Assembly (NCBI RefSeq): GCF_003001995.1 | Contig: NZ_PVNB01000030.1 | Location: forward strand, 1 to 45,263 | From: Orenia metallireducens | Lineage (GTDB): Bacteria > Bacillota > Halanaerobiia > Halobacteroidales > Halobacteroidaceae | Reading direction: 5' to 3' | Length of the DNA: 45,263 bases | Made by a program: the position numbers and the translations under genes | Shown here: positions 1 to 45,263 of the stretch, piece after piece | Numbering within the stretch: the stretch's first letter is position 1 | How the letters are laid out: every line of letters starts with the position of its first letter | The notes under the pieces: generated by a model | Seen by the model: only the letters and a program-made list of their open reading frames with translations | Databases searched by the model: none | Told to the model about the DNA's origin: nothing

Positions 1-9
1 TATAAAATA

Positions 10-90
10 TAAACGATGTCCTGTAACAAAATAATCACTAGTGAATAAACGATGTCTTGGAATTTTTACCGTAAACGATGTTCTGGAACA
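10..90 (-). mobile_element. Probable terminal end of an insertion sequence (IS21-like repeats)
   Basis: Three copies of the motif TAAACGATGTYYTG lie at 10-23, 46-60 and 72-86, spaced 36 and 26 bases apart. Read on the minus strand the region starts with TGTTCCAGAACATCG at 90 and repeats ACATCGTTTA inward. Several short repeats inside a TGT end are typical of IS21-family elements; that family assignment is from memory of the group. The mfd reading frame resumes directly after it, so the element appears to interrupt mfd. The transposase lies outside the window. Confidence 0.55.
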
Positions 91-1029
91 TATCACTTAG
101 TTCCTGATGCTAGAGTAGCGATTGCCCATGGTCAGATGAGTGAGTTGAAGTTAGAAGAGCTAATGTTAGATTTTTTAGAAGGAAACTTTGATGTGCTGGT
201 CTGCACAACGATTATTGAAACAGGTATGGATATATCAAATGTAAATACTATTATTATTAATGAAGCTGATAAGCTGGGATTATCACAGCTTTATCAACTG
301 CGTGGTAGAGTTGGAAGGACTAATAGAATTGCCTATGCTTATTTATTATATAAGCCAGAAAAGATACTTTCTGAGATAGCAGAGAAGAGGTTGAAGGCAA
401 TTAAAGAGTTTACTAACTTAGGTTCAGGATTTAAGATTGCTATGAGAGATTTAGAGATTAGAGGAGCAGGAAATATATTAGGTCCTGAACAGCATGGGCA
501 TATTGAAGCGATTGGCTTCTCTTTGTATTGTAAGCTATTAGAAGAAGCGGTGAATAATTTAAAGAATGAAGGAATAGAAGAAGATGTAGAGGTATCCTTA
601 GAGCTGAAGGTAGATGCTTATATACCTGATGAGTATATCAGTGATTCAAGACAGAAGATTGAAGTATATAAGAAGATAGATGCTATTTCAGATATGGAAG
701 AGTATAGTCGATTAAAGAAAGAGTTGCAGGATAGATTTGGTGATTTGAAAAAAGAAGTAATAATTTTATTAGAATTGGCTAAAATTAAGATAAAGGGAAG
801 GGAGATGTCCCTAGTACAGATCAAAGAAAAGGGTCAAGCTTTGGAGCTGCAGTTTAGCAAAAATCATTCTCTATCAGGAGAGAAGTTAGTGGCTATAAGT
901 CAAGAGTTTGATGGACTAAAATTTGTGGCAAGTAATGAACCTAAAATAAAAATGTCAAATAGTAATTTAAGTGATCAAGATAAAGTTAACTTAATAATAG
1001 ATATCTTAAATTTTTTGTCACCCCAATAA
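91..1029 (+). pseudogene. mfd: Transcription-repair coupling factor Mfd, C-terminal fragment
   Basis: Mfd is the ATP-dependent translocase that removes stalled RNA polymerase and recruits UvrA. Only the last ~312 residues are present, whereas full proteins have about 1,150. The fragment covers the second RecA-like helicase lobe (VPDARVAIAHGQM, TTIIETGMDISNVNT, QLRGRVGR), the TRG-type segment RGAGNILGPEQHGH and the C-terminal D7 domain. The frame can be opened at an ATG at 52, but that start and the first ~13 residues come from the repeat-bearing IS end, so it is not a native start. It heads the conserved mfd-spoVT-spoVB-mazG order. Either the gene is truly disrupted or the record starts at an assembly break in a repeat; the upstream part is not visible. 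Confidence 0.85.
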
Positions 1030-1069
1030 AATTTCCAGAATTATTCAAGTGATTTTTTACATTAGTTGG

Positions 1070-1076
1070 CATAATA
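1070..1076 (+). promoter_or_regulatory. Candidate sporulation sigma -10 element upstream of spoVT
   Basis: CATAATA resembles the -10 of forespore sigma-G promoters, and spoVT is a sigma-G gene in Bacillus subtilis. I could not find a -35 at the correct spacing, so this is only a weak candidate. Confidence 0.2.
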
Positions 1077-1190
1077 AGAATAAAATTTTTAAAGTAATTA
1101 TATACTAATAGTGAGTGATAAGGAAATAAAACTATTAGGAGGTGACAATTACTTAGTATTCCTGCTTTTAGGATGCTAAATAATTAAAAA

Positions 1191-1745
1191 ATGAAAGCAA
1201 CTGGAATAGTACGTCGTATAGATGATTTAGGTAGAGTTGTAATCCCCAAAGAGATTAGAAGAACAATGAGAATCAGAGAGGGAGAGCCTTTAGAAATATT
1301 TGTAGATCGTGATGGTGAAGTGATTTTAAAGAAGTACTCTCCAATTGGTGAGCTAGGAGAATTTGCTCAAGAATATGTTGATTCCTTATCAGAGGTAACA
1401 GGACATATGGCATGTGTTCTAGATAGAGATGCTATTGTTGCAGTAGCCGGTGGTAAGAAGAATAAGTTTATCGATAAGCCTGTTAGTTCAATTACAGAAG
1501 ATGTAATGAACAGTGGAGAAATTAAGATTATCAATGAAAAAACAGAAGAGATTTTCTGTGAAGGAATTTATGGAGAAGAAGAGAGTACCTTTACAGCACA
1601 AGTGATAGTACCGATTATGATGGATGGTGATGCAATTGGTGCTGTTGTATTAGCTTCTAAAAAAGATAATGCAGAAATGGCTGACCTTGAAGTTAAGTTA
1701 GCCAGTACAGCAGCTGGTTTTTTAGCAAAACAGATGAAAAGTTAG
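1191..1745 (+). CDS. spoVT: Stage V sporulation transition-state regulator SpoVT
   Basis: SpoVT is a DNA-binding regulator that modulates forespore (sigma-G) genes and spore germination properties. The 184 residues show an AbrB/MazE-type swapped-hairpin domain at 1-50 (GIVRRIDDLGRVVIPKEIRRTMRI) followed by a GAF-like domain at about 55-180, and the length is standard. The ATG at 1191 gives the conserved N-terminus MKATGIVRRIDD. The strong AGGAGGTG at 1138-1145 lies about 45 bases upstream of this start and instead faces a four-codon GTG mini-ORF, so the gene itself has no good adjacent Shine-Dalgarno. It follows mfd and precedes spoVB, as in B. subtilis. A terminator follows directly. Confidence 0.95.
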   Translation: MKATGIVRRIDDLGRVVIPKEIRRTMRIREGEPLEIFVDRDGEVILKKYSPIGELGEFAQEYVDSLSEVTGHMACVLDRDAIVAVAGGKKNKFIDKPVSSITEDVMNSGEIKIINEKTEEIFCEGIYGEEESTFTAQVIVPIMMDGDAIGAVVLASKKDNAEMADLEVKLASTAAGFLAKQMKS

Positions 1746-1751
1746 TTTCTC

Positions 1752-1777
1752 GGTGGGCGTATAGCTCACCTTTTTTT
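1752..1777 (+). terminator. Rho-independent terminator of spoVT
   Basis: GGTGGGC pairs with GCTCACC (one G-T wobble) around a short loop and is followed by seven T residues. Confidence 0.85.
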
Positions 1778-1855
1778 ATTTTAATAATGGTAAGTAGATA
1801 ATAGAACTTATTTATATATTGGCGGAAAGGTTTATAGATAGTTATAATATGAGTA

Positions 1856-1963
1856 TATTGCGATACTTTCGATATTAGGTTGGTAGGTAGTTGGATGGTT
1901 AGGGTTTTTCCTAACTATCTACCCCCAAACTATCTGACTACCAAAGTAAAAAGTGTCGTAATA
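1856..1963. repeat. Palindromic intergenic repeat, copy 1
   Basis: The ends TATTGCGATACTTT (1856-1869) and AAAGTGTCGTAATA (1950-1963) are inverted copies of each other and match the ends of the element at 6421-6533. The inside is an imperfect long hairpin (about 1878-1905 against 1910-1942, rich in GGTAG/CTACC) with a T-rich loop. It sits between the spoVT terminator and spoVB. No protein is encoded. It fits a MITE-like or REP-like element. Confidence 0.65.
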
Positions 1964-2113
1964 CCTCTCTTTTGTATCACTATTTCCATATTACGATTAG
2001 TAAATTGAGGTTTTGCTCTATAATAAAAGCCTAGGTAAAAGGGTAGCATAATTGGTGAAAATCTGTTATCATTAATATTTGAAAGGAATAGTATTCAAGG
2101 AAGGAAGATGTAG

Positions 2114-3718
2114 TTGAGTACAACAAAAAAGGACTCATTATTAAAAGGAACAGCTATTTTAGCTGCTGCTGGTTTTATTAGTAAATTTTTAGGATTTATC
2201 TATAGATCTTTTTTGGGAAGAGTTATTGGTGATCAAGGTTTTGGTCTTTATGAGAAGGCTTATCCTATCTATACTATGATCTTAACAATCTCTACAGTAG
2301 CTATTCCTATTGCTATTTCTAAGTTAATATCTGAGAAAAGAGCTGAAGGAAGGCATGATTTAGCTTATTACATATTTAAAGTAGCTTTAAGATTCAGTTT
2401 TATCTTTGGTTCTTTTGCAAGTATAATAGTTGCAATCTTTGCCAAACCTCTAGCTAAGTATTTATTGGGTGATATTAGAGTCTATTACTCTATTTTAGCA
2501 ATAGCACCAGCTATATTTATCGTATCAATTATGGCAACCTATCGGGGATATTTTCAAGGTTGGCAACAGATGAAGCCTACAGCAATTTCGCAGGTTGTCG
2601 AACAGGTACTTAGAATGACAACTATGATCTTATTGGCTTATTTTCTTCTGCCTTATGGTGTAGAGTACGGTGCAGCTGGAGCAGCCTCTGGAGCTTTTTT
2701 TGGAGCTATTGCAGGTTTAATTATTATTTTAGTCATTTACTATAGATTTCAGAAAAAACATCAAGATAAGTTCGATGATTCTGCTGATCATCCTCCAGTC
2801 AAGGAAGTCTTAAATAAGATAGCTTCTCTAGCTATACCTGTAACTGTAGGTGCCTTAATTTTACCATTAATGAGACTAATCGATGCAATTATGATTACAC
2901 CTAGGTTGGAAGTGGCAGGTTTTAGTCTACAAGAAGCTACGAGTTTATATGGTCAATTCAATGGGATGGCGATGACATTAGTTAGATTTCCTACAGTTAT
3001 CGCTGCTTCTTTAGCGGTCAATTTAGTCCCTGCTATTTCAGAAGCTTATACTCTTGGTTCGGACAAGCTAGCTAAAAATAGAATTGCTAAAGCTTTTAAA
3101 TTAAGCATATATATATCAATACCTGCTGCTATTGGTTTAATGACTTTGGCTGAACCATTATGTAGAGTTATTTTTGCAAATGAACAGGCAGCAATCTCTT
3201 TGCGTTATGTAGCTCTAGGGGTAGTCGCAGTCAGTTTACAACAGGTTAGTTCTAGTATGTTACAGGGCTTTGGTAAACCTAGATTGCCAGCTAGAAACCT
3301 CTTTTTTGGTGCTTTAGTCAATGTTATTTTAAATTATACACTAACAGCTATGCCTATTCTAGGAATTAGGGGAGCAGCTTTAGGTACAGTAGTTGGGTTC
3401 TCTGTTGCAGCAATTTTAAATATGGTAGCTGTATTTAAGATAGTAAAGCCAGATTTTGACTATAATATGCTCTTGATTAAGCCATTATTAGGTGGGGGAA
3501 TGATGTTTTTAGTTATTTTATCAACTTATAATCTACTATCCTCTGTTTTGGAATTTGAAGTCTTTACTATTTTAGCAACAGTTATTATAGGAATGTTAGC
3601 TTATGGAATAGTACTAATATTGACCTCTGCTATAAAGAAGGAAGATTTAAGGATGATACCTAAAATTGGAGTTAGATTGGCAGATTTTTTAGATAAATTA
3701 GGATTAGTGAGGGGATAA
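2114..3718 (+). CDS. spoVB: SpoVB/YabM-type lipid-linked oligosaccharide flippase (MOP superfamily)
   Basis: This is a polytopic membrane protein of 534 residues with about 14 hydrophobic segments and the MurJ/SpoVB-like N-terminus (ILAAAGFISKFLGFIYRSFLGRVIG...GLYEKAYPIY). The family exports lipid-linked envelope precursors. In spores SpoVB is needed for cortex peptidoglycan, while YabM-type paralogues have other envelope roles. The TTG start at 2114 is supported by AGGAAGG at 2099-2105 and by the conserved N-terminus. It stops one base before the mazG start, so the two are translationally linked. The position between spoVT and mazG corresponds to yabM of B. subtilis. Whether it acts in the cortex or the vegetative wall cannot be decided here. 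Confidence 0.88.
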   Translation: MSTTKKDSLLKGTAILAAAGFISKFLGFIYRSFLGRVIGDQGFGLYEKAYPIYTMILTISTVAIPIAISKLISEKRAEGRHDLAYYIFKVALRFSFIFGSFASIIVAIFAKPLAKYLLGDIRVYYSILAIAPAIFIVSIMATYRGYFQGWQQMKPTAISQVVEQVLRMTTMILLAYFLLPYGVEYGAAGAASGAFFGAIAGLIIILVIYYRFQKKHQDKFDDSADHPPVKEVLNKIASLAIPVTVGALILPLMRLIDAIMITPRLEVAGFSLQEATSLYGQFNGMAMTLVRFPTVIAASLAVNLVPAISEAYTLGSDKLAKNRIAKAFKLSIYISIPAAIGLMTLAEPLCRVIFANEQAAISLRYVALGVVAVSLQQVSSSMLQGFGKPRLPARNLFFGALVNVILNYTLTAMPILGIRGAALGTVVGFSVAAILNMVAVFKIVKPDFDYNMLLIKPLLGGGMMFLVILSTYNLLSSVLEFEVFTILATVIIGMLAYGIVLILTSAIKKEDLRMIPKIGVRLADFLDKLGLVRG

Positions 3719-3719
3719 A

Positions 3720-5177
3720 ATGTTACAGATACTTGGTTTGGGAGCTGGTGGATTAAAACTATTGACCTTAGAGGCTTATCAGGCATTAAAGCAGGCTGAT
3801 AAGGTTTACTTGCGAACTAAAAAACATCCAGCAGTAACAGACTTAGAGCGAGAGGGTATAGTTTTTGAGAGCTTTGATTATTTGTATGAAGACTGTGAAA
3901 GCTTTGATCAAGTTTATCAGACTATAGCTGAGAAAATCATAAATTTAGTAGATAGCGGAGATAATATCATTTATGGAGTGCCAGGACATCCTCTGGTAGC
4001 TGAAGATACAGTCCAAAAGATTATCAGCAATTTAGATGATAGTGATTATCAAATTATTGCAGGTCCTAGCTTTATAGATGCGATCTTTACTACTTTAGAA
4101 ATTGATCCTATTACAGGTATTAAGATAATAGATGGGCTGAACTTTACAGCTAGGGATTTGGAGCCATCGATTGCCACTATTATCAGTCAGGTTTATAATC
4201 AAATGATAGCTTCTGAAGTTAAATTAACTTTGATGGAGATTTATCCAGATGATTTTATGGTAACAGTTATAAGAGGGGCAGGGCTTGTAGATCAGAGGAT
4301 AGAAGAAGTACCTTTATACCAATTGGATCGTTTAGAGTGGATTGACCATCTAAGCTCTATCTATCTTCCAATAGATCAAGATAATAATCGAAGGTTTAAC
4401 CGATTACTGGAGATTATGGAGATTCTAAGAAGACCTGATGGCTGTCCGTGGGACTTAGAGCAGGATCATTATTCTTTAAAGAAGCATTTAATCGAAGAAG
4501 CCTATGAAGTTGTAGAAAGGATTGAAGAAGATGATCTTTGGGGAATGGCCAATGAACTTGGAGATGTGTTGTTGCAGATAGTCTTTCATGCTCAAATAGC
4601 TAAACAAGAAGGAATTTTTACTATTTATGATGTAATTGAGGAGATAAATGAGAAGATGATTAGACGCCATCCCCATATCTTTGCTCAGGTTCAAGTGGAG
4701 GACTCTGATGAGGTAGTAGATAATTGGGAAGAGATTAAGCGTCAAGAGAAGGCTAGAAACGGTAAAGAAGAATTGGTTTCTATTTTAGATAGTGTTCCAA
4801 TTCAATTGCCTGCTTTAATGCAAGCTCAAAAAATTCAATCTAAAGTAGGCAAAGTTGGCTTTGAATGGCCAGAGGTTGATGGAGCTTTAGACAAGGTAGA
4901 AGAAGAGATAGCTGAGCTTAAAGCAGAGATAAAGAAGAATAATTCTAAAGAGATTAAAGAGGAGTTAGGAGATTTATTATTCTCTTTGGTTAATATAGCA
5001 AAATTTTTAGGAATAGATGCTGAATTTAGTTTGCGACAGACAATCAATAAATTTAAGAGTAGGTTTAACTATATAGAAGAGAAGGTAGCTGAGCAAAATA
5101 AAGAATTAACGAATTTCTCTTTAGAAGAATTAGACAAATTCTGGGAGGAAGCTAAGGAGATTAGAAGGAGGAACTAA
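3720..5177 (+). CDS. mazG: MazG-family protein with N-terminal SAM methylase-like domain (YabN)
   Basis: The 485-residue protein has two parts. Residues 1-215 form a tetrapyrrole/SAM methylase-like domain (LGLGAGGLKLLTLEAYQAL, YGVPGHPLVAEDT). Residues 225-485 hold two MazG nucleotide pyrophosphohydrolase repeats (LRRPDGCPWDLEQDHYSLKK, EEAYEVVE...ELGDVLLQIVFHA, and again EEIAELKAE...EELGDLLFSL, with the metal-binding EExxE/ExxD pattern). It would hydrolyse (d)NTPs to the monophosphate and PPi, a house-cleaning role. The fused architecture is exactly that of B. subtilis YabN and gives the same gene order. The ATG follows the spoVB stop immediately; dacF starts 1 base after its stop. Confidence 0.95.
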   Translation: MLQILGLGAGGLKLLTLEAYQALKQADKVYLRTKKHPAVTDLEREGIVFESFDYLYEDCESFDQVYQTIAEKIINLVDSGDNIIYGVPGHPLVAEDTVQKIISNLDDSDYQIIAGPSFIDAIFTTLEIDPITGIKIIDGLNFTARDLEPSIATIISQVYNQMIASEVKLTLMEIYPDDFMVTVIRGAGLVDQRIEEVPLYQLDRLEWIDHLSSIYLPIDQDNNRRFNRLLEIMEILRRPDGCPWDLEQDHYSLKKHLIEEAYEVVERIEEDDLWGMANELGDVLLQIVFHAQIAKQEGIFTIYDVIEEINEKMIRRHPHIFAQVQVEDSDEVVDNWEEIKRQEKARNGKEELVSILDSVPIQLPALMQAQKIQSKVGKVGFEWPEVDGALDKVEEEIAELKAEIKKNNSKEIKEELGDLLFSLVNIAKFLGIDAEFSLRQTINKFKSRFNYIEEKVAEQNKELTNFSLEELDKFWEEAKEIRRRN

Positions 5178-5178
5178 G

Positions 5179-6342
5179 ATGTTGGAGATGCGAAGAAATA
5201 TTAGTATCCTATTATTTTTACTATGTATATTCATACCAGCAACTGCTTATGGACAAGCAGGTAATTTTGATGTTAATGCTAAGTCTGCTATTTTGATGGA
5301 GGCAGAAAGTGGTCAAGTATTATTTGCTAAGAATGAACATTTGGAGTTACCGCCAGCTAGTATCACCAAAATTATGACTGCATTACTGGCGATGGAGGCG
5401 ATTGACCATGGCGATGTGACTCTAGAAGATAAGGTTAAAGCCAGTGCTTTAGCAGAGTCTATGGGGGGGTCACAGATTTGGCTAGAAGCAGGCGAGAAGA
5501 TGCCTTTAAAGGATTTATTAAAATCTATTTTGATTCCTTCTGCAAATGATTCAGCTGTTGCAGTAGCTGAACATATTGGGGGAACAGAACAGAATTTTGT
5601 AAGAATGATGAATCAGAAGGCTAAACAGCTAGGAATGAAAAATACATTATTTATTAATACAACTGGTTTGCCAGTAGAACATGGGGATCACCATAGTAGC
5701 GCTTATGATATAGCAGTTATGGGTAGAGAGTTGGTAAAACATGAGCAGATTTTTGATTGGACCAGTAAACGTTTGGCTTATATCAGAAATGGTAGCTATC
5801 CTATCTATACGACCAATGAGTTGTTAGGTCATTTTCCAGGTGCAGATGGTTTAAAGACTGGGTGGACTGAGGAAGCCGGATATTGTTTAGCAGGAACAGC
5901 TAAGCAAGGTGATTTGAGGCTGATTGCAGTGGTAATGGGAACTGATAGTCCTAGTGCTAGAGTAGATGAGACTGCTAAATTATTAAACTATGGGTTTAGA
6001 GCCTTTACTAAGGCTATTTTAATCAATTCTGGGATTGAAGTCTCTACAGTAGAGGTCAAGAAAGGAAAAGAATTAGAAGTTCCAGTTGAAACTGCTCAAA
6101 GTTTCTCAGCTATGATTGAACGAGGAACTAAAGAGTTGGTTGAGCAGGAAGTTGAGATTACTAAAGAGCTTGAAGCACCAGTTAAGAAGGGTGAGCAAGT
6201 TGGAAAGTTAATCTTTAAGAAGGATGATAGAGTTTTAGGAAAGGTTGATTTAGTAGTTGCTAAGGATGTTGAGAGGGCTGGATTCTTTACTTTGATTTGG
6301 CGATGGATAGTTGATTTTGTAATGGGGTTTTTTGAGAAGTAA
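5179..6342 (+). CDS. dacF: D-alanyl-D-alanine carboxypeptidase, DacF/PBP5 type
   Basis: This penicillin-binding protein trims the terminal D-Ala from peptidoglycan pentapeptides outside the membrane. It has a signal peptide (residues 1-27), then the three active-site motifs of the S11 peptidase family: S61-x-x-K64 (SITK), S121-A-N123 and K226-T-G. A PBP5 C-terminal beta domain runs from about 285 to 365, followed by an amphipathic C-terminal helix (FFTLIWRWIVDFVMGFF) that would anchor it to the membrane. The 387-residue length is normal. AGGAGG at 5166-5171 sets the ATG at 5179, so it is likely cotranscribed with mazG. In many clostridia dacF precedes spoIIAA-AB-sigF; here it does not. A long-stem terminator follows. 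Confidence 0.93.
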   Translation: MLEMRRNISILLFLLCIFIPATAYGQAGNFDVNAKSAILMEAESGQVLFAKNEHLELPPASITKIMTALLAMEAIDHGDVTLEDKVKASALAESMGGSQIWLEAGEKMPLKDLLKSILIPSANDSAVAVAEHIGGTEQNFVRMMNQKAKQLGMKNTLFINTTGLPVEHGDHHSSAYDIAVMGRELVKHEQIFDWTSKRLAYIRNGSYPIYTTNELLGHFPGADGLKTGWTEEAGYCLAGTAKQGDLRLIAVVMGTDSPSARVDETAKLLNYGFRAFTKAILINSGIEVSTVEVKKGKELEVPVETAQSFSAMIERGTKELVEQEVEITKELEAPVKKGEQVGKLIFKKDDRVLGKVDLVVAKDVERAGFFTLIWRWIVDFVMGFFEK

Positions 6343-6353
6343 AAATTAATTTT

Positions 6354-6393
6354 AAAATAGGGTAAGTTCTCAATTGAGAATTTACCCTATTTT
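6354..6393. terminator. Long-stem terminator after dacF (bidirectional)
   Basis: A 20-bp inverted repeat (AAAATAGGGTAAGTTCTCAA and its complement, one G-T pair) has no free loop beyond the CAATTG centre. The A-rich left flank and T-rich right flank could serve dacF and the convergent antiporter gene. Confidence 0.85.
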
Positions 6394-6420
6394 CATATTT
6401 TAATTGAGTTTTAATGGGTA

Positions 6421-6533
6421 TATTGCGACACTTTTTGAGTTTAAGTATAAGTCTAAGGATAGTTTAAGCAATGTTTTTATGATTTACTCAAACTTAATCT
6501 TAGCCTTATACTTAGTTGCAAAGTGTCGTAATA
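6421..6533. repeat. Palindromic intergenic repeat, copy 2
   Basis: The ends TATTGCGACACTTT (6421-6434) and AAAGTGTCGTAATA (6520-6533) are inverted repeats. The inner arms (about 6435-6471 and 6480-6518) pair through the GAGTTTAAGTATAAG / CTTATACTTA type sequence. The terminal 14-mers are nearly those of the copy at 1856-1963, while the inside is different. It lies in the convergent space between dacF and the antiporter. Confidence 0.7.
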
Positions 6534-6578
6534 TCTCTCTATTATACCAAATTCTATATTATTAAAAGATATTAATCA

Positions 6579-7760
6579 TCAATTGCTCTGAGGTTGACTC
6601 AATAACTTGGGAGCAAAATAATCAATCCCAATAGCTCCAAGAGGTGCAGTTAAGATAATTGACATTACTGCTAAAGCTAAGATTAACTCTCCATTAGGCA
6701 CTCCATTAGCTAAGGGGACAGCTCCGATAGCAGCCTGTACCGTTGCTTTGGGGATATAAGCAATTACACAAAAAACCCTCTCTTTGAAATTAAGGTAACT
6801 ATTAGTTGTTGAAATTAACACACCTATACTTCTAGCAATCAATCCAAGGAATATCAATAAGATGCCTAGCCAGCCTGCATGCAAGGCTACTTGCACCTTA
6901 ACAGCTGCTCCGATTAAGACAAATAAGAATATCTTAGCAGGAATCCATAATTTATTTAAAGCCAAAGATAAGTTAGTAGCCACCTCTTTGTTCTTCTCCA
7001 ACAACCAATATCCAATAGTCATCAGTCCTAATAGACTGGCTACTCCTAAGTAATCTCCTAAAATTGTAGTAAAGATTGCTACAACCATTAAGATGATAGT
7101 TTGGTAGCTCAGGTTGAGTTTATTATACCTTCTAAAGAATTTTTCTAAAAGATAGCCAATAATTAATCCTAAGAGAACTCCTCCAATAATTTTAATAGGG
7201 ATCTCTGTTAAGATGCTAAAGATTTGAACTTCACCACTTTTAAATAATCCTAAGAAGATACTGAAGATTGTGATAGCAAAGACATCATCAATAGAAGCTC
7301 CTGCTAAGACTAGAGTTGGTACCTCCTTATCCTTTCCTAGCTTCTTCTCTATTAACTGTAGCATTGATGGTACAATCACAGCTGGTGAGACAGCAGCAAT
7401 GATAAAGGCCAACATTCCTGCAGACTGCCAATTTAGCTTAAAGATATGGGTAGCTATTAAGAAGATGGCAGCTCCTTCTAATAATCCAGGGATGAAACTA
7501 AGCTTAAAGGCGGTTTTACCAATCTTCTTTAAGGTCTCCTTACTGATTCCTAATCCTGCTCTAAGCAGAATAATAATCAAGGCTAATTCTCTAATCTCCT
7601 GAGAGATACCCATTAATTCTTGACTTAACAATCCATAGCCTGATGGTCCTAAGATGATTCCTGCCAATAACATTCCTAACAAACTAGGTAGATTTAATCT
7701 TTCAAAGATGAATCCTAAAATTAGTCCAACAATTAAAATTAAAGCAATACTCAATAACAT
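6579..7760 (-). CDS. Cation:proton antiporter (CPA2-like), fluoride-riboswitch controlled
   Basis: This is a membrane protein of 393 residues with about 12 hydrophobic segments, starting with the CPA2 signature LNLPSLLGMLLAGIILGPSGYG and carrying the mid-membrane acidic motif LAGASIDDVFAITIFS typical of the Na+/H+ exchanger family. GGAGGAA just upstream supports the ATG at 7760. It is the only minus-strand gene in the window and is preceded by its own consensus promoter and a fluoride riboswitch with an overlapping terminator (7841-7930). Antiporters of this kind are known members of the crcB-motif regulon, so a role in tolerating fluoride, either by export or by adjusting ion and pH balance, is inferred. 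The transported ion is not shown by the sequence. Confidence 0.85.
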   Translation of the reverse strand: MLLSIALILIVGLILGFIFERLNLPSLLGMLLAGIILGPSGYGLLSQELMGISQEIRELALIIILLRAGLGISKETLKKIGKTAFKLSFIPGLLEGAAIFLIATHIFKLNWQSAGMLAFIIAAVSPAVIVPSMLQLIEKKLGKDKEVPTLVLAGASIDDVFAITIFSIFLGLFKSGEVQIFSILTEIPIKIIGGVLLGLIIGYLLEKFFRRYNKLNLSYQTIILMVVAIFTTILGDYLGVASLLGLMTIGYWLLEKNKEVATNLSLALNKLWIPAKIFLFVLIGAAVKVQVALHAGWLGILLIFLGLIARSIGVLISTTNSYLNFKERVFCVIAYIPKATVQAAIGAVPLANGVPNGELILALAVMSIILTAPLGAIGIDYFAPKLLSQPQSN

Positions 7761-7840
7761 TTTATTCCTCCTTAAATTAGTAATTAGTGATGAGTAGCAT
7801 AATAATATCAGCCATTGTATAGAAATAAATGGAAAATAAA

Positions 7841-7930
7841 AATAGCTTCTACTCCCTAAGAAGTAGAAGCTATTAGCCTAAAAGACGGTTTTGATATATC
7901 TAGATTATCAAGGTGAGCCTCATCACCAAT
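7841..7930 (-). ncRNA. Fluoride riboswitch (crcB motif) with intrinsic terminator
   Basis: On the minus strand the RNA begins GGTGATGAGGCTCACC (7927 to 7912): stem GGTGA/TCACC with loop TGAGGC. A small extra hairpin (TTGATA...TATCAA) follows, then AACCGTCTTTTAGGCTAATAGC and CTTCTAC. Loop bases GAGGC can pair with GCUUC in the UAAUAGCUUCUAC segment, which is the fluoride pseudoknot. The same 3' segment forms one arm of a 13-bp terminator stem (7862-7874 with 7841-7853) followed by TTTTATTTT. This competition is the usual OFF-state terminator design: fluoride binding would favour read-through into the antiporter gene. Confidence 0.9.
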
Positions 7931-7950
7931 TTTATGTAATTTATGTTGCT

Positions 7951-7979
7951 ATTATATTTACTTTTCTTAGCAAAGTCAA
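7951..7979 (-). promoter_or_regulatory. Sigma-A promoter for the riboswitch-antiporter transcript
   Basis: On the minus strand TTGACT (7979-7974), a 17-base spacer and TATAAT (7956-7951). The start site would fall about 10-15 bases before the riboswitch aptamer. Confidence 0.85.
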
Positions 7980-8041
7980 GGGCAGATTGAATAGAAGTGA
8001 AATTAAGATGAGATAATATCTTTATAAAGGGGAGGAATAAA

Positions 8042-8947
8042 ATGATGATGAAATTATTAAAAAGGAGTATCATCTTGCTTGCTATAGTAATTTTAACAGG
8101 ATGTGGTCAACAAGGAACTCAGGGAGAAGAGCCTACAATTCAAGTTAAGTTGGTTGATGGTCAGATAAATAAGATAAATATAGAAGAATATGTAGCAGGA
8201 GTAGTTGCAGGGGAGATGAAGAAGGGGTGGCTCAAAAATGCCTATGCAGCCCAAGCTATTATTGCTAGAACCTTTACCCTAAAACGTCTAGAGGAGAATG
8301 GAAATAATACAATCAGTGCTAGACATGAAGAGGCTCAAGCCTATCGACCAGAGAATATTAGCTCTGAAATTAGAGAGGCTGTTAAGATGACTAGAGGGGA
8401 AGTAGCTACTTATCAAGATAAATATATTCAGGGCTGGTTTCATTCAAGTGCAGGGGGGCAGACTACCAGTGCTAAAGTAGGACTGGCTTATAAAGAAGCA
8501 GAGCCACCTTATGTACAAAGTGTTGAATCTCCCGATGATGCAGCTCCTAGAGATATTCAAAATTGGCAAGTTAGTATTGGAAGAGAAGAGATAGCAGTGG
8601 CTTTAGAAAAAGCAGGAGAGAGAATGACACAGATAAAGGATATTAAAGTTCTCAAAAGGGACAGCACAGGGAGAATAATTCAAATAGCAGTTATACATGA
8701 CCAAGGGAGTAAAGAGTTGCAGGGAGCAGAGTTTAGAACTTTAATCGGTCCTGATAAATTAAAGTCTACACTAATCAAATCTATTGAAAAATCTGGAGAT
8801 AAGTTTATTTTTACCGGCAGTGGTTATGGGCATGGAGTGGGGATGAGCCAATGGGGAGCTTATAAGTTGGCCAAAGAAGGTAAGACACCTGAAGAGATAG
8901 TCAATTACTACTTTAAAGATGTTAAGATAGTAAAGAAATGGGACTGA
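8042..8947 (+). CDS. SpoIID/LytB-domain lipoprotein
   Basis: The protein has 301 residues with a lipoprotein signal peptide ending in the lipobox LTGC (Cys21). The remainder is a SpoIID/LytB domain, including AGVVAGEMKKGWLKNAYAAQAIIARTF and the C-terminal GYGHGVGMSQWGAYKLAKEGK signature. SpoIID proteins are lytic transglycosylases acting on glycan strands stripped of peptides during engulfment; LytB-type relatives enhance other wall hydrolases. GGGGAGG at 8030-8036 supports the ATG at 8042. It is a stand-alone gene, not next to spoIIQ or spoIIID, so it is probably a paralogue rather than SpoIID itself. The lipid anchor places it outside the membrane. Confidence 0.87.
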   Translation: MMMKLLKRSIILLAIVILTGCGQQGTQGEEPTIQVKLVDGQINKINIEEYVAGVVAGEMKKGWLKNAYAAQAIIARTFTLKRLEENGNNTISARHEEAQAYRPENISSEIREAVKMTRGEVATYQDKYIQGWFHSSAGGQTTSAKVGLAYKEAEPPYVQSVESPDDAAPRDIQNWQVSIGREEIAVALEKAGERMTQIKDIKVLKRDSTGRIIQIAVIHDQGSKELQGAEFRTLIGPDKLKSTLIKSIEKSGDKFIFTGSGYGHGVGMSQWGAYKLAKEGKTPEEIVNYYFKDVKIVKKWD

Positions 8948-9051
8948 TTATTTTGATTATCTAAAAGAGGAATTAAAATATAGATTATCGAATAATTAAT
9001 AAGGATTGATTCTTCTTTTGTACTATTACCTAAAAAAGGAGGAGAGCTACA

Positions 9052-9159
9052 ATGACTGCTTCAGCAATTGGAATGCTTATCTTTGGTTCTGTAGTTCTTT
9101 ATGGCGGATTAGGGTATTGTATTTATAGGTTCATCAAAGGAGAAAGAGAAAGAAGTTAA
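9052..9159 (+). CDS. MetS-like small subunit of an NSS-family transporter
   Basis: The 35-residue peptide starts MTASAIGMLIFGSVVLYGGL, has one membrane segment and then a basic tail (IKGERERS). The pattern MTxSAIxMxIxGxxxxxGGL is that of the methionine/alanine importer small subunit family (MetS), a short partner of neurotransmitter:sodium symporter proteins. A strong AAAGGAGG lies at 9035-9042 and a terminator follows, so it is a single-gene unit. No large NSS subunit is present in the window, which is unusual because the pair is normally adjacent. Family assignment is by recognition of a very short sequence. Confidence 0.65.
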   Translation: MTASAIGMLIFGSVVLYGGLGYCIYRFIKGERERS

Positions 9160-9171
9160 TGATTAGTTTAT

Positions 9172-9206
9172 ATCAGTAATTGGATTAGTCCAGTTACTGA
9201 TTTTTT
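9172..9206 (+). terminator. Rho-independent terminator after the MetS-like gene
   Basis: ATCAGTAATTGGA pairs with TCCAGTTACTGAT (one mismatch or wobble) and is followed by six T. Confidence 0.88.
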
Positions 9207-9324
9207 ATTATTTGGTGAAATATTTAATTAGCAATAAAATTAGAGGGAGAGATTAGAACTTATAGAAGAGTATACATAGATAATTAGTCAAAATATGAAA
9301 ATTCTTTAACAAGGAGGTAGAGAG

Positions 9325-9744
9325 ATGATTTATAAAGTATGTGAGAATACAGTGGTGTTACGCTTAGAAAAAGGTGAAGAGATTCTTAGTTCAATTAAGA
9401 AGGTCTGTGAAGCTGAAGATATTAAATTGGGAACTATTTCAGGCTTAGGAGCTGTTGACTATCTTTCTGTGGGGCTATATAAGACTAAGGAGAAGGAGTA
9501 TATTTCTAATGTTTATCAGGGAGAGTTTGAAATTTCAAGTCTAATTGGAAATGTGACAACTAAAAATTCTAAAGTTTATCTACACATTCATGCTACCTTT
9601 TCAGATGTAAAGAATAAAGTTGTAGGAGGACACTTAAATAAAGCTATAGTCAGTGCAACTGCTGAGATATTTATTCTTAAGGTAAAGGGTACTGTTGAGC
9701 GAGAACTTGATGATACAATTGGATTAAATCTAATGAAATTTTAG
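9325..9744 (+). CDS. PPC/DUF296-domain putative DNA-binding protein
   Basis: This is a single PPC (DUF296) domain of 139 residues. The family hallmarks are present: GLGAVDYLSVGLY, YLHIHATFSD with the metal-ligand histidines, and GGHL. In plants this domain is fused to AT-hooks; in bacteria it stands alone as a trimer of unclear function that is often annotated as DNA-binding without proof. AAGGAGG at 9310-9316 sets the ATG. It is monocistronic between two terminators, so neighbours give no functional hint. Confidence 0.88.
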   Translation: MIYKVCENTVVLRLEKGEEILSSIKKVCEAEDIKLGTISGLGAVDYLSVGLYKTKEKEYISNVYQGEFEISSLIGNVTTKNSKVYLHIHATFSDVKNKVVGGHLNKAIVSATAEIFILKVKGTVERELDDTIGLNLMKF

Positions 9745-9756
9745 GTTAAAAAGATC

Positions 9757-9789
9757 CAGAGTCAATAATATGGATTCTGCTTCTTTTTT
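9757..9789 (+). terminator. Terminator after the PPC gene
   Basis: CAGAGTC and GATTCTG form a 7-bp stem (one G-T) followed by CTTCTTTTTT. Confidence 0.7.
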
Positions 9790-9869
9790 AACAGATTAAG
9801 AATAGATTAATATACTGATCTCATAAGATATCTTAGCCAATAAGATTATAATAAGGTAAGGTGGTTAAA

Positions 9870-9950
9870 ATGAGAGAGGATATTTTAGTTATTTTAGGTA
9901 GTTTATTAGCTACAGCAGGTATTGTTACAGTTTTAGCATTTATTTATTAA
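9870..9950 (+). CDS. 26-residue single-span membrane microprotein
   Basis: The sequence is an acidic and basic head (MRED) followed by one hydrophobic helix (ILVILGSLLATAGIVTVLAFIY) reaching the C-terminus. AAGGTGG at 9858-9864 is well placed and a very strong terminator begins 3 bases after the stop, so it looks like a deliberate small gene. I do not recognise the family. It may be a membrane-complex accessory peptide or a toxin-like peptide; neither is supported further. Confidence 0.5.
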   Translation: MREDILVILGSLLATAGIVTVLAFIY

Positions 9951-9952
9951 CT

Positions 9953-9994
9953 AAGATAAAAGGGTTGTCCCAATTGGGGCGACCCTTTTATCTT
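9953..9994. terminator. Strong terminator hairpin before cdaR
   Basis: A long near-perfect inverted repeat (AAGATAAAAGGGTTGTCCC against its complement, AATT loop). The right arm ends CCCTTTTATCTT. Confidence 0.8.
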
Positions 9995-10106
9995 AAGATC
10001 TTAGATTTATATAAAAAGAGGTTTCTTAAGTTTATAGATGAATATTGTAAAATAATAATAAAAAATAAAGTTGTTTTAGAATATATCTCTTTAAAGGAGG
10101 AGAAAT

Positions 10107-11261
10107 ATGAGATTAAATCGTTCTTTGGCACAAAAGATTGTAGAAAATACTGTACATGTATTGGGCAGGAATATCAATATTATGAATCATCAAGGGATAA
10201 TCATAGGTAGTGGTGACTTAAATCGAATCGATACCTTTCATGAGATAGCATATGAGGTAATTAGAACTGAAGCTCCTTTTATTATTAAAAGAGAGGAGAT
10301 TGATAAATTTAAAGGGGTGAAGGAAGGGATAAATCTACCAATAATATTTCATGATTCAATAATTGGGGTAGTAGGAATAACTGGAAGAATAGAAGAGGTC
10401 TCTGGTTATGGTCAGATCGTTAAAAACATGGTAGAGTTAATCCTAGAACAGGAATTTTTGCGCCAAGAGATAGAACTTAATAATAGAGCTTTGGAGAATT
10501 TTTATCAGCAGTTAATTACTAATAATATTCTAGATAGAGAGTCATTAAAGGATCGGATTAAATTATTTAAGATTAATCCTAACTTGGATAGAGTCGTGTT
10601 TTTGATCAGCTTTAAAAGTTTTGACAATCAATTGGTAACTAATGCAATTAATAAACTTAATAATCTCTCCTGTATAAATAATGAGGATATCTTCTTAATG
10701 TGGGGAGATAACCTTGTCTTAATTAAGGCTCTAAACTTCAAAGGTACCGAACTACAGAACAATCAAATTTTAAACTTGGCTAAGACTTTGGAATTTCAAA
10801 TCAAGAAGTTCATTTCAGCTCCAATAATTGGTATTGGGCGAATTGTACATGACTTAAGTAAGCTTCATCTCTCCTATGAAGAGGCTAAATTCTCCTTAGA
10901 AATTGGCAACAAGGTCTATCGAGCCAAGGATAAAGAGAAGAGAATTTTTTATATTAATAACTTAGGTTGTGACTATATCCTACCTTTTATAGATTATTCT
11001 CATGCAGAGTATTATCTCCACAATCTATTTGATAGAGATATTGAGAAGGTATTCTCTGAAACCGATATAGGTGATATTATTGAATCTTTAGTTGATAATA
11101 ATTTAAATATCAGCAAGGCAGCAGAAGAGCTGTATATCCATCGCAATACCCTGTTATATAGAATAAAGAAGATTGAAAAGGATACTGGACTGAATATTAA
11201 GAATTCAAAGGACTTATTTACCTTATTGTTGGCTTATCACCTTTATCTCTTTAATAAATAA
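10107..11261 (+). CDS. cdaR: CdaR-family sugar diacid regulator
   Basis: This is a transcription factor of 384 residues. Residues 1-135 form the sugar-diacid recognition domain (LAQKIVENTVHVLGRNINIM...GIIIGSGD). A middle region (about 140-300) resembles the GGDEF-like part of CdaR/PucR proteins. The C-terminus is a PucR-type helix-turn-helix (NLNISKAAEELYIHRNTLLYRIKKIE). In Escherichia coli CdaR (SdaR) activates the glucarate, galactarate and glycerate genes, and here it lies just upstream of precisely those genes, so it is very likely their activator responding to glucarate, galactarate or glycerate. AAAGGAGG at 10093-10100 supports the ATG at 10107. A terminator (11495-11553) separates it from the transporter genes. 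Confidence 0.92.
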   Translation: MRLNRSLAQKIVENTVHVLGRNINIMNHQGIIIGSGDLNRIDTFHEIAYEVIRTEAPFIIKREEIDKFKGVKEGINLPIIFHDSIIGVVGITGRIEEVSGYGQIVKNMVELILEQEFLRQEIELNNRALENFYQQLITNNILDRESLKDRIKLFKINPNLDRVVFLISFKSFDNQLVTNAINKLNNLSCINNEDIFLMWGDNLVLIKALNFKGTELQNNQILNLAKTLEFQIKKFISAPIIGIGRIVHDLSKLHLSYEEAKFSLEIGNKVYRAKDKEKRIFYINNLGCDYILPFIDYSHAEYYLHNLFDRDIEKVFSETDIGDIIESLVDNNLNISKAAEELYIHRNTLLYRIKKIEKDTGLNIKNSKDLFTLLLAYHLYLFNK

Positions 11262-11268
11262 TGCTTTA

Positions 11269-11281
11269 GTGCAAGTTGCAC
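11269..11281. promoter_or_regulatory. Candidate operator palindrome downstream of cdaR
   Basis: GTGCAAGTTGCAC is a 13-base palindrome 8 bases after the cdaR stop. Its complement (TGTGCAACTTGCACTA) resembles TGTGCAGTTAGTACAA at about 11439-11454. The two could be binding sites for CdaR ahead of the transport operon, but no CdaR motif for this group is known to me. Inference only. Confidence 0.3.
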
Positions 11282-11494
11282 AAAAAAGGCCTATTTATTT
11301 TTGTTTAATTGTGATATTTTAGACATTGTTTAGATGGAGAAACTATAGTAAACTTATATTAATAAGTGAAATTTAACACAATTTTATAATTATCTTAATA
11401 TTCAATCAAGATATAATTTATCTAATTGCTTACTCTAATGTGCAGTTAGTACAATTAAATACAAGGCCATAATAATAACCAATAATAAGCTAAT

Positions 11495-11553
11495 AAGAGC
11501 CTACTATTTAGACATTGAAGGAATCTATGTCTATTAGTGGCTCTTTATTTTTG
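11495..11553 (+). terminator. Terminator or attenuator between cdaR and the TctCBA operon
   Basis: AAGAGCC/GGCTCTT, ACTA/TAGT and AGACAT/ATGTCT stack into a long interrupted stem, followed by TATTTTTG. It could end cdaR transcripts or attenuate the downstream operon. Confidence 0.7.
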
Positions 11554-11649
11554 AATAATCAATTAAATTATAACTATATTGTTGTATAATGTAAATTTTG
11601 AAATTGAGATAGATTAGCTATCTTTAATTTTGATAACAACTTAATTAAG

Positions 11650-11881
11650 TATAATCTGCAAAGAACTATAAGAACTTAATTAATATAAGATATATAAGCT
11701 TGATAGATTTAAGAGATTATAAAGCGGCCAATAATCCAAAATAGACACAAGTAGATATGGGAATATAAGAGGATTATTGGCTGTAAAGATTGGAGGGCTG
11801 ATACTTTAAATTAAAGAGGTCCTATGGGGAAAGATAGTACTTTTATAACTATTAATTAAAATCATAAGGGAGGCTTATTAA
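11650..11881 (+). promoter_or_regulatory. Structured 5' leader of the tctC operon
   Basis: A candidate -10 TATAAT at 11650-11655 has a poor -35 (ATTTTG at 17 bases). Downstream, GGCCAATAATCC (11726-11737) pairs over 11 perfect base pairs with GGATTATTGGC (11771-11781), closing a 33-base loop. A GGAGGGCTGATACT segment follows. The rest of 11262-11881 is AT-rich without ORFs. It matches no riboswitch class I can recall; it may be a binding site, an mRNA stabiliser or a leader with an unknown role. Confidence 0.35.
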
Positions 11882-12880
11882 ATGAACAAGAAATCGTTAG
11901 TTATTTTATCATTAGCAATGGTTGCTACTTTAATATTTGCTGGTATGGCTAATGCTTGGTGGATATTTGGTGATGAAAGCAAAAAAGAGGGTGGATCAAC
12001 TTATCCATCTAAACCAATTCAGATAATTGTACCTGCTGGACCAGGTGGAGATACTGATACTAATGCTAGAACAATTGCTAAGTATCTTGATGATACTTTA
12101 GGGGCTAATATCGCTGTTGTTAATATGGAGGGAGCTGGAAGTACTATCGCATCTCAACATGTTAAAAATTCTAAACCAGATGGACATACAGTAATGTTCT
12201 TTCACAGTTCTCTTTATTTAGCTAAAATCTTTGGAGTAGCAGAATATGATTTTGAAGCCTTTAAACAAGGACCAATGGTTACTTTAGAGCCAAGTAATAC
12301 CTTCTTAATCAAAGGAGATGACCCTAGATTCAGCAATCTAGACGAATTAGTTGCTTATGGCAAGAAACATCCAGGTGAACTAACAATTGGTATTGAAACT
12401 GGTGGAATGTCTCATATGGTAAGCTTAGCTTTTGCTGATGCAGTTGGTGTAGAGTTTAATTTCGCTGATGTAGGTGGACAATCAGCTAAGAATGCTGCTT
12501 TATTAGGTGGTCATGTTGATTTAATTTATGGTATTGTATCTCCTGTTTTATCTTATATTAAGAGTGGTGATATGATCTCTTTAGGAATTACTGCAGAAGA
12601 GAGACAAGAGGCTTATGACTTTATTCCAACCTTTATTGAACAAGGTTATAAACTTAATATTGGTAAACCATATTACTTCTTATTCCCTAAAGATACTCCA
12701 CAAGAGATAGTTGATACTTTTACCGCAGCTGTTAAGGAAGCTACAGAAGAACAAGGCTATAAAGATGACTTAGCTAAAGTTAAATTAAAGCCTAACTATA
12801 AGGATCCTGAAGAAGCAAGATCATTTATAACTCATCAAAGGGATTACTTCCAAATGCTATATAACAAGTTAGCATTTTAA
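11882..12880 (+). CDS. Tripartite tricarboxylate-type transporter substrate-binding protein (TctC/Bug family)
   Basis: This 332-residue secreted receptor has a signal peptide (residues 1-25, ending AGMANA) followed by the Bug/TctC fold (YPSKPIQIIVPAGPGGDTDTNARTIAKYL, VVNMEGAGSTIASQHVKNSKPDGHT). The family binds organic acids and passes them to the TctB-TctA membrane complex using an ion gradient. The genes downstream degrade glucarate and galactarate, so an aldarate ligand is likely (inference; TTT substrates vary widely). AAGGGAGG at 11868-11875 sets the ATG. The following intergenic hairpin may stabilise this segment of the mRNA so that the binding protein is made in excess. Confidence 0.88.
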   Translation: MNKKSLVILSLAMVATLIFAGMANAWWIFGDESKKEGGSTYPSKPIQIIVPAGPGGDTDTNARTIAKYLDDTLGANIAVVNMEGAGSTIASQHVKNSKPDGHTVMFFHSSLYLAKIFGVAEYDFEAFKQGPMVTLEPSNTFLIKGDDPRFSNLDELVAYGKKHPGELTIGIETGGMSHMVSLAFADAVGVEFNFADVGGQSAKNAALLGGHVDLIYGIVSPVLSYIKSGDMISLGITAEERQEAYDFIPTFIEQGYKLNIGKPYYFLFPKDTPQEIVDTFTAAVKEATEEQGYKDDLAKVKLKPNYKDPEEARSFITHQRDYFQMLYNKLAF

Positions 12881-12948
12881 TTATGAATTAAGTCTATTAG
12901 ACTATAAAAAGATAAATTAAAATGTTCTAAAATTACATGTTTAAAATT

Positions 12949-12976
12949 CTAAGGAAGAGAAATTTCTCTTCCTTAG
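12949..12976. repeat. 28-bp perfect palindrome between tctC and tctB
   Basis: CTAAGGAAGAGAAA and its exact complement, with no loop and no following T-run, so it is a poor terminator. Such hairpins after binding-protein genes often protect the upstream mRNA from decay. That role is inferred. Confidence 0.6.
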
Positions 12977-13070
12977 TTATAAATCATCTATTATTAAAGT
13001 AAAAAATCTATTTCTAAATATAATCTATTTTGATGATAGAACTTAAGACAATCAGGATAGGAGGTAAAAG

Positions 13071-13529
13071 ATGGCTAAAAAGAGGATTGGATTTGGAATC
13101 TTTCTGATATTGTTCTGTACTATAGCTTATATTATGACCTATTCAATTCCACAAAGAGTACAGATGGAAGTTTCAGCTGCATTCTTTCCTAGAGTAGTTT
13201 TGATAGCTTTAGCAGTATCTGCTCTTTTAGTAATTATAGGTGGCTTGAAGGAATATCGCCTTGAAAAAGTTCAAATAAAAAAAGAAGAGAAGGGAGAATT
13301 TCATTATAAATTATTGGTTCTTTCTCTGATAAATTGTCTAGGTTATGGCATATTATTAAAACCATTAGGTTTTGTCTTTACATCAAGCGTATTTCTAATC
13401 TTACAGATGTGGCTTATGACAGCTGATATAACTAAGAAAATCTTTATTAGAAACACTATTCTTTCAATTACTGTGGTTGTAGCACTTTATGTTCTTTTCA
13501 CTACAGTATTTTATGTACCTTTACCATAA
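13071..13529 (+). CDS. Tripartite tricarboxylate transporter small membrane protein TctB
   Basis: The 152 residues form four hydrophobic segments with a charged cytoplasmic loop after the second (EYRLEKVQIKKEEKGEF). Size, topology and position between TctC and TctA identify it, since TctB sequences are poorly conserved. It would form the small membrane component of the aldarate/organic acid uptake system. ATAGGAGG at 13056-13063 precedes the ATG. Confidence 0.83.
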   Translation: MAKKRIGFGIFLILFCTIAYIMTYSIPQRVQMEVSAAFFPRVVLIALAVSALLVIIGGLKEYRLEKVQIKKEEKGEFHYKLLVLSLINCLGYGILLKPLGFVFTSSVFLILQMWLMTADITKKIFIRNTILSITVVVALYVLFTTVFYVPLP

Positions 13530-13582
13530 TATAAGTAAAAATTTTATGTACTAATTATTTATTCTATAAGGAGGTAGACACA

Positions 13583-15082
13583 GTGGGAATGTTTTTAACA
13601 GGGCTTTTAGCTGTATTAAATATTAAGACCCTTATTTTAATGATTATAGGTGTAGCTGTGGGAATTATCTTTGGCTCTGTACCAGGTATGACTGCAACTA
13701 TGGCTGTAGCATTATTTATTCCTGTTACTTTTTCTATGGATACAATCCCAGGAATGGCTGTTATGATTGCCCTTTATGTAGGTGGTATCAGTGGAGGTCT
13801 AATCCCTGCTATATTACTTAATATGCCTGGAACCCCTTCATCAATTGCTACAACCTTTGATGGTTATCCTTTAACTCAACAGGGTAAAGGGGGTAAGGCT
13901 CTTGGTACTGCAGTAGTTGTATCCTTTTTTGGTGGAGTTATCAGTTTCTTAATCTTAAGTTTTGCTTCTCCTTTATTGGCGAAAATAGCCCTTAAGTTCG
14001 GCCCTTTTGAGTATTTTTCTTTAATGCTCTTTGCTTTAACGATTATAGCTACAGTAACTAGAGGCTCCTTTATTATGGGGATTGTTAGTGGATTAATAGG
14101 AATGGTATTTACCTTTGTTGGTATGGCACCTGTAGATGGTGTAGATCGCTTTACCTTTGGCTTATATCAATTAAAGGGTGGATTTAGTTTACTTCCAGTA
14201 TTGATTGGTTTATTTGCTGTTTCAGAGATATTTAAGGCAGCAGAGTCAGGCTTTAAAGAAGAAATTCAAGAAGTACCTGAGGTTAGTGGTTTCGGAATGA
14301 CCTTCCAAGAGATAAAAGAACAGGCAGTTAATATTTTTAGATCAGGGGTTGTAGGAACTATAGTTGGGATTTTACCAGGTATTGGTGGAAGTACTGCTTC
14401 TATCTTATCCTATAGTCAAGCTAAAAAGGCTTCTAAGACACCTGAAAAGTTTGGTACGGGAATTGTTGATGGATTGATTGCTAGTGAGGCTGCAAATAAT
14501 GGTTTAACTGGTGGAGCTTTAGTTCCGTTACTGGCTTTAGGTATTCCAGGTGATAGTACAACAGCTGTATTGCTTGGTGCCTTAATGATTCAAGGTGTGC
14601 AGCCTGGACCGTTATTATTTAGATCGAATCCAGATGTTATCTATGGAATCTTTGGTGCGTTATTAATTGCAAATGTTATTATGTTACTTATTGAGTTCTT
14701 TGGAATTAAGATATTTATCAATATTCTTAAAGTTCCTAAGAGTATCTTATTACCGATAGTATTTATTACTTGTGCTCTTGGAGCCTTTGCTGTTAATAAT
14801 ACCTTATTTGATGTTTGGGTAGTAATTATCTTTGGTATCCTTGGTTATGTACTATCTAAATTTGGAATACAGCTAGCACCATTAATCATTGGATTTATCT
14901 TAGGACCAATGGCTGAAGGTAACTTAAGAAGAGCTTTAATGTTAAGTTCAGGTAGTATTACACCGATGTTTACAAAGCCAATTTCATTATTATTTGTAGT
15001 AGCAACAGTTATTTCAGTAGGCTCTGTAATCTATAAAAGCTTTAAGAATAAAAACAAGGAAGAATCAAACATTTTAGCATAA
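13583..15082 (+). CDS. Tripartite tricarboxylate transporter large membrane protein TctA
   Basis: This is a 499-residue permease with about 11-12 membrane spans. The TctA signatures are clear: GIIFGSVPGMTATMAVALFIPVTF, the LNMPGTPSSIATTFDGYPL loop, and the second repeat GIVPGIGG-like GTIVGILPGIGGSTASILSY with LALGIPGDSTTAVLLGALMIQGVQPGP. The two halves carry the repeated GxPGxxG motif that forms the substrate path. GTG at 13583 is chosen because GGAGG (13570-13574) is 8 bases upstream; ATG at 13589 is possible. It is in an operon with tctB and the glucarate dehydratase gene, which starts 27 bases after it. Confidence 0.93.
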   Translation: MGMFLTGLLAVLNIKTLILMIIGVAVGIIFGSVPGMTATMAVALFIPVTFSMDTIPGMAVMIALYVGGISGGLIPAILLNMPGTPSSIATTFDGYPLTQQGKGGKALGTAVVVSFFGGVISFLILSFASPLLAKIALKFGPFEYFSLMLFALTIIATVTRGSFIMGIVSGLIGMVFTFVGMAPVDGVDRFTFGLYQLKGGFSLLPVLIGLFAVSEIFKAAESGFKEEIQEVPEVSGFGMTFQEIKEQAVNIFRSGVVGTIVGILPGIGGSTASILSYSQAKKASKTPEKFGTGIVDGLIASEAANNGLTGGALVPLLALGIPGDSTTAVLLGALMIQGVQPGPLLFRSNPDVIYGIFGALLIANVIMLLIEFFGIKIFINILKVPKSILLPIVFITCALGAFAVNNTLFDVWVVIIFGILGYVLSKFGIQLAPLIIGFILGPMAEGNLRRALMLSSGSITPMFTKPISLLFVVATVISVGSVIYKSFKNKNKEESNILA

Positions 15083-15109
15083 AAGAAGATAATGTTAGGA
15101 GTGTGAAAT

Positions 15110-16456
15110 ATGGGAAAAATACCTGAGATAGTTGAAATGCAAGTCTTTCCTGTAGCAGGAAGAGATAGTATGTTATTAAATTTAAGTGGAGCTCATGGAC
15201 CTTATTTTACTAGAAATATTGTTATTTTAAAAGATAGTTCAGGAAATACCGGAGTTGGAGAAGTTCCAGGTGGAGAGAAGATTACAAAAACTTTAGAAGA
15301 GGCTAAAGAGTATGTTATAGGTACAAGTATAGGTGCTTATAAGAATACTTTAAAAACAGTTCGAGAAAAATTTGATAATCCTAATGATGTAAGGGGATTA
15401 CAAACCTTTGATCTTAGAACAACAGTACATGTGGTAACAGCTATAGAAGCAGCACTTTTAGATCTTTTAGGAAAGCATTTGGATGTACCAGTTGCTGCTT
15501 TATTAGGAGATGGACAGGTCAGAGATAAGGCTCTTATGTTAGGGTATCTTTTCTTTATAGGAGATCCTGATAAGACAGATCTGCCTTATTTAAGAGAACA
15601 AGATTCTGATTGCGAATGGTATAGAGTTCGTAGAGAAGAAGCCCTTACTCCTGAAGCTGTAGTAAAGTTAGCTGAAGCATCAAAGGAGAAATATGGATTT
15701 AATGATTTCAAATTAAAGGGTGGAGTATTAGCACCTATGGAAGAAGCAGAAGCTGTAAGAGCATTAAAAGATAGATTTCCTGATGCAAGAATTACTTTAG
15801 ACCCAAATGGTGGCTGGATGCTAGATGAAGCAGTAGAAGTAGCAAATAGCTTAAAAGATGTGTTAACATACTGTGAAGATCCATGTGGAGCAGAAGGAAG
15901 ATTCTCAGGAAGAGAGATCATGACTGAATTTAAAAAGAAAACAGGTTTTCCTACAGCTACAAACATGATTGCAACAGACTGGAGAGAGATGGCTCATACT
16001 ATAGCTCTTAATTCTGTAGATATACCTTTAGCAGATCCTCATTTTTGGACTATGGCAGGATCAGTTAGAGTAGGACAGATGTGTAATGACTTTGGTCTTA
16101 CATGGGGATCTCACTCAAACAACCACTTTGATATCTCATTAGCTATGTTCACTCATGTAGCTTGTGCAGTACCTGGAGATGTAACAGCTATAGATACTCA
16201 CTGGATCTGGCAAGAAGGAACAGAAAGACTTACTATTGATCCTCTAAATATTGAAGATGGATATGTAGCAATCCCTGATAGACCAGGTCTAGGAATAGAG
16301 ATAGATATGGAGCAGGTTAAAAAGGCCCATGAATTATATGTAAAAGAGAACTTAGGTGCTCGTGATGACTCTATAGGAATGCAGTACTTAATTCCTGGCT
16401 GGGAGTTTAATAATAAAAGACCTTGTCTAACTTGTGAACCAAAGGAAGATAAATAA
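15110..16456 (+). CDS. gudD: Glucarate dehydratase (enolase superfamily)
   Basis: It dehydrates D-glucarate (and often L-idarate) to 5-keto-4-deoxy-D-glucarate. The 448 residues and motifs match the GlucD family of the mandelate racemase group: K201-L-K203, metal ligands D231 (DPNGGW), E256 (YCEDPCG) and N285 (TATNM), and the catalytic H335-containing [18 protein letters not shown] with partner D362. Each lies four residues before the numbering I recall for the E. coli enzyme (K205/K207, D235, N289, H339, D366), except E256, which I could not align to my recollection of E266. It is cytosolic and Mg-dependent. It follows tctA at 27 bases and precedes glycerate kinase, so transport and first-step degradation are in one transcript. 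Confidence 0.95.
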
Positions 16457-16504
16457 GGTTTATTTAGGATAGATAATAGTAAAGATAACTAGGGAGGTGA
16501 ATTA

Positions 16505-17674
16505 ATGAAGATACTCATAGCCCCAGATTCATTTAAAGGAAGTTTGACTGCATTAGAAGTTGCAGAGAATATCGAAAAAGGGATTTTAAGGATTCTACCA
16601 GATGCAGAGGTTTTGAAAGTACCGATGGCTGATGGTGGAGAAGGTACTTTACAGTCATTAGTTGATGCTAACCAAGGAGAGGTTATAGAAAAAGAGGTAG
16701 TTGGTCCTCTTGGTGATAAAGTAGAAGGTTATTTTGGCTATCTAGCAAAGGATAATACAGGAGTTGTAGAGATGGCAGTTGCTTCTGGCTTACCACTTAT
16801 CTCAGAGCAAGATCTCAACCCAATGAAAACTACTACCTATGGGACCGGTGAGTTGATCAAAGCTGCTCTAGATAAGGGTGTAAAAGAGCTAATCATTGGG
16901 ATTGGTGGTAGTGCAACTAATGATGGTGGGGTTGGAATGGCTCAAGCATTAGGGGTCAAATTCTTAGATAGTAGTGGTGAAGAGATTGGGTTTGGTGGAG
17001 GAGAATTAGATAAGATTGAGTCAATTGATATGAGTGGACTAGACCCTAGGATCAAGGATGTAAAGATTAGAGTTGCATGTGATGTAACAAATTGCCTTTA
17101 TGGTCCAGAGGGTGCTGCCCACATTTATGGTCCTCAAAAGGGTGCAACCCCGGAGATGATTAAAATTTTGGATGATAATCTACGCCATTTGGCTGAAGTT
17201 GTAAAAAGAGACCTTGCTAAGGATGTACAGAGTATAGTGGGTGGGGGAGCAGCTGGAGGTTTAGGGGCAGGACTAGTCGCCTTCTTAGATGCAAAGCTTG
17301 AAACTGGAGTTGATATTATCTTAGATGCTACTAACTTGGCTGCTAGGATGAAAGGTGTAGATTTAGTTATCACAGGTGAAGGTAGGTTAGATAGTCAGAC
17401 AGTTAATGGCAAGACTCCAATTGGTGTTGCTAAGAAGGCAAAGGAATTTGGCTTACCTGTCATAGCTATCTCAGCTATCTTTGGAGATGGTGTAGAGAAG
17501 GTACTTGGTGAAGGAATAGATGCTGTCTTTAATATGTATCAAGATCCATCTGTCTCTATGGAAGATCAACCTACAGAAGAGTGGCTACAGTTTATAGCTG
17601 AACAGATAATGAGAGCTTTAAAAATAGAGACATCAGCACCTGATATGGGGATAGCTTTTGAATATATAAGCTAA
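16505..17674 (+). CDS. garK: Glycerate 2-kinase (GarK/GlxK family)
   Basis: It phosphorylates D-glycerate with ATP, giving 2-phosphoglycerate for glycolysis. The 389-residue sequence has the family N-terminus MKILIAPDSFKGSLTALEVAE, the VPMADGGEGT motif, the VIGIGGSATNDGG-like IIGIGGSATNDGGVGMAQALG segment and the C-terminal LVITGEGRLDSQTVNGKTPIGVAK. This is the type I kinase family that forms 2-phosphoglycerate, not the 3-phosphoglycerate-forming one. GGGAGGTG at 16492-16499 sets the ATG. It is the last enzyme of the aldarate route, encoded second in this run. Confidence 0.94.
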   Translation: MKILIAPDSFKGSLTALEVAENIEKGILRILPDAEVLKVPMADGGEGTLQSLVDANQGEVIEKEVVGPLGDKVEGYFGYLAKDNTGVVEMAVASGLPLISEQDLNPMKTTTYGTGELIKAALDKGVKELIIGIGGSATNDGGVGMAQALGVKFLDSSGEEIGFGGGELDKIESIDMSGLDPRIKDVKIRVACDVTNCLYGPEGAAHIYGPQKGATPEMIKILDDNLRHLAEVVKRDLAKDVQSIVGGGAAGGLGAGLVAFLDAKLETGVDIILDATNLAARMKGVDLVITGEGRLDSQTVNGKTPIGVAKKAKEFGLPVIAISAIFGDGVEKVLGEGIDAVFNMYQDPSVSMEDQPTEEWLQFIAEQIMRALKIETSAPDMGIAFEYIS

Positions 17675-17779
17675 AATAATAATTAAACCCTTGGAAATAA
17701 AGATTTAGGATTAATACTATTTATAAATCATTTTAAAAGGGAATGATTAAATAGATACCAAGATTAAGGATGTGGTGAA

Positions 17780-18664
17780 ATGGATTTTGAGATTAAAGGA
17801 ATTATCCCTGCCATGGTCACACCTATGGATAAGGAAGGGAATTTAAATAAAGCTGCTTTAAGAAAGCTGACTAATCACCTAATAGATGGTGGCGTTCATG
17901 GATTATTTCCAGTAGGAAGTACAGGTGAATATTATGGGTTGACTCTAGATCAAAAAAGGGAAGCTCTTGAAATTGTTATAGAAGAGGCTAATGGTAGATT
18001 ACCTATTTATGCTGCTACAGGAATGATTACTACTAAAGAGACTATTCAGGTAACACAGATGGCAGAGGATGCAGGAGCAGATGCAGTTTCAGTTCTAACA
18101 CCGATGTTTATTAGACCTAGTGAGAATGAGCTTTATAATCATTATAAGGCAGTTGCTGAAAGTGTAGATATTCCTGTATTATTGTACAATAACCCTGCTA
18201 GAACTGGTGTTAATGTCAGTGCTGACTTAATGGAGAAACTAAGTCAGATAGATAACATAGCTGGAATCAAGGATACTAGTGGTAATATGACTCTAACAGG
18301 AGAGTTTATTAGAAGAACACCTGATGATTTTACTGTTTTAGCTGGTTCAGATACTTTAATCTTAAGTACATTAGTTTATGGAGGAAAGGGTGCAATCAGT
18401 TCAACATCTAATATAGCACCAGAGTTGATCGTTAGAATCTATGAGGAGTATATTCAAGGAAATATAGAAGAGGCTCGTAAAGCACAGTTTGAATTGGCTC
18501 CACTTCGCTTAGCCTTTAGTCTAGGAACCTTCCCTGTAATTATGAAAGAAGGATTAAAGCTAATGGGAATTGATGCTGGTGATACTTTATCACCTGTAGA
18601 GTCAATTGGTGAAGAAGAAAGAGCTAAGTTAAAGGGTATCTTAGATAATTTAGGTCTTATTTAA
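17780..18664 (+). CDS. DapA/NAL-superfamily lyase, probable 5-keto-4-deoxyglucarate aldolase
   Basis: This is a 294-residue TIM barrel of the DHDPS/N-acetylneuraminate lyase superfamily: FPVGSTGEYYGL (carboxylate-binding loop), Y136 in LLYNNPARTG and Schiff-base Lys164 in GIKDTSGN. It is not needed for lysine synthesis in this context. The operon makes 5-keto-4-deoxyglucarate and consumes tartronate semialdehyde, yet has no HpcH/HpaI-type GarL aldolase. The best inference is that this protein performs the cleavage into pyruvate and tartronate semialdehyde. Alternatives are the decarboxylating dehydratase KdgD of the same superfamily (but then a reductase and a glycerate kinase would have no substrate) or another keto-deoxy-sugar aldolase. 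Confidence 0.8.
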   Translation: MDFEIKGIIPAMVTPMDKEGNLNKAALRKLTNHLIDGGVHGLFPVGSTGEYYGLTLDQKREALEIVIEEANGRLPIYAATGMITTKETIQVTQMAEDAGADAVSVLTPMFIRPSENELYNHYKAVAESVDIPVLLYNNPARTGVNVSADLMEKLSQIDNIAGIKDTSGNMTLTGEFIRRTPDDFTVLAGSDTLILSTLVYGGKGAISSTSNIAPELIVRIYEEYIQGNIEEARKAQFELAPLRLAFSLGTFPVIMKEGLKLMGIDAGDTLSPVESIGEEERAKLKGILDNLGLI

Positions 18665-18709
18665 ATTATTTATAAATTTACTAAATCAAACTAAAAGGAG
18701 AGATGTACA

Positions 18710-19600
18710 GTGAAGAAGATTGGATTTATTGGATTAGGAATTATGGGTAAACCTATGGCAAAGAATTTAATGGATGCAGGGCATGAAATGATCGTTCTTG
18801 ATATTAATCAGGACGTTTTAAAGGAAATGAAAGAGTATGGAGCAGAGGTAGCAGCTACTCCTAAAGAGATCGCAGAAAATAGTGAGGTTATTATTACAAT
18901 GCTTCCTAACTCTCCTCATGTTAAAGCAGTAGTTTTAGGAGAGAATGGAGTAATTGAGGGAGTTAAAGAGGGGCAAGTATTAATCGATATGAGCTCAATC
19001 TCACCTTTAGTATCTCAAGAGGTAGCTGCAGAGCTAGAGAAGAAAGGTGTTGAAATGTTAGATGCACCAGTTAGTGGTGGTCAAGAAGGTGCAGAAGCTG
19101 GAACAGTAGCCTTTATGGTTGGAGGTAAAGAAGAGGTATTTGAAGAGAATAGAGCTATCTTAGATATCATGGGTGGTAGTGTTACTTTAGTAGGAAGTAT
19201 CGGTGCTGGAGAGACTACTAAGCTTGTAAATCAAGTAATCGTTGGTATCAATATTGCAGCAGTAGCTGAAGCTTTAAGCTTTGGTAAGAAAGCAGGGGTA
19301 AATCCTGAGAATATCTTCAATGCAATTAGAGGAGGACTTGCTGGTAGCCAATGTTTAGAGGATAAAGCACCTAGAATGATAGCTGGAGAGTATGACCCAG
19401 GATTTAAGATGAAGTTACATGTAAAGGATTTAACAAATGCTTTTGAAACAAGTAGAGAGTTACACACATATATGCCATTAGCATCTCAAGTAATGCAGAT
19501 GATGCAAAAGCTATTATCTGATGGTCATACAGAGGTAGATCATGGTGGATTAGGATTATTCTATGAAAAACTGAACAATATCTCTTTAAAGAAAGACTAA
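18710..19600 (+). CDS. garR: Tartronate semialdehyde (2-hydroxy-3-oxopropionate) reductase, copy 1
   Basis: It reduces tartronate semialdehyde to D-glycerate with NAD(P)H. The 296 residues belong to the beta-hydroxyacid dehydrogenase family: Rossmann motif GFIGLGIMGKPMAKNL at 5-20, substrate motif DAPVSGGQEGAEAGT at about 117-131 and the catalytic-lysine segment GAGETTKLVNQ (about 165-175). The GTG start is preceded by AAAGGAGAG. It is 97% identical (9 differences) to the copy at 22696-23586, and the shared upstream sequence ACTAAAAGGAGAGATGTACA shows the repeat includes the ribosome site. It closes the glucarate operon. Confidence 0.94.
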   Translation: MKKIGFIGLGIMGKPMAKNLMDAGHEMIVLDINQDVLKEMKEYGAEVAATPKEIAENSEVIITMLPNSPHVKAVVLGENGVIEGVKEGQVLIDMSSISPLVSQEVAAELEKKGVEMLDAPVSGGQEGAEAGTVAFMVGGKEEVFEENRAILDIMGGSVTLVGSIGAGETTKLVNQVIVGINIAAVAEALSFGKKAGVNPENIFNAIRGGLAGSQCLEDKAPRMIAGEYDPGFKMKLHVKDLTNAFETSRELHTYMPLASQVMQMMQKLLSDGHTEVDHGGLGLFYEKLNNISLKKD

Positions 19601-19634
19601 TTAAAAATTACTAATGCCATTGTAATTTAGATAT

Positions 19635-19678
19635 GATAGATTTACACTGGTTTAGATCTAAACCAGTGTAAATCTATC
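19635..19678. terminator. 44-bp perfect palindrome after garR copy 1
   Basis: Twenty-two base arms centred on AGATCT, without mismatch. The right side lacks a clear T-run (TACAAAATAAAA), so it may act as an mRNA 3' stabiliser or a two-way block rather than a classic terminator. Confidence 0.6.
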
Positions 19679-19710
19679 TACAAAATAAAAAAAGTTCCTT
19701 TGTAGCATTA

Positions 19711-19749
19711 GGTAAAGCAATCCAATATTCCAAATTCAATTGCTTTGCC
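19711..19749 (+). promoter_or_regulatory. Leader hairpin upstream of the larA-garD-garR operon
   Basis: GGTAAAGCAAT pairs with ATTGCTTTGCC (11 bp, one T-G) around a 17-base loop. A GTGCAC palindrome follows at about 19756-19761, similar in core to the palindrome after cdaR. No good promoter was found. Regulatory role is a guess. Confidence 0.3.
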
Positions 19750-19817
19750 AAATAGTGCACAGGATATTCTGTAATAATCAAATAAGCTTATTAAATTAAT
19801 AATACAGGGAGGTTAAG

Positions 19818-21095
19818 ATGGAAAATCTCTTTTTAAAAGCCAATCCAGGAGAGTTTCTAACTACTAAGGAGAAAGAAGAGCTGATTGAAAGATTTGTTTC
19901 TTCAATCTCAAAAGATGTTAAAAAGATTCTATTATTACCACCAGACTCTACCCGTAAACATGCTGGGATAGGTGAGTTAATAAGAATACTCTACTCTAAA
20001 TTACCTGATAAACAGATAGAGATAATGCCTGCATTAGGGACTCATAGTCCAATGAGTACAGAGCAGTTAATAGATATGTTTGGAGAGAAGATACCTCTAG
20101 ATAGATATCTAGTCCATAACTGGCGTGAAGATACTGTAACTGTTGGGGTAATCCCAGGAGCTTATGTGAGTGAGGTATCTGAAGGGATAGTAACAGAGGA
20201 TATTGAGGTCAAGATCAATTATAGGCTAGTTAGTGGAGAGTATGATTTAATCATCTCTGTTGGTCAAGTCTTGCCCCATGCAGTAATAGGGATGTCTAAC
20301 TATAGTAAGAACATCTTTGTAGGCTGTGGTGGTGAAGAGATGATCAATCAATCTCATTTTATTGGGGGGGCTTATGGTTTAGAGCGGTTTTTAGGTCAAG
20401 ACCACTCTCCAGTTCGTAAGTTATTTGATTATGGTGAAGAGAGATTGTTAAAGGATATTCCTTTAACTTACATCTTAACTGCAAATACCCTAGATATTCA
20501 AGCAGATACTGGGATAACAGGGATGCTTGGAATCTTTATTGGTAAAGAGCGAGGCATCTTTGAAGAAGCCTTAAAGCTAAGCCAAGAGAATAATATTACT
20601 TATTTGGAAAAGCCACTAAAGAAGGTAGTTGTTTATTTAGGAGCTAAGTTTAAAAGTACCTGGCTAGCCAATAAAGCAATTTATAGAACAAGAATGGCCT
20701 TAGCAGATGGTGGTCAATTGATTATTATTGCTCCAGGCTTAAAGGAGTTTGGAGAGGATAAAGGGATTGACTCTATCATTAGAAAATATGGTTATTCAGG
20801 TAAAGAGGCTACCCTTATTGCTCTAGAGAATAATGAGGATTTGCAGGAATATCGGTCTGCTGTAGGACACTTAATCCGTGGCTCCTCTGATGGCAGATTT
20901 GAGGTTACTTATGCTTGTAAACAGTTATCCCAAGAGGAGATAGAAGGAGTTAATTACAATTATATGCCTTTAGATGAGGCTTTAGTTACTTATAAGCCAG
21001 AAAAATTAACTTATGGCTATAATACTTTAGATAATGGTGAAGAAGTATTCTTTATAGATAATCCAACTACTGGATTATGGATTTATGAAGGATAA
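19818..21095 (+). CDS. LarA-family nickel-pincer 2-hydroxyacid racemase/epimerase homologue
   Basis: This 425-residue homologue of lactate racemase LarA has the DUF2088 N-terminal domain (ILLLPPDSTRKHAG, then G74-T75-H76 in ALGTHSPMS) and the segment VLPHAVIGMSNYSKNIFVGCGG. Its His154 and Lys164 fit the LarA residues that bind the nickel-pincer nucleotide; Lys164 would be the covalent attachment lysine. LarA homologues are known to act on various 2-hydroxyacids. Placed between two aldarate modules, the natural guess is an epimerase of an aldarate, gluconate-like acid or glycerate. The cofactor genes larB, larC and larE are not in the window and would have to be elsewhere. Confidence 0.82.
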   Translation: MENLFLKANPGEFLTTKEKEELIERFVSSISKDVKKILLLPPDSTRKHAGIGELIRILYSKLPDKQIEIMPALGTHSPMSTEQLIDMFGEKIPLDRYLVHNWREDTVTVGVIPGAYVSEVSEGIVTEDIEVKINYRLVSGEYDLIISVGQVLPHAVIGMSNYSKNIFVGCGGEEMINQSHFIGGAYGLERFLGQDHSPVRKLFDYGEERLLKDIPLTYILTANTLDIQADTGITGMLGIFIGKERGIFEEALKLSQENNITYLEKPLKKVVVYLGAKFKSTWLANKAIYRTRMALADGGQLIIIAPGLKEFGEDKGIDSIIRKYGYSGKEATLIALENNEDLQEYRSAVGHLIRGSSDGRFEVTYACKQLSQEEIEGVNYNYMPLDEALVTYKPEKLTYGYNTLDNGEEVFFIDNPTTGLWIYEG

Positions 21096-21125
21096 TGATG
21101 GTATAGATTAACGGAGGTGAATTCA

Positions 21126-22637
21126 ATGGTAGATAATAAACCCTTATTAATTAGAATTAGTGAAGAAGATAATGTTGAGATAGTTGTCAATGAGAATGGT
21201 TTAAAAGCTGGTACAAAGATAAAAGATGATATTATCGTTAAAGAGGATATACCTCAAGCACATAAAGTGGCTTTAAAGGATTTTGAAGAAGGTGATGAGA
21301 TAATCAGATATGGTAATGTAATTGGTTATGCAGCTAAAAGAATCGAAAAGGGAAGCTGGATAAATCAATATAATGTAACCTTACCTTCATCACCCAAGTT
21401 AGATAAATTAGAGTTTGCAACTAATCTTAAGGAGCTTCCGACCTTAGAAGGATATACCTTTAAGGGCTATAGAAATAGTGATGGGAGTGTAGGTACTAAG
21501 AATTTATTAGGAATATTCTCTTGTGTCCAATGTGCTGAAGGGGTACTAAATCGTGCAATTAAAAAGATTGAAGAGGAGTTACTTCCTCAATATCCTAATG
21601 TAGATGGAGTTGTACCAATCAATCATAATTATGGTTGTGGAGTAGCAATCAATTCTCCAAATGCTAAGATACCAATTAGAACTTTAAAGAATATTAGTGA
21701 GAATCCAAACTTTGGAGAGGTAATAGTTGTTAGCTTAGGCTGTGAAAAGTTAGAAGCAGACCGACTCTTTAAAGGAATGGATAAGAATGTAATAGTCTTA
21801 CAAGAGGAAGCTGGCTTTGAAGAGATGCTAGAAACTATTGTAAGTAGAGCTAAAGAGGCTTTAGAGATATTAAATAGACGTCAAAGAGAGATCTGCCCTG
21901 CTTCAGAACTAGTTGTAGGGATGCAATGTGGTGGTAGTGATGCCTTTTCAGGGATTACTGCGAATCCAGCAGTAGGCTATGCAGCTGATTTATTGGTTAG
22001 AACAGGAGCTACTGTCATTTTTGCTGAGGTTTCTGAGGTTAGAGATGGACTCCACCTACTTGCTCCAAGGATAGTCAATCAAGAGCTTGGGGAAAAATTA
22101 AAAGAGGAGATAGCTTGGTATGATAACTACCTAGATCTAGGTAGTGTTGATCGAGATGCTAATCCAACACCTGGTAATAAGCAAGGGGGGCTAGCTAATA
22201 TAGTAGAGAAATCTTTAGGGTCTATTCAAAAAGCAGGTACCTCTCCAATAGTAGATATCTTATCTCCAGGAGAGAAGGTCAAGAAGAAAGGACTTGTCTT
22301 TGCAGCAACTCCAGCCAGTGATTTTGTCTGTGGTACCTTACAATTAGCAGCAGGTATCACCTTACAGGTCTTTACAACAGGACGTGGTACTACTTATGGT
22401 CTAGCTATGGCTCCTGTGATCAAGGTCTCTAGCCGTACAGTTTTAAAGGATAAATGGCAGGACTTAATCGATATCGATGCTGGTAGGATTGCTACAGGAG
22501 AAGTAGATATTAAAGAGGTTGGAAAGGAGATTTTTGAATATATTCTGGCTGTAGCAAGTGGTGAAAAGAAGACTTGGGCTGATAAATGGCAGATTGAGAA
22601 TAGACTATGCTTATTTAACCCAGCTCCAATAACTTGA
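21126..22637 (+). CDS. garD: Galactarate dehydratase
   Basis: It dehydrates D-galactarate (mucate) to 5-keto-4-deoxy-D-glucarate, joining the glucarate route. The 503-residue protein has an N-terminal SAF domain (about 1-90; [24 protein letters not shown]) and the UxaA/GarD catalytic region ([73 protein letters not shown]) and ends NPAPIT, closely following E. coli GarD as I recall it. Conserved cysteines and histidine suit its Fe-dependent mechanism. A GTG at 21117 lies inside the GGAGGTG ribosome site, so I place the start at the ATG at 21126. It sits 30 bases after the LarA homologue. Confidence 0.95.
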
Positions 22638-22695
22638 CAGATAGAGTAAATTAATTACAATTTTACTGAATTTAAACTAAAAGGAGAGATGTACA

Positions 22696-23586
22696 GTGAA
22701 GAAAATTGGATTTATCGGATTAGGAATCATGGGAAAACCTATGGCAAAGAATTTAATGGATGCAGGGCATGAAATGATCGTTCTTGATATTAATCAGGAC
22801 GTTTTAAAGGAAATGAAAGAGTATGGAGCAGAGCTAGCAGCTACTCCTAAAGAGATCGCAGAAAATAGTGAGGTTATTATTACAATGCTTCCTAACTCTC
22901 CTCATGTTAAAGCAGTAGTTTTAGGAGAGAATGGAGTAATTGAGGGAGTTAAAGAGGGGCAAGTATTAATCGATATGAGCTCAATCTCACCTTTAGTATC
23001 TCAGGAGGTAGCTGCAGAGCTAGAGAAGAAAGGTGTTGAGATGTTAGACGCACCAGTTAGTGGAGGGCAAGAGGGTGCAGAAGCTGGAACAGTTGCCTTT
23101 ATGGTTGGAGGTAAAGAAGATATATTTAAAGAGAATAAAGCAATCTTAGATATCATGGGTGGTAGTGTTACTTTAGTAGGAAGTATTGGTGCTGGAGAGA
23201 CAACTAAGCTTGTAAATCAAGTAATTGTTGGAATCAATATTGCTGCAGTAGCAGAAGCCTTAAGCTTAGGTAAGAAAGCAGGAGTAGATCCAGAGAATAT
23301 CTTCAATGCAATCAGAGGAGGGCTTGCTGGAAGTCAATGTTTAGAGGATAAAGCACCTAGAATGATAGCAGGAGAGTATGACCCAGGCTTTAAGATGAAG
23401 TTACATGTAAAGGATTTAACAAATGCTTTTGAAACAAGTAGAGAGTTACACACATATATGCCTTTAGCATCTCAGGTAATGGAGATGATGCAAAAGTTAT
23501 TGGCTGATGGTCATACAGAGGTAGACCACGGGGGATTAGGTCTATTCTATGAAAAACTGAACAATATCTCTTTGAAGAAAGACTAA
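22696..23586 (+). CDS. garR: Tartronate semialdehyde reductase, copy 2
   Basis: This is the second copy of the gene at 18710, with 296 residues and only nine substitutions (for example V/L near residue 46, E-V-F-E-E-N-R to D-I-F-K-E-N-K near 143-149, F/L and N/D near 190-196, Q/E and S/A near the end). All catalytic motifs are intact, so both copies should be active. DNA identity is uneven: 269 bases (18749-19017 in copy 1 coordinates) carry a single mismatch, while other parts differ at many silent sites. It ends the galactarate operon just as copy 1 ends the glucarate operon. Confidence 0.94.
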   Translation: MKKIGFIGLGIMGKPMAKNLMDAGHEMIVLDINQDVLKEMKEYGAELAATPKEIAENSEVIITMLPNSPHVKAVVLGENGVIEGVKEGQVLIDMSSISPLVSQEVAAELEKKGVEMLDAPVSGGQEGAEAGTVAFMVGGKEDIFKENKAILDIMGGSVTLVGSIGAGETTKLVNQVIVGINIAAVAEALSLGKKAGVDPENIFNAIRGGLAGSQCLEDKAPRMIAGEYDPGFKMKLHVKDLTNAFETSRELHTYMPLASQVMEMMQKLLADGHTEVDHGGLGLFYEKLNNISLKKD

Positions 23587-23639
23587 GGATTAAAGTAGCT
23601 AGCTGAAAAAACCAGTACTGGATGCTAAAGATTTTATTA

Positions 23640-23741
23640 TTACCCTAGACTTTATTATATATCAAGGCAGCTTCTGATTATATTGCTGATGATAATAAAG
23701 AATTTTTAGCAGATAATCTAGTCAATGTTGTTAATAAATAA
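23640..23741 (+). pseudogene. Possible remnant of a degraded coding sequence
   Basis: In one frame the tract reads KAASDYIADDNKEFLADN then LVNVVNK and a stop, with protein-like composition, but an upstream in-frame stop and the absence of a start leave only about 30 residues. It could be the C-terminal scrap of a lost gene next to the garR duplication. No family recognised; weak call. Confidence 0.25.
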
Positions 23742-23757
23742 GGGCACTTTTTAAATT

Positions 23758-23794
23758 AGACAGCAATGTATCTTTAGATATATTGCTGTTTTCT
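23758..23794 (+). terminator. Terminator after the galactarate operon
   Basis: ACAGCAAT-TATC pairs with GATA-ATTGCTGT around TTTA and is followed by TTTCTATAA. The DUF362 gene starts 19 bases later. Confidence 0.65.
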
Positions 23795-23812
23795 ATAATA
23801 AGGAGGGATAAA

Positions 23813-24901
23813 GTGAAGGTAAATAATATCTATGTCAGTTATGGAGACAGTCCAAAAGAGATGATAATAGAACTTTTAACCGAGATCAAGCCTGAAAGAG
23901 AGATAAGACCAGAGTCTTTAATTGGGATTAAGCCTAATTTAGTTGTCGCTAAAAAATCAAGCTCTGGTGCTACTACAGACCCCAATTTAGTGGCTGGAGT
24001 GATTGAATATTTACAATCTAAAGGCTATCATAATCTAATTATCCTAGAGGGATCTTGGGTAGGAGATAGAACTGCTAGAGCCTTTAAAGCTTGTGGCTAT
24101 GAGGAGTTATCCAAAAGATATAATGTTCCCTTAATCGATCTCCAAAAGGATAAATATCAAACTCATCATGTTATGGGTCTTGATATTAATCTTTGCCAAC
24201 AGGCTGTAGAAGTAGATTACTTGATTAATATGCCTGTCTTAAAAGGTCATTGCCAGACTAGAATGACCTGTGCTTTGAAGAATTTAAAGGGGTGTATTAC
24301 AGATAATGAAAAGAGAAAGTTCCATACTCTAGGTTTGCATAAGCCAATTGCCTACTTAAATAAGGCTTTAAGGCAGGATTTGGTTATTGTTGATGGGATT
24401 ATTGGAGATTTAGACTTTGAAGAAGGTGGAAACCCAGTCCAGATGAACCGAGTTATAGTAGGTAAAGATCCTGTGCTAATCGATACCTATGCAGCAGAGT
24501 TAATGGGCCATAATTTAGATGATGTTCCTTATATTAAAATGGCTGAAGCTATTGGAGTTGGTAGTACAGCTATAGAGAAGGCAGTTATTATTGAATTGAA
24601 TAAAGACCAAGGTGTTCAGTTGATTAAGCCATCTAGAAAGATCAAAGGACTTGCTAAATATATTGAGGAAGCTGATGCCTGCTCAGCTTGTTATGGTAGT
24701 CTAATTCATGCTTTAAAGAGATTAGATGAGCAAGGGAGGCTAAGAGGATTAAAGGAGAAAATCTACATTGGACAGGGTTATCAGAATCAAGAGTTAATAG
24801 GTTTAGGGGTTGGAGTCTGTACTAGAGGGGCTACTAAGAATATCAAGGGATGCCCACCCAAGGCTAAGGATATTATTGAATTTATAGAGAAAAATCTTTA
24901 A
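23813..24901 (+). CDS. DUF362-domain protein
   Basis: This 362-residue protein belongs to the DUF362 family. It has IGIKPNLV near residue 40, then LEGSWVGDRTARAFKACGYEEL, NMPVLKGHCQTRMTCALKNLKGC and DGIIGDLDFEEGGNP. Many DUF362 proteins carry a C-terminal 2x4Fe-4S ferredoxin domain; here that is absent, but cysteines in ADACSACYGSLIHAL and GVCTRGATKNIKGCPP could bind a metal or cluster. The biochemical role of this family is poorly defined. The GTG at 23813 is chosen because AAGGAGG precedes it at 23801-23807; a longer in-frame start overlaps the terminator. It begins a same-strand run with rex and transporters. Confidence 0.85.
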   Translation: MKVNNIYVSYGDSPKEMIIELLTEIKPEREIRPESLIGIKPNLVVAKKSSSGATTDPNLVAGVIEYLQSKGYHNLIILEGSWVGDRTARAFKACGYEELSKRYNVPLIDLQKDKYQTHHVMGLDINLCQQAVEVDYLINMPVLKGHCQTRMTCALKNLKGCITDNEKRKFHTLGLHKPIAYLNKALRQDLVIVDGIIGDLDFEEGGNPVQMNRVIVGKDPVLIDTYAAELMGHNLDDVPYIKMAEAIGVGSTAIEKAVIIELNKDQGVQLIKPSRKIKGLAKYIEEADACSACYGSLIHALKRLDEQGRLRGLKEKIYIGQGYQNQELIGLGVGVCTRGATKNIKGCPPKAKDIIEFIEKNL

Positions 24902-24933
24902 ATTTATATAAAAAGAATAACTGGGAGGTTATT

Positions 24934-25614
24934 ATGAAAAAATCTAAAATTTCAAATACAACTTTGGATAGGTTACCTATTTATTATCGTTGTTTAAAGA
25001 AGCTAAAGGAGTATAAGATAGACTTTGTTTCATCAAAGGAGTTGGAGAAGAGAACAGGAATCAATTCTAATCAAATCAGAAGAGATTTATATGATGTTAG
25101 AATGGATATATCCTATTACCATGATTTTGGGGTCAGAGGAATGGGTTATCCCGTCTCTTCTTTGCTAGAGATTTTAGAGAAAATACTAGGCTTAAATAAT
25201 GAAATAGAGATAGCATTAGTAGGGGCAGGTAGTTTAGGTCAGGCTTTAATCTCTTATAAGGAATTTAAGAAGATGGGATTAAAGATTAAATATGTCTTTG
25301 ATATCGATTCAAAAAAGGACAGTAGCCAACTAGCTGATATCGAGCTTTATGATATAGCAAATATCAGTAATATAATCACTAAAAATCAAGTTAAGATGGC
25401 TATTATAGCTGTACCAGCCTCAGCAGCACAAGAGATTGCTAATGAGTTAGTAGAGGCTGGTGTTGAAGTCATTTTAAATTTTGCCCCTGTTTATTTAGAA
25501 CTTCCAGAAGAGGTTACAGTTAGAAATGAGGATTTATCTATTGGATTGATTGGTTTATCCTATCATCTATCAAAGCAACAAGTACAGGAGGCACCTTTAA
25601 AGTATTTAGGATAA
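24934..25614 (+). CDS. rex: Redox-sensing transcriptional repressor Rex
   Basis: Rex senses the NADH/NAD+ ratio and represses fermentation and electron-transport genes. The 226 residues show the winged-helix domain (LPIYYRCLKKLKE...SSKELEKRTGINSNQIRRDL), the FGVRGMGYPV turn and an NADH Rossmann fold starting at G97-A-G-S-L-G102, followed by the C-terminal swap helix. Typical Rex has VGVGNLG at the nucleotide motif and GKRGVGY at the turn, so this copy is slightly divergent and may be a second Rex. It is embedded in an operon-like run with DUF362, an AEC carrier and an antiporter, rather than next to the usual groES or butyrate genes. I found no clear Rex operator in the window. Confidence 0.9.
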   Translation: MKKSKISNTTLDRLPIYYRCLKKLKEYKIDFVSSKELEKRTGINSNQIRRDLYDVRMDISYYHDFGVRGMGYPVSSLLEILEKILGLNNEIEIALVGAGSLGQALISYKEFKKMGLKIKYVFDIDSKKDSSQLADIELYDIANISNIITKNQVKMAIIAVPASAAQEIANELVEAGVEVILNFAPVYLELPEEVTVRNEDLSIGLIGLSYHLSKQQVQEAPLKYLG

Positions 25615-25643
25615 TTAGTTATATAGATTTTTATGGTGAAAGG

Positions 25644-26585
25644 ATGATAACAATAGACTTTTTAACAGTATTCAATCAAATACTAATCTTATTTCTTCTG
25701 TTATTAGTCGGTTTTACAATTAAGAAGTTAAAGGTGGTTAACGATCATTTTTCTAATAGTCTATCAAGTTTTATCATATATGTCTCATTACCAGCTTTAA
25801 TTATCAATTCAATGGATTCAGATTTTAATCAAGAACAATTAAGTAAAGTCTTAAATATATTTCTAACAGGTTTAGGGGTTTATCTATTAATGATCTTAAT
25901 CTCTTATTTAGTAGTCTATTTTATTCCAGCAACTACTGAAGAGAAGGGGGTTTACCAATTCTCTTTAATCTTTGCTAATGTATCCTTTGTAGGTTATCCA
26001 GTTGTTAATTTGCTTTTTGGAAAGGAAGGGATATTTTTAGTAACAATCTCAAATTTGTGGTATAAGGTCTTTGTATGGACTTTAGGTATTATCATTATCG
26101 GTTCTAATGCTAAAAGGAATAAGAAACTATCTTGGGATAAATTATTAAACCCCGGCATGTTCTCGGTAATAATAGGACTAATATTATTCATTCTACCAAT
26201 CAAGTTACCTTACTCAATCACTACTACTTTAGCTATGTTAGGTTCGACTAGTACACCTTTATCGATGATTGTAGTAGGTTGTATCTTATCTGAAGTCAAG
26301 GTTTCTAATATCTTTAGTAACTGGAGATTATGGACAATTACTTTAGTTAGATTAGTTATTACACCTTTGATCGTTCTCTCTGTTTTAAAAGTAGTACCAA
26401 ATATAAATCTCATAGTCTTTAATATCTCAGTTATCTTAGCAGGGATGCCAGCAGCAGCTAATACCGCCATCTTTGCCCAAAAATTTGGTGGTGATGCTGT
26501 GTTAGGCTCTGAAGCTATATTTTTAACTACTTTAGCATCACTAGTAACTATCCCTTTATTAGTCTATACTTTAGGAAATCTTTAA
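25644..26585 (+). CDS. AEC-family (auxin efflux carrier-like) transporter
   Basis: The 313-residue permease has about ten hydrophobic spans in two halves of five, and the AEC hallmarks: an early FTIKKLKVVNDHFSNSLSSFIIYVSLPALII segment, FANVSFVGYPVVNLLFG and the C-terminal AGMPAAANTAIFAQKFGGD. Bacterial AEC proteins move malate, malonate or other organic acids. Its closeness to hydroxyacid genes (the aldarate island and the dehydrogenase at 30041) suggests an organic-acid substrate, but that is inference. It starts 29 bases after rex with GGTGAAAGG as ribosome site. Confidence 0.88.
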   Translation: MITIDFLTVFNQILILFLLLLVGFTIKKLKVVNDHFSNSLSSFIIYVSLPALIINSMDSDFNQEQLSKVLNIFLTGLGVYLLMILISYLVVYFIPATTEEKGVYQFSLIFANVSFVGYPVVNLLFGKEGIFLVTISNLWYKVFVWTLGIIIIGSNAKRNKKLSWDKLLNPGMFSVIIGLILFILPIKLPYSITTTLAMLGSTSTPLSMIVVGCILSEVKVSNIFSNWRLWTITLVRLVITPLIVLSVLKVVPNINLIVFNISVILAGMPAAANTAIFAQKFGGDAVLGSEAIFLTTLASLVTIPLLVYTLGNL

Positions 26586-26627
26586 GGGCAAAGAGAAGCT
26601 ATCTTCTTTTAGTTTGGAGGTAATCTT

Positions 26628-27911
26628 ATGGAATTTAAATCAATTCATAGTTTGCATGAATTAAGTCGATTATTCATGTTAGAGCATTTAAGTAATAAGA
26701 TCATTTATATCGTTGGGATCTTATTTATAGCTGCCTTTGTTGCCCATGTTATCACTAAAAAGCTTAGAATTCCTAGTGTAGTTGGTGATATCTTAGTTGG
26801 GATTTTATTCAGTATTGGTTTTATTAAAAAAGCCCCTTTCTTATCAGCAGAGCATAAGGAATGGTACTCTTATCTAATCCATTCCTTTGACTATGTAATC
26901 ATCTTAGCAGTATCCTTTATCTCCTTTATTATCGGTAGTGAGTTGAATCTGAAGGTTTTAAAGAAGCTAGAGTTGGAGTTTACTTTGATTGTTTTGATCG
27001 AATCTTTGGCGACCTTTGCTTTGGTAACTACCTCGATGCTAGTAATCGGTAAGCCTTTGTTCTTTTCATTACTCTTAGGAGCAATAGCTACAGCAACAGC
27101 ACCAGCGGCAACGGTCTTGGTATTAAAGGAGTACAAAGCTAGAGGAGAGCTAACCTCTACCTTATTAATCGTCTTAGCCCTTGATGAGGCCTTGGCTATT
27201 ATAATCTTCAGCTTCATTAAGCCAATTGCTTTAATTAGTGTGTCACCAACTTTGCACTATTCTCTCTTTAACTCCTTTTTAATACCCTTAGTTAAGATTA
27301 TTGGTGCAATAGTATTGGGATTAAATATTGGATATTTTTCACAGAAATTAATGGAGGTATATTCTGAAGAGAAGAGTAAGAAGATATTATTATTGTTAGC
27401 AACAGTTTTTGGTGGATCAGATGTTGCCATCTTCTTAGGGATATCACCTTTGATTACTAATCTATCTATCGGATTTGCTTTTAGAAACTTCTCTAAAAAG
27501 TATCTAGGCATCTCTGAAATTATAGATACCTTAAGTCTTCCTCTCCACACAGTCTTCTTCATCTTAGCAGGAACCCAAATTCAATTTCATAATATCACTT
27601 CCAAGTCCTTTCTCTTAATTGCTTTAGTCTATACTCTAGCAAGGATGATTGGTAAGGTGGGAGGTGCTAGATTAGGTGCCTTTTTATCTAAAGCACCTAC
27701 CAATGTAAGAAAGTACATTGGCTTAGGTCTTTTGCCCCAAATAGGTGTCTCTATAGATTTAGCTTATAATGTCCAGCATGAATTTATTCATTTTTCTGAT
27801 GTTGGTCAATTTATCTTAAATATTATCCTCTTTACTACTATTATTACAGAAATTCTAGGGGCGATTGGTACAGAGTATGGACTTAATAAGAGTGGGGAGA
27901 TGAGAACTTAA
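26628..27911 (+). CDS. Cation:proton antiporter (CPA2 family)
   Basis: This is a 427-residue membrane protein with about 12 spans. Signatures are KLRIPSVVGDILVGILFSIGF, ATATAPAATVLVLKEYKARG, VLALDEALAIIIFSF (acidic motif in place of the usual ND/DD pair) and a proline-rich-loop QIGVSIDLAY. It exchanges Na+ or K+ for protons across the membrane, a common need in halophiles. It differs strongly from the fluoride-linked antiporter at 6579 and has no riboswitch. It lies 42 bases after the AEC gene and 13 before the next gene, so it is part of the same transcript. Confidence 0.86.
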   Translation: MEFKSIHSLHELSRLFMLEHLSNKIIYIVGILFIAAFVAHVITKKLRIPSVVGDILVGILFSIGFIKKAPFLSAEHKEWYSYLIHSFDYVIILAVSFISFIIGSELNLKVLKKLELEFTLIVLIESLATFALVTTSMLVIGKPLFFSLLLGAIATATAPAATVLVLKEYKARGELTSTLLIVLALDEALAIIIFSFIKPIALISVSPTLHYSLFNSFLIPLVKIIGAIVLGLNIGYFSQKLMEVYSEEKSKKILLLLATVFGGSDVAIFLGISPLITNLSIGFAFRNFSKKYLGISEIIDTLSLPLHTVFFILAGTQIQFHNITSKSFLLIALVYTLARMIGKVGGARLGAFLSKAPTNVRKYIGLGLLPQIGVSIDLAYNVQHEFIHFSDVGQFILNIILFTTIITEILGAIGTEYGLNKSGEMRT

Positions 27912-27924
27912 AGGAGGATCTGAA

Positions 27925-28392
27925 ATGTCTAGTAACTATCAACCTGAAGTTTTGGATAAAGAGGTAATCAGAAAGTCTTTACAACGTTATTATATTAGAA
28001 ATGCCTTTGATAAAGACTGTACTCAGCTTGAATCTGGGGTCTGTTTAATAGCTGAAGGGGATAATAGTCTTGATTTGAGTCTTGAGGAGAATTATTGTTG
28101 GCAGCTTCAAGAATTAATGAGAGATTATCATCAGTACCGCCAACAACTCTTAATGACTGAGGATAAAGAGTATTTAGAGCAGTTATTAGAAGTATTTGAA
28201 GAAGAAGCTATCGAGATTTTAGAGTTTGACTGTGGTCATTTTGATATCAAAGATGGGCTCCATAGATTATGTATTGCAAGCAAATCTGAAGTTCCTGCTT
28301 ATGCTGTTTATAAGAGTAAAGAGAGGTATTGCCCTAAATGTAAAGATCTAAAGAGGAGAAGTGAGCTTCTTGAGAAAAGACAATTCTCATAG
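27925..28392 (+). CDS. Unknown protein with ParB-like motif and C-terminal zinc-ribbon cysteines
   Basis: I do not recognise this 155-residue protein as a whole. The segment FDIKDGLHRLCIASKSEVPAYAVYKS (about residues 108-133) resembles the ParB/sulfiredoxin core, where a D-G-x-H-R signature binds nucleotide. The C-terminus has CPKC (about 138-141) and earlier cysteines (CTQLESGVC near 31-39, C104) that could chelate zinc. A coiled-coil-like acidic stretch lies between 60 and 100. AAGGAGG at 27911-27917 supports the ATG. It sits between the CPA2 antiporter and the DUF1576 protein, so a regulatory or accessory role for transport is conceivable but unproven. Confidence 0.7.
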   Translation: MSSNYQPEVLDKEVIRKSLQRYYIRNAFDKDCTQLESGVCLIAEGDNSLDLSLEENYCWQLQELMRDYHQYRQQLLMTEDKEYLEQLLEVFEEEAIEILEFDCGHFDIKDGLHRLCIASKSEVPAYAVYKSKERYCPKCKDLKRRSELLEKRQFS

Positions 28393-28423
28393 ATTGCCTA
28401 TAAAATATTAATGGAGGTAAGAA

Positions 28424-29665
28424 ATGATAGATAGATTATCAGAGAATCTAAAGTTCAATATCTTAGTTACTTATAATTTACTGCTAATAGTATTTAGTTT
28501 TATCTTTGATAACTATAAAAATATTCTATTGGGGATAAATAAGATAATACGTTCATCTGATATATTGATTACAGATTATTTAGGTATAGGTGGATTAGGT
28601 GCTACCTTTTTTAATGCAGGTATGTTAGGTTTACTAGCCTTATTCTTATTAAAGGTAGAGAAGTCTAAATTAAATGGTATTAGTATAGCTGCTGTCTTTA
28701 CTGTAACTGGTTTTGCTATGTTTGGCAAGAATTCCTTAAATATCTGCCCAATAATGATTGGGGTCTGGTTACATTCTGCTTATCAGAAGGAGCCCTTTGC
28801 AAATTATGTTATTGTAGCCTTATTTGGAACAGCTCTAGCTCCTATGGTCAGCCAAATTATAATCATCTTTGGATTTTCAGCAAAAGGAGTTATACTAGGA
28901 ACTTTAATTGGAATAATTATAGGATTTATTCTACCACCTGTTGCTTCAAGCCTATTAAATGTTCATCAAGGCTTTAATTTATATAACCTAGGATTTACAG
29001 CTGGAGTAATAGGAACTCTACTAATGTCAGTCTTTCGTAGTTATGAATTTGATACAGATAATCAATTGATTTGGACAGTAGAGTACACCAAACTAATAGG
29101 TGCTTTTCTGATTTTATACTTCTTATCGATGATGATTTTAGGTTATATTTTAAATGAGAAGAGTATCAAAGAGATTAAAAGGCTATGGGAAAGATCAGGA
29201 AGGACAGTCACAGATTTTGTAATTAGAGATGGCTTTGCCTTAACATTATTTAATATGGGAATAATGGGGTTGCTTTACACACTTTTAATTCTAGTCTTAG
29301 GTAGTCCTTTAAATGGTCCCGTTGTAGGAGGTCTATTTACAATCGTGGGTTTTTCTGCTTTTGGTAAGCACCCTTTAAATACAATTCCTGTAGTTTTAGG
29401 AGTGTTACTTGGTGTCTTAACAAATGTTTGGGATTTAAGTAATCCAGCTTTAATATTGGCATTATTATTCTCAACTACCTTAGCCCCCATAACAGGGGTT
29501 TTTGGAAATATCAGTGGAATAATAGCAGGATTTCTACATTTATCTGTAGTGATGAATATTGGCTATTTACATGGAGGTCTAAATCTATATAACAATGGTT
29601 TCTCAGGTGGTTTAGTAGCCTCAATCTTATTTCCGATATTTGACTCCTTAAGAAGGGATGGGTAA
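28424..29665 (+). CDS. DUF1576 membrane protein with internal duplication
   Basis: This is a 413-residue polytopic protein matching the DUF1576 family. It is an internal repeat: the first half has FFNAGMLGLLALFLL...LNGISIAAVFTVTGFAMFGKNSLNICPIMIGV and HQGFNLYNLGFTAGVIG, and the second has LFNMGIMGLLYTLLI...LNGPVVGGLFTIVGFSAFGKHPLNTIPVVLGV and HGGLNLYNNGFSGGLVA. Two equivalent halves with conserved FGKxxLNxxP and GxNLYNxGF motifs suggest a transporter or channel fold with pseudo-twofold symmetry. Function is unknown. AATGGAGGT at 28410-28418 sets the ATG; the stop overlaps the next start. Confidence 0.82.
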   Translation: MIDRLSENLKFNILVTYNLLLIVFSFIFDNYKNILLGINKIIRSSDILITDYLGIGGLGATFFNAGMLGLLALFLLKVEKSKLNGISIAAVFTVTGFAMFGKNSLNICPIMIGVWLHSAYQKEPFANYVIVALFGTALAPMVSQIIIIFGFSAKGVILGTLIGIIIGFILPPVASSLLNVHQGFNLYNLGFTAGVIGTLLMSVFRSYEFDTDNQLIWTVEYTKLIGAFLILYFLSMMILGYILNEKSIKEIKRLWERSGRTVTDFVIRDGFALTLFNMGIMGLLYTLLILVLGSPLNGPVVGGLFTIVGFSAFGKHPLNTIPVVLGVLLGVLTNVWDLSNPALILALLFSTTLAPITGVFGNISGIIAGFLHLSVVMNIGYLHGGLNLYNNGFSGGLVASILFPIFDSLRRDG

Positions 29666-30017
29666 AGGCATGAAACATGAGAAGATGAAGATTATAAAGA
29701 TGCTTGATGAAATATTATCTTTCTCTTTTTTACATCAAGCAACAAAGATGGATATTAAAATTGAGATTGATGGCAATAATACAATAATTAAATTTAATGA
29801 TAACTCTAAGGATATTACTGGAGCAAAGTTAGAAGAGATTAGAGAATTACTAAATATTGAAAAGCAATCTGAAGTCGAGGAGTACTATTGGGAGTTGATT
29901 GGGCAAAGAGATTATGCCGATGAATTTACTATAGTAGGCTTTATGACCGATAAGGCAACTATCAATTATTCAGTAGATAAGGGGTTAGAGTTAACCTTAT
30001 ATAGAACTAATGTCTAG
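29658..30017 (+). CDS. Small unknown protein coupled to DUF1576
   Basis: The protein has 119 residues, is soluble and is rich in Glu, Lys, Asp and Ile. The N-terminal half (KIIKMLDEILSFSFLHQATKMDIKIEIDGNNTIIKF) looks like a helix plus beta strands; the end is beta-rich (TINYSVDKGLELTLYRTNV). I recognise no domain. It overlaps the DUF1576 stop by 8 bases (or starts at the ATG at 29670 if the overlap is not used), so translational coupling and a partner role with the membrane protein are likely. Confidence 0.65.
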   Translation: MGKGMKHEKMKIIKMLDEILSFSFLHQATKMDIKIEIDGNNTIIKFNDNSKDITGAKLEEIRELLNIEKQSEVEEYYWELIGQRDYADEFTIVGFMTDKATINYSVDKGLELTLYRTNV

Positions 30018-30040
30018 ATAATGATATAGAAAAGAGGGGA

Positions 30041-31024
30041 ATGAAATTGGCTTTTAAAGTCTTAGTAACTAAAAATATGCCTAAAGATGGCTTTAAAGAA
30101 TTAGATAAGCACTGTGATTTAACTATTTACTCAGGAGCAGTAATCAGCAACGATGAGTTATTAGAGCTTGCGCCTAGCTTAGATGGGATAATAGCTTCTG
30201 GAGTTAAAATTAAGGAGGATTTTATTAAGAAAGCTACTAACCTAAAAATTATTAGCCGTTATGGGGTGGGCTATGACAGTATAGATATTCAAGCAGCAAC
30301 TAAGGCTGGGGTTGTTGTTACTAACCTTCCTGATACTGTTACAGAGAGTACTGCTGAACTAACCTTTGCTCTTATGCTGACTTTATCTCGTAAGATTATA
30401 GAAGCAAATCAGATTGCTAGAAGCCAGAAGAGTAGCTGGGACTCTACCTTTATCTTAGGGAATAGTTTATATGATAAGAAGCTTGGTATAGTTGGCTTTG
30501 GTAGAATTGGGCAGGCAGTAGCTAAAAGGGCTAAAACCTTTGGAATGGAGATTTATTATTATGATCTTAAGCAGATTGATGCTAATAAACTAGATTTTAA
30601 AGCAACATATCTTCCTTTAGAGCAGCTACTTACTTCAATGGATTATATTACATTGCACCTTCCTTATCTAACAAGTACCCATCATTTAATTTCCATTAAG
30701 CAATTAGCAAGTATGAAAAAGACTGCTTATTTGATTAATGCTGCTAGAGGTGGATTGGTTAATCAAGAAGCTTTAATTCAAGCTTTGCAAAATAAAGAGA
30801 TTGCTGGAGCAGCTTTAGATGTCTTTGAGGATGAACCTAATGTACCTAAAGAGTTAAGTCAGCTTCCAAATTTGGTTCTAACTCCCCATATCGGTACAGC
30901 TACAGCAGAGACAAGAAGAAAGATGTCACAAGAGGCAAGTAACAGAGTGCTGGCTATAATTAAAGGTGAAGTTCCTCCATCTATAGTAAATCCAGATTAT
31001 CAGAGATATTTAAAGCAGAGCTGA
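30041..31024 (+). CDS. D-isomer 2-hydroxyacid dehydrogenase
   Basis: This is an NAD-dependent D-2-hydroxyacid dehydrogenase of 327 residues. It has the Rossmann motif GIVGFGRIGQAVAKRAKTFG (about 148-167), the catalytic Arg in NAARGGLVNQEAL, Glu in DVFEDEPNVP and His in LTPHIGTATAETR. The family includes 3-phosphoglycerate dehydrogenase, hydroxypyruvate/glyoxylate reductase and D-lactate dehydrogenase; no ACT domain is present, so it is not a regulated SerA. Near the aldarate genes a hydroxypyruvate or glyoxylate reductase role is plausible. It ends the Rex-transporter run, and its stop codon lies inside the terminator hairpin. Confidence 0.88.
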   Translation: MKLAFKVLVTKNMPKDGFKELDKHCDLTIYSGAVISNDELLELAPSLDGIIASGVKIKEDFIKKATNLKIISRYGVGYDSIDIQAATKAGVVVTNLPDTVTESTAELTFALMLTLSRKIIEANQIARSQKSSWDSTFILGNSLYDKKLGIVGFGRIGQAVAKRAKTFGMEIYYYDLKQIDANKLDFKATYLPLEQLLTSMDYITLHLPYLTSTHHLISIKQLASMKKTAYLINAARGGLVNQEALIQALQNKEIAGAALDVFEDEPNVPKELSQLPNLVLTPHIGTATAETRRKMSQEASNRVLAIIKGEVPPSIVNPDYQRYLKQS

Positions 31025-31039
31025 TCAGCTCTGCTTTTT
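31012..31039 (+). terminator. Terminator overlapping the dehydrogenase stop codon
   Basis: AAAGCAGAGCTGA and its complement form a perfect stem centred on TGATCA, followed by TTTTT. The TGA stop at 31022 lies at its centre. Confidence 0.88.
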
Positions 31040-31085
31040 GTGCATTTATCCAAAGATGTGAATTTAAAATGAGAGTTTATAGCGG

Positions 31086-31238
31086 TATTACGCCACTTTA
31101 GTAATCAGTGACGAGTGATGGGTAACGGGTAAGAAGCTATTCTAATCACTTGTCACTCATCCTTTGGGTTCTTTGAACCCTTTGTAATGGAAAAATCCCC
31201 AATTGGATTTTTCCTATCCACTCGTTATTGTCTTAATA
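31086..31238. repeat. Composite palindromic repeat region (degenerate copy 3)
   Basis: The left end TATTACGCCACTTT (31086-31099) resembles the TATTGCGACACTTT ends at 1856 and 6421; the right end (31225-31238) matches 10 of 14 positions. Inside are stacked hairpins: GTGACGAGTGAT-type repeats against CACTTGTCACTC (about 31107-31160), GGGTTC-TTT-GAACCC (31167-31181) and GGAAAAATCC-CCAATT-GGATTTTTCC (31189-31214). It looks like one repeat unit nested in another. The rest of 31025-31358 is AT-rich with no ORF. Confidence 0.5.
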
Positions 31239-31358
31239 TTTTTCTATAAAGGTAGCTCTATTCTATACTTTAAAATTGCAAATCTACCTATATATAGATT
31301 CTATTTTTATATAAATTTAACAAAAATTCAATTTTATAAATTAATTAGAGATTTATCC

Positions 31359-31387
31359 TTGACAGAATAGGATTAAGAATATATAAT
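31359..31387 (+). promoter_or_regulatory. Consensus sigma-A promoter for the small ORF at 31441
   Basis: TTGACA (31359-31364), 17 bases, TATAAT (31382-31387): an exact match to the consensus. Confidence 0.88.
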
Positions 31388-31390
31388 ATC

Positions 31391-31409
31391 GATAACAATA
31401 ATCATTACT
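31391..31409. promoter_or_regulatory. Candidate Fur box overlapping the transcription start
   Basis: The 19 bases beginning GATAACAATAATCATTA match the classic Fur box (GATAATGATAATCATTATC) at 15 of 19 positions, starting four bases after the -10. In that place a bound repressor would block transcription. Confidence 0.5.
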
Positions 31410-31440
31410 ATAAGCTCATAACTCTATAAGAAAGGGTGAT

Positions 31441-31599
31441 ATGATTATGTCAAAACATATAATCAATTTCTTTAAGAAGGTTGATGATACAATTGATTTC
31501 TTACAAAAGACCAATTATGAGGAGTTAGAAGTTCATAATTATCCACAGCAAGCTAAAGAATTAGTAGAGCTAAAAAATTATATTTTAGCGAATAATTAG
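31441..31599 (+). CDS. 52-residue unknown protein behind a possible Fur-regulated promoter
   Basis: The sequence (MIMSKHIINFFKKVDDTIDF..., ending KELVELKNYILANN) is soluble, mainly helical and rich in Lys, Glu and Asn, with a Tyr/His patch (EVHNYPQQ). I recognise no family. AAAGGGTG at 31431-31438 precedes the ATG at 31441; an ATG at 31447 is equally possible. It has its own consensus promoter, a candidate Fur box and its own terminator, which argue for a true gene, perhaps an iron-stress small protein. Confidence 0.6.
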   Translation: MIMSKHIINFFKKVDDTIDFLQKTNYEELEVHNYPQQAKELVELKNYILANN

Positions 31600-31654
31600 T
31601 CTTGAATAAAATTATATAAAGTCTACTTCTTAAAAGGAGAGCTTGAAGTTGATG

Positions 31655-31686
31655 AAAAACCCTGCTAAAAATTAGTGGGGTTTTTT
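31655..31686 (+). terminator. Terminator after the 52-residue ORF
   Basis: AAAAACCC-TGC-TAA pairs with TTAG-TGGGGTTTTT around AAA, ending in a T-run. The remaining bases to 31844 hold no other recognisable element. Confidence 0.85.
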
Positions 31687-31844
31687 CTAGTTGAATTATT
31701 TTAATCTTTTGATTGATAAAAGCTAATAATTATAGATGAGTAAATCTTATTATAATTTTTGGGTTCTATAACCAAATTAATATCATATCTTTATAGAGTC
31801 GCTTTCAATAAGAAAATTTTTGCAGATTGATTATTTGAAATTAT

Positions 31845-31874
31845 TTGCTAAAAACTAGTACCTTAGTGTAAAAT
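31845..31874 (+). promoter_or_regulatory. Candidate promoter of the phosphohexomutase gene
   Basis: TTGCTA (31845-31850), 18 bases, TAAAAT (31869-31874), 35 bases before the ATG. Confidence 0.45.
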
Positions 31875-31909
31875 AGATAACGAGAAATTAAAAGAGAAGG
31901 AGAGATATT

Positions 31910-33625
31910 ATGAGTTATAAGGCTAAGTATGAAGAATGGTTAAAGAGTGATTATTTTGACCAAGAAACCAAAGAAGAATTAAAGGCAATAGCTGGTGATG
32001 AAAAGGAGATTGAAGAGAGATTCTATACCAGCTTAGACTTTGGAACTGGTGGTTTGAGAGGTATTATTGGAGCAGGTACTAATAGAATCAATAAGTATAC
32101 TATTAGAAAGGCTACTCAAGGTTTGGCCAACTATATCGAGAAGAATGGCGACAAATCTAAAGGTGTAGTGATTTCCCATGATTCTAGACATAAATCAAGG
32201 GAGTTTTCAGTGGAAGCAGCCTTGGTTCTAGCAGCAAGTGGAATCAAAGCCTATCTATTTGATGATTTAAGACCTACTCCAGAGCTTTCTTTTGCAGTTA
32301 GAGAGTTGGGAGCAACTGCAGGAATTATGGTAACAGCAAGCCATAACCCGCCAGAGTACAATGGTTACAAAGTCTATTGGGAAGATGGAGCCCAAGTTGT
32401 TTCACCTCATGATAAAGGGATTATTGCAGAGGTTAATGCTATTGAAAGCTTTGACAATGTTAAAACTATCTCTGAAGAAGAGGCACGTGCAAACGATCTA
32501 TTTAAAATTATTGATCCTGAAATGGATGACAAGTATATCAAGACTTTAAAGGATTTATCTTTAAACCCTGAAGCTATTAAAAAGGTGGCTGATGACTTAC
32601 ATATCGTTTATACCCCATTACATGGGACAGGAAATATGCCTGTACAGAGAGTTTTAGATGAATTAGGTTTTAAAAATCTGCATGTAGTAGCAGAGCAAGA
32701 GAAACCTGATCCTAACTTCTCTACAGTATCTTATCCTAACCCAGAGGAGCCAGCAGTATTTGAGTTAGGGATTGAATTGGCTGAAGAGAAGGGTGCAGAA
32801 TTGATTATGGCAACTGACCCTGATGCAGACCGTGTAGGTATTGCTGTTAAGGATACTAAAGGAGAATGGGTATTCTTAAATGGAAATCAAGTAGGAGTTC
32901 TATTAACTGAGTATATTGTTAACTCTTTAGCAGAGGTGCCTAAGAATGGCGTAGTTATCAAGACTGTTGTAACAACAGAGATGATTAAGCCGATTGCTAA
33001 GAAGTATGGTCTTGATGTAATGGATACTTTAACTGGATTTAAATATATTGGTGAAAAGATTAAAGAGTTTGAAGAAGGAAAATATGATAAGGAGTATATC
33101 TTTGGATTTGAAGAGAGCTATGGGTACTTATATGGAATCCATGCTCGTGATAAGGATGCAATAGTAGCTACTATGTTAATTGCAGAGATGGCAGCTTATT
33201 ATAAATCTAAAGAGAGCTCAATCTATGAAGAACTAATGAGAATGTATGAAGAGTATGGTTATTATAAAGCTGACTTGGAAGCAATTACTATGCCAGGAAA
33301 AGAAGGAAAAGAGAAGATTGCTGCCTTACTTAAATCTTTAAGAGAAGATAGTCCAGCAGAGATCAATGGACAGAAGGTAGTTGTTATCAAGGATTACTTA
33401 GTTAGTAAGGAATATAATGTAGCTAGTGGAGAAGAGCAGTCTATCGATTTACCAGAATCTAATGTGCTACAGTTTTTATTAGAGGATGATAGTTTAGTAA
33501 CAGTAAGACCATCTGGAACAGAGCCAAAGGTTAAGTTTTACTTCTCAGTTACAGCAGAGAGTAATCAGGCAGCAGATGAGAAGTTGGCTAGGTTAAAAGA
33601 AGCTGTAATGGAGTTAATTGATTAA
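31910..33625 (+). CDS. pgcA: Phosphoglucomutase/phosphomannomutase
   Basis: It interconverts hexose 1- and 6-phosphates through a phosphoserine. The 571-residue length and motifs fit the alpha-D-phosphohexomutase family: active-site TASHNPPEYNGYK with Ser144, the Mg loop ATDPDADRVGIAV at about 303-315, the sugar-specificity loop GFEESYGY and the phosphate-binding RPSGTEPKVKFY near the C-terminus. GEESYG-type loops favour glucose. Supplies glucose-1-phosphate for wall and exopolysaccharide synthesis. It stands alone between terminators, with GGAGAGA ribosome site at 31899-31905. Confidence 0.93.
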   Translation: MSYKAKYEEWLKSDYFDQETKEELKAIAGDEKEIEERFYTSLDFGTGGLRGIIGAGTNRINKYTIRKATQGLANYIEKNGDKSKGVVISHDSRHKSREFSVEAALVLAASGIKAYLFDDLRPTPELSFAVRELGATAGIMVTASHNPPEYNGYKVYWEDGAQVVSPHDKGIIAEVNAIESFDNVKTISEEEARANDLFKIIDPEMDDKYIKTLKDLSLNPEAIKKVADDLHIVYTPLHGTGNMPVQRVLDELGFKNLHVVAEQEKPDPNFSTVSYPNPEEPAVFELGIELAEEKGAELIMATDPDADRVGIAVKDTKGEWVFLNGNQVGVLLTEYIVNSLAEVPKNGVVIKTVVTTEMIKPIAKKYGLDVMDTLTGFKYIGEKIKEFEEGKYDKEYIFGFEESYGYLYGIHARDKDAIVATMLIAEMAAYYKSKESSIYEELMRMYEEYGYYKADLEAITMPGKEGKEKIAALLKSLREDSPAEINGQKVVVIKDYLVSKEYNVASGEEQSIDLPESNVLQFLLEDDSLVTVRPSGTEPKVKFYFSVTAESNQAADEKLARLKEAVMELID

Positions 33626-33645
33626 TTTATAGGATAATTAAATAT

Positions 33646-33684
33646 AAAAAGAGCAAACAAAGTCTGTAATGTTTGCTCTTTTTT
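33646..33684 (+). terminator. Terminator after the phosphohexomutase gene
   Basis: AAAGAGCAAACA pairs perfectly with TGTTTGCTCTTT, followed by TTT. The rest of the 312-base gap is AT-rich and holds only the lacI promoter. Confidence 0.9.
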
Positions 33685-33857
33685 ATATTATATAGCTTTT
33701 ATCTTTAAATAATAAAACAAATTAGGATGAGTTAGAAAAAATAAAAATTATTGAGTTATAATAATAATTTTTATATAATAGAGATAGTGATTAAATTTAT
33801 TATTAATTTTCTTAATTTACTAATCATGAGATGATACTCATTGAATTTTAATTAAAT

Positions 33858-33886
33858 TTGATAAATTACATTAAATAGAATATAAT
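33858..33886 (+). promoter_or_regulatory. Sigma-A promoter of the first lacI-family gene
   Basis: TTGATA (33858-33863), 17 bases, TATAAT (33881-33886). Confidence 0.8.
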
Positions 33887-33937
33887 TTGTAAAAACTATT
33901 CTATCCCCTTTACAGGGAAGGAGTGTAAGTTTAAAAT

Positions 33938-34942
33938 ATGGAGAAGGTTACTATTTATGATGTAGCTAAAGAAGCAAATGTAGGAATTGGTACTGTATCG
34001 AGAGTATTAAATAATAGTCAAAGGGTTAGTGATAAGACTAAGAAGAAGGTCTTAAAGGCTATTAAGAGATTAAAGTATCAACCAAATGCAATGGCTAGAG
34101 GGTTGGCTTTACAAAAGACAGGCTCTATAGGTATTTTGGTACCTGCAGTTACGAGCCATTTTTTTATAGAGGTGCTAAAAGGAGTTCAACATGGACTAGA
34201 AGAACGGGATATGGATTTGGTTTTATATAATGTTAATTTTGATGATTCTTATAATATAAGCAACAAAGAGAGATACATAAATAGGATATTGAGTGAGAAA
34301 AGAGTAGATGGAGTATTAGCAATTACGATGAAAATGACTGAAGATGAGATTAATAGATTTAAAAATCTTAGAGTCCCACTTGTATTGGTCAATGATTTTT
34401 ATGAAAAGATCAGCTCTGTTTTTGTAGATGATTTGGCAGGAGCTAAGAAAGCTACTAACTATTTGACCGCTTTAAATCATCAGAGAATAGCTTTTCTAAA
34501 TGGCTGTATGGACTGTAGACAGGGGCAAGATAGAATGAAGGGCTTTAAAACTGCTTTATTAGAAGCTAATACTGGAGTTTATGATGAGTTGATAAAGATA
34601 GGTGACTTTAATAAGGAATCTGGCTATGAAATGATGAAAGAGATATTAGATTTACCTAGAGAAGATTATCCTACGGCTATCTTTGCTGCATCAGACATTC
34701 AGGCTATTGGAGCATTAGAAGCTATTAATGAAGCGGGTTATTCTGTACCTGAAGATTTCTCTTTGGTTGGTTATGATAATATAGAGTTATCAAAATATTT
34801 AAAATTAACTACTATAGCCCAACCTATGTTTGAGATGGGGAAGTTAGGTGTTGAACTTTTAGTTGATTCTATTCAAAGTAATGGAGATGAAATAGTTCAA
34901 AAAGAGTTAGAACCAGAGCTATTAATCAGGGAATCGTGTTAA
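33938..34942 (+). CDS. LacI-family transcriptional regulator, copy 1
   Basis: This 334-residue repressor has an N-terminal LacI helix-turn-helix (VTIYDVAKEANVGIGTVSRVLNN, residues 4-26), a hinge helix (YQPNAMARGLALQKTGSIG) and a periplasmic-binding-protein-like effector domain (residues 60-334, with GYDNIELSKYLKLTTIAQP). The effector is unknown. AAGGAGTG at 33918-33925 supports the ATG. It is followed by a long palindromic terminator and a second LacI gene; the two share only family-level similarity. The sugar genes it controls are not evident next door, so it may act elsewhere. Confidence 0.9.
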   Translation: MEKVTIYDVAKEANVGIGTVSRVLNNSQRVSDKTKKKVLKAIKRLKYQPNAMARGLALQKTGSIGILVPAVTSHFFIEVLKGVQHGLEERDMDLVLYNVNFDDSYNISNKERYINRILSEKRVDGVLAITMKMTEDEINRFKNLRVPLVLVNDFYEKISSVFVDDLAGAKKATNYLTALNHQRIAFLNGCMDCRQGQDRMKGFKTALLEANTGVYDELIKIGDFNKESGYEMMKEILDLPREDYPTAIFAASDIQAIGALEAINEAGYSVPEDFSLVGYDNIELSKYLKLTTIAQPMFEMGKLGVELLVDSIQSNGDEIVQKELEPELLIRESC

Positions 34943-34968
34943 ATGTAAATCTTAGGAAACAAGAAGCA

Positions 34969-35024
34969 GGGATTATTCTATTTTTTGATCGAATTTAAAT
35001 TCGATCAAAAAATAGAATAATCCC
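34969..35024. terminator. 56-bp perfect palindrome after lacI copy 1
   Basis: Twenty-eight base arms (starting GGGATTATTCTATTTTTTGA) are exactly complementary with no loop. It is long enough to extrude as a cruciform; its T-stretches could terminate transcription in both directions. Confidence 0.75.
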
Positions 35025-35053
35025 TTGTTATTAAAATACAATTATGCTATAAT
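35025..35053 (+). promoter_or_regulatory. Promoter for a leader or short RNA ahead of lacI copy 2
   Basis: TTGTTA (35025-35030), 17 bases, TATAAT (35048-35053). The transcript would start at about 35060. Confidence 0.6.
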
Positions 35054-35087
35054 GTATACATAAGCAGAAATAAGTACAAGATCATAA

Positions 35088-35137
35088 GTCTATAAGAACT
35101 TGTTACACCTGCAATAGGAGTAGTAGGTTCTTTTTTG
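35088..35137 (+). terminator. Attenuator-like hairpin in the leader of lacI copy 2
   Basis: AAGAACT around 35095 pairs with GGTTCTT before a run of six T at 35132-35137. It would end a short transcript from the promoter at 35025 or act as an attenuator. Confidence 0.5.
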
Positions 35138-35148
35138 TTATAACTATT

Positions 35149-35164
35149 ACGCAAGCGGTTGCGA
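35149..35164. promoter_or_regulatory. LacI-type operator O1
   Basis: ACGCAAGCGGTTGCGA is a near-palindrome around CG of the type bound by LacI/GalR regulators. It lies 34 bases from the second copy. Confidence 0.75.
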
Positions 35165-35182
35165 AATTATTTTTTGAACTTT

Positions 35183-35198
35183 ACTCAAGCGGTTGCGT
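35183..35198. promoter_or_regulatory. LacI-type operator O2
   Basis: ACTCAAGCGGTTGCGT repeats O1 at 34 bases centre to centre, directly before the ribosome site of lacI copy 2. The pair suggests autoregulation, perhaps by looping or cooperative binding. Confidence 0.75.
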
Positions 35199-35217
35199 AA
35201 TCCATGAGGTGGATATT

Positions 35218-36210
35218 ATGAGTATTACAATGAAAGATATTGCAGCAAAGCTTGGGGTATCGGAATCTACTGTTTCTCGAGCTATTAACAATAAGCCAGG
35301 AGTAGGAGAAGATACAAAACAGAAGATATTAAATCTTGCTAGAAGGTATAATTATCAGCCCAATTTATTGGCTCGTAATTTAGCTAGACAAGAGAGCAAT
35401 ATGATAGGTTTAATCCTACCTGACATTTCCAGCTTATTTTACTCTGAGGTTACTCGTGCTATTCAGGATATTGCTACTAAACATGGTTATCAGGTGATGG
35501 TATGTAATACCGATAGTGATGAAAAGAGAGAGTCTGCTTATATAGAATGGCTACAGGGTAATAAGATTGCAGGTATTATCTTTTTGGGTAATGGTCTAGC
35601 AAATAATAAAATCATTAACTTGGGATTATCGGGTTATCCTATTGTATTAGCAAATCGATTGGTAGAGGAAGTTATGCTACCTTCAGTAATTATCGATAAT
35701 AATACTGGTGCTTTTGAAGCTACTAAACATTTATTGGAGAGAGGTCATAAAAGAATTGCTTTAATAAATGGTCCTAAGGATAATTTGACAGCGCAAAATC
35801 GTTTCCGAGGATATCGAGAAGCACTCAAAGAGTATAATCTAGATTATGATCCAAGTTTAATCATTAATAAAGATTGGAGTAGGGAGTGTGGTTATCAAGG
35901 TTTTTTAGAGCTATTAAATTTAGAAGAACCACCTACTGCGATCTTTGCAGCTAATGATTTAATTGCTGTAGGGGTAATTGAGGCGATTAAGATGGGAGGG
36001 TATTTAATCCCAGAAGAGATAGCTGTGGTAGGTTTTGAAGATACTATTGTAACTTCTATAATAGAACCACCACTAACTACTGTAGCACAGCCAATGTATG
36101 AACTTGGTGCTAATTCAGCTAAAAAGCTATTTTCTTTGATTGAAGATGAAGATATTGAAGAGAATATAGAGATATTGACAAGTAAATTAATTGTTAGAAA
36201 GTCTACTTAA
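35218..36210 (+). CDS. LacI-family transcriptional regulator, copy 2 (autoregulated)
   Basis: This is a 330-residue repressor with the helix-turn-helix MKDIAAKLGVSESTVSRAINNKPGV and hinge YNYQPNLLARNLARQESNMIG, then a sugar-binding-protein-like domain (ending VVGFEDTIVTSIIEPPLTTVAQP). The ATG at 35218 is preferred because GAGGTGG at 35205-35211 is its ribosome site; the GTG at 35209 lies inside it. Two identical-core operators lie just upstream. The next gene, an MsmX-like ATPase, begins 33 bases after its stop, so the two are likely cotranscribed and the regulator probably controls sugar uptake energised by that ATPase. Confidence 0.9.
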   Translation: MSITMKDIAAKLGVSESTVSRAINNKPGVGEDTKQKILNLARRYNYQPNLLARNLARQESNMIGLILPDISSLFYSEVTRAIQDIATKHGYQVMVCNTDSDEKRESAYIEWLQGNKIAGIIFLGNGLANNKIINLGLSGYPIVLANRLVEEVMLPSVIIDNNTGAFEATKHLLERGHKRIALINGPKDNLTAQNRFRGYREALKEYNLDYDPSLIINKDWSRECGYQGFLELLNLEEPPTAIFAANDLIAVGVIEAIKMGGYLIPEEIAVVGFEDTIVTSIIEPPLTTVAQPMYELGANSAKKLFSLIEDEDIEENIEILTSKLIVRKST

Positions 36211-36243
36211 TATATACTACAAACTATAAGGAGGAAATTTTAA

Positions 36244-37356
36244 ATGGCTAAGGTAACTTTAAAGAATATTGATAAGATTTATCCAAATGGATTTCAGGCT
36301 GTTTATGATGCAAATATTGAGATTCAGGACAAAGAATTTATGGTATTTGTTGGACCATCTGGATGTGCTAAATCTACAACTTTAAGAATGGTTGCCGGTT
36401 TAGAAGAGATATCTGGTGGAGAGCTTTATATTGGTGATAAGTTAGTAAATGATGTTGCTCCAAAGGATAGAGATATTGCAATGGTATTCCAAAACTATGC
36501 TTTATATCCACATATGAATGTATATGATAATATGGCTTTTGGACTTAAATTAAGAAAGTTTGATAGCTCAGAAATTGATAGAAGAGTTAAAGAAGCTGCA
36601 AGAGTATTAGGAATTGAAACTTTATTAGATAGAAAGCCTAAAGAATTATCTGGTGGTCAGCGTCAACGTGTTGCTATGGGTCGTGCTATTGTACGTGAAC
36701 CAAAGGTATTCTTAATGGATGAGCCATTATCTAACTTGGATGCTAAATTAAGAGTACAGATGAGAGCTGAGTTGAGTAAATTACATGAAAGATTACAGAC
36801 AACAACTATTTATGTAACACATGATCAGGTTGAAGCGATGACTTTGGCAGATCGTATTGTTGTAATGAAAGATGGAGTTATCCAACAGATTGATGATCCA
36901 ATTACGCTTTATAACCAACCAACTAATATGTTTGTAGCAGGATTTATTGGTAGCCCTGCAATGAACTTCTTAGATGCTAAGATTGAAGCAAGAGGTGATA
37001 AGTTAGTATTAACAGGAACAGGATTTGATTTAACTATTCCTGCTAAGATGTCCCAAGCTATGAAGGAATTAGAGACTTATGTTGGTAAAGAGGTTGTATT
37101 TGGAATTCGTCCAGAGGATATTATGGATCCTGCATTTGTAGAAACTAATGAGAATGTAGATACTGTAGAAGCTACAGTAGAAGTTATTGAGCCAATGGGT
37201 TCTTCAATTCATCTACATCTTAGTGTAGGAGAAAGAACTATTGTAGCTATTGTAGATCCTCAAAGTGAAGCTAAAGTTGGAGATGTAATGAAGATTGCAT
37301 TTGATCTTAAAAAGATGCATATCTTCGATGCTGAAACTGAAGAAGCAATTATCTAA
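36244..37356 (+). CDS. msmX: MsmX/UgpC-type carbohydrate ABC transporter ATPase
   Basis: This is a 370-residue ATPase of the CUT1 family. It has Walker A GPSGCAKST (37-45, with Ala where Gly is usual), Q-loop VFQNYALYPH, signature LSGGQ (135-139), Walker B VFLMDEP, H-loop VTHDQVEAM and a C-terminal TOBE/MOP-like domain (about 235-370). Such proteins power several different sugar importers. No permease or binding-protein gene is adjacent, so it probably serves as a shared ATPase, as MsmX does in B. subtilis. ATAAGGAGG at 36228-36236 sets the ATG. Confidence 0.92.
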   Translation: MAKVTLKNIDKIYPNGFQAVYDANIEIQDKEFMVFVGPSGCAKSTTLRMVAGLEEISGGELYIGDKLVNDVAPKDRDIAMVFQNYALYPHMNVYDNMAFGLKLRKFDSSEIDRRVKEAARVLGIETLLDRKPKELSGGQRQRVAMGRAIVREPKVFLMDEPLSNLDAKLRVQMRAELSKLHERLQTTTIYVTHDQVEAMTLADRIVVMKDGVIQQIDDPITLYNQPTNMFVAGFIGSPAMNFLDAKIEARGDKLVLTGTGFDLTIPAKMSQAMKELETYVGKEVVFGIRPEDIMDPAFVETNENVDTVEATVEVIEPMGSSIHLHLSVGERTIVAIVDPQSEAKVGDVMKIAFDLKKMHIFDAETEEAII

Positions 37357-37543
37357 TTTAAGTATATAATAAGTTATAGAAGATGATAAATGCTTCATAT
37401 TATAAGCCAATAAGATCATTTAGAATGCTAAAGCAATGTAAGAACCGTTTTATCATATCACCATAATTGGTGATCTTCACATATGTTAACTAATGCTAAG
37501 TAATAAGTATCTTTTTCATATTATATAGACGGATAAAGATAAG

Positions 37544-37577
37544 AATCGCAGGAGAATCTTCTCTTGCGATTTTTTTA
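37544..37577 (+). terminator. Terminator in the long gap after msmX
   Basis: AATCGCA-GGAGAA pairs with TTCTC-TTGCGATT and is followed by seven T. It is about 190 bases after the msmX stop. The intervening tract (37357-37543) has a small ATCACC-ATAATT-GGTGAT hairpin at about 37458-37476 and nothing else I can name. Confidence 0.82.
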
Positions 37578-37750
37578 TTTTGTAAACTTTAGTTATAATT
37601 TGCAATATTACTTTAGATAGTTTAGAGGTGGTCTGAGACTAAATTTTAATTTATTAGATTAAAAATTTTAATATTTAGGCAGAATAATAGTAGTTGATAT
37701 ATATTAGTTAGAATTTTTATTATCCACTAAATTTATTAAGGAGTGACTTT

Positions 37751-37936
37751 ATGAGGAGTAGAAAAGGTGAGTTTGATCAATTTATTGACTGTAGATATGA
37801 TGAAGAACTGGATAATTGGATTATGCAGCATAATGATTTTGATTCTACTTCTAATGCTCAGAAGGATGCTCTAGAGAGTATTACAGAAAAATATAAATAT
37901 GACCTGCCTTGGAATGACGATTATTATCCCTTCTAA
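37751..37936 (+). CDS. 61-residue acidic protein of unknown function
   Basis: The protein is strongly acidic and aromatic (FDQFIDCRYDEELDNWIMQHNDF, ending KYKYDLPWNDDYYPF) with one cysteine and no membrane segment. I recognise no family. AAGGAGTG at 37738-37745 is a good ribosome site and a strong terminator begins at its stop codon, so it is a credible stand-alone small gene. Confidence 0.6.
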   Translation: MRSRKGEFDQFIDCRYDEELDNWIMQHNDFDSTSNAQKDALESITEKYKYDLPWNDDYYPF

Positions 37937-37973
37937 AAGCTTTCAGTTTTTAACTGAAAGCTTTTATTTTTAT
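37934..37973 (+). terminator. Terminator after the 61-residue gene
   Basis: AAAAGCTTTCAGTT pairs with AACTGAAAGCTTTT, followed by ATTTTT. It overlaps the stop codon. Confidence 0.88.
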
Positions 37974-38077
37974 TTAGTAGCTTAATAGTTAATGAATAGA
38001 TTTAATTACTATTTCATAAATATTAATTAGATTCAAATGAAGTTTACTAAAGGAGTATCATTAAGGAGGCAGGTCAG

Positions 38078-38341
38078 ATGGAAGATAATAAAGAACAGAA
38101 GTTAACTTTATCAAATAGAGAGTACTTAGAGTTGACAGGTGTTACTGAAGTTATTAATTTTACTGAAGATGCGATTCTATTAGAAAGTAATTTAGGTAAT
38201 TTAACAATTTCCGGTGAGAATTTACATGTAAAGCATTTAGATTTAGAGAATTCTCAATTGGTTGTAACTGGATATGTAACAGAGTTGAAATATAATCAAG
38301 AAGGGAAAGCAGAGAATTTTATTAAAAGATTATTTAAATAA
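38078..38341 (+). CDS. yabP: Sporulation protein YabP
   Basis: YabP is a small YabP/YqfC-family protein made in the mother cell and needed for spore formation. The 87 residues (KLTLSNREYLELTGVTEVINFTEDAILLESNLGNLTISGENLHVKHLDLE...) match in length and in the LTGVxxVxxF...GxLxIxGxxLHV pattern. AAGGAGG at 38063-38069 sets the ATG. It restarts the yabP-yabQ-divIC-yabR order that broke off after mazG at 5177; the expected yabO (S4 RNA-binding) gene between mazG and yabP is missing. Confidence 0.92.
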   Translation: MEDNKEQKLTLSNREYLELTGVTEVINFTEDAILLESNLGNLTISGENLHVKHLDLENSQLVVTGYVTELKYNQEGKAENFIKRLFK

Positions 38342-38402
38342 TTAGTTATATAGTTTATCTATTTCCTGTTATTTATTGTAGTCAATATTAGGGGGTGATA
38401 GG

Positions 38403-38819
38403 TTGGTTTCTTTGAAGTTGCAATTCTTTACCTTTTTAAATATGATGGTTGTTGGAATTTTAGTCGGGGTAGCATTTGACTTTTATCGGGTCTTAAGGGG
38501 AAAGATCAAGCCTAAAAGGCTTATTACTGATATATTTGATTTATTATTTGCAATTATAGTGACTATAATTATCTTTATAGCTTTAATCTATAGTAATGGG
38601 GGAGTAATTAGAATATATGTCTTTGTAGGAGTTCTCTTGGGAGAAATAATTTATTATTGGCTATTTAGTGATTATATTATTTTATTATTTTCAAAATTAA
38701 TTGAATTTATTTATTATATTATCGGTAAGCTTAAAAATTTTACCTTATTAATATATAATAATATTAAGAAAATAATTATAAATATACAGAATTGGCTCAA
38801 GATAAGATTTAAGAGGTGA
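38403..38819 (+). CDS. yabQ: Sporulation membrane protein YabQ
   Basis: The 138-residue membrane protein has about four spans and the family start LQFFTFLNMMVVGILVGVAFDFYRVLRGKIKPKRLITDIFDLLF. YabQ localises to the forespore membranes and is needed for the spore cortex. The TTG start at 38403 is preceded by GGGGGTG (38391-38397). The basic tail (KLKNF..., ending QNWLKIRFKR) would be cytoplasmic. It lies between yabP and divIC, as in B. subtilis. Confidence 0.88.
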   Translation: MVSLKLQFFTFLNMMVVGILVGVAFDFYRVLRGKIKPKRLITDIFDLLFAIIVTIIIFIALIYSNGGVIRIYVFVGVLLGEIIYYWLFSDYIILLFSKLIEFIYYIIGKLKNFTLLIYNNIKKIIINIQNWLKIRFKR

Positions 38820-38889
38820 TGCAGGAATGACACTAGTTATGAAGAAAGAATTAATACTACATTTAGCATTAATAAGGTGGGATTCAATT

Positions 38890-39210
38890 ATGGAAAATTA
38901 TAATATCAGAAGGCAGAAGAAAAAGAAGCCTTCTAAATCTATTAAACTAAGACGTTTAGTAGTAATTATAGTTTTATTCTGCTTTTCTGCTATTCTTTAT
39001 AATTTTTATCAAGGAAATCAGGAGAAAGAAGTGATGGAGGCTAGGGTCTTGGCCTTACAAGATGAGATTAGTAAGTTAAAGAGTAGCAAAGAAGATTTAA
39101 AGGAGCAGATAGAGCATATTAACTCTAAAGGTTTTATTGAAAAGATAGCAAGAGAAGAGTTGGGTTTAGTTAAAAAAGGAGAGATATTGTATATAATTGT
39201 AGATGAATAA
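38890..39210 (+). CDS. divIC: Cell division protein DivIC/FtsB
   Basis: The 106-residue bitopic septum protein has a basic cytoplasmic head (RRQKKKKPSKSIKLRR), one membrane span at about 23-42 and a leucine-zipper coiled coil (MEARVLALQDEISKLKSSKEDLKEQIEHI), ending in IAREELGLVKKGEILYII, the family signature. It would join FtsL and DivIB in the divisome. I choose the ATG at 38890 (AAGGTGGG at 38874-38881) because it gives the usual head length. An in-frame ATG at 38827 also has a ribosome site (AGAGGTG at 38812-38818) and would add 21 residues. Confidence 0.88.
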   Translation: MENYNIRRQKKKKPSKSIKLRRLVVIIVLFCFSAILYNFYQGNQEKEVMEARVLALQDEISKLKSSKEDLKEQIEHINSKGFIEKIAREELGLVKKGEILYIIVDE

Positions 39211-39217
39211 ATTTAAT

Positions 39218-39262
39218 ATTGAGTTTAAGTTGAAGGTATAGTCATTTATACTTAAACTCAAT
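39218..39262. repeat. Hairpin related to the palindromic repeat at 6421
   Basis: ATTGAGTTTAAGT (39218-39230) and ACTTAAACTCAAT (39250-39262) are exact complements. Sixteen bases (TTATACTTAAACTCAA, 39246-39261) are the exact complement of the inner arm at 6434-6449. It may be a solo fragment of the repeat family or a divIC terminator; there is no T-run. Confidence 0.5.
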
Positions 39263-39287
39263 CTTGATTATGATAGGAGGAAGTCAG

Positions 39288-41441
39288 TTGAGTTTTAATA
39301 TAGAGAAGCAATTAGCCAAAGAGTTGAATCTAAAAGTTGGACAAGTTAAAAGAACAATTAATTTATTTGATAAAGGAAATACTATCCCTTTTATTGCTCG
39401 ATATAGAAAAGAGGTTACTGATAGTTTAGATGAAGAGCAATTAAGAGGTTTAGCAGAAAGATTAGATTATTTAAGAAGGCTTGAAGAGAGAAAAGAAGAG
39501 GTTATTAATTCGATTGATAAGCAGGAAAAATTAACAGAAGATTTAGAAATTAAAATTAGACAAGCTAGCCAACTTCAAGAGCTTGAAGACTTATATCGAC
39601 CCTATAAGCAGAAGAGAAAGACTAGAGCAACAAAGGCAAAAGAGCGAGGGCTAGAACCTTTAGCAGAGCTCTTCTTAAAGCAAGAATTGATTTTGGGTGA
39701 TGTTAAGGACCTAGCTAAAGAGTATGTAGATCCTGCAAAAGAGTTGGAAAGCATTGAAGAGGTATTACAAGGAGTTAGAGATATTATAGCTGAGTACATA
39801 GCTGATGATCCATATAGTAGAAGGACAGCTAGAAAGTTAACCTTTGAATATGGAAGTTTGGTATCTGAAGCAAAAGTTGAAGAGAGAACAGATTATGAAG
39901 TATATTATGATTATCAGGAAGGTATCAAGAAGGTACGCCCTCACAGTACGCTAGCGATTAATCGAGGAGAGAAGGAAGATGTTTTAAGGGTCAAAGTTGC
40001 TACTATTGATGAGAGTATCATAGACAAATTAAAGCAGAACTTTATCTTAGAAGAGTCTATCTTTACAAAAGAGATAGAAGAGGCTATTATTGATGCTTAT
40101 AATAGATTGGTTGCTCCTGCTATTGAAAGAGAGGTAAGAAGCCATTTAACGGAGCTGGCTGAGGAGCATGCGATTAATGTATTTGCCAAAAATTTAAGAA
40201 ATCTATTATTGCAGCCACCTTTATCTAAAGTAAGGGTTATGGCAATTGATCCTGGTTTTAGAACAGGTTCTAAGGTAAGCACTTTAGACGAATTTGGCAA
40301 ATTTATCTCCTATGATACCATCTATCCCCATCCCCCTCAAAAAAGATGGGATGAAGCTAAAGAGAAGTTAAGTGCCTTGGTTAAAAAGCATGATATAGAT
40401 ATAATTGCTATTGGAAATGGAACCGCCTCTCGAGAGACAGAGAGTTTAGTTGTCGAATTGATTGGAGAGTTATCAAGAGATTTAAAGTATATTATCGTCA
40501 ATGAAGCAGGGGCATCGGTCTATTCTGCTTCCAAACTGGCTGTTAAAGAGTTTCCTGATTTAGATGTATCGATAAGAGGTGCAATCTCCATTGGAAGAAG
40601 ACTGCAAGACCCTTTAGCAGAATTGGTCAAGATTGCTCCTAAGCATCTGGGGGTAGGAATGTATCAGCATGATGTGACAGAGTCTAGCTTAGAAGAGTCT
40701 CTAAAGGATGTAGTAGAATCTGTTGTAAACTATGTAGGAGTAGATTTAAATACAGCATCTAGTGCCTTGTTAGAATATGTTGCTGGAATTAATTCTAATG
40801 TTGCTAAGAATATAATAAAATATAGAGAAGAGAATGGCAAGTTTAAAAGTAGAGATGAATTAAAAGATGTTTATCGTTTAGGACCTAAGACCTTTACTCA
40901 AGCTGCAGGATTTTTAAAGATTAGAGAGGGTAATAATCCTCTAGATCAAACATTTATACATCCAGAATCCTATCATATAGCTGAAAAATTATTACACAGA
41001 TTAGATTTTGAGTTAGAAGACTTATCAAAGAAGGAAGTATTAAAGAGTTTGCAGGATAAGATAAAATCGTTAGATTTGAATGATTTAGTTGAAGAGTTAG
41101 AAGTTGGCTTACCAACATTAAAAGATATAGTCTCATCTTTAGCAAAACCTGATCGTGATCCACGAGAAGAGTTGCCTAAACCTATTTTCAGAACCGATGT
41201 CCTTAAATTTGAGGATTTAGAAGTAGGGATGGTATTGCAAGGTACTATACGTAATGTGGTGGATTTTGGAGCTTTTGTGGATATTGGAGTTAAACAAGAT
41301 GGGTTGGTTCATATTTCACAATTAAGTGATAAGTATATTAAAAACCCTTTAGATGTGGTGGCAGTAGGTGATATTGTTAGTGTTTCAATTTTAGAAATTG
41401 ATTCCCAAAGAGGTAGGATATCACTAACTATGAACTTTTAA
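39288..41441 (+). CDS. tex: Tex-family RNA-binding protein with S1 domain
   Basis: The 717-residue protein is a Tex/Spt6-like factor tied to transcription and RNA handling. In order: N-terminal helical Tex domain (QLAKELNLKVGQVKRTINLFDKGNTIPFIARYRKE), a YqgF/RuvC-like fold (VMAIDPGFRTGSKVSTLDEFG), helix-hairpin-helix region (NTASSALLEYVAGINSNVAKNIIKYREENGKF) and a C-terminal S1 domain (VLQGTIRNVVDFGAFVDIGVKQDGLVHISQLS). TTG at 39288 is chosen because TAGGAGG at 39274-39280 precedes it and it yields the family N-terminus. Tex is not part of the Bacillus cluster at this point; here it separates divIC from yabR, two genes that are neighbours there. Confidence 0.93.
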   Translation: MSFNIEKQLAKELNLKVGQVKRTINLFDKGNTIPFIARYRKEVTDSLDEEQLRGLAERLDYLRRLEERKEEVINSIDKQEKLTEDLEIKIRQASQLQELEDLYRPYKQKRKTRATKAKERGLEPLAELFLKQELILGDVKDLAKEYVDPAKELESIEEVLQGVRDIIAEYIADDPYSRRTARKLTFEYGSLVSEAKVEERTDYEVYYDYQEGIKKVRPHSTLAINRGEKEDVLRVKVATIDESIIDKLKQNFILEESIFTKEIEEAIIDAYNRLVAPAIEREVRSHLTELAEEHAINVFAKNLRNLLLQPPLSKVRVMAIDPGFRTGSKVSTLDEFGKFISYDTIYPHPPQKRWDEAKEKLSALVKKHDIDIIAIGNGTASRETESLVVELIGELSRDLKYIIVNEAGASVYSASKLAVKEFPDLDVSIRGAISIGRRLQDPLAELVKIAPKHLGVGMYQHDVTESSLEESLKDVVESVVNYVGVDLNTASSALLEYVAGINSNVAKNIIKYREENGKFKSRDELKDVYRLGPKTFTQAAGFLKIREGNNPLDQTFIHPESYHIAEKLLHRLDFELEDLSKKEVLKSLQDKIKSLDLNDLVEELEVGLPTLKDIVSSLAKPDRDPREELPKPIFRTDVLKFEDLEVGMVLQGTIRNVVDFGAFVDIGVKQDGLVHISQLSDKYIKNPLDVVAVGDIVSVSILEIDSQRGRISLTMNF

Positions 41442-41446
41442 ACTAT

Positions 41447-41475
41447 TTGACACTTGACAGATGATAGGATATAAT
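41447..41475 (+). promoter_or_regulatory. Consensus sigma-A promoter of yabR
   Basis: TTGACA (41447-41452), 17 bases, TATAAT (41470-41475). A second TTGACA overlaps at 41454 but gives too short a spacer. Confidence 0.85.
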
Positions 41476-41533
41476 GTAAGGGATTAATATACTTATAAAC
41501 ACATAAAATCTTATGAGGAGGAATTTTTTTAGC

Positions 41534-41905
41534 ATGTCAATTGAGGTTGGAAGTATTGTAAAAGGGGTAGTGACTGGGATCACCAAATTTGGAGCTTTTG
41601 TTGAATTAGATGGAGGTGAGAGCGGTCTAGTTCATATCTCTGAAGTAGCTGATGCTTATGTTAAAGATGTTAATAATTATTTAAAACTTAATGAAGAAAT
41701 TAATGTTAAGGTAATTTCTATTGGAAAAGATGGTAAAATAGGATTATCTATTAAACAATTATCTGAAGCTAATAAAAAAACTAAATTCACACAAGCACCT
41801 AAAAAGTCTTTTGATGATATGATGAGTGACTTTTTGAAAGAAAGTACTGAAAAACAACAAGATTTAAGACGTAGTTTAGATAAAAAAAGTGGTAATATAA
41901 GATAA
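41534..41905 (+). CDS. yabR: S1-domain RNA-binding protein YabR
   Basis: The 123 residues comprise one S1 domain at 1-72 (VGSIVKGVVTGITKFGAFVELDGGESGLVHISEVADAYVKDV) and a charged tail (SFDDMMSDFLKESTEKQQDLRRSLDKK). YabR-type proteins bind RNA and are general-stress or translation-linked in Gram-positives. The ATG at 41534 follows GAGGAGG at 41515-41521; an ATG at 41513 precedes the ribosome site and is not used. It closes the conserved mfd-to-yabR cluster and has its own consensus promoter. Confidence 0.9.
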   Translation: MSIEVGSIVKGVVTGITKFGAFVELDGGESGLVHISEVADAYVKDVNNYLKLNEEINVKVISIGKDGKIGLSIKQLSEANKKTKFTQAPKKSFDDMMSDFLKESTEKQQDLRRSLDKKSGNIR

Positions 41906-42035
41906 ATATAGATTTTTATAAATCAGTAGATTTTTAATAATGGGTAATCATTATTATAATTTATAATAGTAATATATAGATATATTCAAGCAATATATCT
42001 ATTGTATATAAAATTTACTGAATGACTGTTATTAG

Positions 42036-42066
42036 AACACCCTCAATTATTGGGGGTGTTTATTTA
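42036..42066 (+). terminator. Terminator after yabR
   Basis: AACACCC pairs with GGGTGTT around a ~10-base loop and is followed by TATTTAT. Confidence 0.72.
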
Positions 42067-42116
42067 TATTAGATAAGGGAGAATATAATATAATAAATTA
42101 TAAAAGGAGTGATTTG

Positions 42117-42683
42117 GTGGGGTATAATCAAAAAGATTTAGAGATATTAGAGAGACAATTAGGAAGAAAGCCAAGAAATCTAGTTGATATTATTAAAAGA
42201 TGCAAGGATGGGAGTCCACAGGTGGTAGTGACTGCACCTATTTTGGATAAGGGAGATAGTATAGGAATCTTTCCAACTACTTTATGGCTAACTTGTCCAG
42301 AATTAAATTATAGAATCGGAAAGTTAGAGAGCAGGGGCTTAGTCCAAGAGGTTCAAAATAAGATCTTAGGTGATAAGAAATTATCTAAGAGGTTAGCAGA
42401 AGCACACAAAGATTATGCTAACTATAGGATGAGTTTGGTTGAAGATGATAGGCTAGAAGATTTAAAAGAGAATAATCCAGGACAATATAAGGTCTTAAAA
42501 GAATCAGGTGTAGGTGGTATTTTAGAATTTGAAGGGATTAAGTGTTTACATACACATTTTGCCCAGTATTTGGTTGATGAGAAGAATCCAGTAGGAGAGA
42601 TGGTAGCCGAGTTATTGAAGAAAGAGTATGGGCAGATAGAGCCAGAAGAATGCTCTATGGGAGAAAGTTTAGAGGAGGAGTAA
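42117..42683 (+). CDS. DUF501 family protein
   Basis: The 188-residue soluble protein is of the DUF501 family: an N-terminal LERQLGRKPRNLVDIIKRCKDGSPQVVVTAPIL, a middle FPTTLWLTCPELNYRIGKLESRG and a C-terminal GGILEFEGIKCLHTHFAQYLVDEKNPVGE with conserved Cys-x-x-x-His. The family commonly sits next to ppx/gppA, as it does here, but its activity is unknown. AAGGAG at 42104-42109 best fits the GTG at 42117; TTG at 42114 is one codon earlier. The next gene starts 2 bases after its stop. Confidence 0.85.
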   Translation: MGYNQKDLEILERQLGRKPRNLVDIIKRCKDGSPQVVVTAPILDKGDSIGIFPTTLWLTCPELNYRIGKLESRGLVQEVQNKILGDKKLSKRLAEAHKDYANYRMSLVEDDRLEDLKENNPGQYKVLKESGVGGILEFEGIKCLHTHFAQYLVDEKNPVGEMVAELLKKEYGQIEPEECSMGESLEEE

Positions 42684-42685
42684 AG

Positions 42686-43573
42686 ATGAGAGTAGGCGCA
42701 ATTGATATTGGAACCAATTCAGTTCGACTGTTGATTGCTGAGCACAATAGTGGTGGCTTGAATAAATTAGTGAGTCAATTAAGAACTCCTAGATTAGGTG
42801 AAGGGATTCATCAGAGTGGATACTTAAAAGAGGAAGCTATCTTGAGAACTATTGAAGCTTTAAGAGAGTATAGAGAGATACTCAATGATTACAACGCTGA
42901 AGTTATAGCAGTAGCAACAAGTGCTGTTAGAGATGCTAAAAATCAGGATATATTCTTAGAAAGGGTTAAAGATGAGACTGGGATAGATATAAAGGTGATT
43001 AAAGGGACTGAAGAGGCTAAATTATCCTATTTAGGAGTTATATCGGCTATTGAAGATTTAAAAGATCAGGTTTTGGTTATTGACATTGGTGGTGGAAGTA
43101 CAGAGTTTATCTTTGGTAAATCTAAAGAGATAAGTGAATTTAATAGCATCAATCTTGGAGCAGTGAGATTAACAGAGAGTTATAATGAAAATGTGGAAGA
43201 TATGAGAAAAGAAGCTAAGAGGATGCTTGCTGATTTATTAAAAGATAGTAATGTAGAGCAATTAATAGGCGTTGGAGGTACTGTGACTACTCTGGTATCA
43301 ATTAGAGAAGAATTAGAGAGTTATGATTATAATTCTATTCATGGAGCTGACTTATCTAAAAGAGATATTATAAAGATATTAGATGATTTAAGTTTATTGT
43401 CTTTAAAAGAGAGAAGAGAGGTAATTGGCTTAGAGGCTAAAAGGGCAGATATAATTTTAGCAGGAATAGTCATACTCTTAGAGATAATGGAGGCAAGTGG
43501 ACAGGTTACAGTTAAGGTCAGTGATGATAGTATTTTAGAGGGAATAGTATATGATGCTATTAATAGAAAATAA
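42686..43573 (+). CDS. Ppx/GppA-family exopolyphosphatase or pppGpp phosphatase
   Basis: This is a 295-residue ASKHA-fold enzyme with the two phosphate loops AIDIGTNSVRLLIAE (4-18) and VIDIGGGSTEFIFG (about 133-146) plus GVGGTVTTLVS near residue 195. It hydrolyses inorganic polyphosphate or the 5'-phosphate of pppGpp; sequence alone cannot separate these. It is the short form without the C-terminal HD-like part. The ATG at 42686 is placed by GGAGGAG at 42673-42679; an upstream in-frame ATG lies inside the DUF501 gene. Coupled to DUF501 in a two-gene operon. Confidence 0.9.
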   Translation: MRVGAIDIGTNSVRLLIAEHNSGGLNKLVSQLRTPRLGEGIHQSGYLKEEAILRTIEALREYREILNDYNAEVIAVATSAVRDAKNQDIFLERVKDETGIDIKVIKGTEEAKLSYLGVISAIEDLKDQVLVIDIGGGSTEFIFGKSKEISEFNSINLGAVRLTESYNENVEDMRKEAKRMLADLLKDSNVEQLIGVGGTVTTLVSIREELESYDYNSIHGADLSKRDIIKILDDLSLLSLKERREVIGLEAKRADIILAGIVILLEIMEASGQVTVKVSDDSILEGIVYDAINRK

Positions 43574-43589
43574 TAATTAAAAGGGAGTG

Positions 43590-43614
43590 GGAAGCAACAG
43601 GCTTCCTTTTTTTT
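43590..43614 (+). terminator. Terminator after the ppx/gppA gene
   Basis: GGAAGC-AACAG-GCTTCC followed by eight T. Confidence 0.92.
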
Positions 43615-43691
43615 ATAAAAGAGGAAAATGTATAGTATATGATGATTTAAGGTAAAATATCATAAAAGCTATTAGAGAGGACACTTAGAAA

Positions 43692-44798
43692 ATGGGTGCT
43701 GAAAATACAACTATAAGTATACAGGAATTATTTATGTTAATGTTTTTATTTGAAATAGGAAGTACTACACTTTTTGCTTTAGGTATTGATGCTAAGCAAG
43801 ATGCTTGGCTTGTTATCTTAGTTGCTTTAATTATAGGTTTAGCCTTTATCTGGGTGTATACCGAACTTCAAAGAAAATTTCCTGAGCAAAATTATATAGA
43901 AATAATTATCTCTATCTTAGGAAGAGGTTTTGGAATACCGCTAGCTTTACTTTATGCAGTATATTGGCTTTGGCCTGCTGCTCGTAACCTTCGTGAATTT
44001 GGAGAGTTAATTACTATAGTAGCTTTGCCAGAGGAATCATTGGCAGCTATACTCTTTCTCTTTATTTTATTGAGTTTATATGTGCTTTTATCAGGAATAG
44101 AAGTATTAGGTCGTACTAGTTTGATTACCCTACCAATAGTTTTAATCTTTATGTTAAGTATATTTATCTTGATATATCTATCAGGAGTGGCAGATTTCAA
44201 TAATATCAGACCAATTATGGCTAATGGTATAAAGCCTGTTTTAAAGACTGCCTATCCAAATGTAGCTATATTTCCCTTTGGAGAGATATTAATCTGTTCT
44301 ATGTTCTGGTGTTATACAGAAGAGGAGAAACTGATACGTAAGACTGCTATGTTAGTTATTATCTTATCAGGTTTATTACTCTCATTTACTTTATTTTTTG
44401 ATGTCTCTGTTTTAGGAGATTATTATACCTCTGTAACTAGAATACCATTATTACGAATTATTAGAGTAGTAGATGTGGGCATACTAACAAATATTGATAT
44501 TATAGGTATAGTTATTATCTTTCTTGGTGGCTTTTATAAGATGTCTATCTTCTTATATGGTGTTGCTAGAGTAGTTGCTACAGTATTTAATGTGAAGAAC
44601 TATTCAAGATTACTTACTATTACAGGTTTCTTTCTATTGTGGGTTGCAATTGTTTTTGAACCAAGTTATGTATTTCATCGTTGGATGACACCTTTTGATA
44701 CAAATTATTTCTATATTACATTCTTACATATTATCCCACTATTATTGCTTTTTATTAATTGGATAAAAGAAAGGATCAATATATTATCAGAGGGATAG
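43692..44798 (+). CDS. GerKB/GerAB-type spore germination permease
   Basis: The 368-residue protein has ten predicted membrane spans of the endospore-germination subgroup of APC permeases (TISIQELFMLMFLFEIGSTTLFALGIDAKQDAWLVILVALIIGL..., LYAVYWLWPAARNLREFGELI, NVAIFPFGEILICSMFW). B subunits of Ger receptors bind the germinant amino acid or sugar and trigger release of dipicolinate. The A and C subunit genes that usually flank it are not present, so it is an orphan B-type protein. The ribosome site is weak (AGAGAGGA at 43673-43680), which is usual for low-abundance Ger proteins. Confidence 0.85.
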   Translation: MGAENTTISIQELFMLMFLFEIGSTTLFALGIDAKQDAWLVILVALIIGLAFIWVYTELQRKFPEQNYIEIIISILGRGFGIPLALLYAVYWLWPAARNLREFGELITIVALPEESLAAILFLFILLSLYVLLSGIEVLGRTSLITLPIVLIFMLSIFILIYLSGVADFNNIRPIMANGIKPVLKTAYPNVAIFPFGEILICSMFWCYTEEEKLIRKTAMLVIILSGLLLSFTLFFDVSVLGDYYTSVTRIPLLRIIRVVDVGILTNIDIIGIVIIFLGGFYKMSIFLYGVARVVATVFNVKNYSRLLTITGFFLLWVAIVFEPSYVFHRWMTPFDTNYFYITFLHIIPLLLLFINWIKERINILSEG

Positions 44799-44839
44799 TT
44801 CAGATATGAAAATATATTCACAGAGGATTGATATTAAAA

Positions 44840-45004
44840 ATGTTTATTATTCAATATTTAGAGCAATTGTTGGAAGGACGTGGATTTTTTGCTTCTTTTC
44901 TTGTAATTTCTGGTTGGATTTATGTGTTTATTTTAATAGGTATCCTTATTTTCTATATTTTTTTATATTTTACTCAAGTGATTTTGAATATTATCAAGAG
45001 ATAA
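44840..45004 (+). CDS. 54-residue membrane protein after the germination permease
   Basis: The short ORF starts MFIIQYLEQLLEGRGFFAS, then one long or two short hydrophobic helices (FLVISGWIYVFILIGILIFY and following), ending ILNIIKR. AGAGG at 44822-44826 is a modest ribosome site. A larger overlapping frame (44806-45012) has an unlikely aromatic-rich composition, so this frame is preferred. It may be a small partner of the germination permease, comparable to the small D-type subunits of some Ger operons, but that is inference. Confidence 0.5.
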   Translation: MFIIQYLEQLLEGRGFFASFLVISGWIYVFILIGILIFYIFLYFTQVILNIIKR

Positions 45005-45098
45005 AGTTATAATAGAGAGTAAAAGTTAGTTATTAGCAGTAATGCACATTAATAAAGAGCTAAACTAGTTTAATGTCGATATTTTGCTTGTTGATTTG

Positions 45099-45127
45099 TT
45101 GACTAATTAGTTATGATATCATATAAT
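45099..45127 (+). promoter_or_regulatory. Sigma-A promoter of tRNA-Leu
   Basis: TTGACT (45099-45104), 17 bases, TATAAT (45122-45127), about 43 bases before the tRNA. Confidence 0.88.
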
Positions 45128-45169
45128 AGCTATTGTCGTTTGAGGAAATTATCTTCAAACAAGTGATTT

Positions 45170-45258
45170 GCCGAGGTGGCGGAATAGGCAGACGCACCGG
45201 ACTTAAAATCCGGTGGGATTTAACTCCCGTGTCGGTTCGAGTCCGACCCTCGGTACCA
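45170..45258 (+). tRNA. tRNA-Leu (UAA anticodon)
   Basis: A complete cloverleaf: acceptor GCCGAGG with CCTCGGT, D arm with GGCGGAATAGGCAGACGC, anticodon stem CCGGA/TCCGG with loop CTTAAAA (anticodon TAA at 45204-45206), a long type II variable arm (GGGA/TCCC), T loop GTTCGAGTC and an encoded CCA end at 45256-45258. In Bacillus tRNA genes also follow yabR before spoIIE. Confidence 0.97.
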
Positions 45259-45263
45259 TCTTT

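What the first reader, a model, noticed from the sequence alone, without database searches (positions are those of the whole stretch)
7841..7979. Fluoride riboswitch with complete expression platform controls a CPA2 antiporter
The minus strand carries a consensus promoter, a fluoride (crcB) aptamer with a 5-bp pseudoknot (GAGGC with GCUUC), an optional extra hairpin, and a terminator arm that overlaps the pseudoknot strand. The controlled gene is an antiporter, not CrcB/Fluc or CLC-F, so it may use another way to resist fluoride. Seen in sequence: the folds and promoter. Known: fluoride riboswitches can precede antiporters. Inferred: the antiporter contributes to fluoride tolerance.
Basis: partly seen in the sequence, partly recalled or inferred. 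Interest (0 to 1): 0.62.

Follow-up and report, generated by a model that had tools for sequence, protein, structure and literature searches.

The report
Fluoride switch drives an NHA-type antiporter
An RNA sensor for toxic fluoride switches on an ion-exchanger gene, related to animal NHA2, in a bacterium with no recognised fluoride exporter; related bacteria carry either this exchanger or the standard exporter Fluc, never both, which suggests that the exchanger is a stand-in fluoride defence that can now be tested.

Summary
Window 7936-7857 (minus) matches Rfam's fluoride riboswitch (39.5 bits, cut-off 34). The pseudoknot covaries in relatives, and its 3' strand lies inside a strong terminator hairpin ending before the gene: a canonical fluoride ON switch. 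The controlled gene (7760-6579) is a CPA2 antiporter whose nearest solved relative is mammalian NHA2 (SLC9B2), with nearly all compared NHA2 site residues conserved. That fluoride riboswitches often precede Na+/H+ antiporters is already published. The new part is distribution. The genome has no Fluc and no canonical CLC-F. Across 13 genomes of the order, 10 have this antiporter and the other 3 have Fluc; none has both or neither. In 293 Clostridia genomes, 48 have the antiporter, 62 have Fluc, none has both (Fisher p 4e-6, not corrected for phylogeny), and 41 of 77 riboswitches precede the antiporter. The riboswitch also occurs at 52 of 80 loci of close homologues across several phyla. Most likely the antiporter substitutes for a fluoride exporter. 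Invariant cation-site residues favour cation/proton exchange that undoes HF trapping; direct F- export is not excluded. No function was tested. New member of a known kind, with a testable exclusion pattern not reported in the papers searched.

The parts
7951..7979 (-). Sigma-70-like promoter TTGACT-17 nt-TATAAT (11 of 12 consensus bases)
   Evidence: not above chance as a scan hit (1 found, 1.9 expected), supported only by its position just upstream of the aptamer
7857..7936 (-). Fluoride riboswitch aptamer (RF01734)
   Evidence: cmscan 39.5 bits, gathering 34; only copy in the genome
7912..7927 (-). P1 stem GGUG/CACC with the loop that carries the 5' pseudoknot strand GAGGC (7921-7917)
7891..7911 (-). 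Optional extra hairpin (UUGAUA...UAUCAA), present in some order relatives and absent in others
7866..7870 (-). 3' pseudoknot strand GCUUC, shared with the terminator 5' arm
   Evidence: one covarying pair (A-U in 5 sequences, G-C in 4)
7841..7874 (-). Intrinsic terminator hairpin (15-bp stem, 4-nt loop, followed by a T run)
   Evidence: -21.2 kcal/mol, z -7.4
7767..7773 (-). Ribosome-binding site AAGGAGG
   Evidence: read from sequence
6579..7760 (-). NHA-type (SLC9B-like, CPA2) cation/proton antiporter, 393 aa; ion-site residues D158, D159, E95, R310, K338, T340; the next gene is convergent, so probably monocistronic
   Evidence: Pfam PF00999 154.8 bits; TIGR00932 CPA2 below its cut-off; PDB best bison NHA2 E 4e-47; AlphaFold model pLDDT 88.9, best Foldseek match NHA2

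Best explanation
This is a canonical fluoride-activated transcriptional riboswitch in front of a single gene for an NHA-type antiporter. Without fluoride the terminator hairpin forms by taking the 3' strand of the aptamer pseudoknot, and transcription stops before the gene. With fluoride (as the Mg-F complex) the pseudoknot is held, the terminator fails and the antiporter is made. The antiporter most likely serves as the cell's main inducible fluoride defence, in the place taken by Fluc or CLC-F in other bacteria. Its site residues point to electroneutral Na+ (or K+)/H+ exchange. I propose that it lowers cytoplasmic fluoride indirectly: exchanging internal Na+/K+ for external H+ lowers the pH difference that traps F- as dissociated HF, so that fluoride leaves as HF. 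Shown here: riboswitch, terminator overlap, gene identity, genomic complementarity with Fluc. From published work on relatives: the ON mechanism and electroneutral exchange in NHA2. Inferred: contribution to fluoride tolerance, ion species, direction of exchange and the HF-untrapping step.
For: RF01734 hit and terminator overlap; the ON mechanism by terminator/pseudoknot competition is published for fluoride riboswitches (PMC11077080). Genome 99.96% complete with no Fluc and one CLC without CLC-F signatures. Order: antiporter in 10/13, Fluc in exactly the other 3, which lie in three genera of two families, one genus holding both states; no CLC-F-like CLC in the order; the riboswitch precedes the antiporter in 9 of 10, the exception being G009. 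Clostridia sample: 48 antiporter genomes, 62 Fluc genomes, 0 shared, Fisher p 4e-6; 41 of 77 riboswitches lie 39-161 nt before the antiporter, 12 before Fluc, 5 before CLC-F. 52 of 80 loci of nearest homologues in several phyla carry the riboswitch. 45 of 50 riboswitch-antiporter genomes show neither Fluc nor a CLC-F-like CLC, against over 85% of bacteria with an exporter in a published survey (PMC11139923). Ion site like NHA2, invariant with or without the riboswitch; NHA2 is electroneutral (PMC8850199).
Against: No function was tested. Three of 50 riboswitch-antiporter genomes do have Fluc, one Clostridia genome has a canonical CLC-F beside the antiporter, and C. difficile has CLC-F and an NhaP-type antiporter in one operon (PMC11477304), so the antiporter can also be an addition. 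Most Clostridia genomes without Fluc also lack the antiporter (183 of 231), so absence of Fluc is common there, and the exclusion tests are not corrected for phylogeny. The current review explains these antiporters as pH homeostasis against acidification, which implies the opposite proton direction (PMC11139923). In most genomes only the best-scoring CLC was classified.
Confidence: 0.5

Rival explanations
1. The antiporter exports fluoride itself: an NHA-fold F-/H+ (or F-/cation-coupled) transporter, a third bacterial class of fluoride exporter beside Fluc and CLC-F.
For: Exclusion with Fluc is what two alternative exporters show (CLC-F and Fluc rarely co-occur, PMC11139923). Drosophila Nha1, in the same SLC9B family, was proposed to be an H+-Cl- cotransporter (Chintapalli 2015, cited in PMC9174904). 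A benzoate transporter contributes to fluoride tolerance in P. putida (PMC13104614).
Against: The cation-binding aspartates and the other NHA2 site residues are invariant, and no site residue distinguishes riboswitch-linked from unlinked homologues. A SLC9B review found no basis for Cl- binding in human NHA1 (PMC9174904).
Confidence: 0.17
2. The antiporter expels protons in exchange for external Na+ to counter acidification by HF, as part of general pH homeostasis, and does not lower fluoride.
For: This is the published reading of riboswitch-linked Na+/H+ antiporters (PMC11139923). The nearest named relatives are halophiles of the Halobacteroidaceae, whose environment would give a large inward Na+ gradient (inference).
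Against: A helper role would predict co-occurrence with exporters, but the antiporter and Fluc exclude each other. The cell would still trap F-.
Confidence: 0.2
3. The antiporter is an accessory gene of the fluoride regulon and the real exporter is unrecognised, for example the divergent CLC of this genome.
For: The genome has a CLC whose best PDB match is a CLC-F, though weak (E 6e-6).
Against: That CLC has glycine in place of the gating glutamate and lacks all three CLC-F signatures; no riboswitch lies near it; four genomes of the order have no CLC at all.
Confidence: 0.12

Closest known systems
Fluoride (crcB) riboswitch with intrinsic-terminator expression platform, e.g. Bacillus cereus crcB (RF01734)
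   Same: Aptamer consensus, P1, pseudoknot, terminator arm competing with the pseudoknot, ON logic
   Different: An extra hairpin of about 21 nt in the junction; controls an NHA antiporter instead of crcB
Fluoride-riboswitch-linked Na+/H+ antiporters (Baker 2012 class as cited in PMC11139923; C. difficile CD0656-7 operon in PMC11477304)
   Same: Antiporter gene under a fluoride riboswitch
   Different: Single gene, no CLC-F partner, in a genome without Fluc or canonical CLC-F; assigned here to the NHA/SLC9B branch
NHA2 / SLC9B2 (mammalian CPA2 Na+/H+ exchanger, PDB 7p1i, 7b4l)
   Same: About 31% identity, same fold, DD motif, the E214-R431 salt-bridge pair (E95, R310), PKATVQAA motif
   Different: Lacks the extra N-terminal helix region of NHA2; W456 is tyrosine; bacterial; fluoride-regulated
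Fluc (CrcB) and CLC-F fluoride exporters
   Same: Same regulatory position behind fluoride riboswitches; the exclusive distribution with Fluc suggests a shared role
   Different: Unrelated proteins; fluoride transport by the antiporter is not shown

Membership tests
Fluoride riboswitch (RF01734) | Covariance-model score at or above Rfam gathering cut-off | tested here: met
   39.5 against 34 bits
Fluoride riboswitch (RF01734) | Pseudoknot between P1 loop and 3' strand, kept by covariation | tested here: met
   100% of cells paired in nine sequences, with compensatory change at one pair
Fluoride riboswitch (RF01734) | Fluoride binding and fluoride-dependent read-through | not testable with these tools
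   Needs in-line probing or single-round transcription
CPA2 / NHA (SLC9B) antiporters | Na_H_Exchanger domain and closest relation to NHA2 rather than NapA or NhaP by sequence | tested here: met
   PF00999 154.8 bits; NHA2 E 4e-47 against MjNhaP1 6e-11 and NapA 4e-7; Foldseek ranks NHA2 first, though VIA Z ties NHA2 with NhaP
CPA2 / NHA (SLC9B) antiporters | DD ion-binding motif and NHA2-specific Glu-Arg salt-bridge pair | tested here: met
   D158, D159, E95, R310 in the window protein; each invariant in 84 of 84 riboswitch-linked homologues
CPA2 / NHA (SLC9B) antiporters | Electroneutral Na+(Li+)/H+ exchange | not testable with these tools
   Known for bison NHA2 (PMC8850199); not measured here
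Fluoride exporters: Fluc | CRCB domain (PF02537) | tested here: not met
   The controlled gene is not CRCB and the genome has no CRCB
Fluoride exporters: CLC-F | GNNLI/GMGLI, GREGT/V and GEVTP signatures | tested here: not met
   The controlled gene is not a CLC; the genome's only CLC reads GLGTD, IGGLVG, AAIVDT at those places

The most novel reading that the evidence does not exclude
Bacterial NHA antiporters behind fluoride riboswitches are a third class of fluoride exporter, moving F- directly with the CPA fold, in bacteria of several phyla that have neither Fluc nor CLC-F.
Probability: 0.17. Interest if true: 0.85.

Novelty: new member of a known kind. Interest (0 to 1): 0.55.

Why it matters
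Over 85% of surveyed bacteria carry Fluc or CLC-F (PMC11139923). Many of those that carry neither, in Clostridia, Halanaerobiales and other groups, may instead rely on an NHA antiporter that fluoride itself switches on. If so, fluoride defence has a third protein solution, either by undoing HF trapping through proton exchange or by direct export. It also gives a physiological setting for bacterial relatives of NHA2, whose family has a debated ion selectivity in animals. The complementation test is simple and decisive.

Tried and rejected
A CLC-F in the genome: the one CLC lacks the signatures. A fluoride-specific residue signature in the antiporter: none found between riboswitch-linked and unlinked homologues. 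A degenerate riboswitch before the G009 antiporter: none found. The weak RF01734 hit L011 in G001 (24.8 bits) was dropped as probably chance. The local model R1 was used for a first look at 80 loci; Rfam's own model was then run on all of them, and only L101 rests on R1 alone. Structure comparison alone does not separate NHA2 from NhaP, so the NHA assignment rests on sequence and Foldseek.

Full report
What is there. The minus strand at 7936-7857 matches the Rfam fluoride riboswitch at 39.5 bits (cut-off 34), the only such hit in the 4.10-Mb, 99.96% complete genome. A promoter-like site ends about 15 nt upstream (not significant as a scan hit). The 15-bp terminator at 7874-7841 (-21.2 kcal/mol, z -7.4) uses the pseudoknot's 3' strand. 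In nine riboswitches of the order (eight before this antiporter, one before crcB) both helices always pair and one pseudoknot pair alternates A-U/G-C. This is the known ON architecture, in which bound fluoride keeps the terminator from breaking the pseudoknot (PMC11077080).

What it controls. The gene at 7760-6579 is PF00999 and best matches mammalian NHA2 among solved structures (E 4e-47, next family MjNhaP1 6e-11). An AlphaFold model (pLDDT 88.9) finds NHA2 first by Foldseek; VIA scores tie NHA2 with NhaP proteins. D158-D159, E95, R310, K338 and T340 correspond to NHA2 D277-D278, E214, R431, K459 and T461 in the alignment; W456 is Y335. Apart from Y335 (and D159 in two unlinked sequences) these are invariant in 119 homologues, with or without riboswitch. 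NHA2 exchanges Na+/H+ electroneutrally (PMC8850199). The next gene is convergent, so the unit is probably monocistronic.

Distribution in the order. The genome has no Fluc. Its one CLC has glycine at the gating glutamate and none of the CLC-F signatures. Of 13 genomes in the order, 10 carry the antiporter and exactly the other three carry Fluc; exact probability 0.0035 if genomes were independent. G001 (antiporter) and G002 (Fluc) are in one genus. Nine of the ten antiporters follow a riboswitch (the L009 and L010 switches score below the gathering cut-off); G009's does not. In G003 the riboswitch precedes crcB.

Wider sample. In 293 Clostridia genomes at least 90% complete, the antiporter (profile A1, E up to 1e-60) is in 48, Fluc in 62, both in none (Fisher p 4e-6). 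Of 77 riboswitches at cut-off, 41 lie 39-161 nt upstream of the antiporter, 12 before Fluc, 5 before canonical CLC-F, 19 elsewhere. These tests treat genomes as independent, which overstates significance. Among the loci of the 80 nearest homologues in a genome collection, 51 carry RF01734 at cut-off and one more (L101) by a local model only, nearly all directly upstream; L082 and L086 have a gene between, and in L053 the switch serves a second, tandem copy. They include Bacillota, Fusobacteriota, Nitrospirota, Thermodesulfobacteriota, Spirochaetota and Elusimicrobiota, and the label is clustered on the tree. Of 50 genomes with the riboswitch-antiporter pair, 3 have Fluc and 2 have a CLC-F-like CLC.

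Known or new. That Na+/H+ antiporters are the commonest riboswitch-linked class after exporters is published and explained as pH homeostasis (PMC11139923). C. difficile has CLC-F plus an NhaP-type antiporter under one riboswitch (PMC11477304). I found no paper that tests such an antiporter for fluoride tolerance or reports the exclusion with Fluc; only open-licence papers were searched and Baker 2012 itself was not held.

Mechanism. Exclusion with Fluc argues for substitution rather than support. The conserved cation site argues for cation/proton exchange. Letting H+ in while moving Na+ or K+ out would lower the pH difference that traps fluoride and let it leave as HF; this is my proposal. Tolerance of lower internal pH is reported in fluoride-acclimated yeast (cited in PMC11139923), which fits. 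Direct F- transport is less likely but not excluded; Drosophila Nha1 was proposed to carry Cl- with H+ (cited in PMC9174904).

Verdict. A genuine, canonical fluoride riboswitch in front of an NHA antiporter: a new member of a known kind. The complementarity with Fluc is the useful new lead.

Noticed in passing
window 6420-6534: Nested imperfect inverted repeats between the antiporter and the convergent D-Ala-D-Ala carboxypeptidase gene (arms 6442-6457/6499-6514 and 6420-6434/6520-6534); similar repeats with the motif AAGTATAAG lie beside the genome's CLC gene, so this may be a dispersed MITE-like element.
   Followed up: partly
L023 (G000:C3, about 99035-100290) and L019-L022: A divergent CLC family in the window's taxonomic family: the window genome's copy has glycine where the gating glutamate should be, and its nearest PDB match is a CLC-F, weakly.
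   Followed up: partly
L053:2174-4833: Tandem NHA antiporter genes with a fluoride riboswitch between them, in front of the second copy only.
   Followed up: no
L065:2223-2290 and 3851-3918: Two fluoride riboswitches with identical scores 1.6 kb apart in a Nitrospirae genome, the second before an NHA antiporter.
   Followed up: no
G319:C19:77-2779: An NHA antiporter with riboswitch and a canonical CLC-F gene as divergent neighbours, an exception to the pattern for CLC-F.
   Followed up: no
L054, L058-L064, L094, L096: NHA antiporters from loci labelled Desulfobacterales, Deltaproteobacteria and relatives carry a C-terminal extension of about 100 residues (roughly 490-570 aa in all).
   Followed up: no
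window 8042-8947: A SpoIID-domain gene diverges from the riboswitch leader; a similar neighbour is present in the two other genomes of the genus (L006, L009).
   Followed up: no
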